Shown here: piece by piece, positions 1-64,000 of the stretch
How positions within the stretch are numbered: the first letter of the stretch is position 1
How the letters are laid out: each line of letters opens with the position of its first letter
Origin: Stappia sp. TSB10P1A
Lineage (GTDB): Bacteria > Pseudomonadota > Alphaproteobacteria > Rhizobiales > Stappiaceae
NCBI RefSeq assembly: GCF_900185725.1
Contig: NZ_FYAU01000026.1
Location: forward strand, 310,001-374,000
Length of the DNA: 64,000 nt
Reading direction: 5' to 3'
The notes under the pieces: model-generated
What the model was told of the DNA's origin: nothing
Database searches by the model: none
What the model saw: only the letters and a program-made list of their open reading frames with translations
Position numbers and translations under genes: made by a program

Positions 1-816
1 CTTGGCGTCACCCGCGATGGTGATGCCGCAATTCTCGGCGGCACGTTCTGGCAACAGGTGATCAACATCCCGACGGGCCGCACCGACGACACGAGGCGGG
101 TGCGTATCAATCCGCACGTGGTTGCCGGGCTGAACCAGGCGGAGTGCATCTCCTTTTTCGTCGGCCTGACCATGCGCTGGTTCCGCGACACGTTCTGCGG
201 CGAGGAGAAGGAAGAGGCCGCCCGGCGCGGTATGGACGTCTATGCCCTGCTGGAGGAAATGGCCGCCAGGATTCCGCCTGGCAGCAACGGGATCATCCCG
301 GTTTTTTCCGATGCGATGGATTTCGGGCACTGGTACCACGCGGCGCCCTCCTTCCTGAACATGTCGATCGAGCCGGGGCACACCACCAGGGCGAGCCTGT
401 TCCGTGCGCTGGAGGAGAATGCCGCAATCGTCTCCAGCATCAATCTGGAACGGGTGATGAGCTTCTCCAAGGTCCGCATCGACAAGCCGGTGGTGTTCGC
501 CGGTGGCGCGTCCAAGGGCGCGCTATGGGCGCAGATCCTGGCCGACGTTCTGGGTCGCGAGGTCGCCATCCCCAGGGTGCGTGAAGCGACCGCCTTGGGG
601 TGTGCCGCGGTCGCAGCCTTCGGCATCGGAAATTTCTCGTCTCTGGCAGAGGCCGGATCGGAAATGTCCGAGGTGGAGCGCATTGTCACGCCCAACCCCA
701 CGATGGCGGAGACCTATCTCGCGGCACGGGAGCGCTGGGAACGCGCTTACCCCCAGCAAAAGGCCCTGACCGACGCAGGCGTGACCTCCGCCATGTGGCG
801 CGCGCCGGGCGTCTGA
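1..816 (+). CDS. lsrK: Autoinducer-2 kinase LsrK, C-terminal part (5' end outside window)
   Basis: FGGY-family sugar kinase; the reading frame is open from base 1, so the N-terminal half lies outside the window. LsrK phosphorylates the quorum-sensing molecule AI-2 (DPD) in the cytoplasm after Lsr uptake. The visible 271 residues match the C-terminal half of enterobacterial LsrK closely, including the stretches FFVGLTMRWFRD, YALLEEMAARIPPGS, WYHAAPSFLNMSI, RALEENAAIVS and the FGGY ATP-binding segment FAGGASKGALWAQILAD. It ends TSAMWRAPGV, as LsrK proteins typically do. The next feature downstream is a transposase remnant and a tRNA gene, so it may mark the edge of an inserted lsr block. A glycerol or xylulose kinase is unlikely given these LsrK-specific segments. 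Confidence 0.9.
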   Translation, partial: LGVTRDGDAAILGGTFWQQVINIPTGRTDDTRRVRINPHVVAGLNQAECISFFVGLTMRWFRDTFCGEEKEEAARRGMDVYALLEEMAARIPPGSNGIIPVFSDAMDFGHWYHAAPSFLNMSIEPGHTTRASLFRALEENAAIVSSINLERVMSFSKVRIDKPVVFAGGASKGALWAQILADVLGREVAIPRVREATALGCAAVAAFGIGNFSSLAEAGSEMSEVERIVTPNPTMAETYLAARERWERAYPQQKALTDAGVTSAMWRAPGV

Positions 817-870
817 CTGTAAAAGCTATGAAGGTTGCCCGGGGTAGGGTCGCTTGCCCCGCCCCGGCCA

Positions 871-1083
871 CGGATGACCGGACTGGGACGCGGCACTCAC
901 AGCGACCGCGAGCAGGGCTGGAACTACCTGCATGTCTGCGTCGATGACGCCAGGCGTCTAGCCTATTGCGAGATTGTGCCCAGCGCGACCCCAGCACCTT
1001 ATTGACGCGTGCCCTCGCCTGGCTGCCCGGCACGGCGTGCAGGCCAGTGCATGATGACCGACAATTGCTCTTGGAAAGACAAG
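871..1083 (+). pseudogene. Decayed IS481-family transposase fragment
   Basis: Translation of this gap gives degraded pieces of an IS481-type DDE transposase core in shifting frames. The first, ending with TGA at 1003-1005, contains GWNYLHVCVDDARRLAY, the region of the first catalytic Asp. A second, in another frame, reads RALAW; a third reads ARHGVQA; the last reads MMTDNCSWKDK, the region of the second catalytic Asp (usually VMTDNGS). At least two frameshifts and several stops separate them, and both ends of the element are missing. It stops only a few bases from the CCA end of the adjacent tRNA-Met gene. It is non-functional; the family assignment rests on the order and spacing of these motifs. 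Confidence 0.72.
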
Positions 1084-1086
1084 TGG

Positions 1087-1163
1087 TGGTAGCGGAGGAG
1101 GGACTCGAACCCCCGACACGCGGATTATGATTCCGCTGCTCTAACCAACTGAGCTACTCCGCC
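1087..1163 (-). tRNA. tRNA-Met (CAT), elongator type
   Basis: A complete cloverleaf reads on the minus strand: 7-bp acceptor stem GGCGGAG/CTCCGCT with one G-T pair, D arm GCTC...GAGC, anticodon stem GCGGA/TCCGC with loop ATCATAA (anticodon CAT), 5-base variable loop, T arm with GTTCGAGT-type loop, discriminator A and an encoded CCA. An initiator tRNA would have a mismatched first acceptor pair and GGG/CCC in the anticodon stem; neither is present, so this is elongator Met. Confidence 0.95.
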
Positions 1164-1204
1164 AGACCGGCAGCGGGCAGCAAGGCCCGCGCGAGTGAGC
1201 CCGC

Positions 1205-1233
1205 ATATAGTCGGCGCCGCGCCCGACTGTCAA
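1205..1233 (-). promoter_or_regulatory. Sigma-70-type promoter of the tRNA-Met gene
   Basis: On the minus strand there is a perfect -35 box TTGACA (1228-1233), a 17-base spacer and a -10-like CTATAT (1205-1210), about 42 bases upstream of the mature tRNA 5' end. Position, spacing and orientation fit a strong vegetative promoter for the tRNA. Confidence 0.7.
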
Positions 1234-1699
1234 GAGAAGAGCGGCCGGACAAGTCGGCTTTTCCCAACGCAGTTTCGCATCCCGCCAAGACCCTGGCGCC
1301 AGAGCCGCTGATGACGCGAAAACACCCGTGACCGAGTTGCCGCAGACCGGCTTGCACCGCCCGTCGGCAATGCCATCGGCCGGCTGCCTCCAGCACGAGA
1401 TGGTCCGAAGCGACGGTCAAGCGCATGACGGGCCGGAACGGCGGAGCCAGTACACCGCCAGACGGCAGAGCGGCCTGGCCCGACAACCGCGCGGAAAGTT
1501 GCGAAGGGCCCGCAGAGGTGCGAAGCGGATCTCGATCCCGAACGCCCGCTTCCCCTGCCCGGCTCAAGCGCGTTCCCCTCGCCGGCGAATTGGGCTAGAG
1601 CAGGGGCACGGCGACGGTCGGCCAGCACGCAAGGCAGGTCTTGCGGCAGGAGAAATCACACGCCGGCGACACGCGGACACGGCGAACAAGACGGGCAAG
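1234..1699. other. Stretch without a recognisable gene
   Basis: Between the tRNA promoter and the exporter start, open frames exist on both strands but their translations are Arg/Pro/Ala-rich and resemble nothing, as expected for non-coding GC-rich DNA. The frame of the downstream exporter is open back to 1328 but that extension also looks non-coding. No hairpin or repeat was noticed. Confidence 0.5.
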
Positions 1700-3439
1700 A
1701 TGGCGGGCCAGAACGACAGCGAGACGGGTAGCAGCACCGACGGCGGCAGCGGGCTCGGCTCGCTCTTCGCCTTCCTGATCCGCGACGGCAATCTGATGCG
1801 CTCGCCCGTGCTCGCCTATGCGGTGCTGGCCAGCGTCACCCGCTCGGGCATGATCTACGCCATCAACACGCTGGCGGGGGCTGCCGCCATTGCCACGGGC
1901 GACGTCCTGCTGCTGCTCGCCGCCATCGCCTCGACGCTGACCTTCTCGCACCTCGCACGGGTCGCCAGCTTCCGCCTCGTCGAGACGACGAAGCGGCGGC
2001 TGCGCACCGAGTTGAGCCGGCGGCTGCTGGAGGCGCGTGCCGATTTCCTGTCACGCCGCGACCACGGCAAGGTCTATTCGATCGTCACCCACGAGGTGAA
2101 CCAGATCTCCTATGCATCGGTGAACTTCATCCAGTCGCTGGAAGCGGCGCTGGTGATCGCTTTCTGCATCCCCTACATCTTCTATCTGTCCTGGCCGAGC
2201 GGCGTGGCGACACTCGGTGCCGTGGTGCTCGGCGCCATCGGCTACCTGCTGGCGCAGACGCCCGCGCAGGCGAGCGCCGAGCGGGCCTCGCGGACGGAAT
2301 GGACCTTCTTCGACCGGGTCAACGACGTGTTGCGCGGCTACAAGGAGCTGCGGCTGCGGCGCGCCCGGCGCGACGGACTGCAGGCCGACATCCTGGATGC
2401 GGCGAGCCGCGAACGCGAGTTGAAGGTCACCGCCGAGCGCTTCTTCAGCCTCGGCCAGACGGTCGCCCAGGGCGCGATGATGGGCCTCCTGTGCCTGATC
2501 GTCGTCGGTCTGCCGCTTCTCGCCGGCACGCCGACCGAAACCGTGCTGCAGGTGCTGACCGTCGTGCTGCTGACCTACGGACCGGTGGAAACGGTGATGG
2601 GCAATCTTGCGTCCTTCTCGCGCGCCGCCGTCGCCCGTCGCCTGATCGCCGGGTTGGAAAAGGACCTGATCGCCGAGGCGGAGGTCGACGCGGGCACCGC
2701 GCCAGACAGTCCGACCCCGGCGTTTTCGCGGATCGAACTGCGCGGCGTGACGGCGACCCTGTCGGAAACCCCGCCGCAGAGCGCCGGCGCGCCGGCCGAC
2801 GACGAACGCTTCACCGTCGGCCCGCTCGACCTGGTGCTGACGCCCGGCGAGGTCGTGTTCATCAGCGGCGGCAACGGCGCGGGCAAGTCGACGCTGATCT
2901 CGCTGCTGACCGGCCTGCGCCGGCCCGAAAGCGGCGAGATCCTGCTCGACGGAAAACCGGTGTCGGTTGCCGGCCTGCAGGACTATCGGGACCTGTTCAG
3001 CGCCGTGTTCAGCGAATTCCACCTCTTCGCCCGCCTTTATGGCCTCGACGCGGTGGAGCAGGCCAAGGTCCCGCCGCATCTCGCGGAGCTCGACCTCGCC
3101 CACCGGGTGCGGATACAGGACGGCGCGTTCTCGACCCTGGCGCTTTCGACGGGCCAGAAGCGACGGCTGGCGCTGTCTGTCGCGCTTGCCGAGGCACGGC
3201 CGATCATCGTGCTCGACGAGTTCGCCGCCGATCAGGACCCCGTTCGCCGCAAGCTCTTCTACGAGGTCCTCGTGCCGCAGATGGCCCGCGACGGCCACCT
3301 GGTCATCGCAGTCACCCATGACGAGCACTGCTTCGACAAATGCGACCGGCTGATCCGGATGGAAGCCGGCCGCATCGTGTCGGACACGCGCATGCCCGGC
3401 GCGGCACACGCGATGGCGGATGCCGCGGCCAGCGCCTGA
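1700..3439 (+). CDS. Cyclic-peptide/siderophore-type ABC exporter, permease fused to ATPase
   Basis: Half-transporter of 579 residues with an N-terminal membrane domain (roughly residues 15-320, several hydrophobic spans such as VVLGAIGYLLA and GAMMGLLCLIVVGLPLL) and a C-terminal ATPase (about 355-565). Walker A is GGNGAGKST, the signature is LSTGQKRRLAL and Walker B is IIVLDEFAADQDP. The Gln-less signature and the DEFAADQDP segment are typical of the PvdE/SyrD/YojI cyclic peptide transporter family, which moves peptides or peptide siderophores across the inner membrane as a homodimer. The ATG at 1700 was chosen because homology-like sequence begins there; no strong ribosome site is seen. No peptide synthetase or precursor gene is nearby, so the substrate is unknown. 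It nearly abuts the convergent gene at 3443. Confidence 0.8.
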   Translation: MAGQNDSETGSSTDGGSGLGSLFAFLIRDGNLMRSPVLAYAVLASVTRSGMIYAINTLAGAAAIATGDVLLLLAAIASTLTFSHLARVASFRLVETTKRRLRTELSRRLLEARADFLSRRDHGKVYSIVTHEVNQISYASVNFIQSLEAALVIAFCIPYIFYLSWPSGVATLGAVVLGAIGYLLAQTPAQASAERASRTEWTFFDRVNDVLRGYKELRLRRARRDGLQADILDAASRERELKVTAERFFSLGQTVAQGAMMGLLCLIVVGLPLLAGTPTETVLQVLTVVLLTYGPVETVMGNLASFSRAAVARRLIAGLEKDLIAEAEVDAGTAPDSPTPAFSRIELRGVTATLSETPPQSAGAPADDERFTVGPLDLVLTPGEVVFISGGNGAGKSTLISLLTGLRRPESGEILLDGKPVSVAGLQDYRDLFSAVFSEFHLFARLYGLDAVEQAKVPPHLAELDLAHRVRIQDGAFSTLALSTGQKRRLALSVALAEARPIIVLDEFAADQDPVRRKLFYEVLVPQMARDGHLVIAVTHDEHCFDKCDRLIRMEAGRIVSDTRMPGAAHAMADAAASA

Positions 3440-3442
3440 TCC

Positions 3443-5887
3443 TCAGGCCTTCACCCGCGCGTTCTGCGGATCGTAGAGGGCACCGAGTTCGATCCGGGCC
3501 GGCACCCGCTCATTGGCGACGACGAGCTCGTAGCTGCCGGCGCGCAAGTACGCCTCGTCCACTCCCTCCGCCCGGCGCACATAGCCGTAGCCGATGGGCC
3601 GATCCACCGTGTAGCCAAAGCCTCCGCTAGAAAGATAGCCGGCAAACTCACCATCACGCAGGATCGTCTCGCGGCCAAGCAGCACCACGCCCCGGTCCTC
3701 CACGGTGAAGCAGGCGAGCTGCTTGCGCAGCGGCGCGGCCGCAATGCGCTCCACGGCCTTCCGGCCGAGAAAGGGAAGACCGGAGCGCAGTTTGACCGCC
3801 CAGCCAAGGCCCGCCTCGAACGGGCTGTCGTTCGGCGTGATGTCGGCGCCCCAGGCGCGATAGCCCTTCTCCAGCCGCAGGGATTCGATGGCGCGATAGC
3901 CGGCCGGACGGATGCCGTGCGGGGCACCCGCCTGCATCAGCGCGTCGAACACCGCGCCGGTGGCCGCGATCGGAACATGCAGTTCCCAGCCGAGTTCGCC
4001 AACATAGGTGACGCGCAAGGCCCGCACCGGATGTCCGGCGATCTCGATCACCCGCACATGGCCGAAGGGGAAGGCCTCGCCCGACACATCCGCCCCCGGC
4101 GCGACAGTGGCAAGCACATCGCGGGCCTTCGGACCCATCAGCGACAAGGTGCCATACTCCTCGGTCACATCGACAAGGGTCGCGTTGGAGCCGGTGCGCA
4201 GGTGCTCGGAGATCCAACCTCCGTCATGGGTGCGGAAGCCCGTTCCCGTGACGATGTAGAACAGGTCCTCGGCAAGACGCGCTACCGTCAAGTCGCACTC
4301 GATGCCGCCGCGGCTGTTGAGGAGCTGGGTATAGGTGAGCCGGCCGGCCGGCTTGCCGACTTTGTTGGCGCAGATGAACTCGAGCTGTTCCGCCGCATCC
4401 GGCCCGCGCAGCTCGAACTTGGCGAAGGACGACTGGTCGAACAGGCCGACGGCCTCGCGCACGGCCCGGTGCTCCTCGCCGACCGCGTCGAACCAGTTCT
4501 GCCGGCCCATCGAATAGACGTCGCGCGGCTCGTCGCCGGAACGGGCAAACCAGTTCGGCCGCTCCCAGCCCAGCTTGGAGCCGAACACCGCGCCCCGTGC
4601 CTTCAGCCTCTCATACAGCGGCGAGACGATGCGCGGCCGGCCGCTTTCGTATTCCTCGTGCGGGAAGACGATGGTGTAGTGCTTGCCATAGGCTTCCAGC
4701 GTGCGCTCGCAGACCCAGTCGCGGTCGCTGTGCAGGCCCGAGAAGCGGCGGATATCGACGCTCCACAGGTCGAGCGGCGCCTCGCCCTTCATCGCCCATT
4801 CGGCGAGCACCCAACCGGCACCGCCGCCCGAGGCGATACCGAAGGCGTTGAAGCCCGCGCCCACATACATGTTGGCGCATTCGGGCGCCGCGCCGAGAAT
4901 GAAATTGCCGTCCGGCGTGAAGCTCTCCGGTCCGTTGATCATCTGCTTGACGCCGGTGCGTTCCAGCGCCGGGATCCGGTGGATCGAGTTGACCAGATGC
5001 TGCTCGAAGTGGTCCCAATCGTCCTCGAAGAGCTGGAACTGGAAGTCGTTCGGGACATCTCCGGTCGTCCAGGCGATGGGGTCCGGCTCGTAGCCGCCGA
5101 GCGCAAGGCCGCCCACCTCCTCCTTGAAATAGGTGCGCCGGTCCGGATCACGTACCGTCGGGGTGTTGGAGGTGATGCCCTCGATCGCCTCGGTGATGAT
5201 GTATTGGTGCTTGACCGGCTGCAGCGGCACGTTGACGCCGGCCATGGCGCCGACCTGCCGCGCCCACTGGCCGGCGCAGTTGACCACCTTGTCGCAGGCG
5301 ATGCGCCCCTGCGTCGTCTCCACATGGGTGATGCGGGACCCCTCCATGACAAACCCGGTAACCCGCCCGCCCTCGACGATCCGCACCCCGTGCATGCGTG
5401 CGCCCTTTGCCAGCGACTGGGTGATGTCGGAGGGGCTGGCCTGTCCGTCGGTCGGCAGGAATGTTGCCCCCACCAGGTCGTCGACACGCATCAAGGGCCA
5501 CATCGCCTTCACCTCGTCCGACGACAGCAGATGCATTTCCATGCCGAAGCTGCGGGCGGTGGTGGCAAGGCGGCGATATTCGATCCAGCGGTCCTGGTTG
5601 CAGGCGAGCCGCAGACAGCCGGTCATCCGCCAGCCGGTCTCAAGACCCGTCTCGGCATCCAGCCGCTTGTAGAGGTCGACGGAGTATTTCAGCACCTGAG
5701 TGATCGAGGCGGAGGAGCGCAACTGCCCGACGAGACCGGCGGCATGCCAGGTCGAACCGCTGGTGAGCTTGCCCTGCTCGAGCAGCAGCACGTCGGCCTT
5801 GTGATCGCGGGCCAGATGATAGGCGGTCGAGCAGCCGATGATGCCGCCGCCGATGACGACGATCTGGGCCTGCTGAGGAAGCGACAT
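3443..5887 (-). CDS. FAD-dependent sarcosine/dimethylglycine dehydrogenase-like protein (GcvT family)
   Basis: Predicted cytoplasmic flavoprotein of 814 residues. The N-terminal half is a DAO-type FAD oxidoreductase with dinucleotide motif VVIGGGIIGCSTAYHLA near residue 10 and the SGSTWHAAGLVGQLR segment where the flavin is attached in this family. The C-terminal half (about 440-810) is a GcvT-like folate-binding domain. This layout is that of sarcosine and dimethylglycine dehydrogenases, which oxidatively demethylate N-methylglycines and pass the one-carbon unit to tetrahydrofolate. It is the last gene of an operon for betaine-type uptake, which supports a methylated-amine substrate. The ATG at 5887 lies 4 bases after the preceding gene; the frame is open further upstream, but that part overlaps the kinase gene and looks non-coding. 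Confidence 0.83.
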   Translation of the reverse strand: MSLPQQAQIVVIGGGIIGCSTAYHLARDHKADVLLLEQGKLTSGSTWHAAGLVGQLRSSASITQVLKYSVDLYKRLDAETGLETGWRMTGCLRLACNQDRWIEYRRLATTARSFGMEMHLLSSDEVKAMWPLMRVDDLVGATFLPTDGQASPSDITQSLAKGARMHGVRIVEGGRVTGFVMEGSRITHVETTQGRIACDKVVNCAGQWARQVGAMAGVNVPLQPVKHQYIITEAIEGITSNTPTVRDPDRRTYFKEEVGGLALGGYEPDPIAWTTGDVPNDFQFQLFEDDWDHFEQHLVNSIHRIPALERTGVKQMINGPESFTPDGNFILGAAPECANMYVGAGFNAFGIASGGGAGWVLAEWAMKGEAPLDLWSVDIRRFSGLHSDRDWVCERTLEAYGKHYTIVFPHEEYESGRPRIVSPLYERLKARGAVFGSKLGWERPNWFARSGDEPRDVYSMGRQNWFDAVGEEHRAVREAVGLFDQSSFAKFELRGPDAAEQLEFICANKVGKPAGRLTYTQLLNSRGGIECDLTVARLAEDLFYIVTGTGFRTHDGGWISEHLRTGSNATLVDVTEEYGTLSLMGPKARDVLATVAPGADVSGEAFPFGHVRVIEIAGHPVRALRVTYVGELGWELHVPIAATGAVFDALMQAGAPHGIRPAGYRAIESLRLEKGYRAWGADITPNDSPFEAGLGWAVKLRSGLPFLGRKAVERIAAAPLRKQLACFTVEDRGVVLLGRETILRDGEFAGYLSSGGFGYTVDRPIGYGYVRRAEGVDEAYLRAGSYELVVANERVPARIELGALYDPQNARVKA

Positions 5888-5891
5888 GGAA

Positions 5892-6794
5892 CTAACCCTT
5901 TCCGAAACGGAGGTGGTAGCTGGCGAGCGCCGCCTCGTAGGCGGCGAGCGTTTCTGCGGTGTAGGCGACATAGTCGACGCCGGGCGCGTCGAGATGGAGC
6001 TCGGAGACGAGGCTCCACAGAGTCTCGCGCAGCAGCGAGGCGACCTGCATCGCCGCATGGGCATGCAGGAAGGCCGCCTCCGCCGGCGCGTCGAGATAAG
6101 TTTCCAGCAGATCTGCGGTCTCCATCTGCGAGAAACCGGCATTGGAGGCGACGCCGGCGAGGTCGAACATCGCTGTGCCGAAACCCGCATATTCGAAATC
6201 GATCAGCCACAGACGGTTGCCGTCATCGATGAAGTTGGCCGGCAGCAGGTCGTGATGGCCGAAGATGATGGGCAGGGCGACCTGCGCCTGTTCCATCTCC
6301 TGCGCTACAGTGAGGAACTCCGGCAGGCGGCCCGCCATGCGCGAGTTGCCGGCGACCAGGGTGCGGGCATAGTCGCGGATCACATGGAAGACCCAGAAGA
6401 TGAAGCCGGCCCCGCTGATCCTCGCCCCCATCCCGGTGTGGAAGCGGCGGATGAGCGCGGCGACATCGGCGCGACGGGCGCGCACGTCGGCGGGACCAAA
6501 CGTGTGACCGTCGATGAACCGCGACACCATGATGCCGGGCTCGGCATGTACCAGTTCCGGCGCAAGGCCGAGCTCGACGGCAGCCCGCGTCACCATCGCC
6601 TCGCGTGCCCGCTCGACATGATGGAACGGGAAATCCTGGCCGAGACGCACGACGAAGGCTCCGCGTCCGTCGCGGACCAGAAAGCTGGCATTGGAGAGCC
6701 CGCCATGCAGCGGTTCGATCTCCGGTCGGCCGGACCAGACCGGCAGAGTCGCGATCCTGTCCCGCGTCGCGGCGGATCCGGGCGCATCGCTCAT
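5892..6794 (-). CDS. Choline/aminoglycoside kinase-like phosphotransferase (APH family)
   Basis: Soluble protein of 300 residues with the kinase-like APH fold. The catalytic loop reads FGHHDLLPANFI (H-x-D-x4-N) and the metal-binding motif is LIDFEYAG, as in choline, ethanolamine and thiamine kinases. An N-terminal segment GGLSNASFLV matches the nucleotide-binding loop of this family. It lies between the betaine-type permease, with which it shares a 4-base ATGA overlap, and the sarcosine-dehydrogenase-like gene. It probably phosphorylates a small alcohol or amine related to the imported substrate, for example choline; the substrate cannot be read from sequence. Confidence 0.75.
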   Translation of the reverse strand: MSDAPGSAATRDRIATLPVWSGRPEIEPLHGGLSNASFLVRDGRGAFVVRLGQDFPFHHVERAREAMVTRAAVELGLAPELVHAEPGIMVSRFIDGHTFGPADVRARRADVAALIRRFHTGMGARISGAGFIFWVFHVIRDYARTLVAGNSRMAGRLPEFLTVAQEMEQAQVALPIIFGHHDLLPANFIDDGNRLWLIDFEYAGFGTAMFDLAGVASNAGFSQMETADLLETYLDAPAEAAFLHAHAAMQVASLLRETLWSLVSELHLDAPGVDYVAYTAETLAAYEAALASYHLRFGKG

Positions 6795-8854
6795 GCGCGT
6801 CCTCCTGCGGTATCGTTGAGGCCGAGGCGCTGGCGGCTCCGCTCGGCCGCGGCGGAGATCAGCCGGTCGGCGATGATGGCGATGAAGGCGACGGCAAGGC
6901 CCGCGACCAGGCCGCGCCCGGTATCGGCCTTGGTGAGCGCGATATAGACTTCCTGGCCAAGGTCACGCGTGCCGACAAGGGCAGTGATGACGAGCATCGA
7001 CAGCGCCAGCATGATCGTCTGGTTGATGCCGAGCAGGATCTCCGGCAGGGCCAGCCGCAAGCGGACCTTGGTCATCAACTGCCAGGGGGTTGCCCCCGAG
7101 ACGATGCCGGCCTCGACCAGTTGCGGGTTCACCTGGCGCAGCCCGTGCGCGGTGTAGCGGATCGCCGGCGCCACCGCATAGGCGACCACGGCGATCATCG
7201 CGGTGAAATCGCCGACCCGGAACAGCATCACCGCCGGCATCAGATAGACGAAGGAGGGCAGCGTCTGCAGCGTGTCGATGACGAGTTCGACCGCCTTCCA
7301 CAGCCGCTCGCGGGTCGAGGCGAGAATGCCGACGGGAATGCCGATCATGCAGGCGATGACGACCGAGATGCCGCAGAGATAGACGGTCACCATCGCTTTT
7401 TCCCACTGGCCGGTGAAGGCGATCAGCGAGGCGAGCACGGTGACCAGAAGGGCGAGCCGCCAGCCGCCCAGCCGCCAGCCGAGCAGGCCCAGCAGCCCGG
7501 TCACGCCGAGCCAGGGCAAGCCGGCGAGAAAGCGTTTCACCGGCACCAGCACGTTGAGCAGCAGCGCGTTCTTCACCGCCTCGATCTGGTCGAAGAAATT
7601 GACGTTGATCCAGCCGACGATGTCGCTGCCCACCGACCCGGTGGAAAGCTGCAAGGCCTTCGGATAGGCCTGCACCGGCGCGGCAACGAGGCCGGCAAGG
7701 GCAGTGACGGCAACAAGCAGGCAGCCGGCAACCGTATAGGGATGGCGCGCGAGCAGGTTTTTGCGCCGTGCGCCTTCCGCCTCGTGCTCCGGGCGGCGGC
7801 CGGCGAAGGCCTGGCTCAGCCTGTCGAGTGCAATGGCAAGCACAACGATGGCAAGCCCCGCCTCGATGCCCGCCCCGATGTCGAGGCGCCGCAGGGCGGC
7901 CAGCACGTCGAAACCGAGCCCGCCCGCGCCGATCATCGAGGCGATGATGACCATGTTGAGCGACAGCATGATCACCTGGTTGACGCCGACCATCAGCCCC
8001 GGCCGGGCACTCGGCACAAGGATGCGCCAGGTCATCTGCCGCCGCGAGCAGCCGGTCATCCGGCCCAGTTCGTGCGCCTCTTCCGGAACGGCCCGCAAGG
8101 CAAGCAGGCTGATACGCGTCATCGGCGGCAGCGCATAGATGATGGTGGCGACGATCGCCGACGTCGGGCCGAAACCGAACAGGAACAGGATCGGCACCAG
8201 ATAGGCGAAGACTGGCACGGTCTGCATCAGGTCGAGCACTGGCCGCAGCAAGCGCTCGAAGGTCCGCCAGCGAAAGGCGGCAAGCCCGAGCAGCAAGCCG
8301 CCGACGACCCCGATCGGCACCGCGATCAGGATCGAGGCGAGCGTCACCATCGCGCTGGTCCACTGGCCGAAGACGGCAAGGAAGGCGAAGCAGCCGCCGA
8401 CCAGCAGGGCGAGCCGGCGCCCTCCGGCGAAATGTCCCATCAGCATGGCAATGCCGATCACCGCGATCCAGGACAGCGGCGGCAGCAGTTGCACGGCAGC
8501 GCTGCCGCGTCCGTCGAGGATGCCCGTCGACAGCAGTCCGAGAACCAGACGATAGGGCGCCTCGACCATGCCTGCGAGAAAGCGGGTGAACTCGGTGAAG
8601 GTGAACAGGCCGAAGCTCGCATCCTCGACCAGCCAGCGCATCGCATCGCCGATCCAGCGCTGCATCGGGATGCGCCAGGGGCGGGGGATGTCGAAGGCCC
8701 AACCGGCATAGGGCTTGCCGAACTGCCAGAGCAGCACGAAAGCGACAAGTCCGACACCCCAGATCGCCTGCCAGCGACGGCCCTCCCCGCCGTCCGCGCG
8801 GACGGAGACGACAGGTGCCACGGCGGAACGCGACAGGCCGGCGGTCTCGCTCAT
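6791..8854 (-). CDS. Betaine/proline-type ABC permease, two ProW-like domains fused
   Basis: Integral membrane protein of 687 residues made of two homologous BPD_transp_1 permease domains in tandem. The two copies are visible from their repeated EAA-region sequences: GVNQVIMLSLNMVIIASMIG in the first half and GINQTIMLALSMLVITALVG in the second. Single-domain ProW proteins are about half this length and form dimers, so here the permease dimer is covalently joined. It sits between the ATPase gene (2-base gap) and the kinase gene (4-base overlap). Start chosen at the ATG at 8854 (MSETAGL); the upstream open frame overlaps the ATPase gene. Confidence 0.88.
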   Translation of the reverse strand: MSETAGLSRSAVAPVVSVRADGGEGRRWQAIWGVGLVAFVLLWQFGKPYAGWAFDIPRPWRIPMQRWIGDAMRWLVEDASFGLFTFTEFTRFLAGMVEAPYRLVLGLLSTGILDGRGSAAVQLLPPLSWIAVIGIAMLMGHFAGGRRLALLVGGCFAFLAVFGQWTSAMVTLASILIAVPIGVVGGLLLGLAAFRWRTFERLLRPVLDLMQTVPVFAYLVPILFLFGFGPTSAIVATIIYALPPMTRISLLALRAVPEEAHELGRMTGCSRRQMTWRILVPSARPGLMVGVNQVIMLSLNMVIIASMIGAGGLGFDVLAALRRLDIGAGIEAGLAIVVLAIALDRLSQAFAGRRPEHEAEGARRKNLLARHPYTVAGCLLVAVTALAGLVAAPVQAYPKALQLSTGSVGSDIVGWINVNFFDQIEAVKNALLLNVLVPVKRFLAGLPWLGVTGLLGLLGWRLGGWRLALLVTVLASLIAFTGQWEKAMVTVYLCGISVVIACMIGIPVGILASTRERLWKAVELVIDTLQTLPSFVYLMPAVMLFRVGDFTAMIAVVAYAVAPAIRYTAHGLRQVNPQLVEAGIVSGATPWQLMTKVRLRLALPEILLGINQTIMLALSMLVITALVGTRDLGQEVYIALTKADTGRGLVAGLAVAFIAIIADRLISAAAERSRQRLGLNDTAGGRA

Positions 8855-8856
8855 GC

Positions 8857-9912
8857 TCAGCCCTGCATCATGACGGTGGCGACCGCATCGCGGGACAGTC
8901 GGCCGATCGGACGGCCATCGCGCGTGCACACGCAAAGGTCCTGCGCCCCGCCGGCGAAGAGCGGGGCGGCATCGGCGATCGGCGTCCCGTCCTCGACGGT
9001 CGGCGCGCCGGCGGGAGCCGCTCCCGCCTCCATCAGGCTGCCGGCACGGATCACCTTGGCGCGGGCCACCCCACGGGTGAATTCGGCAACATAGGTATCC
9101 GCCGGCCGCAGCACGAGATCCTCCGGCGTGCCGACCTGCACCACCGCCCCATCCTTCATGATGGCGATGCGATCGGCCAGGCGGATTGCCTCGTCGAAAT
9201 CATGGGTGATGAAGACGATGGTCTTGCGCAGCACCGACTGCAGGCGGATGAATTCGTCCTGCATCTCGCGCCGGATCAGGGGATCGAGCGCCGAAAAGGG
9301 CTCGTCGAGGAACCACAGTTCCGGCTCGACCGCGAGCGAGCGGGCGATGCCGACACGCTGCTGCTGGCCGCCGGACAGTTCGCGCGGAAAAAATCCCTCG
9401 CGCCCCTCCAACCCGACCAGCGAGATCATCTGCCGAGCGCGGGCCTCGCGGGCTGCCCTTGCCACGCCCTGAACCTCCAGTGGAAAAGCGACATTGCCGA
9501 GCACGGTGAGATGCGGCAGCAGCGCGAAATGCTGGAACACCATGCCCATGTGGTGACGGCGGATCTCGATCATCCGCTTGGGGCTCGCGGCAAGCAGGTT
9601 CTCGCCGTTGAACAGGATCTCGCCATGGGTTGGTTCGACCAGCCGCGACAGGCAGCGCACCAGCGTCGACTTGCCCGAGCCCGACAACCCCATGATCACG
9701 AAGATCTCGCCCTCGCGCACACCGAGATTGACGTTGCGCACCGCACCGACCACCCCGGCCCGCGCCAGCCGAGCACTGTCGGCCGCGTCCACGCCGTCGA
9801 CGGGATAGCGCTCGGCCCCGTCGCCGAACAGTTTCCAGACGGACCGGCACTCGAGCTTTGCCGGGGGCTCCGCGGCCGCCAGGCTATCGCTTTGCTGCTG
9901 TGAAATGGTCAA
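8857..9912 (-). CDS. Glycine betaine/proline-type ABC transporter ATPase (ProV-like)
   Basis: ATPase of about 351 residues in the ProV/OpuAA class. It shows the class-specific insertion before Walker A, Walker A GLSGSGKST, MVFQHFALLPHLTV (Q-loop), signature LSGGQQQRVGIARS, and Walker B ELWFLDEPFSALDPL. The region after about residue 265 is a regulatory C-terminal part with weak resemblance to CBS domains. The proposed start is the TTG at 9912, preceded by GAGG; a GTG at 9951 is the alternative and would add 13 residues. It forms the importer with the fused permease downstream and the binding protein upstream. Confidence 0.88.
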   Translation of the reverse strand: MTISQQQSDSLAAAEPPAKLECRSVWKLFGDGAERYPVDGVDAADSARLARAGVVGAVRNVNLGVREGEIFVIMGLSGSGKSTLVRCLSRLVEPTHGEILFNGENLLAASPKRMIEIRRHHMGMVFQHFALLPHLTVLGNVAFPLEVQGVARAAREARARQMISLVGLEGREGFFPRELSGGQQQRVGIARSLAVEPELWFLDEPFSALDPLIRREMQDEFIRLQSVLRKTIVFITHDFDEAIRLADRIAIMKDGAVVQVGTPEDLVLRPADTYVAEFTRGVARAKVIRAGSLMEAGAAPAGAPTVEDGTPIADAAPLFAGGAQDLCVCTRDGRPIGRLSRDAVATVMMQG

Positions 9913-10044
9913 GGTCGCTCTGCCTCGGCTTGCATGTCCGGTCGCCTCCACCGCCAGGACGGGCGAGCCGTCAGGCGACAGGCCGAAAAGAGGCTGCCGC
10001 CGCCCAGGGGATGGAAGACGGCGACAGCCAGTCGGGCAAGGGTG

Positions 10045-11004
10045 TTACTTGATCCACTCCGACCAGCGGCCGGTATTGGCTTCCATCCAGGCGGCGACCA
10101 CGTCCTCGACGCTCTGTCCTTCGAGATCGACCTTGGTGATCATCCCGCCCATCTCGTCATTGTCGACGGAGAAGGCCGAAATCGCCTGGTGGGCACCGGG
10201 CCACTTGTCCTTCACGCCGGACCAGGCAACCTTCCAGATCGGCCCGCGCGGCTTGCCGCAGTCATAGGCCATGTCCGGGTTGGACCCCCAGGCGGGATCC
10301 TCGTAGCAGGCCTTTTCGTAGGCCGGGAACTCGACCCACTCGCCCTCGTATTTCTGCGGCGCCCAATGCGGCGCATAGACCCACAGGAGGATCGGCGCCT
10401 TGCGCTGATAGGCCGATTCCAACTCGGCGAAGAGCGCCGCGTCGGTGCCGGCATGCACCACCTCGAACGGCAGTTCGAGCGCCTCGACGCGCTCGTCGTC
10501 ATAGCCGCCCCAGGTCACCGGCGCCCCCAGATAGCGGCCCTTCGGCGCTGTCTCCGCCGTCGAGAAGGCCTTGGCGCACGCTTCGCTCTTCAGCGCCTCC
10601 CAGTTCGGCAGGCCCGGGCAGAGCTCCTTCATGTAGCTCGGATACCACCACTCCTCGATCGCCAGCATGCCGCTGTCGCCGAGATTCTCGACCTGCCCGG
10701 TGGCGGTCGCCTCGTCCAGTGCATCGCGGCCGGTGGTCTCCCAGATCTCCATCGCCACATGCAGGTCGCCGGTCTTCAGGCCGGCGAACTGGGCGATGTA
10801 ATCGGCCTGGACATACTCGACATTGTAGCCGGCCTTCTGCAGCACCTCGCCCATGATCCGGGTGGTGATCAACTGGCCGGTCCAGTCGTGCAGGGTGAGG
10901 CGGATGGGGTCGGTGCTTTCCGCGGCCTGCGCCGACGTCCCCGCAAGGACGGTTGCGGCCATCAGGGCGGACAGGATCGCTGCCGCCGGGCGGACATGTG
11001 TCAT
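10045..11004 (-). CDS. Periplasmic betaine/choline-type substrate-binding protein (ProX/OpuAC family)
   Basis: Protein of 319 residues with a clear Sec signal peptide (hydrophobic core AAAILSALMAATVLAG, cleavage after SAQA near residue 27). The mature part is an OpuAC-type binding fold with many Trp residues (DWTGQ, EIWETTGRD, EEWWYPSY, LWVYAPHWAP), which in this family form the aromatic box that holds quaternary amines. It is the first gene of the minus-strand operon; a GAGGG ribosome site precedes the ATG. It delivers the ligand to the permease. Whether the ligand is glycine betaine, choline or dimethylglycine is open. Confidence 0.87.
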   Translation of the reverse strand: MTHVRPAAAILSALMAATVLAGTSAQAAESTDPIRLTLHDWTGQLITTRIMGEVLQKAGYNVEYVQADYIAQFAGLKTGDLHVAMEIWETTGRDALDEATATGQVENLGDSGMLAIEEWWYPSYMKELCPGLPNWEALKSEACAKAFSTAETAPKGRYLGAPVTWGGYDDERVEALELPFEVVHAGTDAALFAELESAYQRKAPILLWVYAPHWAPQKYEGEWVEFPAYEKACYEDPAWGSNPDMAYDCGKPRGPIWKVAWSGVKDKWPGAHQAISAFSVDNDEMGGMITKVDLEGQSVEDVVAAWMEANTGRWSEWIK

Positions 11005-11222
11005 GGCTGGTTCCCTCTGTATGCGCTCTGGAGGCAGCGCCCGCCCTTGTCGGATCTCTTCGGCGCCGTCATAGGATCGTCACTCCCGCCGCCAACCCTG
11101 TCAATGGATTTGAGGGAATAAATTGGCAAGTTGCGCAATTTTTGTGGTGTTTTGAGATTCAATGCCTGTTATTACCACAGAAACCACGCAATAAACCAAA
11201 TTCGCGAACTGCCGATGGTGCC
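11005..11222. promoter_or_regulatory. Divergent promoter region between betaine operon and DeoR regulator
   Basis: This spacer separates the first gene of the minus-strand uptake operon from the plus-strand DeoR gene, and its half next to the regulator is AT-rich. It contains an inverted TGTGGT (11143-11148) and ACCACA (11174-11179) pair, a further ACCAC at 11184-11188, and a TTGCGCAA palindrome near 11131. These are candidate operator half-sites for the adjacent regulator; no mapped site is known. Confidence 0.4.
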
Positions 11223-11984
11223 ATGGCTCTCAGCAAGCGTCAGACCCTGATCCTGGAACGCGCCCGCCGCACGGGCAGCGCCCGCATCGCCGATCTCGCC
11301 GCCGAGCTGGACGTCTCGCTGGAGACGATCCGACGCGACATCCGCTCGCTGGTGGAGACCGGCGAGGTCGTCAAGTCGCACGGACTGATCAGCCTGCCGC
11401 GCCAGGACATGGAAGCCCCGTTCGAGCGGCGGATGCGCGAGAATCTCGACGCCAAGATCCGCATCGCCCGCCATGTCGCCGCCGGCATCGCCGATGGCGA
11501 CAGCGTCATGATGGACACCGGCACCACGACAAGCGTGCTGGCGCGCGAGCTGCGCGGCAAGACCGGCCTGACCATCGTTACCAACTCGTCCGATGTCGCC
11601 AGGACCCTGGCGACGGTCAACGGCAACAAGGTCTACATGGCCGGCGGCGAGCTTCACGGCGACAATGGCGCCGCCTTCGGCCGCTCGGCCATCGACTTCG
11701 TCTCCGCCTTTCGCGTCCGTCATGTGGTCATCTCCATCGCGGCCATCGATCCGGTGGGCGGCCTGATGGACTACCACCTTGCCGAGGCGGATTTCGCCCG
11801 TACCGTGCTCGGCTGCGGCGAGACGCGCACGGTCATCACCGACCACAGCAAGTTCAACCGGCGCGCCCTGGTGCGGGTTGCCGGCTTCCTGGATGTCGAC
11901 CGGATCGTTACCGACAGGGCACCGCCGCCGGAAATTGCCGAGCGGCTGCTGGCCGCCGGAACCGCCCTGGAGATCGCCGCATAG
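11223..11984 (+). CDS. DeoR/GlpR-family transcriptional regulator
   Basis: Protein of 253 residues. Residues 1-58 form the DeoR helix-turn-helix (RIADLAAELDVSLETIRRDI), followed by the DeoRC sugar-phosphate-sensing domain with the characteristic DSVMMDTGTTTSVLAREL and VDRIVTD segments. Members repress catabolic operons and respond to phosphorylated intermediates. It is transcribed away from the betaine-type operon, so control of that operon, which encodes a kinase, is the simplest inference. The ATG at 11223 (MALSKRQTLIL) places the HTH at the usual distance from the N terminus; the longer open frame upstream runs through the intergenic region. Confidence 0.88.
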   Translation: MALSKRQTLILERARRTGSARIADLAAELDVSLETIRRDIRSLVETGEVVKSHGLISLPRQDMEAPFERRMRENLDAKIRIARHVAAGIADGDSVMMDTGTTTSVLARELRGKTGLTIVTNSSDVARTLATVNGNKVYMAGGELHGDNGAAFGRSAIDFVSAFRVRHVVISIAAIDPVGGLMDYHLAEADFARTVLGCGETRTVITDHSKFNRRALVRVAGFLDVDRIVTDRAPPPEIAERLLAAGTALEIAA

Positions 11985-12096
11985 CCCGGCTCCCCGCGCG
12001 GCCCTGCATTTGCCACGGAACTGCCGTTTGCCGTCGCCGGGATTCTCCATTAGGAACGGGCAACATCCTGCCCCTTCCATCCGGAGGCACTTTCCC

Positions 12097-13383
12097 ATGG
12101 CCGACCTTATCGTCGATGGCGGACACCCGATCTCGGGCACCGTCATTCCGTCGGGCAACAAGAATGCCGTTCTGCCGATGCTCTGCGCCACCCTGCTCAC
12201 CGACGAGCCGGTGACGCTGGAAAACGTTCCCGAGATCAGCGACGTCGCCAAGATCCTCGCCTATTTCGAGAGCATGGGGTCGACCGTTGCCCGCGCCGAC
12301 GACGGGGCGACGCTGACCATCCGCCACGACTTCGACGCCTTCCGCAGCGGAGAGGCGGACCTGCCGCTCGGCATCCGCTCCGCCGTGCTGCTGCTGGCGC
12401 CGGTGATGGTGCGCACCGGCACCCTCACCTTCGACACCGACGCCAAGGGGTGTGCCCTCGGCCTGCGCGAGATCGATCCGCATCTGGAGATCATCGAGCA
12501 GTTCGGCGCCCGCATCGTCGCGACGCATCCCTATGACATCCGCCGCGAGGAGCCGCTCAAGGGCCAGGCGATCTGGGCCGACTATGCATCCGTGACCGCG
12601 ACCGAGACCTTCGCGATGATCGCCGCCACGGCGGAAGGCTCCTCCGTGCTGATGAACGCGGCCTCCGAGCCGCATGTGCAGGCCTTGTGCGAGATGCTGC
12701 GCTCGATGGGCGCGAAGATCGACGGTCTCGGCACCTCGCGCCTCACCGTGACCGGCGTCGAGCGCCTGTCGGGAACCCGCGTGCGGGTGCCGGACGACCA
12801 TCATGAAGTCGCGACCTTCCTCGCCATCGGCGGCGTCACCGGCGGCCGGGTCACGGTGAAGACCGACATCACCCCGCACATGACGCTGATCCTGCGCCAG
12901 TTCGCCAAGCTCGGACTGCAGTTTGAGACCACCGACGGCGCGATCACCGTGACCGGCTGGACCCGCGAAATCTCGCGGCCCTATACGCGTGAGATGCTGC
13001 CGAAGATCGAGGCCGCCCCCTGGCCCTATTTCCCGGCCGACCTGCTGCCGCAAGCCATCGGCGTCGCCGTCGGCTGCCGCAGCGAGATCATGTTCTGGAA
13101 CAAGATCTACGAGGGTGCGCTGGCCTGGAGCTCGGAGCTGGCGAAATTCGGCGCCCGCGTGCATCTGTCCGATCCGCACCGGCTGATCGTCTTCGGCGGC
13201 AACAACCTGCGGCCGGCGGAAGTCGAGGCGCCCTACATCATCCGCGTGGTGCTTGGCCTGTTCCTGGCCGCGATCCAGGTCGAGGGCCAGTCGATCATCC
13301 GCAAGGCCGATCCGATCCGCCGCGCCCACCCCCGCTTCGTCGAGAAGCTGACGGAACTGGGCGCGCAAGTCCGCTGGGCCTGA
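12097..13383 (+). CDS. MurA-like enolpyruvyl transferase with divergent active site
   Basis: Protein of 428 residues of the EPSP synthase/MurA fold, the normal MurA length. MurA transfers enolpyruvyl from PEP to UDP-N-acetylglucosamine. Conserved features are Lys22 in NKNAVLP, Arg94 (RSAV), a Cys at 119 in KGCALGLREIDPH (position of the PEP-binding Cys) and Asp in WPYFPADL. However the usual DLRASASL near the C terminus is replaced by VEAPYIIRVVL, and the HIDRGYE segment by DPIRRAHPR, so two arginines normally important in MurA are not in place. It therefore looks like a paralog with another acceptor, not the cell-wall enzyme. Good ribosome site GGAGG before the ATG. It lies 112 bases after the DeoR gene and is followed by a hairpin. 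Confidence 0.72.
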   Translation: MADLIVDGGHPISGTVIPSGNKNAVLPMLCATLLTDEPVTLENVPEISDVAKILAYFESMGSTVARADDGATLTIRHDFDAFRSGEADLPLGIRSAVLLLAPVMVRTGTLTFDTDAKGCALGLREIDPHLEIIEQFGARIVATHPYDIRREEPLKGQAIWADYASVTATETFAMIAATAEGSSVLMNAASEPHVQALCEMLRSMGAKIDGLGTSRLTVTGVERLSGTRVRVPDDHHEVATFLAIGGVTGGRVTVKTDITPHMTLILRQFAKLGLQFETTDGAITVTGWTREISRPYTREMLPKIEAAPWPYFPADLLPQAIGVAVGCRSEIMFWNKIYEGALAWSSELAKFGARVHLSDPHRLIVFGGNNLRPAEVEAPYIIRVVLGLFLAAIQVEGQSIIRKADPIRRAHPRFVEKLTELGAQVRWA

Positions 13384-13393
13384 TATCTCACTT

Positions 13394-13426
13394 GCGCGAA
13401 AGCGACCACCCGTGTCGCTTTCGCGC
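13394..13426 (+). terminator. Hairpin terminator after the MurA-like gene
   Basis: A perfect 12-bp stem GCGCGAAAGCGA (13394-13405) / TCGCTTTCGCGC (13415-13426) with a 9-base loop starts 10 bases after the stop codon. There is no U-tract behind it, so it may act with Rho or as a 3'-end stabiliser. Confidence 0.6.
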
Positions 13427-13494
13427 GTCTGGACATCCTCCCCATCGCCGTTAGCCTGCAGGGGCCGAACACCGCGCGATCAGGGGGAACCGCT

Positions 13495-14721
13495 ATGAAG
13501 CTTGCCGGCCTGGAGACCTTCATCGTCGGCAATCCGCCGCCCGGCTTTGGCGGGCGCTATTTCGTCTTCGTCAAGCTCACCACCGCCTGCGGCATTGTCG
13601 GCTATGGCGAGATCTATGCGGCGAGCTTCGGTCCCGAGGCGATGGCGTGCCTCGCCGAGGACGTCTTCACCCGCTACCTGGAGGGTAGCGACCCCTTCGC
13701 CGTCGAAGTGTTCTTCCGCAGGGCCTATGGCTCCGGGTTCACCCAGCGCCCGGACCCCACCATGTCGGGCGTTGTCAGCGGTCTCGAAATGGCGATGTGG
13801 GACATTATCGGCAAGGCGCTCGGCAAGCCGGTCCATGCCCTGCTCGGCGGACGCGTGCACGAGCGGCTGCGTTCCTACACCTATCTCTACCCGAAGGGAG
13901 ACGAGGACCACGCCGCCTTTTATGGCGATCCGGACCTGTCCGCCGAGCGGGCTGCCGAATATGTCGAAGAAGGCTTCACGGCGGTGAAGTTCGATCCCGC
14001 CGGCCCCTACTCAGTGCATGGCGGACGCCAGCCGGACCTGGAAGACCTCGACCGCAGCGAGCTGTTCTGCCGCCGCATCCGCGAGGCCGTCGGCAGCCGC
14101 GCCGACCTGCTTTTCGGCACCCATGGGCAGTTCACCGCATCGGGTGCCCTGCGTCTTGCCCGCCGGATCGAACCCTATGACCCGCTCTGGTTCGAGGAGC
14201 CGGTGCCGCCCGACATGCCGGAGGAAATGGCCAAGGTCGCGCGCGGAACAGCGATCCCGGTGGCGACCGGCGAGCGGCTTTGCACCAAATGGGAGTTCGC
14301 CCGCCTGCTCTCGACCGGCGCGGCCTCGATCCTGCAGATGAACCTCGGCCGCGTCGGCGGGCTGCTGGAGGCCAAGAAGATCGCCGGCATGGCGGAGGCT
14401 TGGCACGCGCAGATCGCGCCTCACCTTTATTGCGGGCCCATCGTCGCCGCGGCGAACATTCAGCTCGCCGCCTGTTCGCCGAACTTCCTGATCCTGGAAT
14501 CGATCCGCCAGTTCGACGGTTTCCACGCCGATATCCTGAAGACGCCGCCGCGCTGGGAAAACGGTTATGTCATCGTCCCCGACGCTCCGGGGCTCGGCGT
14601 GGACCTCGACGAGGACGTCGCACGCGCGCATCCCTACACGGGACGCGCGCTGCATCTGGAGATGACCCAGACCCCGGTCGACCCCGTCCGGGATCGCCGG
14701 TTTCCGGGGAACGGCATCTGA
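13495..14721 (+). CDS. Mandelate racemase/muconate lactonizing enzyme-family protein
   Basis: Enolase-superfamily protein of 408 residues: N-terminal capping domain (about 1-125) and C-terminal TIM barrel. Visible barrel motifs are AVKFDPAGP, LLFGTHGQF, WFEEPVPP and TGERLCTKWEF. Members abstract an alpha proton from a carboxylate, mostly in sugar-acid dehydration or lactone isomerisation. The two glutamate metal ligands (FEEP, TGER) are present, but the position that is usually Asp in the first ligand motif (for example DxN or DFH) reads GTHG. It has its own ribosome site (GGGG) and follows a terminator, so it may be transcribed alone. Its stop codon abuts the stop of the convergent amidase gene. 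Substrate unknown; a sugar-acid dehydratase or cycloisomerase is the best guess. Confidence 0.78.
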   Translation: MKLAGLETFIVGNPPPGFGGRYFVFVKLTTACGIVGYGEIYAASFGPEAMACLAEDVFTRYLEGSDPFAVEVFFRRAYGSGFTQRPDPTMSGVVSGLEMAMWDIIGKALGKPVHALLGGRVHERLRSYTYLYPKGDEDHAAFYGDPDLSAERAAEYVEEGFTAVKFDPAGPYSVHGGRQPDLEDLDRSELFCRRIREAVGSRADLLFGTHGQFTASGALRLARRIEPYDPLWFEEPVPPDMPEEMAKVARGTAIPVATGERLCTKWEFARLLSTGAASILQMNLGRVGGLLEAKKIAGMAEAWHAQIAPHLYCGPIVAAANIQLAACSPNFLILESIRQFDGFHADILKTPPRWENGYVIVPDAPGLGVDLDEDVARAHPYTGRALHLEMTQTPVDPVRDRRFPGNGI

Positions 14722-16008
14722 TCAGCGCTCGCCGTTGAGATCCCGGTCGAGCCTTGCGCCGACAGATAGCACGCGCTCGTCATGACCCTTGGCGCCGCCG
14801 ATCATCAACGCGCCGGGGCGACCGCTACTGGTGCCGCGCGTCGGCATCGACATCGCGCAGGCATCAGCGAGATTGAGCATCGACGTGTTGCGCAGCATCG
14901 CCGCGTTGATACGGTCGAAGTCCGCAAGCGCGTCCTCGATGCTGGGCGGGCGGATCTGCAGCGTCGGGGCGATCATCGCATCAAAGCCCGACAGCGCCTC
15001 GGCCGTACGCGCGATCACTTCGAGGCGGGCGGCCTTCGCCCGCGCCAGATCCTCGTCGCTTACCGTCTCGCGGAAGCGAATGCGGGCCAGCACCCGGGGA
15101 TCGCCGATGCCGGCGAGCGTGTCGAGATGATCCTTGTAGAGCGCATGCGCCTCAGCGGAGACGAGGATCCTGTTGAGCGGCAGCGCCTCGTGCAGGAAGC
15201 CGAGATCGAGCGGCACGAGGTCATGCCCGGCTTCGGCGAGGCACGCCTTGGCCGCCTCGAAATGGCCGCGCGACCACTCGTCCAGCTCATTGGTGAAGGC
15301 GTTCTCGGGCACGGCAAGACGCAAGCTGCCGGCCGGCGCCTCGACGCCCGGCGCATCGCCCCCGCTCATCACCTGATAGGCAGCCAGCATGGTCGCGAAG
15401 TCCGCGGCCAGCGGTCCGCAGGAATCGAAGGAGACGGCCAGCGGGTGCACCCCTTCGAGGGGCACCTTGTCCTGGCTCGGCTTGTGGCCGTAAAGCCCGT
15501 TGATGGCGGACGGTATGCGGATCGAGCCACCGGTGTCGGTGCCGAGCGCGATGTCGCACAGGCCAAGGCCCACCGTCACGCCGCCGCCCGAGGTCGAACC
15601 GCCCGGGATGCCGCCCTCCTCGAAGACATTCGACGGCGTGCCGTAGTGCGGATTGAGGCCGACGCCGGAATAGGCGAACTCGCTCATCGCGGTGCGGCCG
15701 AACGGCACGCCGCCAGCCGCCTTGATCCGCGCCACCACCGGACAGTCTTCATTCGCCGGCGCGCGGTCCTTCAAAAGCAGCGAGGCCGCCGTGGTGCGCT
15801 GGCCCGCCTCATCATAGAGATCCTTGACGGAGACCAGCAGCCCGGCCAGCGGCAGCGGCCTGTCGGCCGCCGCGACAAGGGTCTCCGCCTCTGCCGCCGC
15901 CTGCAGGATGCGGGCAGGAGAAAACTCGGTGAAGAGCGCCGATGCCGCGTCCCCCAGCGCCTCGACACGCCCGATCGCGGCCCTGGCCTTCTCGACAATC
16001 TCACCCAT
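14722..16008 (-). CDS. Amidase signature-family hydrolase
   Basis: Soluble enzyme of 428 residues with the complete Ser-cisSer-Lys machinery: Lys in LLVSVKDLYDEAG near residue 75, and the glycine/serine-rich signature GGSTSGGGVTVGLG followed by LGTDTGGSIRIPS near 145-170. Family members hydrolyse amides, including ureido, nicotinamide-type and arylamide substrates. It is the last gene of a minus-strand operon with DUF2848, TRAP transporter and YcsI-type genes, so it probably deaminates or deacylates the imported acid. Start at the ATG at 16008, which is preceded by GGAGG; an upstream in-frame ATG at 16053 has no such site. Confidence 0.85.
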   Translation of the reverse strand: MGEIVEKARAAIGRVEALGDAASALFTEFSPARILQAAAEAETLVAAADRPLPLAGLLVSVKDLYDEAGQRTTAASLLLKDRAPANEDCPVVARIKAAGGVPFGRTAMSEFAYSGVGLNPHYGTPSNVFEEGGIPGGSTSGGGVTVGLGLCDIALGTDTGGSIRIPSAINGLYGHKPSQDKVPLEGVHPLAVSFDSCGPLAADFATMLAAYQVMSGGDAPGVEAPAGSLRLAVPENAFTNELDEWSRGHFEAAKACLAEAGHDLVPLDLGFLHEALPLNRILVSAEAHALYKDHLDTLAGIGDPRVLARIRFRETVSDEDLARAKAARLEVIARTAEALSGFDAMIAPTLQIRPPSIEDALADFDRINAAMLRNTSMLNLADACAMSMPTRGTSSGRPGALMIGGAKGHDERVLSVGARLDRDLNGER

Positions 16009-16072
16009 GCACCTGCCTCCTCCTGTACCGGCTGGCCCGTCCGCCGGCGGCAAACTTCCCGCGAGCGGCGCC

Positions 16073-16750
16073 TCAGGCGACGATCGGCAGGACTGTTATG
16101 TCATAGCTGTGACCGATGCTGCGGCCGAGCACCGGATCGCGCAGTTCCATCCTGAATGCCGCCGCCGGCCGCACGCCGCCGATGGCGCCGAGCGTGCCGC
16201 AGAGCATGGCGGTACAGTCCCCGCGCTCGCGGGCAACATCCAGTCCGGAGCCCTCGATCAGATCGGCGAGCGGACGGATCGAGCCGACCTTGCCGTCCTG
16301 ATAGGGGATCCAGTCACCGGCCGCATCCTCCTTGATCCAGGAGCGCAGTTCAAGCGCATCGAGATGGCCGGCGACCTCCTCGAACAGCCAGAGCTCACGC
16401 GCCACCGGCTTGGCGCAGGCCTGTTTGGACAATGCCACGGAATGGGCTTCGAGGTCGCGGTCCGTATGGTCGGAGGCAAGCCCGATGTGAAGCACGCCGT
16501 CCTTCGCCAGCAGGAAGGGCTCGACCTCGCCGGACGTGCCGCCGCCGACCACCTGGATGCGGTTCTCCTGGGTGAGGAGAGCGGCGGCGGTGCGGTAGTA
16601 GAGCGGCACGGTGGAGGGCGGCGCCACGCCGATTTCCGCCAGTTCCTCGATGTGATGGCGGATCGCCTCGGGATCGCGTCCGGTCCAGCCGGCGACAGTC
16701 AGATCGGCGACGTGGACGACAAGCGGCGCACCGTTCAGGGTGAACTCCAT
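16073..16750 (-). CDS. DUF2848 family protein
   Basis: Protein of 225 residues that matches DUF2848, a family of unknown biochemical role found in proteobacterial catabolic clusters. Visible segments are TLNGAPLVV near the start, STVPLYYRTAAALLTQ, TSGEVEPFLL, GLASDHTDRDLE and SIGHSYDITVLP. These glycine and acid-rich segments (SGEVEP, SDHTDR) recall the metal-binding core of fumarylacetoacetate-hydrolase-like enzymes, so a hydrolase or lyase role is possible. No signal peptide. It lies between the TRAP large permease and the amidase in one operon. Confidence 0.7.
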   Translation of the reverse strand: MEFTLNGAPLVVHVADLTVAGWTGRDPEAIRHHIEELAEIGVAPPSTVPLYYRTAAALLTQENRIQVVGGGTSGEVEPFLLAKDGVLHIGLASDHTDRDLEAHSVALSKQACAKPVARELWLFEEVAGHLDALELRSWIKEDAAGDWIPYQDGKVGSIRPLADLIEGSGLDVARERGDCTAMLCGTLGAIGGVRPAAAFRMELRDPVLGRSIGHSYDITVLPIVA

Positions 16751-16793
16751 GGGAGGCTCCTTGGAAAAGGGAAAGGCCTGCGCCTGCGCCGGA

Positions 16794-18074
16794 TCAGAGC
16801 GATCCGGGCAGGAACAGCGCGATTTGCGGGAAGACGATAAGGGCCGCGACCATGGCGAGCATCACCAGCACGTAGGGAATGCAGCCAAGCATCACTTCAC
16901 TGAGCGAGCCGGACTTGCGCGCCCCCTGCACCACGTAGAGGTTGAGCCCGACGGGCGGCGTGATCAGCGCCATTTCCACCAGCACGATCATCATCACGCC
17001 GAACCAGACCTTGTCGTAGCCGAGCCCGACCATGATCGGTACGACGATGGGAATGGTCGCGACCATCAGCGACAGCGTCTCGATGAAGAAGCCGAGCACG
17101 ATATAGAGAACGATCACCACCAGCAGCGTGCCGAAGGGCGACAGGTTCAGGCCGTCGAACAGGCTCTGCAGCTCGCGCCCGAGCCCGGCCGAGGCCAGCG
17201 TAAAGTTAAGGAAATAGGCCCCCGCGATGATCAGCATGATCATCGCGGTGATGCGCACGGTGCCGAGCAGACTGTCCCGCAACATGGCGAGCGATACGCC
17301 GCCATTGAGCGCGGCGATCAGCAGCGCCATCGCAACGCCCACCGCGGCGGATTCCGTCGGCGTCGCCCAGCCCGCATAGATCGATCCGATCACCACGATG
17401 AACAGGACGAGGATCGGCACCAGTTGGACAAGCGCCGCGATGCGCTCGCCCCAGCCGAAGCTGCGGCTCGGACCGCCGAGCGAGGGCCTCAGCTTGCACA
17501 GGATCGCCGTGACGATCATGAAGGCAACCGCCATCAGCAATCCCGGCAAGAGGCCGGCCAGGAACAGGCGCGGGATCGAGGTCTCGGTGAGGAAACCGTA
17601 GACGATCAGGTTGATCGACGGCGGAATGAGGATGCCGAGCGTGCCGCCGGCGGCAATCGCGCCCGAGAACAGCTTGGGATCATAGCCGAGCTTCTCTGCC
17701 TGGGGCATCGCCACGGTCGCGACCGTCGCCGCAGTTGCCACGGACGAGCCGGACGTTGCGGAAAACATCGTCGCCGTGCCGATATTGGCATGGACCAGCC
17801 CGCCCGGCAGCCAGGACACCCACTTGTCGAGGGATCCGTAGGTTCTCTCGGCAATGCCTCCCCGCACCAGGATCTCGCCAAGCAGCACGAAGAAGGGGAT
17901 GGCGATCAGCGTGGCGGACGCGGAGGCCGACCACACCACCTGCCCCAGCCCCCGGATCAGCGGAAACACCGAGAAGAACTCGGAGATGCCGAAGCCGAGC
18001 AGGAAGAGGACGATACCGACAGGGATCGACAGGGAAAGCAGCCCGAGCAGGGCGAGGGCAACGCTCCCGATCAT
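16794..18074 (-). CDS. TRAP transporter large permease (DctM family)
   Basis: Membrane protein of 426 residues with about twelve hydrophobic spans, for example VALALLGLLSLSIPVGIVLF at the N terminus. It has DctM hallmarks FSATSGSSVATAATV and GTLGILIPPSINLIVYG. This subunit forms the sodium-driven channel of tripartite TRAP importers for organic acids. It overlaps the small permease gene by 4 bases (ATGA), which indicates translational coupling. Partners are the DctQ and DctP proteins directly upstream. Confidence 0.92.
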   Translation of the reverse strand: MIGSVALALLGLLSLSIPVGIVLFLLGFGISEFFSVFPLIRGLGQVVWSASASATLIAIPFFVLLGEILVRGGIAERTYGSLDKWVSWLPGGLVHANIGTATMFSATSGSSVATAATVATVAMPQAEKLGYDPKLFSGAIAAGGTLGILIPPSINLIVYGFLTETSIPRLFLAGLLPGLLMAVAFMIVTAILCKLRPSLGGPSRSFGWGERIAALVQLVPILVLFIVVIGSIYAGWATPTESAAVGVAMALLIAALNGGVSLAMLRDSLLGTVRITAMIMLIIAGAYFLNFTLASAGLGRELQSLFDGLNLSPFGTLLVVIVLYIVLGFFIETLSLMVATIPIVVPIMVGLGYDKVWFGVMMIVLVEMALITPPVGLNLYVVQGARKSGSLSEVMLGCIPYVLVMLAMVAALIVFPQIALFLPGSL

Positions 18075-18619
18075 GTAGCGTCCTCTCCCTCACCGCGCGC
18101 GCCGATCATCGCGTCGGCGGTCCGGAAATCCCCTCGCAGCACCGTCGCCAGCGCCAGCAGCACGAGAACGCAGGACGAGACGGCGAACCACACCCAGCCG
18201 GAAAACCAGATCGATTGCGGGATCCACAGCGGCGTCTCCAACGCTGTGTTGGACCGGGATCCGCGGACCAGGGTCTTCTCCAGCACCGGCCAGGCCTGGT
18301 AGGCGATGATGCAGACCGTCCCGGCGGCGACGCTCATGGCGAAGAGATCAAGCCAGGCCCGCGCCCGTGTCTGCAGCTTCTGCCGCACGAGATCGATGCG
18401 CACATGCGCAAGCTCTGTCAGGGCATAGGACAGGCCCCAGCTTGCGACGGCGGCCATCACATATCCGGAGATCTCGTCCGAGCCGCCGAAGGAGCGGCCG
18501 AACTGTCTCAGCGTGATGTCGGCAATGACGAAGCCTGCCGTTGCCAGCAGTACGAGGCCGACCAGCAGGGCAAGCCAGGAATTCATGCGGCGGAGGGCCG
18601 CGGCGAGATTTTCGGTCAT
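18071..18619 (-). CDS. TRAP transporter small permease (DctQ family)
   Basis: Membrane protein of 182 residues with four predicted helices (LLVGLVLLATAGFVIADITL, YVMAAVASWGLSYAL, LFAMSVAAGTVCIIAY and a C-terminal span around VLVLLALATVL). The segment FGGSDEISGYVMA is typical of DctQ. It packs against the large permease and sits between the binding-protein gene and dctM. The ATG at 18619 follows the binding-protein stop by 27 bases. Confidence 0.88.
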   Translation of the reverse strand: MTENLAAALRRMNSWLALLVGLVLLATAGFVIADITLRQFGRSFGGSDEISGYVMAAVASWGLSYALTELAHVRIDLVRQKLQTRARAWLDLFAMSVAAGTVCIIAYQAWPVLEKTLVRGSRSNTALETPLWIPQSIWFSGWVWFAVSSCVLVLLALATVLRGDFRTADAMIGARGEGEDAT

Positions 18620-18646
18620 GTCGCGGCCCCCTCTTGGCTCACATCG

Positions 18647-19690
18647 TCAGTTGACGGTGACGCCGGTGGTCTGGCCGACGCTGTCGTTCCAGCGCTTGAC
18701 CCAGTCCGCGCCGGCACGCTCCGCCCATTCGGGCAGGACCGTCTCGGTCAGGATCTCGCGCGCGGTGGCGACATCTTCCTCGCTCGCCTCGACCAACGTC
18801 ATCGACGCCGGCTTGCCGGCCGGGCATTCGCCATTGCCGGTCAGGCAGGCCGTATCGGTGGTGATCGAGGCCGCAACAGCATCCCAGGCCGGCGTCTCGA
18901 ACTTGTCCCTGATCTGGGTCTCGATGAGACTGCGGGTCTCTTCCGGCAGAGCGTTCCAGCGGTCGAGATTGATCGCGGTCACCACCGAGTCCCAGCCGCC
19001 GAGCGGCAGGTTCATCAGCGTATTGGTCACCTCCCACCAGCCGGCGCTGTAGCCTGAACCCGAGCCGGTGACGGCGCAGTCGATGACGCTGCGCTCCAGC
19101 GCACCCGGCACTTCCGAGAAGGCGACGTTGACGCCCTCGGCACCGAGCGCCTCGAGGAACTTGGTGGTCATGCGGCCGGACCCGCGGATCTTCTTGCCCT
19201 TGAGATCGGCAAGCGAGGAAACCTCGCCCTTGCAGAACACCACCTGCGGCGGATAGGGGGCGATCGCCAGCACCTTGGCGTTGAAGCGCTCGGCATAGAT
19301 GTCCTCGACCATCGGGCGGGCGGCGGCGACCATGGCGCGGGCCTCGTCGGCGGTCGTGGCGATCAGCGGCACGTCGAGCCCTTCCAGTTCGGGCGCATCG
19401 CCGACCGCGTAGTCGGCAACGGTCATGCCGACGTCGAAGACGCCGTCGCCCAGCATGCGGAACACGTCGCCGCCCTGGATGCCCATCTGGTTGTGGGTGG
19501 TCATCTGCACCTCGATGGCTCCATTCGATGCCGCCGGCAGGATCTCGGTCCAGAACGGGGCCTCAAACTTCTGGTGCAGGGGAAGGTTCGACCAACTGCC
19601 GACGACGGACAGCGTTTCCGCCGAAGCGGGAGCGGCAACGGCAAAGGACAGGGCCGTGGCGGCGAGCAGGCTGGAGGCAATGCGCTTCAT
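18647..19690 (-). CDS. TRAP transporter periplasmic substrate-binding protein (DctP family)
   Basis: Protein of 347 residues with a Sec signal peptide (MKRIASSLLAATALSFAVAA, cleavage after ASA near residue 24). The DctP fold is recognised from KGKKIRGSGRMTTKFLEALG, where an Arg normally clamps the ligand carboxylate, and from GVNVAFSEVPGALERSVID. It captures a carboxylated ligand for the two membrane subunits encoded next. Start at ATG 19690 with a GAGGAG ribosome site; the upstream frame extension lacks sense. The ligand is unknown; amidase and hydro-lyase neighbours suggest an amide-bearing or hydroxylated acid. Confidence 0.88.
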   Translation of the reverse strand: MKRIASSLLAATALSFAVAAPASAETLSVVGSWSNLPLHQKFEAPFWTEILPAASNGAIEVQMTTHNQMGIQGGDVFRMLGDGVFDVGMTVADYAVGDAPELEGLDVPLIATTADEARAMVAAARPMVEDIYAERFNAKVLAIAPYPPQVVFCKGEVSSLADLKGKKIRGSGRMTTKFLEALGAEGVNVAFSEVPGALERSVIDCAVTGSGSGYSAGWWEVTNTLMNLPLGGWDSVVTAINLDRWNALPEETRSLIETQIRDKFETPAWDAVAASITTDTACLTGNGECPAGKPASMTLVEASEEDVATAREILTETVLPEWAERAGADWVKRWNDSVGQTTGVTVN

Positions 19691-19712
19691 GTGGGACTCC
19701 TCTGGTTTTCGT

Positions 19713-20573
19713 TCACGTCGAAGCGGGCCAGACGCCGCCCAGCGAGAATTCGGCGGCATCGGCGGAGAGATCGGTCACCAACATGTGGCCGGGCTCATGG
19801 GTGATGGCGATCTCCGGCCGGGCCTGGCGGATCGCCATCTGCGGGGTCACGCCGCAGGCCCAGAACACGGGAATGGCGCCCGGAGCCAGGTCCGGGACAT
19901 CGCCGAAATCAGGCGTCATCAGATCGCAAATGCCGATCGCCGCCGGATCGCCGATATGCACCGGCGCGCCATGCGCCAGCCGGTAGCGGTCGGAGAGCAG
20001 CACCGCCTGGATCGCGTCGGAGGGATGGAAAGAGCGCATTGACACCACCAGCGGCCCACCGAAGGGCCCGCTCGGCGCCGTCGGCAGGCTGGTAATGTAC
20101 ATCGGCACGTTCCTGCCGCCCTCGAAATGCGGTAGCGGAATGCCCGCCCGCACGATCGCCGCCTCGAAGGAAAACGAGCAGCCGAGGACGAAGGCCACGA
20201 AATCCTCGCGCCATACCTCGGCAAGATCCGGCACCGAGGTGTATCCCTCCTGCCCCGCGCGAAACACGCGATAGCCCGACACGTCGGTGCGGATATCGAG
20301 ATCCCCCCCCAGCGAGGGGATATTCGGATCGCCGGGCTCGGACACGCCGATCAGCGGGCAGGGCTTGGGATTGAGGGTGCAGAAGCGCAGGAAGTCGGCG
20401 GCAAGCGCGGCCGGTAGGATCGCGAGATTGCCCTGCAGGCATCCCTTGCCGTAGCCGGCGGTCGGGCCGCGGAACCGCCCCTGCCGAATGCTGCGCCGAA
20501 GTTCGGCGGGAGAGAGACCGCGGAAGGCATCCGGATCGGATGCGGCACGATCAACGGCAACAGATGCAGACAC
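19713..20573 (-). CDS. YcsI/DUF1445-type putative hydro-lyase
   Basis: Cytoplasmic protein of 286 residues that matches the DUF1445 (YcsI) family along its full length: RSIRQGRFRGPTAGYGKGCL at the N terminus, VAFVLGCSFSFEAAI, GRNVPMYITSLP, MITHEPGHML-like AITHEPGHMLVTDL at the end. The family is annotated as hydro-lyases, and the related domain of mammalian DGLUCY converts D-glutamate to 5-oxo-proline. It is the first gene of the TRAP/amidase operon and lies just downstream of the LysR gene on the same strand. A role in dehydrating or cyclising the imported acid is inference. Confidence 0.82.
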   Translation of the reverse strand: MSASVAVDRAASDPDAFRGLSPAELRRSIRQGRFRGPTAGYGKGCLQGNLAILPAALAADFLRFCTLNPKPCPLIGVSEPGDPNIPSLGGDLDIRTDVSGYRVFRAGQEGYTSVPDLAEVWREDFVAFVLGCSFSFEAAIVRAGIPLPHFEGGRNVPMYITSLPTAPSGPFGGPLVVSMRSFHPSDAIQAVLLSDRYRLAHGAPVHIGDPAAIGICDLMTPDFGDVPDLAPGAIPVFWACGVTPQMAIRQARPEIAITHEPGHMLVTDLSADAAEFSLGGVWPAST

Positions 20574-20616
20574 GCTGGCAGCCTCCTCACAGGTCCCTTG
20601 AGGATTGCCAGTCGAA

Positions 20617-20646
20617 ATGATCTTGTCAAGTTATCGATATAAGATT
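20617..20646. promoter_or_regulatory. Candidate LysR operator/promoter of the TRAP operon
   Basis: The 74-base gap between the LysR stop and the YcsI start is sharply AT-rich. It holds an interrupted palindrome with ATCTT and AAGAT ends around GTCAAGTTATCGATAT. This fits a LysR-type binding site overlapping the promoter, but it has not been compared with known sites. Confidence 0.35.
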
Positions 20647-20647
20647 T

Positions 20648-21565
20648 TTATGATCTCTTTTCAATATCATTTTGATCACATGCGCGCGCAATTGCCGCAA
20701 CCTCTTCCCCCACGTCGCGATTTCGATCCGGCATATAGGCCACGACGAACCTCAGGGCGCTCAACTGCGCCTCTGCCACGACGTTCAGCCGGCGGATCCG
20801 GGAGCGGAACAGGTCGGCCTCGGCGATGCGCACCGGCAGCACGCCGATGCCAAAGCCGTCGGCGACCAGATGCAGGACGGTCGACAGGCTGGCGGATCCG
20901 TGCAGGTCGGGCGGCGGCAGATCGGGCGCGGCGAGCAGCCCCTCCAGTTCCCGAAAGGGAGGCGTACCCTTCGGAAAGGAGACGATGGTCTGGCGCGCCA
21001 GATCGGCAAGCGTCAGCGGCTCCGCGCTCTCCGATCGGCGAAGCGGATCGGCGGCAGCGCCATACCAGCCGAGCGGCTGGCGCTGCAGCGGCACCACCGC
21101 GGCTCCGCTCGGCACGCTCTCGCGCAGCATGATCGCAACATCCAGCCCGTCATCGGCAAGGGCGACGCCCAATTCGCGCGACGTGTCGACCGACAGTTCG
21201 AAGCGCACCCGCTGGTGCGCGCCCTTCAACTGGTTCAGCAACTCGCTGAGGATCGTGTGGACGATGGTCTCGGCAACGCCGATACGGACCGTGCCGCTCA
21301 GCCCGCCCGGGCGGGTGATCTCCTGGATCAACCGGTCGCGGGCCGCGCTCAGCCGCTGCGCCTCTTCGAGAAACCGGCGCCCGACCGGGGTCAACCGGAC
21401 CTGCCGGCGTCCGCGGTCGAACAGTTGGATGCCGAGGCGTTTTTCCAGCGCCAACACCCGGTTGGAGATCGCCGATTGCGACAGGCCATATTTGGCGGCG
21501 GCGGCCCGAAAGCCGCCCGCCCGCACGATATCCTGCAGGATCTCCACATCCTTCAGTTCGAACAC
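20648..21565 (-). CDS. LysR-family transcriptional regulator
   Basis: Protein of 305 residues with the LysR N-terminal helix-turn-helix (FRAAAAKYGLSQSAISNRVL, residues 18-37) and C-terminal effector domain with segments VRIGVAETIVHTILSEL and VADGFGIGVLPVRIAE. LysR regulators usually activate neighbouring operons when bound to a pathway metabolite. Here it lies directly upstream of, and on the same strand as, the YcsI/TRAP/DUF2848/amidase operon rather than divergent from it, so it could also be cotranscribed. Control of that operon is inferred from position. Confidence 0.88.
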   Translation of the reverse strand: MFELKDVEILQDIVRAGGFRAAAAKYGLSQSAISNRVLALEKRLGIQLFDRGRRQVRLTPVGRRFLEEAQRLSAARDRLIQEITRPGGLSGTVRIGVAETIVHTILSELLNQLKGAHQRVRFELSVDTSRELGVALADDGLDVAIMLRESVPSGAAVVPLQRQPLGWYGAAADPLRRSESAEPLTLADLARQTIVSFPKGTPPFRELEGLLAAPDLPPPDLHGSASLSTVLHLVADGFGIGVLPVRIAEADLFRSRIRRLNVVAEAQLSALRFVVAYMPDRNRDVGEEVAAIARACDQNDIEKRS

Positions 21566-21654
21566 CCGGACCTCCTCCCTCCCGGCGCCCCTGGCGCGAA
21601 CAACGACGCATCGTCGGGGAACGCCTATCCGGTTTCAAGCGTCCGGATGTCCTG

Positions 21655-23595
21655 TCAACCTTGCAGTCCGCGCCCCAGCACCGAAGACAGTCGGCGCGCG
21701 AAGGCAACCGGGTCCGCCGGCACCTCGCCGTCGAGGATCAGCGCCTGGTCGAACAGCAGCCAGGCGGTGTCCGCAAGCCCGTCCTTGTCGCCGCTGCCGG
21801 CCAGCGCGCGCGACAGGCTCGCAAGCAGCGCATGCGTTGGGTTGAACTCCAGCACCGGCGCAAGGCGCGTCCGCCCGTCTCCCTGCCGCGACATCAGCTT
21901 CTCGAACTGCCGGTCGGGCCCGTGCTCGGGAGCGACGAGGCAGACCGGGCTCTCGGCAAGCCGGGAGGAACTGCGGACATCGGACACCCGCTCGCCGAGC
22001 GTCTCCTTCAGGAACGCCGTGACCAGGCCGATATCGGTGTCCCCGGTCTCGGCCTTCTTTTCGGCACCGGCCTCCGTCTCGCTGACCGGGATCGCATCGA
22101 GCTCTGCCGCCCCTTGCGTGATCGAGCGGAACGGCTTGCCCTCGAAGCCCTCCACCATCTGAACCCAGAACGCATCGACAGGGTCGGACAGATACAGCAC
22201 CTCGACGCCGCGGGCGCGGAAGCCCTCCAGATGCGGGCTGGCGGCGATCGCCTCCTGGCTCGCGCCGGTCGCGTAGTAGATCTGGGTCTGGTTCTCCTTC
22301 AGGTCCGCGACATAATCGCGAAGCGAGCGCCAGTTCGCCCCGTTGTCGCGGCTGCTGCGGAAGCGGGCGAGGCCGAGCAGCTTTTCCCGACGCTCGAAGT
22401 CCTCGTAGAGGCCTTCCTTCAACACCGGACCGAAGGTCTCCCAGACCTTCTCGTAGGTGGACGCATCGCTCTCCGACAGCTTCTGCAGGTCCCCGAGCAG
22501 CCGGTTGGTTACGCCCTTGCGAATGGCGTCCAGCACCGGGTTGTGCTGCAGCATCTCGCGCGACAGGTTGAGCGGCAGGTCGGCGGAATCGATCACGCCG
22601 CGCACGAAGCGCAACCATGCCGGCAAAAGCTCCACGTCGTCGGCGATGAACACCCGCCGCACATAGAGCTTCACCCGCCCCTTGCGGTCGGGGTCGAACA
22701 GGTCGAACGGCTTCATCGACGGCACGAACAGCAGCACGGAATATTCGTGCCGTCCTTCCGCCCGGTAGTGAACGGTCATTGCCGGCTCGTCGAACTGGCC
22801 GGAGACGTGGCCGTAGAATTCGCGATATTCCTCTTCGCCGATCTCCGACTTCGGACGCGTCCAAAGCGCGGTGCCGTCGGCGAGGCGCCGCGGTTCAGCC
22901 GGCGCCCCGTCTTCGGCCGGCGGCACGGCCAGGGTGATCGGCACCGGCACATGCGCGGAATAGGCACGCACGATCCGCTCGATGGTGGCGGGCCGCGCAT
23001 AGGAGGTCGCATCGTCCTTGAGATGCAGGATCACCCGGGTTCCGCGCACGGGCACGTCCGCCGCCAAGGGCACCGGCTCCACCGTGAAGGCGCCGAGCCC
23101 GTCCGAACTCCACTGCCAGGCCTCATCGCTGCCGGCGGCACGGCTCACCACGTCAACCTTCTCGGCCACCATGAAGGCGGAATAGAAGCCGACGCCGAAC
23201 TGGCCGATCAACGCCGTTCCGTCCTTGCCCTCGCCCAGTCTGTCGATGAAGGCCTTGGTACCGGAGCGGGCGATGGTGCCGAGATTGTCGATCAGCTCCT
23301 GCCGGCTCATGCCGGAGCCGTTGTCGGACACCACCAGCCTGCGGCCGGCCTCGTCCGCCTCCAGACGGATGCCGAACTCGGCATCCTCGCCGAGCAGCGA
23401 AGGATCGGTGAGAGCCGCATGGCGCAGGCGCTCGCAGGCATCCGCGGCATTGGAGATCAGCTCGCGGAGGAAGATGTCCTTGTTGGAATAGACCGAGTGC
23501 ACCATGAGATGGAGCAACCGCGCGACCTCCGCCTGGAAGGCGTGGCTCTGCGGCGCCTGGGTGCCTGCCTCTGTCGTGTTCGGCTCGGTGCTCAT
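21655..23595 (-). CDS. htpG: Molecular chaperone HtpG (bacterial Hsp90)
   Basis: Cytosolic chaperone of 646 residues, close to the usual 620-640. The GHKL ATPase motifs are intact: ELISNAADACERLR, VSDNGSGMSRQELIDNLGTIARSGTKAF and IGQFGVGFYSAFMVA. The middle domain has the Hsp90 segments LYVRRVFI and LPLNLSREMLQHN. HtpG folds a subset of client proteins and is commonly induced by heat through RpoH. The gene stands alone between the LysR gene and a glycerophosphodiesterase gene. Confidence 0.97.
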   Translation of the reverse strand: MSTEPNTTEAGTQAPQSHAFQAEVARLLHLMVHSVYSNKDIFLRELISNAADACERLRHAALTDPSLLGEDAEFGIRLEADEAGRRLVVSDNGSGMSRQELIDNLGTIARSGTKAFIDRLGEGKDGTALIGQFGVGFYSAFMVAEKVDVVSRAAGSDEAWQWSSDGLGAFTVEPVPLAADVPVRGTRVILHLKDDATSYARPATIERIVRAYSAHVPVPITLAVPPAEDGAPAEPRRLADGTALWTRPKSEIGEEEYREFYGHVSGQFDEPAMTVHYRAEGRHEYSVLLFVPSMKPFDLFDPDRKGRVKLYVRRVFIADDVELLPAWLRFVRGVIDSADLPLNLSREMLQHNPVLDAIRKGVTNRLLGDLQKLSESDASTYEKVWETFGPVLKEGLYEDFERREKLLGLARFRSSRDNGANWRSLRDYVADLKENQTQIYYATGASQEAIAASPHLEGFRARGVEVLYLSDPVDAFWVQMVEGFEGKPFRSITQGAAELDAIPVSETEAGAEKKAETGDTDIGLVTAFLKETLGERVSDVRSSSRLAESPVCLVAPEHGPDRQFEKLMSRQGDGRTRLAPVLEFNPTHALLASLSRALAGSGDKDGLADTAWLLFDQALILDGEVPADPVAFARRLSSVLGRGLQG

Positions 23596-23685
23596 TGGTT
23601 CTGACTGCCCCGTACGCTCTGAAATGTCTGAGGGTGAAACGCCTTTCGCGCGGGATCGAGCCCGGCAGATGCGAAGGCGGCTGAG

Positions 23686-23714
23686 ATATCGGCGAGCGAT
23701 GCGGCGAAATCAAG
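23686..23714 (-). promoter_or_regulatory. Possible RpoH (heat-shock) promoter of htpG
   Basis: On the minus strand, CTTGAT (23709-23714) and CCGATAT (23686-23692) are separated by 16 bases, resembling the alphaproteobacterial heat-shock pattern CTTGAA-N16-18-CYTATNT. It starts about 90 bases upstream of the htpG ATG. The match is imperfect. Confidence 0.3.
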
Positions 23715-24525
23715 CGCCTCTGCCACTGCCTGGCCCGGCCTGAGCGGAACCCGGCCACACGCCCTCCTCCTGCGCCACCTGTCTTAGCAGCGACGGTCGG
23801 TCGGTGACGATGCCGTTGACGCCCATGCGGATCAGCCTGCGCATCTCCGCCTCCTCGTCGATGGTCCACACATGCACGGCGATCCCGCTGGCATTGCAGT
23901 GGCGCACGAAGCCGGGCGTTGCGAGAGGGACACCGTATTGCGTCAGCGGGATCTGCGCGCAGGCAACGTCAGGCGTCGGCAGCGGGACGCCCCAGGCGCC
24001 GAAGCGCAAGGCCGTCACCGCGCCCGGCCCGCTGCTGAGACAGACCCTGTCGCCGAAGCGGGTGCGGGCCGCCCGCAACCGTGCATCGGAGAAGGAGGCG
24101 ACGCAGACGCGGTCGAGACACGCCATCCGCTCCAGCAGGTCGAGCGTCGGCTGCAAGGCCTGGTCGGTCTTGATGTCGATGTTGAAGCGCAGGTCCGGAT
24201 AGCTCTCCAGCGCTTCGGCAAGGGTCAGCAGCGGCTCGCCGCCCTGCATGCGCACACCGGCAAGATCCGACATGACCAGCGAGGAAACGACGCCCTGCCC
24301 GTCCGTCGTCCGTTCCAGCGTGTCGTCGTGGAAGACGACCACCCGCTCATCGCGCGAGGCCTGCACATCGATCTCGATATAGCGGTAGCCGAGGTCTGCC
24401 GCGGCGGAGAAGGCCTGGCGGCTGTTTTCCGGGTTCTCCAGCCCGCCGCCGCGATGGGCAAGCGCATGAAAGCCCGGCTCCGCCAGATAGGGATGCGCGA
24501 AGCCGCCGCGCCGCACCGCGCTCAT
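23710..24525 (-). CDS. Glycerophosphodiester phosphodiesterase family protein
   Basis: TIM-barrel enzyme of 271 residues with the GDPD catalytic set: AHRGGGLENPENS near residue 25, YIEIDVQASRDERVVVFHDDTLERT, and a C-terminal VNGIVTDRPSLL. The family cleaves glycerophosphodiesters to glycerol-3-phosphate and an alcohol, using a divalent metal. No signal peptide, so it acts in the cytoplasm, like UgpQ. It overlaps the upstream dehydrogenase gene by 4 bases (ATGA), implying a two-gene operon. Confidence 0.9.
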   Translation of the reverse strand: MSAVRRGGFAHPYLAEPGFHALAHRGGGLENPENSRQAFSAAADLGYRYIEIDVQASRDERVVVFHDDTLERTTDGQGVVSSLVMSDLAGVRMQGGEPLLTLAEALESYPDLRFNIDIKTDQALQPTLDLLERMACLDRVCVASFSDARLRAARTRFGDRVCLSSGPGAVTALRFGAWGVPLPTPDVACAQIPLTQYGVPLATPGFVRHCNASGIAVHVWTIDEEAEMRRLIRMGVNGIVTDRPSLLRQVAQEEGVWPGSAQAGPGSGRGA

Positions 24526-25568
24526 GCCCAGCGCCCGTCCGGATCGAGCGCCATCCTGCGCCCCAGCCGGGCGGAGGCGTGCGCTGCCTCGATGAGGCCG
24601 ATCACCCGTGCCGCCGATGTCATGGTCACCGGCACTTCGGCCCCGGTCTCAATGGCCTGCCGCATCCCTTCGTAGAAGGTCAGCCAGCGCCCGCGCTCGC
24701 AAGGCACCGGGCGGCGGCTTCCATCCGGGTCGACGATCTCGCCCCACTGCGTCTGCGGCTCGAGCCCGAACCGCGGATCGAGCGGTGCCATGCCCCCCTT
24801 GAGCTGGTCCTCCTGCACGTCGAGACCCTGCTTGCGGAACGTGCCGAGCGTCCCCTCGATGCGGAAGCGATCGCGCGGCGCGGCGGCGATCAGCGACACG
24901 CCGAGCGACAGGCGCATGCGTCCGAGCCCCATCAGGAGTTCGAACCCGTCATCCGTCACACCGCCCTGCCGCTGGGTGAAGACATCCGCCTGCAGCCAGT
25001 CCGGCATGCCGACGAGTTGCAGCGCCTGGTCGATGAGGTGGGAGCCGAGGTCGTAGAGATTGCCGGAAGCCGGTGCCTGCCGATCGCGCCAGCGTTCCAG
25101 AACCTGCGGCCGGAACCGGTCCCATACGAGCCGCAGCGCGGCAATCTCGCCGAGTTCGCCGCTTTCCAGCAGGTGCTTCGCGGTCAGGAAATCGCTGTCC
25201 CAACGGCGGTTGTGATAGACTGCGAGCTTCAAGCCCCGCTCCTGGGCCATCGCCGCCAGTTGCTCCGCCTCGCTGCGGGTCGGCGTCGCCGGCTTGTCGA
25301 CGACTACATGGCGCCCGGCTTCAAGCGCGGCGCGCACCTGCTCGACATGCAGCACGTTCGGCGTGACGATCACCAGGAGGTCGATATCGGGCCGCGCCAG
25401 CAGCGCCCCGAAGTCGGGCAGCACCGCCGCGCCTGGAAAATCGGCAGCAACCTCTTCGCCCCGCGAGGTGACCACCGCCGCGACCTCCATCCCGGCGGCC
25501 GCGACCAGCGGCGCGTGCAGATAGCGTCCCGCCGCTCCATACCCGGAAAATCCGACCCGCAGCCCCAT
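24522..25568 (-). CDS. Gfo/Idh/MocA oxidoreductase, YdgJ-like
   Basis: NAD(P)-dependent sugar or cyclitol dehydrogenase of 348 residues. The Rossmann motif GFSGYGAAGRYLHAPLV is at the N terminus and DKPATPT carries the EKP-type lysine. The segments YHNRRWDSDFLT and DRFRPQVLERWRD match E. coli YdgJ, whose relatives act on scyllo-inositol. Start at ATG 25568, preceded by AGGAG; a longer open frame upstream runs into the intergenic region. It is translationally coupled to the GDPD gene. The pair could process glycerophosphoinositol or another headgroup, which is of interest given the inositol-lipid genes in this window; this link is speculative. Confidence 0.8.
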   Translation of the reverse strand: MGLRVGFSGYGAAGRYLHAPLVAAAGMEVAAVVTSRGEEVAADFPGAAVLPDFGALLARPDIDLLVIVTPNVLHVEQVRAALEAGRHVVVDKPATPTRSEAEQLAAMAQERGLKLAVYHNRRWDSDFLTAKHLLESGELGEIAALRLVWDRFRPQVLERWRDRQAPASGNLYDLGSHLIDQALQLVGMPDWLQADVFTQRQGGVTDDGFELLMGLGRMRLSLGVSLIAAAPRDRFRIEGTLGTFRKQGLDVQEDQLKGGMAPLDPRFGLEPQTQWGEIVDPDGSRRPVPCERGRWLTFYEGMRQAIETGAEVPVTMTSAARVIGLIEAAHASARLGRRMALDPDGRWA

Positions 25569-25774
25569 CACATTCCGCTCCTGCCTCACCTTGGCCGGGA
25601 TCTTGGGAAAAACCGGCGCAAGGAGCAAGCCGTTCACCGGGTTTTACCGTGCCGATTGACGGTGATAGAGGATTGGGCTGCAATCACGGTCCTGTGAGGG
25701 GCGAAAGCGAGCGGCTGCACCGGCAGTCCAGCAGGCAGTGCTTGTCCCCATTCGGCCGCGGAAGGAACCTGTTC

Positions 25775-27931
25775 ATGCGCCTCCTGCAGAGCATCGCCCT
25801 CATCGCCTGCATCGGTGTTTCGCAAATCCTCGGCACCGCTTCCAGCCTTGCCGCCGAGCGGCTGGCGCTGGTCATCGGCAATGCAGACTATGCCGGCGGT
25901 GCGATGACACCGCTCAAGAACCCGGTCAACGATGCCGCGCTCATCGCCGACGCATTGCGCCAATCGGGCTTTTCCGTCGAGACGGTTCTGGACGCGGACC
26001 TGCGCACCATGAAGCAGGCCTTGCGCGAGTTCACCACGCGCCTTTCGGCGGCGGGCGAGGGCTCCATCGCCGCCGTCTACTATTCCGGCCACGGCTTTCA
26101 GGCAGGCGGGCGCAACTATCTTGCTCCCATCGGCGCCGACCTGAAGGACGAGGTCGATGCGGAGTTCGAGGCCCTCGCCGTCGACTGGGTCCTTTCCACC
26201 GTCGAGGCGGCGCACAAGGGTGCCAACATCGTCATTCTCGATGCCTGCCGCAACACCGCGCTCAGCCGGTCCATCGGCACCGGCGGGCTGGCGCTGCTGA
26301 GCAGCACGCCGCGCGGCAGCTTCATCTCCTTCGCCACCGCTCCCGGCAGCACCGCCGCCGACGGCAGCGGGCTCAACAGCCCCTATACGGCCGCCATCGC
26401 CGCCGAGATGCTCGTTCCCGGCCGCAGCGTCGAGGCGGTGTTCAAGGCGGTCCGCCTGCGCGTTGTCGAGGCGACCGGTGGCGACCAGGTACCGTGGGAC
26501 CACTCCTCGCTGACCTCGGAAATCGTCTTCGTGCCGGATGGCGCAGCGGCTGGCGGCAATACCCTCGCCGCGGCAGCGCCGGGTTCTGCGGTTCAGCTCG
26601 AACTGCAACTGTGGAACGACGTCAAGGACAGCGGCTCGGTCGAGCAGATCCGCGCCTATCTCGACCGCTTCCCGGACGGCGCCTTCGCCGCCCTTGCGAA
26701 AACCCGACTGGAGGACGCCGAGGCAGGCAGCGGCAGGGTCGAGCAGCTCTTCGCCCAGCTTGCCAGCCGCTCGCTGATCGTCGACACCCCGACCCAGCCG
26801 CACGAGTTCTACTCCAACGCCCGTCTCAAGGAGATCCGCGGCGACTATCCGGGCGCCCGGCAGGACTATCTCAAATATTTCGCCTTCGGCCTGCCGCAGG
26901 TCGACCCGCATCTGCGCTTCCAGTCGGTGCTGCGGGTGCAGGAAGGACGGGCCGGCGCGCTGGAGATCTACCGCTCCCTGTCGCAGGGGCGAAACGATCC
27001 AACGACCCTGTTCGCCGAGATCCTGCTGGAGGAGCGCGAGGAGCGCCTCCGCCGCCTCGGCGCGTTCCTGGACGCCTATCCCGACTTCTCGCCGGCGCTC
27101 TACGCCCTGTCGCAGGACTACAGCCAGACGCGGCTCGGCCAGCAGTCGGCCACCGACAAGGCCCGCGAGCGCGATCTCCTCGGCCGTTTCATGGCCGCAG
27201 TCGAGGATGGCCGGTTCCTGCGCTACTATCTCGACCAGCAGATGGCGGCCGAGCAGGTCGAGGACGCCAAGACCCGCCTCGCCGCCCTCTCCTTCATCAA
27301 TCCGGCGGCGCTCGCAAATCCGGTGCGCCTCAACGCCATGCGCTCCAACCAGGGCTGGATGCTGACGCTCGCCATTGCCGACAGGGCCCAGGAGATCTTC
27401 GTGAAGCTGCCGGGCAGCGAACCGCGCTCCACCGGCTTTGTCAGCGGCGCGGTCGATCCCTCGACCGGCGCGCCGATCCCCTATCCAGCCTTCGAGCTTC
27501 CCGGCAATGCCGGCGATACGGCCATCGAGGTCAGCTACCGCAATATCCATGGCGAGATGCAGGGGCCCTTCTCCGTCAGCTTCACGCCCGGCGACGCCCT
27601 CGTCTCCGGCCAGAAGGACATTCTCGAGCGCTTGACCACCGGCTGGCTCGCCTTCCGCGACTGGGACGGGCGCAAGCTGCTCTATTTCACCCATCTGATC
27701 AGCTATCGCTGCGCGATCCAGGAAGTCCGCTACGCCCTCGACAGCGACACTCCCGACCAGGTGTTCGACACCGGTCCCTGCGATCCGGACAACCCGCACG
27801 CGATCCCGAGTTCGGGGCCGGGCTCCACTGTCCATATCGACATTCCGGCAAGGACCGCCTTCGTCTCCGTGGAGCTCTTCTATCGGGACGGCACGCGATC
27901 CGGCGTGAAGCGTTTCGACGCCGCCCAATGA
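25775..27931 (+). CDS. Secreted caspase-family (peptidase C14-like) protein
   Basis: Protein of 718 residues with a Sec signal peptide (MRLLQSIALIACIGVSQILG, cleavage after LAA at 27). Residues 28-275 form a p20-like caspase domain beginning LALVIGNADYAG, with catalytic His106 in VYYSGHG and Cys158 in ILDACRN. The region to about 430 has an ELQLWNDVKDSGSVEQIRAY segment typical of proteins that follow such domains. The C-terminal 280 residues are unassigned and probably beta-rich. Bacterial caspase homologs cleave after basic residues and have roles in stress or signalling. It is the first of three plus-strand genes with short gaps (49 and 53 bases), and is divergent from the dehydrogenase operon. 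Confidence 0.85.
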   Translation: MRLLQSIALIACIGVSQILGTASSLAAERLALVIGNADYAGGAMTPLKNPVNDAALIADALRQSGFSVETVLDADLRTMKQALREFTTRLSAAGEGSIAAVYYSGHGFQAGGRNYLAPIGADLKDEVDAEFEALAVDWVLSTVEAAHKGANIVILDACRNTALSRSIGTGGLALLSSTPRGSFISFATAPGSTAADGSGLNSPYTAAIAAEMLVPGRSVEAVFKAVRLRVVEATGGDQVPWDHSSLTSEIVFVPDGAAAGGNTLAAAAPGSAVQLELQLWNDVKDSGSVEQIRAYLDRFPDGAFAALAKTRLEDAEAGSGRVEQLFAQLASRSLIVDTPTQPHEFYSNARLKEIRGDYPGARQDYLKYFAFGLPQVDPHLRFQSVLRVQEGRAGALEIYRSLSQGRNDPTTLFAEILLEEREERLRRLGAFLDAYPDFSPALYALSQDYSQTRLGQQSATDKARERDLLGRFMAAVEDGRFLRYYLDQQMAAEQVEDAKTRLAALSFINPAALANPVRLNAMRSNQGWMLTLAIADRAQEIFVKLPGSEPRSTGFVSGAVDPSTGAPIPYPAFELPGNAGDTAIEVSYRNIHGEMQGPFSVSFTPGDALVSGQKDILERLTTGWLAFRDWDGRKLLYFTHLISYRCAIQEVRYALDSDTPDQVFDTGPCDPDNPHAIPSSGPGSTVHIDIPARTAFVSVELFYRDGTRSGVKRFDAAQ

Positions 27932-27980
27932 CCCTCTTGCGGCACATCATGACAGCCGCACGGCCAGGTGAGAGGTCGCC

Positions 27981-29933
27981 GTGACCTCACCACCGGTCGT
28001 GCAACAAGGCCGACGTCGGGGATGGCGCTTTGAAGCTGTCGCGATTGTGCTTGCCACCTTGCTGTCCCTGCTGGCCGCTGCCCGGCTCGAACCGCTGGCG
28101 GGCGACGTGGCCCTGCCGTTCGCCCCGTCTCCCTCGCCGCAGATCCTGTCGCGGATCGTCGTGGTGATGGTGACGGAGGACACGCTCGCCACCTTCCCCT
28201 ATCGCTCCCCCATCGACCGGGAGTTCCTCGCCGGTCTGATCGAGCGCCTCGACCGGGCCGGGGCGAGCGCGGTCGGCATCGACATCCTGCTGGACCAGCC
28301 GAGCCTGCTGCAAAAGGACCGGGCGCTGTTTTCGGCGATCGATAAGGCCTCGCTTCCAGTCGTCCTCGCCTATGCAACCTCCTCTGACGGTCTCACGGAA
28401 CGACAGACCGCCTTTTCGGCAAGGCATGTCGCCACGCGCCGCCATGGCCTGATCGCCCTGCCGCGGGATGAGATCGACGGCGTCGTCCGCCACGTGCCGC
28501 AAGCTCGAACCGAGAGGGGCGAGAGACTGGACACCTTCCCCGGAATTCTGGCCCGGGAGGCGGCCCCCGGCGCCGGGGCGGCTGCAAGGTCCAGATCCCG
28601 CATCCTGTATGGCAACGCCGCCTCCGCGCCCTTCACGCTCTATCCCGCGCATCTCGTGCGCCTGCTCCCCGACGACTGGTTCGCCGGTAAGATCGTCCTC
28701 ATAGGCACGGACCTGCCGACCATCGACCGGCATCCGACGCCGATGGTCGTGGGCCAGGGCAGCGAGGCCGGGACGATCCCCGGCGTGCTGATCCATGCCC
28801 ATATCCTCGCCCAACATCTCGCCGGATTGTCCCTGCCCGCCTTCCCTCCCTCAGCGAGAATCGCGGCGACCCTGACGCTGGCCGTGCTCGCGGCCCTGGC
28901 GATGGCCCTGCCGCTGCCTCCCCGCCGCCTGGTCCTGCTGCTGTTTGCCGGCCTTCTTGCCTATGGGATCGCCGCCGGCTGGCTGGTGGCGAGCGGAACG
29001 GGGCTGCCCCCGCTGGTCTCACCGCCCCTTGCGGCTCTTGCGACAGCGGGCCTGCTCGCCTGGCGAAAATGGCAGATCGAACGCTCCGAGCGGGCCTTCC
29101 TGCGCCTTGCCTTCTCCCGCTATGTCAGCCCGGCCGTAGTCGAGCGCATCGCCACGGGCCGCCTGCCGCTGGAGCTTGGCGGCGAGAAGCGGCGGGTTAC
29201 CTACCTCTTCACCGATCTTGAGGGGTTCACAACCCTGTCCGAGCAGCTTGAACCTGCCGCCCTCGCGGACATCCTCAATCCCTATCTGGACGAGATGTGC
29301 CGCTTGATGACCGAGCACGGCGCAACCATCGACAAGATCATCGGCGACGCCGTGGTCGGTTTCTTCGGGGCACCCGACGAGGACCCCGACCAGGAGAGCC
29401 ATGCCGTTGCGCTCGCACATGCCCTCGACGATTTTGCACAAGCCTATCGGCTGAAGGTTGCCGGCCGCGGCATCCATCTCGGCGCGACGCGGATCGGCCT
29501 GCATGCCGGCGACGCGGTGATCGGCAATTTCGGTGGCAGCCGGTTCTTCGACTACACGGGCATCGGCGACACGGTGAACACCGCCGCGCGGCTGGAGGGC
29601 GCCAACCGATTTCTCGGCACCCGCATCCTGATGAGCGACAGCGTCGCCGGCCGCTGCCCTGGCGACGCCTGTCGGCCGGCCGCCGACCTCGTGCTCAAGG
29701 GACGCAGCAGCCCGCTTCGCTGTTTCGAGCCTCTTGCAGAGGGACGGCGGGATCCGGCATGGCTTGCCGCCTATCGGACCGCGTTTGCCGCGATGCGCGC
29801 GGGCGATGGAAGCGCCGCCGCTCTGTTCGAGACCGCGCTGCGCCTGAAGCCCGACGATCCGCTGGCGCTGCTGCATCTCCGGCGCTTGCAGGCCGGCGAA
29901 AGCGGGGCCACATTGGTGCTCGAGGGCAAATGA
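27981..29933 (+). CDS. CHASE2-domain adenylate cyclase (class III)
   Basis: Membrane protein of 650 residues. An N-terminal helix (VAIVLATLLSLLAAARL) is followed by a periplasmic CHASE2 sensor domain (about 45-280, with VVVMVTEDTLATFPY and AVGIDILLDQ), three membrane helices (about 290-365), and a cytoplasmic class III cyclase domain (about 395-590). Both metal-binding aspartates are present (YLFTDLEGFTTL and IIGDAVVGFFGAP) as is YTGIGDTVNTAARLEGAN. The Lys in DKIIGDAV with the Asp in GIGDTV suggests ATP rather than GTP as substrate. Starts at GTG 27981. The order caspase then CHASE2 cyclase suggests that cAMP output reports on envelope state. Confidence 0.9.
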   Translation: MTSPPVVQQGRRRGWRFEAVAIVLATLLSLLAAARLEPLAGDVALPFAPSPSPQILSRIVVVMVTEDTLATFPYRSPIDREFLAGLIERLDRAGASAVGIDILLDQPSLLQKDRALFSAIDKASLPVVLAYATSSDGLTERQTAFSARHVATRRHGLIALPRDEIDGVVRHVPQARTERGERLDTFPGILAREAAPGAGAAARSRSRILYGNAASAPFTLYPAHLVRLLPDDWFAGKIVLIGTDLPTIDRHPTPMVVGQGSEAGTIPGVLIHAHILAQHLAGLSLPAFPPSARIAATLTLAVLAALAMALPLPPRRLVLLLFAGLLAYGIAAGWLVASGTGLPPLVSPPLAALATAGLLAWRKWQIERSERAFLRLAFSRYVSPAVVERIATGRLPLELGGEKRRVTYLFTDLEGFTTLSEQLEPAALADILNPYLDEMCRLMTEHGATIDKIIGDAVVGFFGAPDEDPDQESHAVALAHALDDFAQAYRLKVAGRGIHLGATRIGLHAGDAVIGNFGGSRFFDYTGIGDTVNTAARLEGANRFLGTRILMSDSVAGRCPGDACRPAADLVLKGRSSPLRCFEPLAEGRRDPAWLAAYRTAFAAMRAGDGSAAALFETALRLKPDDPLALLHLRRLQAGESGATLVLEGK

Positions 29934-29986
29934 GGCAGGTGAGACGCGCTTCGCGTGCGCAGGACGACCGCAAGCGCGAAGGCTGG

Positions 29987-30751
29987 ATGAACACAAGACC
30001 CGGAACCGCCATGCGCCAGATTGCTCTTTGCCTCGGACTTGGCCTGCTTGCCATCCTTACCCTCGCCCCGGCACATGCCGACTATGTCGTCATCGCCGCC
30101 AGCGATGCGCCGGACGCCTATGCTGCCGGCACCGAGATAGCCGACGACCAGCAGATCGACCTTCCCCAGGGTGCCCGCCTGACCCTGATCGAGCGCAGCG
30201 GCCGCATCGTGACGATCGACGGCGCCTTTTCCGGTTCGGTTCCAGGATCGGCGCAAGTGGGCCCGTCCGAAACATCCTCCACGAACTGGGACATCCTGAA
30301 GCGACTTGTCGGCTCGGCGGAAGCGAGCTCGACGGTGCTTGGAGCCGCACGCGCCGGCGCTGGCGACATCCCGCCGCCCCCTGACGTCTGGGATCTCGGT
30401 GCCGACAGTTCCGGTCCCCGATGCGTCCGCAAGGGCGAACTCACGCTGTGGCGGAAACAGGCGGACGAAACCCTGCAGGTTTCCGCAAGAAGCGCGGCCG
30501 GCCGCCATGAGGGCCTTGCCTGGACGGCAGGGGACCATCGGCTTGCCCTGCCCGCAGACATGGCAGTGGAGGACGGCCGGATGGTCGTGTCGGTCGGCGG
30601 CGAGCTTCGGGATTTCGAGCTGTCGGTCATGCCGGACACGCTTGCCGGTGCCCCTGCCGGCCAGCTCCTGTCATGGCTGTCCGAACGGGACTGCCGCCGG
30701 CAGGCACTCGCTTTGATCGCGCGCCTGCACGGGGGCGGTACGGCCGACTGA
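29987..30751 (+). CDS. Secreted protein of unknown function, third gene of the caspase/cyclase unit
   Basis: Protein of 254 residues not recognised with certainty. A signal peptide (RQIALCLGLGLLAILTLAPA, cleavage after AHA) follows a short N-terminal tail; the ATG at 30011 is an alternative start. The mature N terminus has GTEIADDQQIDLPQGARLTL and RSGRIVTIDG, which resembles the beta-strand repeats of FecR-like periplasmic sensing domains. A Pro-rich linker (DIPPPPD) separates this from a C-terminal region with two cysteines (RCVRKGEL, ERDCRRQAL). Its gap of 53 bases to the cyclase gene suggests cotranscription. It could be a ligand or substrate for the CHASE2 sensor or the caspase-like protease. 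Confidence 0.65.
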   Translation: MNTRPGTAMRQIALCLGLGLLAILTLAPAHADYVVIAASDAPDAYAAGTEIADDQQIDLPQGARLTLIERSGRIVTIDGAFSGSVPGSAQVGPSETSSTNWDILKRLVGSAEASSTVLGAARAGAGDIPPPPDVWDLGADSSGPRCVRKGELTLWRKQADETLQVSARSAAGRHEGLAWTAGDHRLALPADMAVEDGRMVVSVGGELRDFELSVMPDTLAGAPAGQLLSWLSERDCRRQALALIARLHGGGTAD

Positions 30752-30780
30752 GCCGCGACAGTGCGTCAGGCAGCAGTGCC

Positions 30781-32019
30781 TCAGGCCGCGGCCGGCAACC
30801 GGCGCGGCCGACCGCTTTTCAACAGGATCAGCACGATCACCGCGATGTTGAGCATGTTCCAGGCAATGCCGTTGAGGAACGCCGCCTGATAGGACGCCGT
30901 CAGGTCGTAGATCCATCCCGACATCCAGCCGCCCAGCGCCATGCCGACGATGGTCGCAGTGATGACCGCGCCGACGCGGCGCCCGGCCTCGCGGGCGGGC
31001 AGGTACTCGCGCACGACGATGGCATAGCTGGAGACGATGCCGCCCTGCGACAGGCCGAAGATCAGCGACACCATATAGAGCGAGGCCAGCCCGTCATAGG
31101 GGATGTAGAGGAACAGCGCCAGGCATTGCAGCACCGCGCCGATCAGCAATGTCCGCAGGCCGCCGATCTTGTCGGCAAGCACGCCGGAGATCAGCCGGCT
31201 GGCAATGCCGCCGGCCAGCATCAGGGACAGCATCTCCGCCCCGCGCGCGACGCCATAGCCAAGATCGACGCAATAGGCGACGATATGCACCTGCGGCATC
31301 GACATGGCGACGCAGCAGCCGAGCCCCGCAATGATCAGCAGGAACTGCAGGGCACCCGGCGACAGCGGCGTCGTGCGCACCGGCGGCGGCGGTTCGACAT
31401 GCCTGCCCCCGGTGGCCATATGCGGCGCCGGGCGTCGCAACAGGAAGGCCATCGGCACCAGCACGGCCAGACAGACGCACCCTGCAAGAATATAGGCGCC
31501 GCGCCAGCCGTATTCGGACATCGCCGCCTGCAGCACCAGCGGCCAGATCGCCCCGGCGAAGTAGTTGCCCGAAGCGGTCGCCGAGACGGCAAGCCCCCGG
31601 CGCTTGGCGAACCAGTGGGAAACGTCGGCGAGCAGCGGGCCGAAGGTCGCGGCCGATCCGAAGCCGATCATCGCCCCCTGCAGGAGCGCGAAGATCCAGA
31701 TCGAGCTGGCTTGCGAGGCCAGCAGGAAACCCGAGCCGAGTAGAACGGAGGCGAGCGCCAGCGGCACCATGACGCCGAAGCGGTCGACGAAGCGGCCGAT
31801 GAAGAGATTGCCAAGCGCGAAGCCGATCATGGTCGCGGTGTAGGGCAGCGAGGCGTCCGCCCGATCGACGCCGAACTCGCGCTCGACCGCCGGCAGCACC
31901 ACCACCACCGACCACATGCCGGCCCCGCCGATGGTGGCGAGGAACATGGAAAGCCCGAGCCGCGCCCAGGCATAGCCACTGTCGACACCGCCCGTGTCGC
32001 GCGTCGCGGTTCCCTGCAT
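30781..32019 (-). CDS. Major facilitator superfamily transporter
   Basis: Membrane protein of 412 residues with twelve predicted helices. MFS loop motif GRFVDRFG lies between helices 2 and 3 and its counterpart GVLADKIGGLRTLL between 8 and 9. The sequence resembles the oxalate/formate-monocarboxylate type (OFA/MCT-like). The ATG at 32019 is 11 bases after a GGAGG site; the ATG at 32028 would be only 2 bases from it. Convergent with the caspase/cyclase unit, with 29 bases between stops. Substrate unknown. Confidence 0.83.
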   Translation of the reverse strand: MQGTATRDTGGVDSGYAWARLGLSMFLATIGGAGMWSVVVVLPAVEREFGVDRADASLPYTATMIGFALGNLFIGRFVDRFGVMVPLALASVLLGSGFLLASQASSIWIFALLQGAMIGFGSAATFGPLLADVSHWFAKRRGLAVSATASGNYFAGAIWPLVLQAAMSEYGWRGAYILAGCVCLAVLVPMAFLLRRPAPHMATGGRHVEPPPPVRTTPLSPGALQFLLIIAGLGCCVAMSMPQVHIVAYCVDLGYGVARGAEMLSLMLAGGIASRLISGVLADKIGGLRTLLIGAVLQCLALFLYIPYDGLASLYMVSLIFGLSQGGIVSSYAIVVREYLPAREAGRRVGAVITATIVGMALGGWMSGWIYDLTASYQAAFLNGIAWNMLNIAVIVLILLKSGRPRRLPAAA

Positions 32020-32148
32020 GGCGTGCATGTCCTCCCGGCTGCCGGCATGTCTCCCGCATGCAGGCTTTTTCAACCGGTTACTCCCCCGCGCCGGCCGTTT
32101 CAACGGCAATCGGCACCGCCCGGCACCTGACGTAGCGGCGCGCAGCCG

Positions 32149-33237
32149 TTAGCAGGACGGAGCCTGACCCGATGTTGCAGCCGTGTCCGCCGAAAGCGCC
32201 GCCTCCGCGGCCTGCGCCTCCGCCGGGCGCAGGACCGGCCGGCCCCACAGCCGCGCCAGCAGCCAGTCGCCGTCGCCCTCGCTGGACCGCCGGTGCGCCA
32301 TGTCCCGCTCTGGCGGGATCGGCGCAAAGCCGTCCCCGTTCCGCTCGGCAATCGCGAAACGGAACACATAGGCCGGGGTCAGGCCCATTCGCAGGTCCGA
32401 GACGACCAGCCGCTCCTCCTGCTCCTCGATCCGCAGATAGCCGCGGCTGAACCAGTCAAGCTTGGCATAGGCGGGATTGTCCGCAAGGCAGTTCGCCAGG
32501 GCGCCGCCCCGGTCATGCGAGTAGATCGTCGGCGGGCCGTCGGCATCGAACAGCGACAGATAGAGGTTGTGATAGCGCGCCTCCTCCATGCCGATCACCT
32601 TCCACACCACCGTGTTGAAGGGAGCGGCGATGGCAAAGACCCGATCCGGCATGAGGCCCGCTTCGGCGAAAAGGCGGCTCGCACGCGCCTCCATTTGCGC
32701 CTGCAGGCCGACCGTCAGCGCCAGGTAGCCCGTACTGACGGCAAGGGCCACTGTATTCGCCCGCGCCAGACCGGCGGACCATTCGCGTCGGGCCAGTGCC
32801 CAGATCACGACGGCAAGCAGCGGCAGCGTGTAGAGCGGATCGATGATGAAAACCGAGCCGACGCCGACGGGATCGGGAAAGATCGGCCAGAACAGCCGCG
32901 TCCCGTAGACCGTCATCGCGTCAATCAACGCATGCGTGGAAAAACAAAGGTAAACCGTCAGCCAGACGAGCAGCCGCCGCTCGCGCAAGGAGCGGAACAG
33001 CCGGATCAGAACCTCGCCGAAAACCGGCGCGGCCAGCGCCTGGATGAACAGCGAATGCGTCGCCCCGCGATGCAGCACGAAGCTGTCGACGGGATCGGCG
33101 AAGGGCAGCAGGACATCGAGATCCGGCAGCGTGCCGAGCACTCCGCCGACCAGTGCCGCCCGGCGCGGGCCGAGGGTCTTGCCGAGGCAGGCGGTCGAGA
33201 CGGCGGCACCGAGCACGAACTGGGTCAGAGAATCCAT
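32149..33237 (-). CDS. DUF457/YdjM-type inner-membrane metal-dependent hydrolase
   Basis: Protein of 362 residues. The N terminus MDSLTQFVLGAAVSTACLG, the LPDLDVLLPF segment, HRGATHSLF and CFSTHALIDAMTVYGTRLF carry the Asp/His pattern of the YdjM (DUF457) family, described as LexA-regulated membrane-bound metal-dependent hydrolases. Four or five membrane helices occupy residues 1-190; the C-terminal 170 residues are soluble. The ATG at 33237 was chosen because the family begins MDSxTQ. The biological role of the family is not established. Confidence 0.8.
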   Translation of the reverse strand: MDSLTQFVLGAAVSTACLGKTLGPRRAALVGGVLGTLPDLDVLLPFADPVDSFVLHRGATHSLFIQALAAPVFGEVLIRLFRSLRERRLLVWLTVYLCFSTHALIDAMTVYGTRLFWPIFPDPVGVGSVFIIDPLYTLPLLAVVIWALARREWSAGLARANTVALAVSTGYLALTVGLQAQMEARASRLFAEAGLMPDRVFAIAAPFNTVVWKVIGMEEARYHNLYLSLFDADGPPTIYSHDRGGALANCLADNPAYAKLDWFSRGYLRIEEQEERLVVSDLRMGLTPAYVFRFAIAERNGDGFAPIPPERDMAHRRSSEGDGDWLLARLWGRPVLRPAEAQAAEAALSADTAATSGQAPSC

Positions 33238-33258
33238 GGGCGGGTCTTGTCCAAGGCA

Positions 33259-33308
33259 GCCACGACACGGGCGCGGCGGAGCAAGTTCCACCGCGCCCGT
33301 GTCGTGGC
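33259..33308. repeat. 50-bp near-perfect palindrome in an intergenic gap
   Basis: Arms of 18 bases (33259-33276 and 33291-33308) are perfect inverted copies, GCCACGACACGGGCGCGG and its complement. After one mismatch the stem continues 3 bp (GGA/TCC), leaving a 6-base loop. It lies about 90 bases after the stop of the Gfo/Idh gene and 20 bases before the DUF457 start. No U-tract follows on either strand. It may be the end of the long polyol operon or a regulatory cruciform. Confidence 0.75.
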
Positions 33309-33397
33309 ATCGGGGCAGAGTTGCGTTGCGCCCTCACATAGGGCCCGCGTGCGCCGCCCGTCAGTGCGAGGGAGCGCCTTGTGCGAGCCGCCTCTCC

Positions 33398-34570
33398 CTA
33401 CAGCGACATCCACCGGCCGTTGGCGCGCGAGGAGCGCACGCAGGCATCGATGAAGGCCATGCCGGCAAGCCCGTCCGAAATGCCAGGATAGAGCACCTCC
33501 GGCCCCGCCGGCTTGCCGGCCCGTGCCGCGCGGATCGCATGCGCAGCCTCCTGGTAGATCGTCGCGAACCCTTCCAGATAGCCTTCCGGATGGCCGGCCG
33601 GCACGCGGGTGACGCGCCCGGCTGCCGCCCCGGCGCCGGCGCCGCCTCGGGTGATCAGCCGCTTGGGCTCACCGAACGGCGTGAACCACAGGTGGTTGGG
33701 CTGCTCCTGCTCCCATTCCAGCCCGCCCTTCTCGCCATAGACGCGCAGGCGCAGGCCGTTCTCGTTGCCCGGCGCCACCTGGCTGGCCCACAACATGCCG
33801 CGTGCGCCGCCGCGGAAGCGCAGCATCACCTGGACATTGTCGTCGAGGCGCCGCCCCTCCACGAAGGTGGTGAGTTCGGCAGAGAGTTCCGCAAGCTCGA
33901 GACCGGAAACGAAGCAGGCGAGATTGTAGGCATGAGTGCCGATGTCGCCGACGCAGCCGCCGGGCCCCGAGCGATGCGGATCGGTGCGCCAGTCCGCCTG
34001 CTTCTGGCCGCTGGCCTCCAGCCGCTCCGTCAGCCAGTCCTGCGGATATTCCGCCTGCACCAACCGGATCGTGCCGAGGTCCCCGGCCGCGATCATCTCG
34101 CGCGCCTGCCGGATCATCGGATAGCCGGTATAGTTGTGGGTGAGCACGAAGAGCGCGCCGGACGTTTCCGCGAGTGCGGCGAGCTTCTTCGCATCGGCCA
34201 TCGTCGAGGTCAGCGGCTTGTCGCAGATCACGTGGATGCCGCGCTTCAGGAACTCGCGCGCTGCCGGGTAGTGCATGTGGTTCGGCGTGACGATGGCGAC
34301 CGCCTCGATGCCGTCCTTCAGCCGCGCCTCGCGCTTGGCCATCTCGGCGAACGAGCCATAGCTGCGGTCGGGTGCCAAGCCGAGCGCGGCAGCCGACGCT
34401 TTCGCCCGTTCCGGGTCGGACGACAAGGCACCCGCCAGCAGTTCGAACTGTCCGTCGAGCCGCGCCGCCATGCGGTGAACGCCGCCGATGAAGGCGCCCT
34501 CGCCGCCGCCCACCATGCCGAGGCGGATCCGTCCTCCGCCCCGTGTTTCCTGTCCTGCCTCGATCGCCAT
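33398..34570 (-). CDS. Gfo/Idh/MocA oxidoreductase, last gene of the polyol/DHA operon
   Basis: NAD(P)-dependent dehydrogenase of 390 residues: Rossmann motif LGMVGGGEGAFIGGVH near residue 17, VTPNHMHYP, CDKPLTST with the EKP-type lysine, and GGCVGDIGTHAYNLACF in the substrate-binding domain. The family oxidises sugars, inositols and sugar lactones. Good ribosome site GGAGG before the ATG. It follows the TIM-barrel isomerase gene by 40 bases. Such Gfo/Idh plus isomerase pairs often work on the same keto or aldehyde intermediate; the substrate is unknown. Confidence 0.85.
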   Translation of the reverse strand: MAIEAGQETRGGGRIRLGMVGGGEGAFIGGVHRMAARLDGQFELLAGALSSDPERAKASAAALGLAPDRSYGSFAEMAKREARLKDGIEAVAIVTPNHMHYPAAREFLKRGIHVICDKPLTSTMADAKKLAALAETSGALFVLTHNYTGYPMIRQAREMIAAGDLGTIRLVQAEYPQDWLTERLEASGQKQADWRTDPHRSGPGGCVGDIGTHAYNLACFVSGLELAELSAELTTFVEGRRLDDNVQVMLRFRGGARGMLWASQVAPGNENGLRLRVYGEKGGLEWEQEQPNHLWFTPFGEPKRLITRGGAGAGAAAGRVTRVPAGHPEGYLEGFATIYQEAAHAIRAARAGKPAGPEVLYPGISDGLAGMAFIDACVRSSRANGRWMSL

Positions 34571-34610
34571 CGCTGCCTTCCTCCCGTTGCTGGCGCTCTT
34601 GCGGCGCCGG

Positions 34611-35666
34611 TCAGTCGATCCCCAGCATGCGCCGGTTCGCCGCCTCGTCCGCTCCGCCGGCCGCGAAGTCGTCGAACGCCTTTTCCGTCACCCGGATGAT
34701 GTGGCCGGCGATGAAGGGCGCGCCTTCCGCCGCACCGTCCTCCGGATGCTTGAGGCAGCATTCCCATTCCAGAACGGCCCAGGAATCGTAGTCATAGGCT
34801 GCGAGCTTGGAGAAGATCCCGGCGAAATCGACCTGCCCGTCGCCGAGCGAGCGGAACCGCGCGGCCCGGTTCACCCAGGACTGGTAGCCGGAATAGACGC
34901 CCTGCCGGCCGTCTGGATTGAACTCGGCGTCCTTGACGTGGAACGCCTTGATCCGCTCGTGATAGATATCGATGAAGGCGAGATAGTCGAGCTGCTGCAG
35001 CACGAAATGCGAGGGGTCGTAGTTGATGCAGCAGCGCGGATGGTTGCCGACCGCCTCCAGGAACATCTCGAAAGTCGCCCCGTCGAAAATGTCCTCACCC
35101 GGATGGATCTCGTAGCACAGATCGACGCCGGCCTCGTCATAGGCATCCAGGATCGGGCGCCAGCGGCGGGCCAGTTCGGCGAAGGCGGTCTCGACCAGCC
35201 CCGCCGGGCGCTGCGGCCAGGGATAGACATACGGCCAGGCGAGAGCACCGGGGAAGGACACGCTGGCCGTCAGCCCGAGCCGGCGCGAGGCCTTCGCCGC
35301 CTTGCGCATCTGGTCGGTCGCCCATTCCTGCCGCGCCTTCGGATTGCCGCGTACATGCGGCGCGGCGAAGCCGTCGAAGGCCGCGTCATAGGCGGGGTTG
35401 ACCGCAACGAGCTGACCTTGCAGATGGGTGGAAAGCTCGGTGATTTCGACGCCGGCCTCCCGGCAGATGCCGGCGACCTCGTCGCAATAGTCCTGACTGT
35501 CGGCCGCCTTATCGAGATCGAACAGCCTCTCGTCCCAGGTGGGGATCTGCACCCCCCTGTAGCCGAGCGAGGCGGCCCAGCCAGCGATCTCGCTCAAGGA
35601 GTTGAACGGTGCCGTGTCACCGGCGAACTGCGCCAGGAAAATCCCCGGACCTTTCATCGTCTTCAT
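34611..35666 (-). CDS. Sugar phosphate isomerase/epimerase-like TIM barrel
   Basis: Protein of 351 residues of the xylose isomerase-like TIM barrel (AP endonuclease 2) superfamily. Probable metal ligands are in CYEIHPGEDIF (Glu, His), CCINYDPSHFVLQQLD (Asp, His), AFHVKDAEF (His, Asp) and WAVLEWECC (Glu). The fold is used by ketose epimerases, inosose dehydratases and tetrulose-phosphate racemases. Ribosome site GGAGGAG lies upstream. Its place in an operon with a DhaK-type kinase makes a ketose or ketose-phosphate epimerase likely. Confidence 0.82.
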   Translation of the reverse strand: MKTMKGPGIFLAQFAGDTAPFNSLSEIAGWAASLGYRGVQIPTWDERLFDLDKAADSQDYCDEVAGICREAGVEITELSTHLQGQLVAVNPAYDAAFDGFAAPHVRGNPKARQEWATDQMRKAAKASRRLGLTASVSFPGALAWPYVYPWPQRPAGLVETAFAELARRWRPILDAYDEAGVDLCYEIHPGEDIFDGATFEMFLEAVGNHPRCCINYDPSHFVLQQLDYLAFIDIYHERIKAFHVKDAEFNPDGRQGVYSGYQSWVNRAARFRSLGDGQVDFAGIFSKLAAYDYDSWAVLEWECCLKHPEDGAAEGAPFIAGHIIRVTEKAFDDFAAGGADEAANRRMLGID

Positions 35667-35758
35667 TGCCTGTCTCCTCCCGTTTGGCAGCTTCTATCCG
35701 TTACCCGATCCTCATGATGCCCGCCCCTCGCCAGGCCCGCCAGCCTACATGCTCCAGC

Positions 35759-36748
35759 TTACATGCCCCAGCGCAGGGCGGCGGTGTGCACGGGCGCGTC
35801 CCATAGCGCCTTGATCTCGTCGTCCAGTACGGTGACCGTCAGCGAGCAGCCGGCCATGTCCAGCGAGGTCACATAGTTGCCGACCAGCGCACGGGAGATG
35901 GAGAGCCCGGCCGCCTCCACCTGGCGCGCCGCCGCCTCGTACATAACATAGAGCTCCATCGCAGGTGTCGCGCCGAAACCGTTGACGAAGAGCAGCACCT
36001 CGCCGCTGGCCGCCTCGCCGAGATCCTTGAGAATCGCCCCGATCATCTCGGCGGCAATGTCCTCCGCGCTGGCCAGCTTGACGCGGCGGCGGCCCGGCTC
36101 GCCATGGATGCCGACGCCCATCTCCATCTCGTCGTCGCCGATCTCGAACATCGGCTTGCCGGCCGCCGGCACCGTGCAGCTCGTCAAGGCCACGCCCATC
36201 GAGCGGGTGCGGGCGTTGACCTTGTCGCCCAGCGCTTTCAGGGCTGAGAGATCACGCCCCTCTTCGGCTGCCGCGCCGACGATCTTCTCCACCACCAGCG
36301 TGCCGGCGACGCCGCGCCGCCCCGTGGTGTAGAGCGAGTCCTCGACGGCGACGTCGTCGTTGGTCAGAACGGTGGCGACCTCGCCGGAGGCCATCTCGGC
36401 CGCCATCTCGAAGTTCATCACATCGCCTTCATAGTTCTTGACGATGAAGAGCGTGCCCGCGCCGGTATCGACCGCCTCGACCGCCGCCAGCATCTGGTCC
36501 GGCGTCGGCGAGGTGAACACCTGCCCCGGGCAGGCGGCATCGAGCATGCCGTGGCCGACCAGCCCGCCATGCAGCGGCTCGTGACCGGACCCGCCGCCGG
36601 AGACCAGCGCCACCTTGCCGGGCTTCAGCTCCTTGCGGCGGACGAATTTCAGGTCCTCGCCGGCAACGAGAATGTCGCCATGCGCCCGGCAGAACCCGTT
36701 GAGGCTGTCGGCGAGCACGGTGTCGACGGAATTGATCAGCTTCTTCAT
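35759..36748 (-). CDS. dhaK: Dihydroxyacetone kinase subunit DhaK
   Basis: Protein of 329 residues, the normal DhaK length. It carries the ketone-binding motif LVSGGGSGHEPLHGG, FIVKNYEGDVMNFEMA, and the histidine that binds the substrate carbonyl covalently, His215 in GVGIHGEPG. DhaK holds dihydroxyacetone or a related short ketose, which is phosphorylated by DhaL-bound ADP recharged by DhaM. DhaL, the DhaM EIIA module, HPr and EI are all encoded upstream in the same operon; unusually, DhaK is separated from DhaL by four other genes. Ribosome site GGGAGG is clear. Substrate could be a tetrulose such as erythrulose rather than dihydroxyacetone. Confidence 0.93.
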   Translation of the reverse strand: MKKLINSVDTVLADSLNGFCRAHGDILVAGEDLKFVRRKELKPGKVALVSGGGSGHEPLHGGLVGHGMLDAACPGQVFTSPTPDQMLAAVEAVDTGAGTLFIVKNYEGDVMNFEMAAEMASGEVATVLTNDDVAVEDSLYTTGRRGVAGTLVVEKIVGAAAEEGRDLSALKALGDKVNARTRSMGVALTSCTVPAAGKPMFEIGDDEMEMGVGIHGEPGRRRVKLASAEDIAAEMIGAILKDLGEAASGEVLLFVNGFGATPAMELYVMYEAAARQVEAAGLSISRALVGNYVTSLDMAGCSLTVTVLDDEIKALWDAPVHTAALRWGM

Positions 36749-36766
36749 TGCTTCCTCCCGAAAGGA

Positions 36767-37213
36767 CTATGGGGCCGCGGTCTCGTCACCGTCCTCCTCC
36801 AGGAGGGCGGCGAGGTCACGGATGACGTTGTCGAGCAGGACATCGAGCCGCCGGTTGCGTTCCGGGTCGCCGAGATCCGGCAGAAGCAGCGTGCGCGCCC
36901 GCAGCTTCGGGCCTCGGTCGACCAGCGACTGGCGCCGGGGATGCGCGGCCGCATAAGCCTCCAGGAAAGCCTCGCGTTCCCGCGGCGAGAAATGGCAGAT
37001 CTCCAGGATCGGCTCGATATGAGCCGCCGGGATCGGCGTCGAATAGGCGGGGTTGGTGATCTGCGAGACGAAGCTCCGGTTCTTGCCCAGCGCCGCGGCG
37101 ATCCGCTGGCGGGTGCCCGACGGGCGCTTGTCCAGCACCTTCTGCAGCACCGCCTTGTAGACGGCGACGAGCGGTGCGCTGTCGGGCGCCGATGTCTCGG
37201 GCGGTCTAGCCAT
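36767..37213 (-). CDS. Small helix-turn-helix protein embedded in the dha operon
   Basis: Protein of 148 residues not matched to a named family. Residues about 30-60 read TRQRIAAALGKNRSFVSQI, a credible helix-turn-helix of the lambda-repressor type, followed by a helical segment (HIEPILEICHFSPREREAF). The C-terminal half is helical and charged (RNRRLDVLLDNVIRDLAALL). The start overlaps the EI stop codon by 8 bases, so translation is coupled; a GTG at 37219 is an alternative start. Lying between EI and DhaK, it is a candidate autoregulator of this operon or a DNA-binding partner of the kinase, analogous in logic to DhaR. Confidence 0.7.
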   Translation of the reverse strand: MARPPETSAPDSAPLVAVYKAVLQKVLDKRPSGTRQRIAAALGKNRSFVSQITNPAYSTPIPAAHIEPILEICHFSPREREAFLEAYAAAHPRRQSLVDRGPKLRARTLLLPDLGDPERNRRLDVLLDNVIRDLAALLEEDGDETAAP

Positions 37214-38834
37214 CGTCACCCAGCCGCATCCCGGCGATCGCCGCCTTCACCCTGGCAAGCGCGGCCGGCGCGACGGACACCCGCCGCAGCCCACAAGCAA
37301 GCAGCTTCGGCAGAACGGCAAGGTCGCTGCCGGCATCGCCGCACAGGCTGACCGGCAGGCGGGCTGCCACTCCCCCGCGCAAGGTGGAGGCGACGAGCGC
37401 CAGCACTGCCGGATCGTCGGCCCGCCCGAGTTCGGCAACGTCCGGCGAATCCCTGCCGGCCGCCAGCACGTATTGCGTCAGGTCGTTGGAGCCGATGGAA
37501 AAGAACGCCGCCTCGCCGAACCGCTCGGGCGTCACGGCAACCGCCGGCACCTCGACCATGATGCCGAGCGGCGGGCGCACGGCCTCCCGTCCCTCGGCGC
37601 GAAGCTCGGCGATGCAGTCGTCCAGCAGCCGCGCCGCCTCCGTGATCTCTCCCGGCACGCTGACCATCGGCAGCATCACCTGGAGATTGCCGTGGCAGCC
37701 GGCGCGCGCCAATGCCCGCAACTGGACGCGGAACACATCCGGCCGGCGCAGCGACAGGCGGATCCCCCGGCAGCCGAGAAAGGGGTTGCTCTCCTCGACG
37801 GTGAGGCCCGGAACCGGCTTGTCGCCGCCCGCATCCAGCGTGCGGATCGTCACGCTGCGCCCATCCGCCCACGCCAGCACCTTGCGATAGGCGCGATACT
37901 GGCTTTCCTCGTCCGGCAGGCCGCCGGGACCATGGAAGAGGAACTCCGTGCGCATCAGGCCGATGCCGTCGCAATGGGAGGGATCGAGCGCGTCGACCTC
38001 CTCCGGGGCGGCGACATTGATCATCACCGAGATCGACACGCCGCAGGCCGTCGCCGCCGGACGGCCGAGATAGGTTTTCGCCGCCTCCGCCTCGCGGGCA
38101 AGGACCTCCGCCCGTTCGTTGTGCTGCCGCCGCGCTGCCTCGTCCGGATTGAAGCGGACACGGCCGCTGTCCCCGTCGACCAGCGCCTCGGTGAGGCCGC
38201 TCATGTCGAAAGCCCCAAGCCCGGTCACCATCGGCACGCCGCGCGCGCGCGCCAGCATCGCCACATGACTGGAGGGGCTGCCTTCCGCCAGGACGATGCC
38301 GCCACCGGCGGACCAGTCCGTCTCCAGGAACCGCGTCGGCGTCAGGTCGGTACCCACAAGAACCGCGCCCGCCATAGAACCGGCCGCGCCCTCTTCGCCC
38401 GACAGTGCCCTGAGCAGCCGCTCCCGGATATCGGCGAGGTCAGCGGAGCGAGCGCGGAAATACTCGTCCTGCGAGGCGCGATACTCAGCGATAGCGGCAT
38501 CGAGCGCGGCCGCGACGGCGGCATCGGCCGAGCTCCCGCCGGCAATCGCTTCGCGGGCGGGCGCGGTCAGTTCCTCGTCCTCCAGCATCGCCAGTTGGAA
38601 CTCGAGCATCTCGGCCGCTTCCGCGTCGACCGTCTCCATCAGGCCGGCAATCTGCGCCGAGGCCGTTTCCAGCGCCTGTGACAGGCGCGCGGCTTCCGCG
38701 TCCGGATCGCCTGCGGGACGCGTCCCCGCCACGACCCTGTCGACCACCACGACCGGGCCCGCCGCAAGGCCGGGAGAGGCCGCCCTGCCGGCAAGCTCCT
38801 GTCCTGTTGCTGGCGTCCCTGTCATCTCCCTCAC
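37206..38834 (-). CDS. PTS enzyme I (PEP-protein phosphotransferase), operon-dedicated
   Basis: Protein of 542 residues, nearly full enzyme I length. The phosphohistidine domain has LAEGSPSSHVAMLARARGVP with the active-site His; the PEP-binding barrel has GIGLMRTEFLF, GCRGIRLSLRRPDVF, FSIGSNDLTQYVLA and SLCGDAGSD with the conserved Cys. It takes phosphate from PEP and passes it to HPr. In E. coli DhaM only an N-terminal EI fragment is fused; here the whole enzyme is separate. GTG start at 38834 overlaps the HPr stop (GTGA) and follows GAGGCGGA; the ATG at 38825 is an alternative. Confidence 0.92.
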   Translation of the reverse strand: MREMTGTPATGQELAGRAASPGLAAGPVVVVDRVVAGTRPAGDPDAEAARLSQALETASAQIAGLMETVDAEAAEMLEFQLAMLEDEELTAPAREAIAGGSSADAAVAAALDAAIAEYRASQDEYFRARSADLADIRERLLRALSGEEGAAGSMAGAVLVGTDLTPTRFLETDWSAGGGIVLAEGSPSSHVAMLARARGVPMVTGLGAFDMSGLTEALVDGDSGRVRFNPDEAARRQHNERAEVLAREAEAAKTYLGRPAATACGVSISVMINVAAPEEVDALDPSHCDGIGLMRTEFLFHGPGGLPDEESQYRAYRKVLAWADGRSVTIRTLDAGGDKPVPGLTVEESNPFLGCRGIRLSLRRPDVFRVQLRALARAGCHGNLQVMLPMVSVPGEITEAARLLDDCIAELRAEGREAVRPPLGIMVEVPAVAVTPERFGEAAFFSIGSNDLTQYVLAAGRDSPDVAELGRADDPAVLALVASTLRGGVAARLPVSLCGDAGSDLAVLPKLLACGLRRVSVAPAALARVKAAIAGMRLGDDG

Positions 38835-39133
38835 TCCGCCTCGCCCGCGGCTCCGGTCTCGAAGTCGTTGCGCACCAGCGCCACCAGCGCGTCGAGCGCG
38901 GCGCGGGCGTCGTCGCCGGCCGCCCGGAACTGCAGGACCGTGCCCTTGGGGGCCCGTGCGGCCATCACCTTGACGATGCTCTTGGCATCGATCCAGGGGC
39001 CGTCCGGGCCGGGGCTCAGTTCGATGCGCGACTGGAAGGTCTTGGCGAGCTTGGTCAGCTTCACCGACGGCCGGGCATGCAGCCCGACTTCATGTTCCAG
39101 CAGGACCTCGGCGGTCAGCGCCACGTCACTCAT
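38831..39133 (-). CDS. HPr-family phosphocarrier protein, operon-dedicated
   Basis: Protein of 100 residues with the HPr active site EVGLHARPSVKLTKLAKTF (phosphorylated His19) and DAKSIVKVMAARAPKGT around the regulatory-serine region. It relays phosphate from EI to the EIIA protein encoded just upstream. Start is the ATG at 39133, 10 bases after the EIIA stop; an in-frame extension to 39199 would overlap EIIA and lacks HPr-like sequence. Confidence 0.92.
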   Translation of the reverse strand: MSDVALTAEVLLEHEVGLHARPSVKLTKLAKTFQSRIELSPGPDGPWIDAKSIVKVMAARAPKGTVLQFRAAGDDARAALDALVALVRNDFETGAAGEAE

Positions 39134-39143
39134 GTCATCGTCC

Positions 39144-39533
39144 TCAAAGCGCCGACAGCTCTTCCGCGGTCCGGCGAACATCCTGCAGCGACGCGCCACC
39201 CGAGGCCTCGGTCGCGGCGATCACCGCGCCCTCGACGATCGGCGCGTTGCACACCACCACCTTGCCGCCGCGCTCTTCGGGGAGCATCTCGACAGCCATT
39301 TCCGAATTCGTCTCGGCCCCGCCGAGATCGACCAGAAGCGCGACACCGGCTTCCGACCAGGCCTTGTCGATGGCAGCAAGGATCGCCTCGACGCTGGTCC
39401 CCAGGCCCCCGTCGGGATCGCCGCCGCACCAGGCGAGCGGCACCTCGTCGCCGACCATCTGGCGCACCATGTCGGCGGTCCCTTCCGCCACAAGCGGCGA
39501 ATGCGACACGATGACGATGCCGACATTGCTCAT
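39144..39533 (-). CDS. dhaM: DhaM EIIA-type subunit (PTS-dependent dihydroxyacetone kinase phosphotransferase)
   Basis: Protein of 129 residues matching the EIIA-Man-like domain of DhaM: GIVIVSHSPLVAEGTADMVRQM with phospho-accepting His11, VALLVDLGGAETNSEMAVEM and VCNAPIVEGAVIAATEA. It rephosphorylates ADP bound on DhaL. In E. coli this domain is fused to HPr and an EI fragment, whereas here each is a separate gene in the same order. It overlaps dhaL by 4 bases (ATGA). Confidence 0.92.
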   Translation of the reverse strand: MSNVGIVIVSHSPLVAEGTADMVRQMVGDEVPLAWCGGDPDGGLGTSVEAILAAIDKAWSEAGVALLVDLGGAETNSEMAVEMLPEERGGKVVVCNAPIVEGAVIAATEASGGASLQDVRRTAEELSAL

Positions 39534-40138
39534 TTCACGTCTCCAAACTTCCCGGCGATTGTCTCGATGAGGATCTGGCTCGACCGCGCGCCCGGGTCGA
39601 TGTGACCGATCGACCGCTCCCCCAGGAACGACGCACGCCCCTTGGTGGCCAGCATGTCCTTGGTCGCCGCGCAGGCCTCCCGCGCCACTTCGGCGACCTC
39701 GGCCGGCGAACGGCCCGCAGCAAGGGCTTCCGATGCCGGCACCAGCACGTCGAGCATGGTCTTCTGTCCGGGGGTCGCCTTGCCGCGCGCCATCACCGCC
39801 TCGATGGCGGCTTTCAGCGCGGCCGCAACGCCCTCGCGTGTCGGCGGCGTGTCCAGCGACTTGCCGAGCGTCATGAACAGCGTCCCGTAGAGCGGACCGG
39901 AAGCCCCGCCGACCTTCATAACAAGCTGCATGCCCGCCGCCTTCAGCGCCTCGTCCCAGGGCTTTGCGGCAAGCGTGTCGAGCTCGTCGAGCACGGCCTG
40001 CATCCCGCGCTTCATGTTGTGGCCGTGGTCGCCGTCACCGATGGCGGCATCCAGCTCGGTCAGCTCGTCGGCATGGGCAATGACGGCCTGCGCCGTCGTC
40101 TCGAAGATGTCCCTCAGGCGGGGATCGGTATCGCTCAT
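39530..40138 (-). CDS. dhaL: Dihydroxyacetone kinase subunit DhaL
   Basis: Protein of 202 residues with the ADP/Mg-binding loop AAIGDGDHGHNMKRGMQAV and the helical-barrel segments VGGASGPLYGTLFM and GKATPGQKTMLDVLVPA. It carries tightly bound ADP as a cofactor and phosphorylates the ketose held on DhaK. Its ATG follows the stop of the ABC ATPase gene with no gap (TAG then ATG), which links the uptake and kinase halves of the operon. Confidence 0.93.
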   Translation of the reverse strand: MSDTDPRLRDIFETTAQAVIAHADELTELDAAIGDGDHGHNMKRGMQAVLDELDTLAAKPWDEALKAAGMQLVMKVGGASGPLYGTLFMTLGKSLDTPPTREGVAAALKAAIEAVMARGKATPGQKTMLDVLVPASEALAAGRSPAEVAEVAREACAATKDMLATKGRASFLGERSIGHIDPGARSSQILIETIAGKFGDVK

Positions 40139-41152
40139 CTATCTGATCCGGTTTCCGTCTTCATCGAAGTAGAGCGGCGAGACCGCCTCGACGCGGATCG
40201 CCTCCTCGCCGGCAAGCCGGCTTGCGGGATCCGCCAGTGTGGTCAGCCGGAAGTCGCCGATCCTGATGTGGAGATGGTTCTGGTCGCCCAGATGCTCGAC
40301 CCAGTCGAGCCGTGCGTTGGCGCTTGTCGCATCTGCGGCCGCGATCCGCAAATGCTCCGTGCGCGCGCCGAGGGAGAAGGCGGCATCCGGCGCATTCTCC
40401 GCCGGGATCACGCCGACAGGCAGCACGTTGATCGCCGGTTGGCCCAGGCGGGCCGCGACATAGACATTGTCCGGATCCTCGTAGATCTGGCGCGGCGTGC
40501 CGATCTGCACCAGCCGCCCTTCCGACAGGATGCCGATCCGGTCGGCCATGGTCATCGCCTCGATCTGGTCATGGGTGACGTAGAGGATCGTTGCGGCAAG
40601 CTCGCGCTGGATGCGCTTCAGTTCCAGCCGCAGGTCCGCCCGCAGCTTGGCGTCGAGCGAGGACAGCGGCTCGTCCATCAGGAAGATCGACGGCTGGCGC
40701 ACCAAGGCCCGGCCGATGGCGACGCGCTGCATCTCGCCGCCCGAAAGCTGCGTCGAGCGGTTGCCGAGCTTGTGGCCGATCCGCAGCATGTTCGCCACCG
40801 CCTCCACCGTGCGGCGGATCTCGTCCTCCGGCACGCGCCGGGCCGGCGAGCGCAGCGGGAAGGCGAGATTGTCGAAGACGCTGAGATGCGGATAGAGCGA
40901 ATATTGCTGGAAGACGAAGGCAACATCCCGCCCGGCCGGCGGCATGCGGGTCATGTCTTGCCCGTCGATATGGAGAGAGCCGCCGTCCGGCGTCTCCAGC
41001 CCGGCGATCAGCCGCAGCGTCGTCGTCTTGCCGGCGCCCGTCGGGCCGAGCAGCACGACGAATTCGCCGGAGGCGATGGTGAGCGAGAGATCATCGACGG
41101 CCAGCGTCCGGCCGAACTGCTTGGAGATCCCCGAAAGAGCAACGGTCGCCAT
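40139..41152 (-). CDS. ABC importer ATPase, second of two (MalK/UgpC class)
   Basis: ATPase of 337 residues: Walker A GPTGAGKTT, Q-loop FVFQQYSLYPHLSV, signature LSGGEMQRVAIGRA, Walker B FLMDEPLSSLDAK, then a C-terminal OB-fold (TOBE) regulatory region. It pairs with the adjacent ATPase, probably as a heterodimer on the two permeases. The ATG at 41152 is one base after the stop of the preceding gene. The Walker A variant PTGAGKT is typical of the glycerol-type ABC importers with two different ATPases. Confidence 0.9.
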   Translation of the reverse strand: MATVALSGISKQFGRTLAVDDLSLTIASGEFVVLLGPTGAGKTTTLRLIAGLETPDGGSLHIDGQDMTRMPPAGRDVAFVFQQYSLYPHLSVFDNLAFPLRSPARRVPEDEIRRTVEAVANMLRIGHKLGNRSTQLSGGEMQRVAIGRALVRQPSIFLMDEPLSSLDAKLRADLRLELKRIQRELAATILYVTHDQIEAMTMADRIGILSEGRLVQIGTPRQIYEDPDNVYVAARLGQPAINVLPVGVIPAENAPDAAFSLGARTEHLRIAAADATSANARLDWVEHLGDQNHLHIRIGDFRLTTLADPASRLAGEEAIRVEAVSPLYFDEDGNRIR

Positions 41153-41153
41153 G

Positions 41154-42269
41154 TCAGCCTCCCGTTCCGGTGCGGCGGGCGGGACCCGCATCGTCGCGCG
41201 CGCTCGCCAGAGCCCGTCCGCTCGCCCGGTCGAACAGCGACAGCCGCGCGGTGTCGAAAGTCAGCCCCACCGTTTCCCCGTCACGAACGACAAGGTCGGC
41301 GGCGATCCGCGCCTTCAGTTGCGCGGCGCCCAGCATCACCGTGACGATCTGCGTCGTGCCGAGATACTCGCTGCCGACCACCTCGCCCCTCAGCCGCGAA
41401 CCGTCGTCGAAGCGGATGTGTTCCGGCCGCATGCCGAGGACGAGCGCCCCGTCGGCCACCTGTTCCCTCAGCTCCGGGATCGCCACCTCCGTCCCGCACA
41501 GCCGAACCTTGGCAGCGCCTGCATCCTGTCCGCCTTCAACGTCCAGGAAATTCATCGGCGGCGAGCCGATGAAATCGGCGACGAACATCGTGGCCGGGCG
41601 ATCGTAGATCTCCTGGGGGTGACCGAACTGCTCGATGACGCCGTGGTTCATCACCGCGATCTTGTCGGCCATCGCCATCGCCTCCACCTGGTCGTGGGTG
41701 ACATAGACCGTGGTGGCCCTGATCGAGTTGTGAAGCTCGCGCAGCTCCCGCACCATCAGGTCGCGGAACTCGCTGTCCAGCGTGCCGAGCGGCTCGTCCA
41801 TCATGAAGGCCTTGGGCCGGCGCACGATGGCACGCCCGAGCGCCACCCGCTGGCGGTCGCCGCCGGCGAGCCCCGAGACCGGCCGGTCGAGAATATGGTC
41901 GATGCGCAGCAGCCGCGCCGTCTCCTCCACCCGCGTCCGGATCTCCTGTCTTGGCATGCCCTGGCAGACCAGCGGAAACGCCATGTTCCGGCGCACGTTC
42001 ATATGCGGATAGAGCGCGAAGAGCTGGAACACGAAGGCGATGTCGCGATGGGAGGCGCGGTTGAAGGTGACGTCCTCGCCGCCGAGAAAGATGCGCCCCG
42101 AGGTGGGCAGTTCCAGCCCGGCGATCATCCGCAGCGTCGTCGTCTTGCCGCAGCCCGACGGGCCGAGCATGACGAAGAACTCCCCGTCTTCCACGGTAAA
42201 GTCGGAGTTCTTCACCGCGGTGAAGGCGCCGAAGTTTTTCCTGAGGGCCTCGACCCTGATCTCCGCCAT
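41154..42269 (-). CDS. ABC importer ATPase, first of two, with unusual signature motif
   Basis: ATPase of 371 residues in the MalK/UgpC class: Walker A GPSGCGKTT, Q-loop FVFQLFALYPHMNV, Walker B FMMDEPLGTLDSE, H-loop YVTHDQVEAM and a C-terminal TOBE domain. The signature reads LAGGDRQRVALGRA instead of LSGGQ, and the Q-loop has QLF instead of QxY, so one of the two composite ATP sites may be weak or degenerate, as in other heterodimeric ABC proteins. It follows the small membrane protein gene by 6 bases. Confidence 0.9.
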   Translation of the reverse strand: MAEIRVEALRKNFGAFTAVKNSDFTVEDGEFFVMLGPSGCGKTTTLRMIAGLELPTSGRIFLGGEDVTFNRASHRDIAFVFQLFALYPHMNVRRNMAFPLVCQGMPRQEIRTRVEETARLLRIDHILDRPVSGLAGGDRQRVALGRAIVRRPKAFMMDEPLGTLDSEFRDLMVRELRELHNSIRATTVYVTHDQVEAMAMADKIAVMNHGVIEQFGHPQEIYDRPATMFVADFIGSPPMNFLDVEGGQDAGAAKVRLCGTEVAIPELREQVADGALVLGMRPEHIRFDDGSRLRGEVVGSEYLGTTQIVTVMLGAAQLKARIAADLVVRDGETVGLTFDTARLSLFDRASGRALASARDDAGPARRTGTGG

Positions 42270-42275
42270 GGCTGA

Positions 42276-42575
42276 CTATTCCGGAAAGTGGCTGACGATG
42301 ATGAACATCACGGTGCCGGTCAGGATCGTGATGAAGGAATAGGTGAAGAGCGCCAGCGCGAAAGGCTGCATCAGCATCACCACCCCGAGGCCGATCAGCA
42401 CCGTCGCAAACAGCTCCCACGGCCCGCGGCGAAAGATCCGCGGCCCCGCCGAACCAGGCGTCTCGGCCCCCGCCCCTTCTCGTCCGGGCGGGTGGGCGCG
42501 CTGGTAAGCGATGCGCGCGCGTGCCGCCTCCAGGCCGTTTCCGGCCGCCGTCTTCGTTGGCTGAGATCCGGTCAT
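42276..42575 (-). CDS. Small two-helix membrane protein of the ABC importer operon
   Basis: Protein of 99 residues with a charged N-terminal 50 residues and two predicted membrane helices (WELFATVLIGLGVVMLMQPF and TYSFITILTGTVMFIIVSHF). No family recognised. Glycerol-type ABC importers (GlpSTPQUV) also encode a small membrane protein at the corresponding place, but this sequence does not look like that DUF2160 protein. It overlaps the permease gene by 4 bases (ATGA), so it is almost certainly a genuine accessory subunit. Confidence 0.72.
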   Translation of the reverse strand: MTGSQPTKTAAGNGLEAARARIAYQRAHPPGREGAGAETPGSAGPRIFRRGPWELFATVLIGLGVVMLMQPFALALFTYSFITILTGTVMFIIVSHFPE

Positions 42576-43522
42576 TTGCGCACCGCTCCGAAGGTGATGC
42601 CCCTGAGCAGATGCTTGCGCAGGAGGATGGTGAAGACGAGCACCGGCAGCAGGAACAGGGTGACGCCCGCGCCGATGGCCGGCCAGTCGAGCCCGCCCTC
42701 GCCGATGATCGTCGGGATGAAGGGCGGTGCCGTCTGCGCCGTGCCGGAGGTCAGCAGCAGCGCGAAGGCATATTCGTTCCAGGCGAAGATCAGGCAGAAG
42801 ATCGCCGTCGCGGCGATGCCGGTCGCCATCTGCGGCAGCACCACCTTCACGAAGGCCTGCAGCCGCGTATAGCCGTCGATCAGCGCCGCCTCCTCGTATT
42901 CGCGCGGGATCTCGTCGACGAAGCCTTTCAGCAGCCAGACGGAGAGCGACACGTTGACGGCGGTGTAGAGGATGATCATGCCGAGATGGGTGTCGGACAG
43001 GCCCAGAGTCCGGTACATCAGGAAGATCGGGATCGCGACCGCGATCGGCGGCATCATGCGCGTCGACAGGATGAAGAAAAGCAGATCATCGGCCAGCGGC
43101 ACGCGGAACCGCGAGAAGGCATAGGCGGCAAGCGTCCCGAGGAAGACCGACAGGAAGGTCGAGCCGAAGCCGATGATCACCGAGTTGAGGAACCGTTCGC
43201 CGAACTTGGAGGGGCCGGCGATCACCATCTGCCGCGAGCGTACCAGTTCCTCGTACCAGGTCTGCGGCGGCGGCAGGCTCGCCATATAGTCCGGCGTCTG
43301 GCGGGTCCGCGTCGTGAACAGGTTCACATAACCCTCCAGCGAGGGCTCGAAGACGACCTTCGGCGGATAGGAGATCGAATCCGGCGGCGTCTTGAAGCCG
43401 GTCAGGAAGATCCAGGCCAGCGGCACCATCGTCACCAGCGCATAGACGATCACCAGCGTTCCGGCGATGGTCCGCGTCAGGCGGCTCGGCTCGACCACGG
43501 AATGGGCGGTTGACGTGCTCAT
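42572..43522 (-). CDS. Carbohydrate ABC importer permease (MalG class)
   Basis: Membrane protein of 316 residues with about six helices. The first is LVIVYALVTMVPLAWIFLTG, the EAA loop reads EYEEAALIDGYTRLQAFVKV, and the last segment is LLRGITFGAVRK, as in MalG-type permeases. A long periplasmic loop (residues about 50-110) follows helix 1. Start is the ATG at 43522, which overlaps the stop of the other permease (ATGA); the open frame continues upstream only as an overlap. Confidence 0.9.
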   Translation of the reverse strand: MSTSTAHSVVEPSRLTRTIAGTLVIVYALVTMVPLAWIFLTGFKTPPDSISYPPKVVFEPSLEGYVNLFTTRTRQTPDYMASLPPPQTWYEELVRSRQMVIAGPSKFGERFLNSVIIGFGSTFLSVFLGTLAAYAFSRFRVPLADDLLFFILSTRMMPPIAVAIPIFLMYRTLGLSDTHLGMIILYTAVNVSLSVWLLKGFVDEIPREYEEAALIDGYTRLQAFVKVVLPQMATGIAATAIFCLIFAWNEYAFALLLTSGTAQTAPPFIPTIIGEGGLDWPAIGAGVTLFLLPVLVFTILLRKHLLRGITFGAVRK

Positions 43523-44481
43523 CTGCTCTTCACCGTGTTGAGAGCCTTGACGTAGATGTTGGCCGCGCCGAACACCGTGACGAAGAGAATGATCGCGAAG
43601 GCCGAGGACAGCCCCGTCCGCCACTTCTCGAAGGCCTCGCGCTTGAGATTGATCGAGGCAAGTTCCGTGACCGAGCCGGGACCGCCCGAGGTCAGTTCGA
43701 CGACAAGGTCGAACATCTTGAAGTTCTCGATCGACCGGAACAGCACCGCGAGCATCAGGAACGGCATCACCATCGGCAGGGTGATCGACCAGAAGGTCCG
43801 GAACGGCCCGGCCCGGTCCACCTCGGCCGCCTCGTAGATGTAGTCGGGGATCGAGCGCAGGCCGGCGAGGCAGATCAGCATCGTGTAGGGCGTCCACATC
43901 CAGGTATCGACGATGACGATGGCCCAGGGCGCCAGGTTGACGCTGCCGATCATCTGGAAGGACGAGGGATCGGCCCCGGTGAAGAAGCTGATCACGTAGT
44001 TGAACAGGCCGATCTGCGGCTGATACAGGAACGTCCAGAAATTGCCGACGACCGCCGGCGACAGCATCATCGGCAGCAGGATGATCGTCGTCCACACGCC
44101 ATGGCCGCGGAAGTTCTTGTTGATCAGCCAGGCCAGCGCGAAGCCGATCAGCACCTGGAAGAACATCGTCCAGAACAGGAAATGCGCGGTCACCAGCATG
44201 TTGTGCCAGATGTCCGGATCGGTCAGCACCCGCTCGTAGTTGCGCAGACCCACCCACTCCACAGCGCGATTGATGCGGTTGGCGCGGAAGTCGGTGAAGG
44301 ACAGGTAGACCGTCCAGATCAGCGGAAAGACGTTGATCGCCAGCAGCAGCACGATGGTTGGTGCGATGAAGAGCCAGGCGATCGCCTTGTCCGACAGGCC
44401 GCGCACCCTGCGGGCGATGCCGTGCGGCGTGCTGCGGGCGAGCCGGTCGGCGGCACGCTGACTGATCTGCATTTGAGACAT
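43519..44481 (-). CDS. Carbohydrate ABC importer permease (MalF class)
   Basis: Membrane protein of 320 residues with six helices; helix 1 is WLFIAPTIVLLLAINVFPLI and the EAA loop reads IYEAAEVDRAGPFRTFWSIT. Pairs with the MalG-class permease just downstream. The ATG at 44481 (MSQMQISQRA) was chosen; ATGs at 44496 and 44472 are in frame, and none has a strong ribosome site. It follows the binding-protein gene after a 172-base gap that holds a hairpin. Confidence 0.88.
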   Translation of the reverse strand: MSQMQISQRAADRLARSTPHGIARRVRGLSDKAIAWLFIAPTIVLLLAINVFPLIWTVYLSFTDFRANRINRAVEWVGLRNYERVLTDPDIWHNMLVTAHFLFWTMFFQVLIGFALAWLINKNFRGHGVWTTIILLPMMLSPAVVGNFWTFLYQPQIGLFNYVISFFTGADPSSFQMIGSVNLAPWAIVIVDTWMWTPYTMLICLAGLRSIPDYIYEAAEVDRAGPFRTFWSITLPMVMPFLMLAVLFRSIENFKMFDLVVELTSGGPGSVTELASINLKREAFEKWRTGLSSAFAIILFVTVFGAANIYVKALNTVKSR

Positions 44482-44613
44482 GATCGGATTCCGCATGGTC
44501 GGCGCAGAGCGCCTGGGCTTGCAGGGGCGTTCCGGCATGGGGACGTGAACGGCGCGAGCGCCGGGCCAGGAGCCGGGGCCGGCCGCCGTCGGGCGGGGCC
44601 GTTCATCTGCCGG

Positions 44614-44641
44614 CCTTGCCGCCGCCAGGGCGGCGGCAAGG
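44614..44641 (-). terminator. Intercistronic hairpin after the binding-protein gene
   Basis: A 13-bp perfect stem CCTTGCCGCCGCC / GGCGGCGGCAAGG with a 2-base tip lies 12 bases after the stop of the binding-protein gene and before the permease genes, without a U-tract. Such hairpins commonly raise binding-protein output by stabilising its mRNA end and reducing read-through. Confidence 0.65.
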
Positions 44642-44653
44642 GGATGGGCAGGC

Positions 44654-45979
44654 CTAGAGCTTGCCTTCGTCCTCGAAGGTCTCGGTCCAGTCGGCGATCA
44701 GCTTGTCGAGCGCCTCCTGGGCCGTTCCCTGGTCGGCGACGATGTAGTCATGCAGGCGCTTCTGCATGGCCAGCAGCAGTTCGGCATAGGCCGGCTCCTG
44801 CCAGAAATCCTGCACGGCGCCCATCGCCTTCAGGAAGTCGGCCGCGAAGGGCTGGCTGTCCTTGAAGCCGGGATCGTTGAGCACCGAGTTGTGGGCCGAG
44901 TAGCCGCCGAGCGACCACCACTTGGCCTGCACCGCAGGCTGGGCGAACCACTTGATGTACTTGAGCGCCTCGTCCTTCTTCTCCGAATAGGAGATCACCG
45001 AGATGCCCTGGCCGCCCAGCGTCGAGGCCTCGACATTCTGCTTCGGATTGACGAAGAAGCCGATCTTGTCGCCGCCGACCTGCTCGTCCTTGTAGAGGCC
45101 CGGGAAGAAGGCGAACCAGTTCATCGCCATCGCCACCTGGCCGGACTTGAAGCTGTCGAGGCTCTCCTGCATGTAGCTGTCGGTGTAGCCGGGCGCCGTG
45201 CAGCACTTGTAGAGTTCCTTGTAGAACTCCAGCGCCTCAACCGCTTCGGGCGAATTCACCGCGCCTTCCATGTCATACTTGCCGGGGGTGTTCTCATACT
45301 TGAACCCCCAGGCATAGAGCGCTCCGGTGGCTCCCATGGTGATGCCTTCGGAGCCACGCTCGGTGAAGATGTTGACGCCGTAGCGCGTCTTGCCGTCGAT
45401 CTCGCGACCCTGGAAGAACCTGGCGATCTCCATCAGTTCGCGCTGCGTCTCCGGCGGAGCAAGATCCCGCCCGTACTCCGCCTTGAACGCCTCCTGGATC
45501 TCCGGCTTGGAGAACCAGTCCTTGCGGTAGAACCACGCATTGGCATCGCCCATCGCCGGCAGCGCCCAGTAGTTCGGTGTGCCCTTCGGCCAGGTCGAAT
45601 AGGCATAGACAGTCGCCGGGGCGAAATCGTCCATGCTGATGCCTTCGGCGTCGAAGAAGTCGTTCAGCTTGACGTAGTGGCCGTTTTCCGCGCCACCGCC
45701 GATCCACTGGCTGTCGCCGATCAGAAGATCGCACAGCTTGCCGCCCGAGTTCAGCTCGTTGAGCATCCGGTCGGCGAAGTTCGGCCAGGGCACGAATTCG
45801 AACTTCATGCCGATGCCGGTCTCGGCCGTGAAGTCCTTCGACAACTCGACCAGCGCATTGGCCGGGTCCCAGGCGGCCCAGCACAGGGTGATGTCTTGCG
45901 CCTGTGCCGATGTCGTGGCGAACCCGCCAAGCATCGTCCCGCACAGGACGGCAGCCCATGTCTTCCGATATCCGTTCAC
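44654..45979 (-). CDS. Extracellular solute-binding protein of the polyol-type ABC importer
   Basis: Protein of 441 residues with a signal peptide (YRKTWAAVLCGTMLGGFATT, cleavage after AQA near residue 24) and family 1 solute-binding features (FEFVPWPNFADRMLNELNSG, DLLIGDSQWIGGG, WALPAMGDANAWFYRKDWF). It is the first gene of the operon. The start is a GTG at 45979, because GGGAGG lies 6 bases upstream; the longer frame back to 46069 has no ribosome site. The ligand is not readable; operon enzymes point to a short polyol or ketose. Confidence 0.88.
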   Translation of the reverse strand: MNGYRKTWAAVLCGTMLGGFATTSAQAQDITLCWAAWDPANALVELSKDFTAETGIGMKFEFVPWPNFADRMLNELNSGGKLCDLLIGDSQWIGGGAENGHYVKLNDFFDAEGISMDDFAPATVYAYSTWPKGTPNYWALPAMGDANAWFYRKDWFSKPEIQEAFKAEYGRDLAPPETQRELMEIARFFQGREIDGKTRYGVNIFTERGSEGITMGATGALYAWGFKYENTPGKYDMEGAVNSPEAVEALEFYKELYKCCTAPGYTDSYMQESLDSFKSGQVAMAMNWFAFFPGLYKDEQVGGDKIGFFVNPKQNVEASTLGGQGISVISYSEKKDEALKYIKWFAQPAVQAKWWSLGGYSAHNSVLNDPGFKDSQPFAADFLKAMGAVQDFWQEPAYAELLLAMQKRLHDYIVADQGTAQEALDKLIADWTETFEDEGKL

Positions 45980-46311
45980 GTGATCCTCCCAAACTTCGCG
46001 CGGCGTTCTTGTCGGAACCGCCCCTCCAGACGGCCGCCGGCCGCGCCCCGCCTTGCGCGAGGACGCCATCCGTTGCCCGGATGTTTACCGCGATGTTTAG
46101 TAAGATCATCATAGCTAAACAAATCAAGCGATTTCGTTGCTGCGAAGCCGCATCTCAACCTTGCAATGCAGCATGCTTCACCCGTCAAAAGGGCGTCAAA
46201 GATCCCTTTGTTTCGCAAGGATCGAACTCATCGAAACGATCTGTCTTCGTTTCGCGAAATAATGAGAGCTATGACAATAAACATTTTAATCGCATCCGGG
46301 GCCGCAGCCCG
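45980..46311 (-). promoter_or_regulatory. Promoter region of the polyol/DHA operon with TTTCG repeats
   Basis: This 332-base spacer has no gene. It is AT-rich around 46090-46290 and contains pentamers TTTCG at 46132, 46211 and 46250 and CGAAA at 46232 and 46255, including the palindrome TTTCGCGAAA (46250-46259). TTTCG-type repeats are reported operator elements of DeoR/GlpR-like regulators in alphaproteobacteria, so these are candidate operators. Confidence 0.4.
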
Positions 46312-46343
46312 AAAAAAAGCCGGGCCTTTCCAGGGCCCGGCTT
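46312..46343 (-). terminator. Rho-independent terminator of the FadB/FadJ-like gene
   Basis: On the minus strand a 10-bp stem AAGCCGGGCC/GGCCCGGCTT with a 7-base loop is followed by seven U residues (46312-46318). It begins 45 bases after the stop codon at 46389, a textbook intrinsic terminator. Confidence 0.9.
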
Positions 46344-46388
46344 CGGCGATCTCGCGAGATTTCTGGCGGTGCAGCAAACCAGCCGCGA

Positions 46389-48488
46389 TCAGTCCCGTCC
46401 GTTCAGGGAGGCAAGGGTCTTTCCGTCTTCCGCAAGGCGAACCAGCAGCGGCGCCGGCTCCCAGAAGAACGCGTCTTCCTCGCTGAGGCGACGCAACTCG
46501 GCGAGCACGGGGGCGAGGCCCAGCCTGTCGGCATAGTGCATCGGCCCGCCGCGCCAGCGCGGGAAGCCGTAGCCGGCCAGCATCGTCACGTCGACATCGA
46601 GCGGACGCAGCGCGATACCCTCGTCGACGATCTTCGCCGCCTCGTTGATCATCGCCGCCATGTAGCGCGAGACGATCTCCGCGTCGCTGAAGCTGCGCGG
46701 CACGAGGCCCTTGGCCTCGCGCTCGGCCGCGATGATCGCCTCGACCTCCGGGTCGGGACTGCCGCGCCGGGCCCCCGGTTCATACAGATAGTATCCCCGG
46801 CCGCTCTTCTGGCCGAACCAGCCGCGTTCGCAGATACGGTCGGCGATCTCCACCGTCCGCTCGCGCGGATCGCGCGTCGCCGCCCGCCGCTTGCGCCCGG
46901 CCCAGGCGATGTCGAGGCCGGCAAGATCGCTGACGGCGAAGGGCCCCATCGGGAAGCCGAAGGCGACCAGCGCCGCGTCGATCTGGTAGGGGCTCGCCCC
47001 GTCCTCGACCATGTAGTCGGCGGCCTTGCGATAGGTGTTGAGCAACCGGTTGCCGATGAAGCCGTCGCAGACGCCGGCGCGCACCGCCACCTTACGCAGC
47101 GTCTTGGCCAGCGCGAAGCCGGTGGCGACCACATCCGCCGCCGTCTTGTCCGCCACCACCACCTCGAGCAGGCGCATGACATGGGCGGGCGAGAAGAAGT
47201 GGAAGCCGATCACGTCCTGCGGCCGCGCGGTCGCCGCCGCGATCTCGTTGACATCGAGATAGGAGGTGTTGGTGGCGAGGATCGCGCCCGCCTTGGCGAT
47301 CCCGTCGAGCCGCGCGAACACGTCCTTCTTGACGTCCATGTCCTCGAACACCGCCTCGATCACCAGATCGGTCTCGGCGAGCGCGGCATAATCCGTCGCG
47401 GTGGAGAAGTCGCGCGACAGGATCTGGTCGCGCCGCGCCTCGCTCAGCTTGCCGCGCCGCACGCCGTCGTCGAGGAGCTTTGCGACGATGCCGCGGGCGC
47501 GCTCCGCGCTCGCCTCGTCGCGCTCCACCAGCGTCACCGGCAGGCCGGCATTCAGCGCCGCGACCGCAATGCCGGAGCCCATCGTGCCGCCGCCGATGAC
47601 ACCGATCGAGGCGACCTCGCGCGGACTTGCCGCCTCCGCTTCCGGGATCTTGGCGACCGCCCGTTCGGCGAAGAAGGCATGGATCAGGCCGGCCCGCTGA
47701 TCGGAGGCCATCAGCTCCTTGAAGAGCGCGCGCTCGCGCGCCATTCCCTCAGTGAACGGCAGGTCGTAGGCCGCCTCGATGGCGTCGATCGCCACCATCG
47801 GCGAGATCTGCCCGCGCGCCGACGTCTTCGTCTTCGCGCGCCAGTCGGCGAACAGCGCCTCGTCCTTCGCGCCCGGATCGACCTCGCCCGAGCGCCGGCC
47901 GGTGACCGCGCCTTCGACAAGGCGGCGGGCAAAGGCAAGGCCGGCCGCCAACGGGTCGTCGCCGTCGACGACGGCATCGATGATGCCGAGCTTTACCGCC
48001 TCGACCGCTGCCACATGGCGACCGCTGGTAATCAGGTCGAGTGCGGCGGCCGCGCCCGCAAGGCGCGGCAGGCGCTGCGTCCCGCCCGCGCCGGGCAGGA
48101 TGCCGAGCGTGACTTCCGGCAGGCCGACCTTGGCCGAGGAAACCGCCACACGGGCATGGCAACCGAGCGCGACTTCGAGCCCGCCGCCGAGCGCGGTGCC
48201 GTGCAGCGCCGCCACCACCGGCTTGTCGCAGGCCTCGATGGCCGCGATCACGTCCGGCAGGAACGGCTCGGCCATCGGCTTGCCGAACTCGCGGATGTCC
48301 GCGCCGGCGATGAAGGTGCGACCAGTGCCGTAGATCACGCCCGCGCGCGCCTGATCGTCACCCGCCAGCCGCGCGACGGCCGCCGCAAGGCCCGCGCGCA
48401 CTGCCTGCGACAGGGCATTGACCGGCGGATTGTCGACCGCGATCACGGCAATGCCGTCCTGAACGGAATAGCGTACGGGATCGGTCAC
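46389..48488 (-). CDS. Bifunctional enoyl-CoA hydratase / 3-hydroxyacyl-CoA dehydrogenase
   Basis: Beta-oxidation enzyme of 699 residues. N-terminal crotonase domain (about 1-190): [31 protein letters not shown] and [20 protein letters not shown] with the two catalytic glutamates (PEVTLG, and the Glu in GLEVALG). NAD-binding domain starts [20 protein letters not shown] near residue 292, followed by [17 protein letters not shown] with the catalytic His. Start is the GTG at 48488, 7 bases after AAGGAG. No thiolase gene is adjacent, so it works with a thiolase encoded elsewhere. Followed by a strong terminator. Confidence 0.93.
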
Positions 48489-48617
48489 GGGGCAACTCCT
48501 TGGCATGTGGCGAGGGTCCAGAGCCCCTTCCCGAGGCCGGATTTGGGCCGCAGTTTAGGGAGCGGCCCAACTGTTTCAATCCTAAAATATCTCCGCGCGG
48601 ATGGATCGATGCGCGCC

Positions 48618-49445
48618 TTACCGGGTGAACGAGATCGCCATGTCGGCGAGCGGCAGTCCGGCGACACGCGTCTCCCAGCTCTCGCCGGGCGCGACCGGAA
48701 AGGCGCGCGTCAGCGTCCCCGTCGTTACCACGTCGCCGGGCGAGACCGTACTCGCCAGCGCCGTATCGGGCAGCCCGTCGGCCATGGCCTTCAGCGCGCT
48801 CAGGGGTCCGCCGAGCACGTTTTCCGCGTGTCCGCTGTCGATGCACTCGCCGTCGCGGTAGAGATCCAGCGTGAACGAGGAGAGCCGGTCCAGCCACTTG
48901 GCGCGGTTCGCCGCCGTGACGACCGCGAAGGGGCGGTGGCGCAGCAGCCCGTGCAGGGCGAAGGCGGCGACCGTATCCGCCGCCTGGAACCGCCAGTCCG
49001 GATAGACCGACTGGACGATCTCGAAGCCGAGCGCCACCCCGTCGATCCGCTCCAGCAACTGCGCTTCCGACAGCCCGGCCTCGAGCGGCGCGGCGATGCG
49101 GAAGACGATTTCCGGCTCGATCCTCGGTTCCACCAGATGCCCGATGGATGTCTCGGCCGCCCCTTGCGCCGGCGCCTCGGCCAGCGTCGTGTCGTAGACC
49201 GGGCCCCAGATCGGCGCGTGGACGTCGTATTCGTCCCAGATCGTCCGGTTGGTGAAGCCGATCTTCCAGCCGCGCGGGATCTCCCCGCGGGCGATGCGGG
49301 CGGCGCGGATCTCGGCCGAAACCCGATAGGCGCGCGCAAGGCCGAAGCTCTTGTCCCCGTCGGTGATCGGCGCGCAGGAGCCCGCTTCAGCGGCGATCCT
49401 CAAAAGCGCTTGCGCATGGGTCCTGTCGCCATCCGAAATCTGCAA
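48618..49445 (-). CDS. 2-keto-4-pentenoate hydratase-like protein (FAH superfamily)
   Basis: Protein of 275 residues resembling MhpD-type hydratases/decarboxylases: [27 protein letters not shown] near residue 58, the metal-binding EPEIVFRIA, and [19 protein letters not shown] at the C terminus. The metal site normally has Glu residues in such an E-x-E segment, and [10 protein letters not shown] supplies these. The family hydrates dienoates in aromatic meta-cleavage, but no other such genes are here. It is upstream of the beta-oxidation gene with a 129-base gap. Confidence 0.8.
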
Positions 49446-49613
49446 GGTCGCTCCTCCCGGTTATCCTCGTTTGTCGGGCGACACGATGGCGTCAGGCAGC
49501 TCCCGTGGCAAGTGGGCGCAGGGCGCAGGTCCCCGCCTTCCCCCGGACGGCACCGCGCGCTATTTTCCGGCCTGATCCCGCTTCACGCTTTACCCCCACG
49601 GAAAGGTTTCCTC

Positions 49614-50372
49614 ATGTTGCGACTGCTTCGGGCATTTCTCATGCTGCTGCCGCTGACCGTCACGGCCCAGGCCGCCGATCTCGAGATCCGCGATATCGTG
49701 GTGGGAACCGGCGAGGAGGCCGTGCCCGGCGCCACGGTGACCGTGCACTATACCGGCTGGCTGATGGACGGCACCAAGTTCGATTCCAGCCTCGACCGGG
49801 GAGAGCCCTTCTCCTTCCCGCTCGGGGCGAGCCGCGTTATCCGCGGCTGGGACCAGGGCGTCGAAGGCATGCGCGTCGGCGGCAAGCGCGAGCTCGTCAT
49901 CCCGCCGGAGCTCGGCTATGGCGCCCGCGGCGCCGGCGGCGTCATCCCGCCCAATGCGACCCTGCGCTTCGAGGTCGAACTGCTCGGCGTCGCCAAGCCC
50001 AATTTCGGCACGCTGGACAATTCCGAGCTCAAGGACAGGCTGGCGGCCGGCGCCGTGCTGGTCGATATCCGCCGCCCCGAAGAGTGGAAGGAGACCGGCG
50101 TCATCGACGGCGCCCACCTGATCACCTTCTTCGACGACAAGGGCAACGTGAACCCCGGCTTCATGGATGAACTGGCCGCCATCGCCGGCAAGGACGACCG
50201 CATTGTCCTCGTCTGCCGGACCGGCAACAGGACGGAGGTCCTTGCCCGCTTTCTGACCGAGCGGGCCGGCTATTCCAAGGTCGACAGCGTCGGCCAGGGC
50301 ATCGTTGGCTGGATCGGCGACAGCAACATCGTCACCGCGGCCAAGATGCCGGAAAAATGCTGGCTCTGCTGA
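49614..50372 (+). CDS. Secreted FKBP-type peptidyl-prolyl isomerase fused to a rhodanese domain
   Basis: Protein of 252 residues with a signal peptide ([19 protein letters not shown], cleavage near residue 20). Residues 23-126 are an FKBP domain ([55 protein letters not shown]). Residues about 133-235 are a rhodanese domain: [20 protein letters not shown] and an active-site loop CRTGNRT with Cys201. The FKBP catalyses prolyl isomerisation; the rhodanese may handle sulfur transfer or act as a binding module in the periplasm. Three cysteines (201, 249 and 252, the last two in EKCWLC) suggest thiol chemistry. Start at ATG 49614 after GGAAAGG. Confidence 0.88.
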
Positions 50373-50418
50373 GCTGATACCGGGTCGCCGTCAGAGTTGC
50401 CCCCGTCGGACGGCCTCC

Positions 50419-51048
50419 TCAGACGGGTCCGGACCGATCCGCCGCCCGCAGCAGGGCGACGGCCCGCCGCATCCGCTGGATTGACGTCAGGTGCGCCAGC
50501 AGCGCGTAGATCGCAAGGCCGACGGCGATCGTCGAGGCCGGCGCAATCCCTGCCAGCGACAGGCCGCCGGCGGCCAGCAGCATCGCGCAGAGGAAGATGA
50601 TCCGCTCCAGCCGCTCGAACAGATCCGGCCAGGCCTCGTTGCGGATCGGGATTTCGATGGCCGTGCGCGCCTTGGCATAGCTGGTCAGAACCCCGCCGGA
50701 AAAGGCCAGCAACGCCAGCGCCCAGAGGTCGTTGACCGCGGCAAGCGCCGCGAGAACAGCGAGTTCCTGGTAGCGGTCGACCATCGCATCGAAATAGCCG
50801 CCGGACTTGGTGCACATCGACCGGCGCCGCGCCACCGCCCCGTCCAGCGCATCGAAGGCGAAGGCAAAGGCCAGCGTCAGGCCGAAGAGCGCCGGATTGC
50901 CGTGCCACAGGTAGAGCGCGGAGGTCGCGCAGACCAGCACCAGCCCCGTCGCCGTGACCTGGTTGGGGGTCAGCCCCATGCGCACCAGCGGGGTCGCCAT
51001 GCTCTCCCAGAGCGGGTCGATATGGCGCTTGAACAAGCCGTCGATCAT
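50419..51048 (-). CDS. CDP-alcohol phosphatidyltransferase, phosphatidylinositol-phosphate synthase-like
   Basis: Membrane enzyme of 209 residues with the family signature DALDGAVARR...GGYFDAMVDRYQE, that is D-x2-D-G-x2-A-R-x8-G-x3-D-x3-D with all aspartates present. Six hydrophobic helices. The SYAKAR and FERLERII segments resemble the inositol-phosphate-using members (archaeal and actinobacterial PIP synthases). These transfer inositol-1-phosphate to CDP-diacylglycerol. An inositol-3-phosphate synthase is encoded about 10 kb away in the same lipid island. Cotranscribed with the FGGY kinase gene (28-base gap). A phosphatidylglycerophosphate synthase is an alternative. Confidence 0.75.
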   Translation of the reverse strand: MIDGLFKRHIDPLWESMATPLVRMGLTPNQVTATGLVLVCATSALYLWHGNPALFGLTLAFAFAFDALDGAVARRRSMCTKSGGYFDAMVDRYQELAVLAALAAVNDLWALALLAFSGGVLTSYAKARTAIEIPIRNEAWPDLFERLERIIFLCAMLLAAGGLSLAGIAPASTIAVGLAIYALLAHLTSIQRMRRAVALLRAADRSGPV

Positions 51049-51076
51049 TGGCGCGGTTCCGTTTTTATCAGGATAA

Positions 51077-52672
51077 TCAGCGATATAGGGAAATCAGCTT
51101 CGGCCGGTGCCGGTCGAGCAGCGCGGCCCGCCGGTCGGCCCGCGCCACACCCTCGCCCTCAGGGTCATAGGTCAGCGCCTCGCCCTGGGTCAGGCTTGCC
51201 GCCGCCGCCTCGACGGACGGATACCAGCCGAGACCGGCCGCGGCGATGGCCCCTGCCCCGCGCACGCCGGCAAGCCGCGGCTGGCGGACCACGACCTGCA
51301 GCTTCAGGGCATCGGCCAGCATCTGCGCGAAATGCGGATTGACCGCCCCGCCGCCGACCAGCGGCAGCGGCAGGCCGGTTCGCACACCCTTCTGCCGCGC
51401 CACCTTGCTGAGCGCCCAGCGCATGTTGAGGGCGACGCCTTCCAGCACCGAGCGCAGCAGCGCGTTGCGGTCGTGACCGACAGAAAGTCCTGTAAAAACA
51501 CCGCGTAAGCGGTCGTCGTCGACCGGGACCCGCTCGCCGACAAGCCAGGGCACGAAGAGCGGATCGCTGTCGCGCAACGAGCCGATGCCGGAATAGAGCG
51601 CCGCCAGCGAGGCGTCGTCGTCGCGCGCCTCCCCGCTCTCCCCGCAACCGAACAGCCGCGCGGCCCAGGCGAAGGCGGCGCCGGCGCTTTCCTGCGTCGC
51701 GATCAGCAGCGGCCGATAGCCGACGCTGGAGGATATCGTGGCGTAAGAGTGGAAAATATCGATCCTTCGGGAGGGGAAAAACCCGCTCAGCCAGGCGCTG
51801 GTGCCGGCATAGGCGTGCAATTCGCCGTCGCTGGTGGCGCCCGAGCCGATGGCGGTCGCCACCACGTCGCCGGCCCCGGCGATCACCGGCAGGCCGGCGG
51901 CAAGGCCGAGCTCTGTCCCCGCCTGCGGCAGCAGGCCGCCGACGGTACAAGTGCCGTCGACGATCTCCGGCAGCCGGTCGAGCGGAATGCCGAGCCGTCC
52001 GGCGAGATCGGGCGACCAGCCCTCGCGGCCGGGCCGCGTATCCATCATCCAGGTCAGGTTGGCGCTGTCGGCGGTGGTGACGAAATGTCCCGTCGCCCGG
52101 TGCAGAAGCCAGTCCTTGACGTCGAGAAACCGCGCCGTCGCATCCCACACGTCCGGCTCGTTCCGCTTCAGCCACAGCATCTTGGCCGGCGGGTCCATGC
52201 CGTTATGCGAGGGCGCGCCATTGGCGATGCGCGTCCAGGCGTACAACTTGTCGAGCCGGTAGCCGGCGAGCGAGGGAAATCCCCCGTTCATCGCCCGCGA
52301 CAGGGAGCCGGCCCGCTTGTCCAGCCAGACGATGGCGGGGCGCAAGGGGCGCCCGGACTGCTCGACCGGGATGACGCCGCACATCTGCGCGCAGAACACG
52401 AGGGCCGAGGCGCGCGCGGCAAGATCCGGGATCTCCGCCGCAAGGTCGCCAATGCCGGCGGCGAGCGCCGACCACCAGTCCTCGGGCTGCTGCTCGGCCT
52501 GGTCGGGCGCGGGAAGGCTCAAGGGATAGGGCCGGGTCGCCGTCGCCAGCGGGGACAGGCGGCGGTCGAGGGCGGCGATCTTCACGCCCGACGTGCCGAA
52601 ATCGGCGGCAATGATCAGCCCGCGCCCGTCCGCCCCCGGGTGCCCCACATCTGTTGCGCTATCGCCGATCAC
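51077..52672 (-). CDS. FGGY-family carbohydrate kinase
   Basis: Kinase of about 531 residues. The phosphate-binding loop is IIAADFGTSGVKIAALD near the N terminus, and the FGGY C-terminal nucleotide region reads PLPLVGGGAVNPHFAQMLADAL. The middle has WLDKRAGSL and DVKDWLLHRATG, xylulokinase-like. GTG at 52672 follows GAGG by 7 bases and was chosen; GTG at 52648 also fits. Placed between a Stealth gene and a CDP-alcohol transferase gene, it may supply a polyol or sugar phosphate headgroup rather than catabolise a sugar. Substrate unknown. Confidence 0.82.
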   Translation of the reverse strand: MIGDSATDVGHPGADGRGLIIAADFGTSGVKIAALDRRLSPLATATRPYPLSLPAPDQAEQQPEDWWSALAAGIGDLAAEIPDLAARASALVFCAQMCGVIPVEQSGRPLRPAIVWLDKRAGSLSRAMNGGFPSLAGYRLDKLYAWTRIANGAPSHNGMDPPAKMLWLKRNEPDVWDATARFLDVKDWLLHRATGHFVTTADSANLTWMMDTRPGREGWSPDLAGRLGIPLDRLPEIVDGTCTVGGLLPQAGTELGLAAGLPVIAGAGDVVATAIGSGATSDGELHAYAGTSAWLSGFFPSRRIDIFHSYATISSSVGYRPLLIATQESAGAAFAWAARLFGCGESGEARDDDASLAALYSGIGSLRDSDPLFVPWLVGERVPVDDDRLRGVFTGLSVGHDRNALLRSVLEGVALNMRWALSKVARQKGVRTGLPLPLVGGGAVNPHFAQMLADALKLQVVVRQPRLAGVRGAGAIAAAGLGWYPSVEAAAASLTQGEALTYDPEGEGVARADRRAALLDRHRPKLISLYR

Positions 52673-52826
52673 CTGACTGCCTCGAACCTCGCGCGCAGGA
52701 ATTGCTCCTTCGCCGGCAACGGGTTTATAGAGTTCGCAAGCAAATGAGAACCGGGAAACGTGTCGCTCCTCCGCCAGCCGGCGGGGCAGCGGCACGGCAC
52801 CGGGGACCGCCTGTCTCGAGGGCCGG

Positions 52827-53834
52827 ATGATCGCAGAAATGCCCGCAAGGGAGACGGGGACAGGCTCGCAAGCCGGCGAGGCCGGAACGGTGGATATCGT
52901 CTACACTTGGGTGGACGATACGTTCCCCGGCTACCGGGATCTCCTCGCCCGGCATGCCGGGACGTCGCATGACACCAACCCCAACCGCACCCGCGACAAT
53001 CTCGACCTGCTGCGCTACTCGCTGCGCTCGCTCGACGCGCATGTGCCGTTCGCCCGCAAGGTCTACCTGCTGAGCTGCCGGCCGCAGGTGCCGGCCTGGC
53101 TCGACGCCGGCCATCCGGACCTCGTCGTCGTCCACCACGACGAGATCATGGCGCCGGATATCCTCCCCACCTTCAACTCCTTCGCCATCGTCAGCCACCT
53201 TGCGAAACTGCCCGGCCTGTCGTCCCGTTTCCTCTATTTCGAGGACGACATGCTGGCCTTCTCCCCGCTCGGCCTCGACCATTTCCTCAACGGGGGAGGC
53301 AGGATGAAGGCGTTCCTGACCCGCAAACCCTCGCCCGTCCTCTCCGAGCTCGACCCGGCACGCGCCAGCCCCTGGAACCTTGCAATGGCAACCGCCAACG
53401 ACCTGCTTGTCCACCGGTTCGGCGGCGGCCGGCGCAACTATCTGGCGCATGGGCCGCAACTGATCGACAAGGCGCTGTTCGAGGAGATGTGCGAGGTTTT
53501 CGCCGGGGCGATCGACACGACCCGCCGCAGCCGCTTCCGCGCCGGCTCCAACGTGCCGCCGGAATATCTCTATCCCCATTTCGCCGCCGCCACCGGCCAT
53601 GCCGTCACCGCGGAACCGGCCGACATCCGCCGGACGATGGGCTATGCCTCGCTGGAGAACTGGTTCGTCTGGACCTGGGCACAACTGCGCCGCCTGGAAT
53701 GGGAAAAACCGCTGGCGGTGACGCTAAACGACAGTTTCGGCAGCACCCCGAACCCGCGCGTCGTCGCCCATATGCGCGCCGTGCTGGAGCGCTGGTTCCC
53801 CGTCCCCTCGCGCTTCGAGAAGCCGCGCGGCTGA
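52827..53834 (+). CDS. Stealth-family sugar-phosphate transferase
   Basis: Protein of 335 residues with the conserved Stealth regions: CR1 VDIVYTWVDDTFPGY near residue 27, CR2 LRYSLRSLDAHVPFARKVYLL, CR3 LPTFNSFAIVSHLAKLPGL and RFLYFEDDMLAF, and CR4-like ENWFVWTWAQL. Stealth enzymes transfer sugar-1-phosphate from a nucleotide sugar to surface glycans. The gene is divergent from the FGGY kinase gene and convergent with the glycosyltransferase gene (2-base gap). It is a good candidate to modify a glycolipid headgroup. Confidence 0.86.
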   Translation: MIAEMPARETGTGSQAGEAGTVDIVYTWVDDTFPGYRDLLARHAGTSHDTNPNRTRDNLDLLRYSLRSLDAHVPFARKVYLLSCRPQVPAWLDAGHPDLVVVHHDEIMAPDILPTFNSFAIVSHLAKLPGLSSRFLYFEDDMLAFSPLGLDHFLNGGGRMKAFLTRKPSPVLSELDPARASPWNLAMATANDLLVHRFGGGRRNYLAHGPQLIDKALFEEMCEVFAGAIDTTRRSRFRAGSNVPPEYLYPHFAAATGHAVTAEPADIRRTMGYASLENWFVWTWAQLRRLEWEKPLAVTLNDSFGSTPNPRVVAHMRAVLERWFPVPSRFEKPRG

Positions 53835-53836
53835 CG

Positions 53837-54955
53837 TCAGGAGCCGCGCAACGCCTCGGCGTAAAGCCTTGCAAAGACGGGACCCGTGCCGCGGATGTCG
53901 GCATATTGCGCGCGGGCATCGGCCCAGGCGGCCAGGCGCTCGCGGGCCGGCCTGTCCCCGGCAAGGGAGACGATGCGCCGCGCCAGCGCGCCAGCGTCCC
54001 CCGGCGGCACCAGCAGCTCCGCCCCCTCGCCGCTCAGCACCCCGGCATAACCGGGATTGGCGGCCGCCACCGGCAGCGCGCCGGCGGCCATCGCCTCGAC
54101 CAGGACGAGGCCGAAGCTCTCGCCATAGGGGGCGGGCGCGGCGAAGATATCCGCCCCGGCGACAAGCGCGCGGGCCGTGGCATCGTCGGGCCGCTCGACC
54201 AGACGGATACGCCCGCCATGGGGAGCGGCGAGCGCCGCCTCGACCAGCGGCTTCAAGTCGCCGCCCCCCGCCACCGTCAGCCGCGCGTCCGGCAGCGCCG
54301 AGGCGATGTCGGGCCAGGCGGCAAGCAGCACGTCGAGCCCCTTGCGGGCCTCGAAGCGCCCGAGAAACACGATCTCAAGGTTTTGATTCTGCTCGCTCTT
54401 TCGCGCGTTCCGCCAGGGCCCCAGATCGATGCAGGGCGGCACCACCTCGACCCGCACGTCGCGCGCGGCCGCGCCCAGATGCGCCAGCGGCGTCGGCGAG
54501 GGCACGACGACGATCCGCGAGTGCGACAGGAAATGGCCGGCGGCCGCCCGCAGCAGCCGCGCCGTCACCCCGCCGGCCTCTGTCCCTGGCAGCGTCGCGT
54601 GGAAGGTGGTCACCGTCGGCAGCCGCAATCCCCGCCAAACCTGCCAGGCGACGAAGGGCGTCCAGGGCGTGTGCAGATGGACGAGATCGGCGCCCCAATC
54701 GCGCAGATCCTCCACCAGCCGGCGCCGCTCCGGCCCGAAGGCATAGCTCACCTCGAAGCGCGTGCCGAACATCGTGACCAGCCGGGACCGGCCGCAACAC
54801 TCTGTTCCCGAAGCGCAAATTCCATCCGGCGTCGGCGGCGCGACGATGCGCACCTCATGCCCCTCGCCGCGCAGCCAGCGGGACAGGTCGCGCACATGCG
54901 CCTGTACCCCGCCGGGGCGGGCCATCGCGTAGGGGAGGATCTGGACGATCCTCAT
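53837..54955 (-). CDS. GT4-family glycosyltransferase
   Basis: GT-B fold glycosyltransferase of 372 residues with N-terminal acceptor domain (RIVQILPYAMARPGGVQAHV, ADLVHLHTPWTPF) and C-terminal donor domain with IVFLGRFEARKGLDVLL and the retaining E-x7-E motif in YGESFGLVLVEAMAAG. It resembles PimA-type mannosyltransferases of the phosphatidylinositol mannoside pathway in layout. ATG overlaps the stop of the upstream CDP-alcohol transferase gene by 4 bases, so the two are coupled; mannosylation or glycosylation of an inositol lipid is a specific hypothesis. Confidence 0.87.
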   Translation of the reverse strand: MRIVQILPYAMARPGGVQAHVRDLSRWLRGEGHEVRIVAPPTPDGICASGTECCGRSRLVTMFGTRFEVSYAFGPERRRLVEDLRDWGADLVHLHTPWTPFVAWQVWRGLRLPTVTTFHATLPGTEAGGVTARLLRAAAGHFLSHSRIVVVPSPTPLAHLGAAARDVRVEVVPPCIDLGPWRNARKSEQNQNLEIVFLGRFEARKGLDVLLAAWPDIASALPDARLTVAGGGDLKPLVEAALAAPHGGRIRLVERPDDATARALVAGADIFAAPAPYGESFGLVLVEAMAAGALPVAAANPGYAGVLSGEGAELLVPPGDAGALARRIVSLAGDRPARERLAAWADARAQYADIRGTGPVFARLYAEALRGS

Positions 54956-55710
54956 GCGCCGCTGCTCTCCTCGCCCGTATCCCCGCTGTCGCGCGGCCAA
55001 CCGCGGAAGGTCGCCAGCGCCGCATCCCCGACATCGAGCAGCGAATAGGCCAGCAGGAAGACCACCAGCGCCGGCAGGGTGCCGGTGAAAAAGGCCAGTA
55101 TCAGAAGAACCGGCAGGGCGCCGCTCAGCCCGGATATCCCCCGCTCGACAATGTCGAACAGACCGAGCCACGCCGGGCCCGGCGCCGCCGGCCCGGTGGG
55201 CGCGGCGGGCCTTGCGTCGCGAATTACCCTCGCATAGAGGCGCAGCCAGGCCGCGACCGCCGCGAGCGCGGTCCAGAAGAAGCCGGCGACCGTGTCCCCG
55301 GCCGCAACCCGGTCGGCGAGCAGGCCTATGCTCGTATAGAAGAAGCCCCACTGGCCCATGTCGATGACGAAGTCGAGCGCCCCGCCCCTGGCCGAACTGC
55401 GCCCCGTCGCCCGCGCCAGGGCGCCGTCCGTGCAGTCGAGGGTCTGGAACAGCGCCGCCAGCAGCGCGACCGCGACGGCGGCCGCCGCAAGGGGGAGTGT
55501 CAGCGCCGCCAGCGGCATGGCCAGCACCACCGGCACGGCCGCCAGCGTCACCGCCGTCGGAGAAATGCCCGTCGGCGCAAGCAGGGCGACCAGCCAGAAG
55601 CCCGGCGCCCGGTACAGCAGCGCGGCCGCCCAGTCGGTCGCCAGCTCCTTCGCGAACTTGTCCTGGCGGTACTGGCGCCAGAGAGAACGAAACGTCAGGT
55701 CCGGGCGCAT
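54952..55710 (-). CDS. Second CDP-alcohol phosphatidyltransferase
   Basis: Membrane protein of 252 residues. Signature is TLDCTDGALARATGRSSARGGALDFVID: D-x2-D-G-x2-A-R-x8-G-x3-D-x3-D is present with a changed spacing, ending D-x3-D as FVIDMGQ. A soluble N-terminal 40 residues precedes six helices. It differs clearly from the other family member in the window, so a different alcohol or acceptor is likely. It is coupled to the glycosyltransferase gene and lies divergently from the LicC/IPCT-like nucleotidyltransferase gene (112-base gap). Such pairs synthesise CDP-alcohols and condense them with a second substrate. Confidence 0.8.
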   Translation of the reverse strand: MRPDLTFRSLWRQYRQDKFAKELATDWAAALLYRAPGFWLVALLAPTGISPTAVTLAAVPVVLAMPLAALTLPLAAAAVAVALLAALFQTLDCTDGALARATGRSSARGGALDFVIDMGQWGFFYTSIGLLADRVAAGDTVAGFFWTALAAVAAWLRLYARVIRDARPAAPTGPAAPGPAWLGLFDIVERGISGLSGALPVLLILAFFTGTLPALVVFLLAYSLLDVGDAALATFRGWPRDSGDTGEESSGA

Positions 55711-55822
55711 GTCACTCCGTGGTTCCTGCTGTCTGCGGCGCCGACCCTGCCGCCATCCGGCACTTGCCGATGGCCCGGCGCTCCCCTAATAGTGGACCGC
55801 CTTACCACATTCCGGTCGATCC

Positions 55823-56578
55823 ATGCTCAACATCAAAGCTGTTTTCCTTGCCGCCGGTCGCGGTGTGCGCATGGGCGAGCGTGGCCGCCTGACGCCCAAG
55901 GGCCTGATCTCGCTTGGAGAGCAGAGTTTCCTTGAAGACGCCGTCGACACATTGGCATTGCACGGGATTTCCGACGTGCGCGTGGTGACCGGCCATCTCG
56001 CCGACCACTACCGGACGCTGGCCGCCGAGCGCCGCCCGTCGCTCGACCTGCGCCACAACGACACCTTTTCCAGCAAGGGCTCGCTGCAGAGCCTGATGGT
56101 CGGCCTGGAGGGGCTGGACGGCCCCTGCCTGGTGCTGGAATCCGACCTGGTGTTCGAGCCGCGCGCCATTGAGGCCGCCATCGGCCGGCCGCAGACCTCC
56201 GCCCTGCTGGTGTCGGGAAAGACCGGCGCCGGCGACGAGGTGCATGTGTGGACCGACGAGCGGGACGGCCTGCGCTGCCTGCGCGACATGTCGAAGCTGA
56301 TCGACCGCTGGCACGATACCCCCTATGGCGAGTTGGTCGGCATCACCTACCTGACCGCCGACGCGGTCGGGGAATTGCGGGAGCTCGGCCCGCATCTGAT
56401 CGCCAGTGATCCGATGGCCGACTACGAGAGCGGCGTCGTCGCGCTGGCGCGGCGCCAGCAGGTCGCCGTTCCCAAGGTGGCGGACCTTGCCTGGGCCGAG
56501 GTCGACAACGAGGCGATGCTCGCCCGCGCCGCCGAACTGGTCTATCCCCGCATCGCGGCAGCCCGCCGGAGCGGCTGA
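55823..56578 (+). CDS. Nucleotidyltransferase, LicC/inositol-phosphate-cytidylyltransferase-like
   Basis: Cytosolic protein of 251 residues. N-terminal LAAGRGVRMGERGRLTPKGL is the NTP-binding loop and PKxL motif; then DVRVVTGHLADHY, an N-x5-KGSLQSLMVGL segment and LVLESDLVFEPRAIE with the metal-binding Asp. These match CTP-using enzymes that activate phosphocholine (LicC) or inositol-1-phosphate (IPCT of archaeal and bacterial di-inositol-phosphate pathways). With inositol-3-phosphate synthase and two CDP-alcohol transferases nearby, CTP:inositol-phosphate activity is an attractive guess; nucleotide and substrate remain unproven. Confidence 0.75.
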   Translation: MLNIKAVFLAAGRGVRMGERGRLTPKGLISLGEQSFLEDAVDTLALHGISDVRVVTGHLADHYRTLAAERRPSLDLRHNDTFSSKGSLQSLMVGLEGLDGPCLVLESDLVFEPRAIEAAIGRPQTSALLVSGKTGAGDEVHVWTDERDGLRCLRDMSKLIDRWHDTPYGELVGITYLTADAVGELRELGPHLIASDPMADYESGVVALARRQQVAVPKVADLAWAEVDNEAMLARAAELVYPRIAAARRSG

Positions 56579-56600
56579 TCCCCGCGAGAATTTTTGCGAC

Positions 56601-56645
56601 GAATTTTGCAAAATTCCGTCTCAAAATCGCGAAATTTTGAGACGG
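56601..56645. terminator. Bidirectional hairpin between convergent genes
   Basis: An AT-rich gap holds a perfect 16-base palindrome (56601-56616, GAATTTTGCAAAATTC), immediately followed by a 12-bp stem CCGTCTCAAAAT/ATTTTGAGACGG (56616-56627 and 56634-56645) with a 6-base loop. It lies between the stops of the nucleotidyltransferase and LptG-like genes and can serve both strands. Confidence 0.6.
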
Positions 56646-56660
56646 GGCGCGCAACCCCGC

Positions 56661-57884
56661 TCAATGCGGACGCGACAGCATCCGCTGCGCGACGACCACC
56701 CCGGCAAGCGCCAGGGCGATCGACAGCCAACTGCTGACAAAGCCCGAGAGCACGCCGATTTCCCCCATCGCCCAGGACACCTTGGTCGCGACCAGCGCGA
56801 GATATCCCGCAAGCGCCAGGATGAGGATGCGCAGCGGCGCGACGACCCGCCCGGCCCCGGCGATCGGGGCAAGGCTGGCGCCGAGCAGCGCATAGGCGCC
56901 GGGAAGGAAGAACGCCGCCCAGCGCCGCCACAGGGCGGCGTCGACATCCGGCCCCTTCAACGGATTGCCGTCGCGCGCCAGCACCTCGAGCGGGGCCTGC
57001 GGCAGGTAGAAGGCGGCGATGTCGTAATAGGTCAGCGCCTCGGGCACTATATCGAGCCGCAGCTCCAGGCTCGGATACTGGCTGATCAGATAGAGCGAGG
57101 TCTGGGCAAAGGCCGGCGGCGTGCCGTCGCTGCGCGGGACCTCCTCCGCCGGCAGCCGCGCCCACAGGTCGACATCGGTGAAGCGCCAGAAGCCCGGCCG
57201 CTCGCCCGGCTCGCCGTGGCGCGCGACGATCACGTCGCGCAGGTCGCCGGCGACCACGCCGCGATAGAGCTCGATATCGGCGAGCGCCGGCGTCGCGCTG
57301 CGGATCACCCGGGCCTTCAGCGCCGCGCCGTTGACGACGAACCAGCTCGGCTCGCCAAGCTCGCCATCGGCGAAGCGCCGGCCGTAGCCGCCGAGCTGCA
57401 GCCCGGCCTGGGCGAAGACCGCCTCCGGCCGCCACCAGCGCTCCAGCGAGACTTGCAGCGCGCCGGTCAGAGCCGCGAACAGGCAGACCACCACCAGCGT
57501 CTGGCGCGGCGACCAGCCGGCCGCGGCGATCACCGTGGTCTCGCGGTTGAACAGGCGCATCAGCTCGGCCGCGAAGACGCCGATGAAGCAGGCGACGGGA
57601 AAGAGGCGCGTGGCGATGTCGACCGCGCGGAAGCCGAGATAGGTCGCGACCAGCACCGCGCGCGAGCGCCCGAGCTCATCGGCCCGCGCCAGCACGCCGT
57701 CGAGCGTCTGCGCCAGGTCGATGGCGAAGGCGACGATCAGGAACATCGTCATCACCAGCGCCGCCGCCTTCAGATGGGTGAAGAGGATGCGCCGGCCGAT
57801 CAGGCCGAGCACCGGCGTGCGCCGCCGCGGCACGCGCGGGCCACCGGCAAGGAACGCAAGAGCGGTTCCGGGCGCGCGCATCAT
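56661..57884 (-). CDS. LptF/LptG-family permease (second of pair)
   Basis: YjgP/YjgQ-type permease of 407 residues. N-terminal helix VMTMFLIVAFAIDLAQTLD, then LFPVACFIGVFAAELMRLFNRETTVIAAAG, a family hallmark, a beta-rich periplasmic domain (about 150-310), and three C-terminal helices. LptF and LptG move lipopolysaccharide from the inner membrane to the periplasmic LptC/A bridge. The gene is 3 bases after the partner gene. It is not near lptD or pepA as usual, but inside a lipid-synthesis island, so a dedicated exporter of another lipid is likely. Confidence 0.8.
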   Translation of the reverse strand: MMRAPGTALAFLAGGPRVPRRRTPVLGLIGRRILFTHLKAAALVMTMFLIVAFAIDLAQTLDGVLARADELGRSRAVLVATYLGFRAVDIATRLFPVACFIGVFAAELMRLFNRETTVIAAAGWSPRQTLVVVCLFAALTGALQVSLERWWRPEAVFAQAGLQLGGYGRRFADGELGEPSWFVVNGAALKARVIRSATPALADIELYRGVVAGDLRDVIVARHGEPGERPGFWRFTDVDLWARLPAEEVPRSDGTPPAFAQTSLYLISQYPSLELRLDIVPEALTYYDIAAFYLPQAPLEVLARDGNPLKGPDVDAALWRRWAAFFLPGAYALLGASLAPIAGAGRVVAPLRILILALAGYLALVATKVSWAMGEIGVLSGFVSSWLSIALALAGVVVAQRMLSRPH

Positions 57885-57887
57885 CGC

Positions 57888-59135
57888 TCAGGCCCGCGAG
57901 CTGACGGGGCGCAGCAGCGCCGCCGCGCGGGTGCGGATGCCGGCGAGCGCCAGCAGCAGCACCGCCGCCGCCGCAAGGGCGCCGACCGAGGCGAGCGCCA
58001 GCGGCGCCTCCGCCGCCAGCCGGCCGAGCACGCCGCGCAGGACGATGTCGAAGGCGAGCAGCGCGCCGCAGGCCAGCGGCAGCGACAGATAGCCGAAGAC
58101 GCCGCGCCCGGCGAAGACGCAGGCGAGCAGCGCCAGCAGCGGCGCGACGAAGACGGCGATGGCGCGCGACAGCCGTTCGCCGGCGATCTTCAGCGCCTCA
58201 CGCCCGGTCTCGCCCATGGCGCGGCCGGCCTGCAGCGCCTCGAACACCGTCCATTCGCCCGCCACGTCGCCGCGCAGGGCGTGGTTGAGGATGTTGTCGA
58301 GACGGACCGGCAGCGACACGTTCTCGACCTTGACCTGCGGCAGCGCCGGGATGTTGGCGACGTCCGGCCGGCCGACGGCAAAAAGGTTCGGCCCGCGCCC
58401 CTGGCGCAGCATGCCGGCCCCCTCGCGCGCTTCCACCCGCACGAAGTCATAGGCGATCACCCGGCCGAGCCCGAGACTGTAATTTCCCTCAGCGTCCGGC
58501 CCGTCGAGGTTCCAGTCGGCCGCCTGGGTCACCCGCCAGCGCCCCTCCTCGCCCGGCTGATGCACGAAGAGGCTCTCATGCGGCGGGCTGACCGAGCTGT
58601 CGGAGAGGGCGGCGAAGGTCTTGCCGCGGATGGTCTCGATCAAGGTGCCCTCGCTCGGCCCGGTGATGCGGGCGAACAGCAGATCGCTCTTGAGATGAAA
58701 GATCACCGTGCGGGTGGCATGGCGGGCCAGCGGATCGATGACGCCGGAGACGACAAGGCTCGCCGCGAAGGCCAGCGCGCCCAAGGCGAGCGCGACGCGC
58801 ACCGGCAGGACCCAGGAGACGCCGGCCGCCGACAGGGCGACCAGCTCGCGCTCCTCGCGCGCCGCGACGAAGGCGAAATAGCCGCCGATGACGCAGGCCA
58901 GCGCCAGCGCGAAGTCGAAGATCTCCGGCGCGGTCAGGATGAGGACGGCGAGCGCGGAGAGCAGGTCGCCGCCATTGCCGAGCACCTCTTCCAGGATGCC
59001 GGTCAGCTTCTCGGCGAGGAACACCACCTCGATGATGGCGACGACGAGCAGCACCCGGCCGAGCACGCGCAGGAACAGCGACCGCGCGGCAATGGAGGCA
59101 AGCGGTCTCACCTTGACCCGCACCCCGTCCGGCAT
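57888..59135 (-). CDS. LptF/LptG-family permease (first of pair)
   Basis: Permease of about 415 residues of the same family: N-terminal helix RVLGRVLLVVAIIEVVFLAEKLTGIL, LILTAPEIFDFALALACVIG, AAREERELVALSAAGVSWVLP (the conserved loop after helix 3), a periplasmic beta-jellyroll-type region (about 130-290), and three C-terminal helices. ATG at 59135 was preferred to a GTG at 59150. Together with the next gene it would form an LptFG-like dimer; an LptB-like ATPase is not encoded in the window and would have to be shared. Confidence 0.8.
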   Translation of the reverse strand: MPDGVRVKVRPLASIAARSLFLRVLGRVLLVVAIIEVVFLAEKLTGILEEVLGNGGDLLSALAVLILTAPEIFDFALALACVIGGYFAFVAAREERELVALSAAGVSWVLPVRVALALGALAFAASLVVSGVIDPLARHATRTVIFHLKSDLLFARITGPSEGTLIETIRGKTFAALSDSSVSPPHESLFVHQPGEEGRWRVTQAADWNLDGPDAEGNYSLGLGRVIAYDFVRVEAREGAGMLRQGRGPNLFAVGRPDVANIPALPQVKVENVSLPVRLDNILNHALRGDVAGEWTVFEALQAGRAMGETGREALKIAGERLSRAIAVFVAPLLALLACVFAGRGVFGYLSLPLACGALLAFDIVLRGVLGRLAAEAPLALASVGALAAAAVLLLALAGIRTRAAALLRPVSSRA

Positions 59136-59185
59136 GTCGCCCCGTTCCACATGTCGCCCTGCATCGCTCTCCGTCGTGTTTCATG

Positions 59186-59261
59186 CTAGTCACCCGAATC
59201 TGAAGTTCGTCACATTTGGCAGCAAGCTCTGTACGAACTTCAGATTCAAAAGGGTGACTAG
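59186..59261. repeat. Long interrupted hairpin element 1
   Basis: Outer arms CTAGTCACCC (59186-59195) and GGGTGACTAG (59252-59261) enclose inner arms GAATCTGAAGTTCGT (59196-59210) and ACGAACTTCAGATTC (59233-59247), all perfect inverted copies, with an AAAA bulge on the 3' side and a 22-base loop containing TTTGGCAGCAA. The spacer is far more AT-rich than the window. It lies between the LptF-like start and the pgpA start. Confidence 0.9.
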
Positions 59262-59275
59262 TAAGTTTATGTTTC

Positions 59276-59350
59276 TAGTGTGGTTTTCGAATTTGAAATA
59301 CGCTCCGACGGTTGCCGCAAAACGAGGCGTATTTCAAATTCACCACACTA
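59276..59350. repeat. Long interrupted hairpin element 2, inverted relative of element 1
   Basis: Outer arms TAGTGTGG (59276-59283) and CCACACTA (59343-59350) enclose inner arms GAATTTGAAATACGC (59289-59303) and GCGTATTTCAAATTC (59327-59341), perfect inverted copies. The TTTTC bulge is on the 5' side, so on the opposite strand it matches element 1 in layout, and the loop reads TTTTGCGGCAA there. The inner stem differs from element 1 at several positions, each with a compensating change in the other arm. Confidence 0.9.
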
Positions 59351-59419
59351 TAGCCCGGCCTGCCGCGCGGCATCCCGCCCGGTGGTTCCGATTCCGATCC
59401 TCATCATAGGCCGGCCGCA

Positions 59420-59899
59420 ATGTCCCGTCTTGTCCATAAGCCGAGCCAGCGGCTCGGTTATGTCCTGGCCCTGTCCTTCGGCGCCGGCCTGTCGCCGGTC
59501 TGGCCGGGCACGGTGGGCGCCGCCGTCGGTCTCGTCCTGGCCGCCGGCCTTGCGGTCCTCTCCGTGCCGCTGCAGCTTGCCGGCCTTGCCCTGCTGCTCG
59601 TTGTCGGCATCTGGGCCTCGGGCGTCGTCGCCGAAGCGACCGGCACCGACGATCCGCAGATCGTGGTGATCGACGAGAGCTTCGGCGCCGCCGCCGTGGT
59701 GCTGGCGCTGCCGGCCGAGCCGCTGTGGTGGATCGCCGGCTTCATCGCCTTCCGCGCCTTCGACATTCTCAAGCCTTTCCCGGTCAACTGGGTCCAGGAC
59801 CATGTCAAGGGCGGCGCCGGGATCATGCTCGACGATGCCGCCGCCGCGCTCTACGCGATCCTCGTCCTTGCGCCCATCGCCTGGGTCCTCGCCGGCTGA
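59420..59899 (+). CDS. pgpA: Phosphatidylglycerophosphatase A-like lipid phosphatase
   Basis: Membrane protein of 159 residues with all PgpA hallmarks: GLSPVWPGTVGAAVGL at the N terminus, DDPQIVVIDESFG, FRAFDILKPFPVNWVQ and KGGAGIMLDDAAAALYA. PgpA is a metal-dependent phosphatase that removes the phosphate from phosphatidylglycerophosphate. In a locus with inositol-phosphate synthase and a PIP-synthase-like enzyme it may instead dephosphorylate phosphatidylinositol-phosphate or the sphingolipid counterpart, as in Bacteroidetes inositol-lipid clusters. It converges on the CdsA-like gene (7 bases between stops). Confidence 0.9.
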   Translation: MSRLVHKPSQRLGYVLALSFGAGLSPVWPGTVGAAVGLVLAAGLAVLSVPLQLAGLALLLVVGIWASGVVAEATGTDDPQIVVIDESFGAAAVVLALPAEPLWWIAGFIAFRAFDILKPFPVNWVQDHVKGGAGIMLDDAAAALYAILVLAPIAWVLAG

Positions 59900-59906
59900 A
59901 GCCGCG

Positions 59907-60695
59907 TTACGGCGCAAGCCGCAGCAGCAGAACCAGCGCGGGACCGGCGATCAGCCAGGCATCGACGATGTCGAGCAGCCCGCCCTGGCGCGGCAGCACC
60001 TGCGGATAGTCCTTGACGCCCGAAGCGCGCTTCAGCCGCGAGCCGGCAAGATCGCCGACCACCGCCGCAACCGCGATGACGGCGGCCGCCGCCAGCGACA
60101 GGGCAAGCGACCAGCCGAGCAGCAAGGGCCCGGCGAGCGCCGCCGTCAGCGCCAGCATCGCCGCGCCGACGGCAAGCCCCTCCACCGTCTTGCGCGGGCT
60201 GAGCCGCGGGAAGGCCGGGCGGCGGCCGAACAGCTTGCCGCCGAACAGGGCGTAGCTGTCATAGGTCTCGACCAGCAGGAAGGCGAGCACCAGCACGCCG
60301 GCATTGGCCGGCTCGACGCCGACGGCAACGAACAGCGCCAGCGGCAGGCCGGGAAACAGCAGAACCTCGGCGGCAAGGCGCAGCGAACCGGCATCGCCGC
60401 CGGCGCGAAGATGCCGCCGCCAGGCAACGCTCACCGCCTCATAGGCAACGCGCGTCGCCAGCGCGGCCAGCGCCAGGGAGAGAACGAGGCCGCCGGCGAC
60501 GAAGGGGCCGAGCCCGCCGCCGACGATCACCAGCTCCGTGCCATAGACCGGCCAGAGCGGGCGCGCCTGCGGTGCCGTCGCCGGTACCAGGCTGCCGAGC
60601 GCGAGCAGCACGCCGCCGACCGCAAGGCAGGCGAGAACGGCGAGCGCGGCAATGTCGAGCGGAACGAGGGCCGGCATCATGGACGAGGGCATCAT
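59907..60695 (-). CDS. CDP-lipid synthase (CdsA family) with altered signature
   Basis: Membrane protein of 262 residues with about seven helices. The C-terminal signature SRLKRASGVKDYPQVLPRQG follows the CdsA pattern (S-x-L-K-R-x4-K-D), but GGL is preceded by Gln instead of His and the last part is LLDIVD instead of DR-x-D. CdsA makes CDP-diacylglycerol from phosphatidate and CTP. The changes suggest a paralog with a different lipid or ligand mode, perhaps a ceramide phosphate. The ATG at 60695 starts 10 bases after the reductase gene; downstream ATGs at 60692 and 60680 are possible. Canonical cdsA is expected elsewhere. Confidence 0.8.
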   Translation of the reverse strand: MMPSSMMPALVPLDIAALAVLACLAVGGVLLALGSLVPATAPQARPLWPVYGTELVIVGGGLGPFVAGGLVLSLALAALATRVAYEAVSVAWRRHLRAGGDAGSLRLAAEVLLFPGLPLALFVAVGVEPANAGVLVLAFLLVETYDSYALFGGKLFGRRPAFPRLSPRKTVEGLAVGAAMLALTAALAGPLLLGWSLALSLAAAAVIAVAAVVGDLAGSRLKRASGVKDYPQVLPRQGGLLDIVDAWLIAGPALVLLLRLAP

Positions 60696-60705
60696 CGCGC
60701 CGCGC

Positions 60706-61545
60706 TCAGTCCCGGTGCGAGCGGGCAAGGCGCGCCTGCCAGAGCCGCAAGGCCGGCGACAGCAGGCTGTGGCCATGGGCGAGAAGGCGCATCTGCAAGC
60801 CCGGGGCGACGGTGAAACGGCCCTTCTCGGCGGCGAGGATGATCTTTTCCGCCACCCGCTCGGCCGGCCAGAGGCCGCCGCCAGCGGTGATCGCCCGAGT
60901 CGCCGCCGGCTTGGTCTCGTTCTCCATGGCTAACTGCGGCGTGTCGGTGTCGGGCGGATAGGCGAGCGTTACCGAAATACCGTCGCCGGCGAGTTCCACC
61001 CGCAGCACCTCGGCAAGGCCGCGCATGGCGAATTTCGACGGCGCATAGGCACCATAGCCGTAGATGCCGAAGAAGGCGGCTCCGGAAGAGACGAAGACCA
61101 TGCGCCCGCCGCCGGCATCGGCCATGGCCGGCGCAAGCGCATGGGCGACATGCAGCGCGCCGAGATAGTTGGTGCGCATCTGCATCAGGTGGTCGTCGAG
61201 CGGCTGCTGCAGGAAACGGCCGGGCCGGGCGACGCCGGCATTCATCACCGCCCAGCGCGGCACGCCGAGTTCGGCAGTGATGCCGGCAATGGCCTCGCGC
61301 GCCTGATCGGCCTCGCCGACATCCGCAGCGCGCAGGGCGATGCGCGCCCGCGGCACCGCGGCGGCAATCTCCTGGCGCACGGCCTCCAGCCGCTCGGCCC
61401 CGCGCGAGACCAGGCCGAGATCGAAGCCCTTGCGCGCCAGCGACAGGGCCATGGCGCGGCCGATGCCGCTGCTGCCGCCGGTGATCAGGGCGACGGGACG
61501 CCCGGCGGCGCCGAGCAGCCCTGCGCCCGTCGCCGCGCCGGTCAT
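60706..61545 (-). CDS. SDR, 3-ketodihydrosphingosine reductase-like
   Basis: Short-chain dehydrogenase of 279 residues. Cofactor loop GGSSGIGRAMALSLARKG, catalytic Ser in FVSSGAAFFG and Tyr/Lys in YAPSKFAMRG. The segment AYPPDTDTPQLAMENETKP is the hallmark of eukaryotic KDSR/Tsc10 enzymes that reduce 3-ketosphinganine to sphinganine with NADPH. A C-terminal hydrophobic stretch (LLAHGHSLLSPALRLW) could tether it to the membrane. It follows ino1 by 2 bases. An oxoamine synthase, which would make the substrate, is encoded 2 kb upstream on the same strand. Confidence 0.8.
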   Translation of the reverse strand: MTGAATGAGLLGAAGRPVALITGGSSGIGRAMALSLARKGFDLGLVSRGAERLEAVRQEIAAAVPRARIALRAADVGEADQAREAIAGITAELGVPRWAVMNAGVARPGRFLQQPLDDHLMQMRTNYLGALHVAHALAPAMADAGGGRMVFVSSGAAFFGIYGYGAYAPSKFAMRGLAEVLRVELAGDGISVTLAYPPDTDTPQLAMENETKPAATRAITAGGGLWPAERVAEKIILAAEKGRFTVAPGLQMRLLAHGHSLLSPALRLWQARLARSHRD

Positions 61546-61547
61546 GG

Positions 61548-62660
61548 TCAGGCCGCCTCGCCGTTGGCGAAGGCGAGCAGACGGTCGTAGCCTTCCGCGT
61601 CCTCGATCTGCAGCGGCGGATGCTTGAACAGGAAGGCGCTCGCCTCCTCGATCGGGCCGGCAAGGCCGCGGTCGCGGGCGATCCTGGCGCAGCGGATGGC
61701 GATCAGCGCCATCGCCGCGGCATTGGGGGAATCCTCCACCTCCAGCCGCATCTCGACATGGGTGCGCACGCCGCCGAACAGCCGGCCCTCGAGCCGCACA
61801 TAGGCGACCTTGCGGTCGTTGAGCCAGGGCACATAGTCCGAGGGGCCGATGCGGATCTCGCTGTCGGAGAGCCGCGCGTTCATCGCCGTCTGCACCGCCT
61901 CGGTCTTGGACTCCCGCTTCATCGCCAGGCGGTCCATGTCCATCATGTTGAGGAAGTCGGTGTTGCCGCCGACATTGAGCTGATAGGTGCGGTCGACCTT
62001 GACGCCGCGCATGTCGGCGAGCCGCGCCAGCGCCCGGTGGGTGATCGTCGCGCCGAACTGCGCCTTGAAGTCGTCGCCGACGATCGGCACGCCGGCCTCG
62101 CGGAAGCGCGCCGCCCAGACCGGGTCGGAGGCGATGAAGACCGGGATGCCGTTGACGAAGGCGCAGCCGGCTTCCAGCGCGCATTCGGCATAGAACTGCG
62201 TCGCCTCGATCGAGCCGACGGGCAGGAAGTTGATGATCACCTCGGCCTTCGCCTCGCGCAGGGCCGCGACGATGCCGGCCTTGTCGAGCGCCGGCGCGCT
62301 GGAGACGACGAAGCTGCGGTCGGGCGCCTGGTTGCGCATGAAGGCGGAGACGCCGTCGAGATCCGGGCCGCGCAGCACCGGCGCGGTCATGCCGTCAAGG
62401 TCCTTGTGGAAGATCTCGGTGCAGTTCGGCAGGGCAACGGCCGCCTCACCGACGGTGCGCCCGACCTTGCGGGCGTCGACCTCGAAGGCGAGGACGATCT
62501 CGACATCCTCCGGCCGGTAGCCGCCGAGCACGGGGAAGGCGACGCCCACGGCCTCCTCGCCGAGCGCCCGGCAATAGGCCACGCCCTGGATCAGCGAGCT
62601 TGCGCAATTGCCGGCACCGACAATGGCGGTGCGAATCGATCTGGCGGAAGAAGCGCTCAT
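61548..62660 (-). CDS. ino1: Inositol-3-phosphate synthase (Ino1)
   Basis: Protein of 370 residues, the size of actinobacterial and archaeal Ino1. NAD-binding motif AIVGAGNCASSLIQGVAYC near residue 11, then EVIINFLPVGSIEATQFYAE, VGDDFKAQFGATITHRAL and LNVGGNTDFLNMMDMDRL with SKTEAV, containing the lysines and Asp of the active site. It converts glucose-6-phosphate to inositol-3-phosphate (inositol-1-L-phosphate). This is uncommon in alphaproteobacteria, which usually import inositol. Its place beside lipid genes indicates that its product feeds inositol-lipid synthesis. Confidence 0.9.
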   Translation of the reverse strand: MSASSARSIRTAIVGAGNCASSLIQGVAYCRALGEEAVGVAFPVLGGYRPEDVEIVLAFEVDARKVGRTVGEAAVALPNCTEIFHKDLDGMTAPVLRGPDLDGVSAFMRNQAPDRSFVVSSAPALDKAGIVAALREAKAEVIINFLPVGSIEATQFYAECALEAGCAFVNGIPVFIASDPVWAARFREAGVPIVGDDFKAQFGATITHRALARLADMRGVKVDRTYQLNVGGNTDFLNMMDMDRLAMKRESKTEAVQTAMNARLSDSEIRIGPSDYVPWLNDRKVAYVRLEGRLFGGVRTHVEMRLEVEDSPNAAAMALIAIRCARIARDRGLAGPIEEASAFLFKHPPLQIEDAEGYDRLLAFANGEAA

Positions 62661-62769
62661 ACTGTCTGGTTACCCCCGAACCCTGCCCGTCCGGCCTTGC
62701 CGCCGGCTCGATGGCTGTCGCGCGCCATGGCGCAATCCCTGCCTACCGGGTGTCCCGGCGCGGCAAGCG

Positions 62770-63474
62770 TTACTCTATCTCGATGCGTTCCACCAGCGGC
62801 TTGCCGGTCTCCGCGTCATGCCCCATCACCAGCACCTCGCGCACGCTCGGCACCAGCCCGCTCTCGTCGACATCGACATAGGCATAGGCCATGCGCATGG
62901 TCCGTCCGCCCGCCGGCAGCAGCAGCTCCGCCCGCCCCGGCTCGACCAGGCGCAAGGTCGCCGGCCGCTCCGGATAGGACACGACATAGACCTGGAAGAC
63001 GTCGGGATCGCCGGTCGCGCGGGTCCGCACGCCGAAGGCGAAACTGTCCTCGATCATCTTCAGCGGCAATTGCTCGCCGGTGGTGTTGAAGCGGCGCCAA
63101 TAGGCCTGAACGGGCCTGCGCGGATCGAGCCGGCCGTCCTGGGTGAAGCGGGCGGCATAGACCACCGTGTTGGCGTTGCTCGACCGCTGCAGGTAGAAGA
63201 CCTGCCCCGGATCGCCCGGCACCGGAAATTCCGGGCGGACCACCGGGAGGCTCGCCACCTCGGTGACCACGGAGCCGCGCGGCTTCTGGCCGGTACCCGG
63301 CGTGATGCGGGTTCCCTCCATGGCCGCGGCGGGGGGCGGTACGACAAGGGTTGCCAAAAGGAGGGTTGCCAGAAGGAGGGCTGCCAGAAGGAGGACCGGC
63401 AGGCGCGGCAGGCGCCCCGCCAGGACCGCCCGCGGTCGGCCGGGCTGGATGCCGGCCCTGTCATCCGCTGTCAT
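62770..63474 (-). CDS. Secreted DUF4833-domain protein
   Basis: Protein of 234 residues with a long N-terminal region ending in a hydrophobic signal core (LLLAALLLATLLLATLVV) and AAA before Met. The mature part is a DUF4833 domain: YLQRSSNANTVVYAARFTQDG and PVQAYWRRFNTTGEQLPLKMI are the most diagnostic parts. The function is unknown; the family occurs in Bacteroidetes and other sphingolipid producers. Sitting between the oxoamine synthase and ino1 genes on the same strand, it may bind or move the lipid in the periplasm. A 15-bp tandem repeat encodes part of the signal core. The ATG at 63474 is the only good start upstream of the signal. Confidence 0.72.
   Translation of the reverse strand: MTADDRAGIQPGRPRAVLAGRLPRLPVLLLAALLLATLLLATLVVPPPAAAMEGTRITPGTGQKPRGSVVTEVASLPVVRPEFPVPGDPGQVFYLQRSSNANTVVYAARFTQDGRLDPRRPVQAYWRRFNTTGEQLPLKMIEDSFAFGVRTRATGDPDVFQVYVVSYPERPATLRLVEPGRAELLLPAGGRTMRMAYAYVDVDESGLVPSVREVLVMGHDAETGKPLVERIEIE
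63350..63394. repeat. Three tandem 15-bp repeats in a signal-peptide coding region
   Basis: Units GTTGCCAAAAGGAGG, GTTGCCAGAAGGAGG and GCTGCCAGAAGGAGG are consecutive and in frame with the DUF4833 gene on the other strand, each coding five residues of the LLLAT type. Loss or gain of a unit would change the hydrophobic length by five residues without a frameshift. Confidence 0.85.
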
Positions 63475-63582
63475 GGTGATGCCAACTCCGTTCGGTGCGC
63501 GCCCCGTGCCCCGAATGCCCCGGCTGCCCCCGCCTGACGAAACGTCAGGCCGAAGCCTCGGGCTGAACCCTCAGGTCGACCT

Positions 63583-64000
63583 TCAGGCTCCGACGACCGC
63601 CTGCTGCTGCGCCAACAGACCGGCCCCCGCAGATCCGGTCCCGTGGGCCACTTCCGCCGCAATGCCGATGGCCTTGTCCATCTGCTCGCGCGTGTGCTCG
63701 GCCGACAGGAAGAAGCGGATGCGCGGCTGGTCCTTCGGCACGCCGATCTGGACGATCGGCGGCGCGTAGATGCCATGCTCCAGCAGCGTCTGCGAGGCGA
63801 TCATCGTCTGCATCGGGCTGGAGAACAGGATCGGCACGACGCCGCGGCCGATGGCCGGCCCGGTGTTCAGCCCCATCGAGCGGGCGTGGTCGCGGAAATA
63901 CTCCGAGTTGTCGTGCAGCCGGGCAACGCGCTGCGGCTCGGCCTTGAGCTGGTTGAGCGCACCATGGGCGCTGCCCAGCGTCGCCGGCGACAGGCCGACG
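63583..64000 (-). CDS. Alpha-oxoamine synthase, serine palmitoyltransferase-like, C-terminal part (5' end outside window)
   Basis: PLP-dependent enzyme; the frame is open to base 64000, so only the last 139 residues are visible. They read SPATLGSAHGALNQLKAEPQ, then ILFSSPMQTMIASQTLLEHG and IGVPKDQPRIRFFLSAEHTREQMDKAI, which fits the C-terminal small domain of the SPT/KBL/AOS family. Serine palmitoyltransferase condenses serine with an acyl thioester to give 3-ketosphinganine, the substrate of the reductase encoded 2 kb away. Because the PLP lysine lies outside the window, another oxoamine synthase (glycine C-acetyltransferase, AONS) cannot be excluded; context favours SPT. Confidence 0.68.
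   Translation of the reverse strand, partial: VGLSPATLGSAHGALNQLKAEPQRVARLHDNSEYFRDHARSMGLNTGPAIGRGVVPILFSSPMQTMIASQTLLEHGIYAPPIVQIGVPKDQPRIRFFLSAEHTREQMDKAIGIAAEVAHGTGSAGAGLLAQQQAVVGA

Follow-up and report, generated by a model that had tools for sequence, protein, structure and literature searches.

A double-hairpin, MITE-like element with IS870-like ends in the lptF–pgpA gap of Stappia sp. TSB10P1A

In Stappia sp. TSB10P1A, the window (the whole 64-kb stretch of DNA analysed here) contains a divergent gap between the genes for an LptF/LptG-family permease and a PgpA-family phosphatase (Table 1). These genes lie in a cluster (55823–62660) encoding an NTP transferase, two LptF/G-family permeases, PgpA, a CTP transferase, a short-chain dehydrogenase and a myo-inositol-1-phosphate synthase, which looks like an inositol-lipid pathway. 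A sequence-only reading of the gap had described two long hairpins in opposite orientation, and the layout and coordinates it gave for both are borne out. One of its proposals was a palindromic mobile element inserted twice, of which the mobile, MITE-like character stands and the double insertion does not, the two hairpins being halves of a single bipartite unit.

This unit spans 166 bp: hairpin 1 comes first, then 13 nt of linker bounded by a CTAG at either side, then hairpin 2 in inverted orientation. It matches a covariance model over its full length at 159.1 bits, the alignment behind this match including another copy from the same genome and not the window copy. Hairpin 1 has outer arms of 10 bp, a perfect inner stem of 15 bp, an AAAA bulge in its 3′ arm and a loop of 22 nt, while hairpin 2 runs in the opposite orientation with a perfect 15-bp inner stem, a TTTC bulge in its 5′ arm and a 23-nt loop. 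The bulges recur throughout 34 diverged dimers (i.e. complete double-hairpin copies): that of hairpin 1 measures 2–5 nt in all 34 (4 nt in 29) and that of hairpin 2 measures 3–5 nt in all 34 (4 nt in 28). GANTC sites occur in both arms of hairpin 1 in 24 of the 34 dimers and at the equivalent place in hairpin 2 in one. Over 21 positions inside CTAG, the two hairpins' outer arms share a mean identity of 66% in these dimers, forming imperfect terminal inverted repeats. Between the TAs, 102 copies measure 158–165 bp, which is too short to accommodate a transposase.

Table 1. Positions of the element, its parts and the neighbouring genes in the window.
Feature	Position	Strand	Remarks
LptF/LptG-family permease, neighbour	57888..59150	-	PF03739, E 3.2e-16
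Whole double-hairpin element	59186..59351	+	filled site CTA ... CTAT
Element proper	59189-59348		bounded by the two TAs
Left TA of target-site duplication	59187..59188	.	empty sites CTAT; TA on both sides in 92/102 copies
Hairpin 1	59186..59261	+	inner stem 59196-59210/59233-59247; loop 59211-59232
Left outer arm (hairpin 1), transposon-end-like	59189..59212	+	resembles IS630/IS870-group ends
GAATC (GANTC site)	59196..59200	+	mirror GATTC at 59243-59247
A-rich bulge, inner arm of hairpin 1	59248..59251	+	
13-nt linker TAAGTTTATGTTT	59262..59274	+	between CTAG sites 59258-59261 and 59275-59278
Hairpin 2, inverted	59275..59351	-	CTAG from 59275; terminal CTAT at 59348-59351; inner stem 59289-59303/59327-59341; loop 59304-59326
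TTTC bulge, inner arm of hairpin 2	59285..59288	+	
Right outer arm (hairpin 2), transposon-end-like	59325..59348	-	imperfect inverted repeat of left outer arm
Right TA of target-site duplication	59349..59350	.	empty sites CTAT; TA on both sides in 92/102 copies
PgpA-family phosphatase, neighbour	59420..59899	+	PF04608, E 1.8e-37

The element is not confined to this locus. Within its own genome, 51 matches resolve into 19 sites, of which 16 hold a roughly full-length copy; of the other three copies, one is partial, one is decayed and one is interrupted by a different element. The genes beside these copies are unrelated, and their arrangement around the gap may be divergent, tandem or convergent; with a crude ORF caller, 13 of 18 copies are intergenic and five overlap a called ORF. 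Among 41 genomes of relatives, the own genome included, ten carry the element: seven of 14 in the genus, three of 11 in the rest of the family and none of 16 from the order's remaining families. A covariance model of the 34 dimers finds it in at least 15 of 289 alphaproteobacterial genomes (own included) from ten families, a lower bound because nine candidates were scored per genome. Scanning named genomes with the linker pattern gave 96 stretches, nearly all alphaproteobacterial by title, in genera including Phenylobacterium, Caulobacter, Brucella/Ochrobactrum, Martelella, Devosia, Mesorhizobium and Phyllobacterium, and one titled as a Chloroflexi MAG. Thirteen plasmid records also contain the element (Roseibium, Labrenzia, Sphingopyxis, Sphingobium and Aminobacter). 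The sequence-only reading had suggested such a search of the genome and its relatives with a covariance model, with many dispersed copies pointing to a mobile element, and many dispersed copies were found. A viral contig of 4475 bp (L162) has two copies flanking phage-like genes; no transposase was recognised on it by eye, and it had no match in the phage collection. Two genomes (G103 and G321; L253, L254 and L262) contain shorter dimers of 121–133 bp, with the same build and very small loops.

Comparison of the window locus with its relatives shows both filled and empty sites. A sister species (G002) has the element at the identical place, whereas four congeners (G003, G005, G008 and G012) read CTAT where the filled site reads CTA-element-CTAT; their empty site is TTCATGCTAT and the filled site is TTCATGCTA-element-CTATAG. 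This comparison covers the congeners with an alignable gap, as the gap of seven others was too diverged. The element probably entered the lptF–pgpA gap in a common ancestor of this genome and the sister species. The flanks of 102 full copies, which have distinct flanks and were drawn from 110 linker matches, show the same pattern: 92 are flanked by TA at both ends and 83 read CTA...TAG, and the base outside the TA is mostly C/G, also T, A or C. The other ten lack this two-sided TA, and in eight of the 102 TA is missing, in a further way, from one side or both. The terminal G...C is present in 100 and 102 of the 102 copies, respectively, which is partly imposed by how copies were delimited. Copies up to 99–100% identical have unrelated flanks, and in two cases (L079 and L082) a whole dimer is inserted inside another dimer, at the CTAG adjoining the linker. 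Dispersal, empty sites, nesting and near-identical copies in unrelated surroundings all uphold the mobile option of the sequence-only reading.

Some copies meet coding sequences. Four of 18 own-genome copies (L002, L003, L005 and L007) meet a called gene at its stop codon, either abutting the codon or overlapping it. As the element begins with G after the TA, its sequence implies that insertion into a stop codon restores a TAG. At L003, relatives have TAA where the own genome has the element-made TAG, and the seven usable loci of 11, plus L276, show the TAA stop at the site. This second locus is weaker evidence for TA insertion, because its gene has paralogues.

Taken as sequence evidence, these comparisons make it well supported that the element is a TA-duplicating transposable element rather than a conserved leader RNA. 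The features found are those of a MITE: dispersed short copies without a transposase, a target-site duplication with empty sites, and terminal inverted repeats. We therefore think it very probable that the window holds a MITE copy of ~160–166 bp with terminal inverted repeats doubled into hairpins, which would be mobilised in trans by an IS870-group transposase. Doubling of each terminal inverted repeat would have given a long hairpin with a bulge, the short linker joining the two hairpins. An autonomous element elsewhere would supply a transposase of the IS870 group (IS630 family), which would recognise the outer arms (~22–25 bp), excise the unit, and insert it at TA, mostly within CTAG, thereby duplicating the TA. 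We infer that the moving unit is the dimer and not one hairpin, and the A-rich bulge may label the inner arms and so keep them from serving as ends. The window copy itself would be a passenger of mobile DNA, with no apparent locus-specific function.

Both hairpins fold far more stably than expected, with z-scores of −10.4, −8.3, −6.7 and −7.7 when each hairpin is folded on each strand. In each of these four cases, none of 200 shuffles folds as well, which places the folds far beyond chance, as the sequence-only reading had held. They are the only 100%-complementary pairs among the 25 listed of the 31 inverted repeats in the window. The covariation that had been deduced from two copies holds on the 34 diverged dimers, members of which have less than 93% similarity with related sequences still among them: 97.2% of 1689 cells are paired (shuffled 83.0%), 32 of 50 pairs have changed on both sides (shuffled 22.2), and double-change cells number 236 versus a shuffled mean of 66.9. 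Slid structures, used as a control, are 26.6–40.0% paired. Of the unpaired cells, 16 fall in a single pair adjoining the bulge. Were RNA structure selected on one strand, G-U should outnumber A-C, but the 1689 cells contain 23 G-T and 33 A-C, so the pairing is Watson–Crick in type and its constraint acts on DNA. Strong covariation in an alphaproteobacterial intergenic hairpin can thus mark mobile DNA rather than regulatory RNA.

What maintains this pairing is a separate question. Correction of palindromes by DNA template switching also yields paired changes, so covariation alone does not imply that the pairing is selected, as had been claimed. The arms might be paired solely because the polymerase corrects imperfect palindromes by switching templates, leaving the hairpin without a role; we regard this as a real possibility, albeit one we lean slightly against. 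The two arms within a hairpin are 94% (hairpin 1) and 97% (hairpin 2) identical, compared with 66% for the outer ends of the two hairpins, even though a transposase should need precisely those outer ends to be alike, and the Watson–Crick pairing also fits such correction. However, the asymmetric 4-nt bulge, which correction is expected to erase, is retained in both hairpins of all 34 dimers. The excess of arm identity within hairpins suggests correction or selection inside each of them, and template switching concerns the cause of the covariation, making it compatible with the MITE reading. Alternatively, the bulged hairpins may be needed as folded DNA, in which the ends of an IS630/Tc1-mariner-type element are recognised or protected and the bulge tells the outer from the inner arm. 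Taken jointly with a dimer superfamily, we rate this as unlikely. If true, the 165-bp dimers, the 120–133-bp dimers of G103 and G321, and the CIR/RIME-like elements would form one dimer-transposon superfamily, with TATTGAAT/ATTCAATA as its common linker motif.

The candidate mobiliser of the MITE emerges from its outer arms. Single 30-nt outer-arm queries against plasmids matched 31 records; in six of them the matched stretch is annotated as IS630-family (Roseomonas, Komagataeibacter, B. elkanii and three Agrobacterium records of IS870). The transposase ORF ends exactly at the matched CTAG in three of four elements, and 17 bp inside in B. elkanii. The IS870 reading frame depends on CTAG for its stop codon, with which the ORF ends at CTAG agree. 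A preference for CTAG was reportedly described by Tenzen and Ohtsubo in 1991, going by the title. TA is the insertion target of IS630-family elements and becomes duplicated, according to the available part of one source (PMC2170065). The MITE has the TA/CTAG site in common with the IS870 group and the IS630 family and resembles them in end sequence over ~22–25 bp; the IS870-group elements differ in measuring 1152–1160 bp (in the three with a second end found) and encoding proteins with an HTH plus a DDE_3 transposase, whereas the MITE codes for none and has its ends doubled into hairpins. For the Roseomonas element, the second (distal) end was searched for and not found.

As the ends in the plasmid matches were selected by similarity, the independent test lies in ends reached via the IS870 protein. 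Compared with the best MITE arm, these agree at 20/22 (G014) and 17/22 (G114) positions, where shuffled sequences, the sole control, give a best mean of ~9 and a maximum of 15; a recognisable matching end was present at only two of the five loci from this protein search. The second ends of the B. elkanii and Komagataeibacter elements agree at 16/22 and 15/22, the latter equalling the shuffled maximum of 15, and the distal end of IS870 at 13/22 is within the shuffled range (max 14). The IS870 protein was found in four of 31 element-positive and none of 15 element-negative genomes, too few for a significant association with the element. The own genome had no IS870-protein match, and its copies are therefore probably orphans. 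No genome searched contained an autonomous partner with both ends identical or nearly identical to those of the MITE, and the PF13358 (DDE_3) profile matched four of 11 genomes, with none in G000 (own), G002, G005 or G024. Judged by their sequence, the outer arms resemble ends of the IS870 group of the IS630 family, and an IS870-group transposase is the putative mobiliser, an assignment that is well though not finally supported. Solitary outer arms (in G005, G008, G010, G024 and others) were considered as termini of an autonomous element and rejected, being remnants beside ordinary genes. The IS630 DDE_3 and DDE_Tnp_1 loci that were retrieved were also discarded as partners, since their TA-flanked ends are unlike the arms.

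That mismatch also bears on the possibility that the element is a TA-duplicating MITE of another transposase family (e.g. IS5/IS427-type), with a convergent likeness to IS870. IS5-type elements can use YTAR sites too, as the available text on IS711 indicates (PMC3163539), and the PF01609 (DDE_Tnp_1) profile matched 11 of 12 genomes searched; the own genome is the one without a match, however, and it is IS870-group ends that resemble the arms, leaving this an improbable account. More doubtful still is an element of REP/REPIN type, on whose hairpins a RAYT (Y1 tyrosine) transposase would act in single-stranded form. In outline the element resembles REPINs, in which bulged hairpins are paired in inverted orientation and a tetranucleotide is fixed, but PF01797 was found in none of 16 same-family genomes (own included), the units are ~75 nt per hairpin, and TA is duplicated here, which to our knowledge single-strand Y1 insertion does not do. 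Least credible, despite the strong folds, the covariation and the divergent gap, is that the lptF-like and pgpA genes have a conserved structured RNA, be it a leader, an attenuator or an sRNA, whose two stem-loops act in transcripts: the leader-RNA option of the sequence-only reading is rejected because the element is missing in the four congeners although the ends of both genes align, 18 further own-genome sites adjoin other genes, and wobble pairs are not preferred; moreover, Rfam gave no gathering-score match in the element, where only sub-threshold microRNA matches occur, and a single tRNA in the whole window.

Among published repeats, the closest kind, as far as the accessible descriptions go, is that of the CIR, RIME and Bru-RS repeats. 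CIR were reportedly first described by Chen and Shapiro in 2003, RIME1 by Osteras in 1995 and Bru-RS1/2 by Halling and Bricker in 1994; RIME1 measures 108 bp. CIR (CcrM-associated intergenic repeats) are ~110-bp units with GANTC at the terminal loop, in the parts of two papers available to us (PMC2229807, PMC10969869). By these descriptions, rather than by the CIR1–CIR4 sequences, CIR and the MITE are both alphaproteobacterial, intergenic and multi-copy, with two long inverted repeats plus a linker, terminal TA and GANTC; the MITE differs in its length of ~165 bp and in having GANTC in the stem of hairpin 1. In the available text of a 2007 review, the target duplication of CIR is given as unknown and how they move is left open (PMC2229807). 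With TA duplication, empty sites and a named candidate mobiliser for a longer element of CIR-type build, mobility becomes a question for the bench. RIME1 and Bru-RS1/2 are likewise palindromic intergenic repeats of alphaproteobacteria and, again by partial descriptions rather than sequence, shorter than the ~165-bp element; the available passages give Bru-RS a size of 103–106 bp (PMC10800456) and describe them as TA-rich insertion targets of IS711 (PMC3163539). RUP, Correia/NEMIS and ERIC are also short, TA-flanked, non-autonomous elements, RUP being linked to IS630-Spn1, but in the review text at hand (PMC2229807) they differ in host bacteria, in sequence and in forming a single fold-back instead of two linked hairpins. 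The literature searched, a coverage outside which the original CIR paper falls, contained no account of this element family or of a link to IS870.

Other elements are found at the CTAG sites of the MITE. In the own genome (L062 in G000:C30, ~1060–1175), one copy of the main element contains, at its CTAG, a second double-hairpin element of ~110 bp, here called element B, which carries GACTC in one of its loops and ATTCAATA in its linker. It resembles CIR/RIME-type repeats and looks closer to RIME1/Bru-RS than the main element does. Against plasmids, element B matched Methylocella at 78–79% and had no Sinorhizobium match, so we do not equate it with RIME1. By eye, linkers of distant genomes (e.g. 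CAACCTATTGAAT) have TATTGAAT in common with element B. At L079, L082, L096, L114, L139 and L144, three to four different hairpins form an array in which they meet at CTAG, with linkers of 13–15 nt; some arrays are explained by insertion of a dimer in a dimer and others by later deletion. At L063 (G019:C13), a ~260-bp element with GGTCTGGACC inverted ends lies between the two hairpins of a copy, with CTAG on both sides. Finally, G002 has five identical DDE_Tnp_1 insertion sequences, and one of them (L240, 946–1931) directly borders a copy at the TA of its end, indicating that other elements target these CTAG sites.
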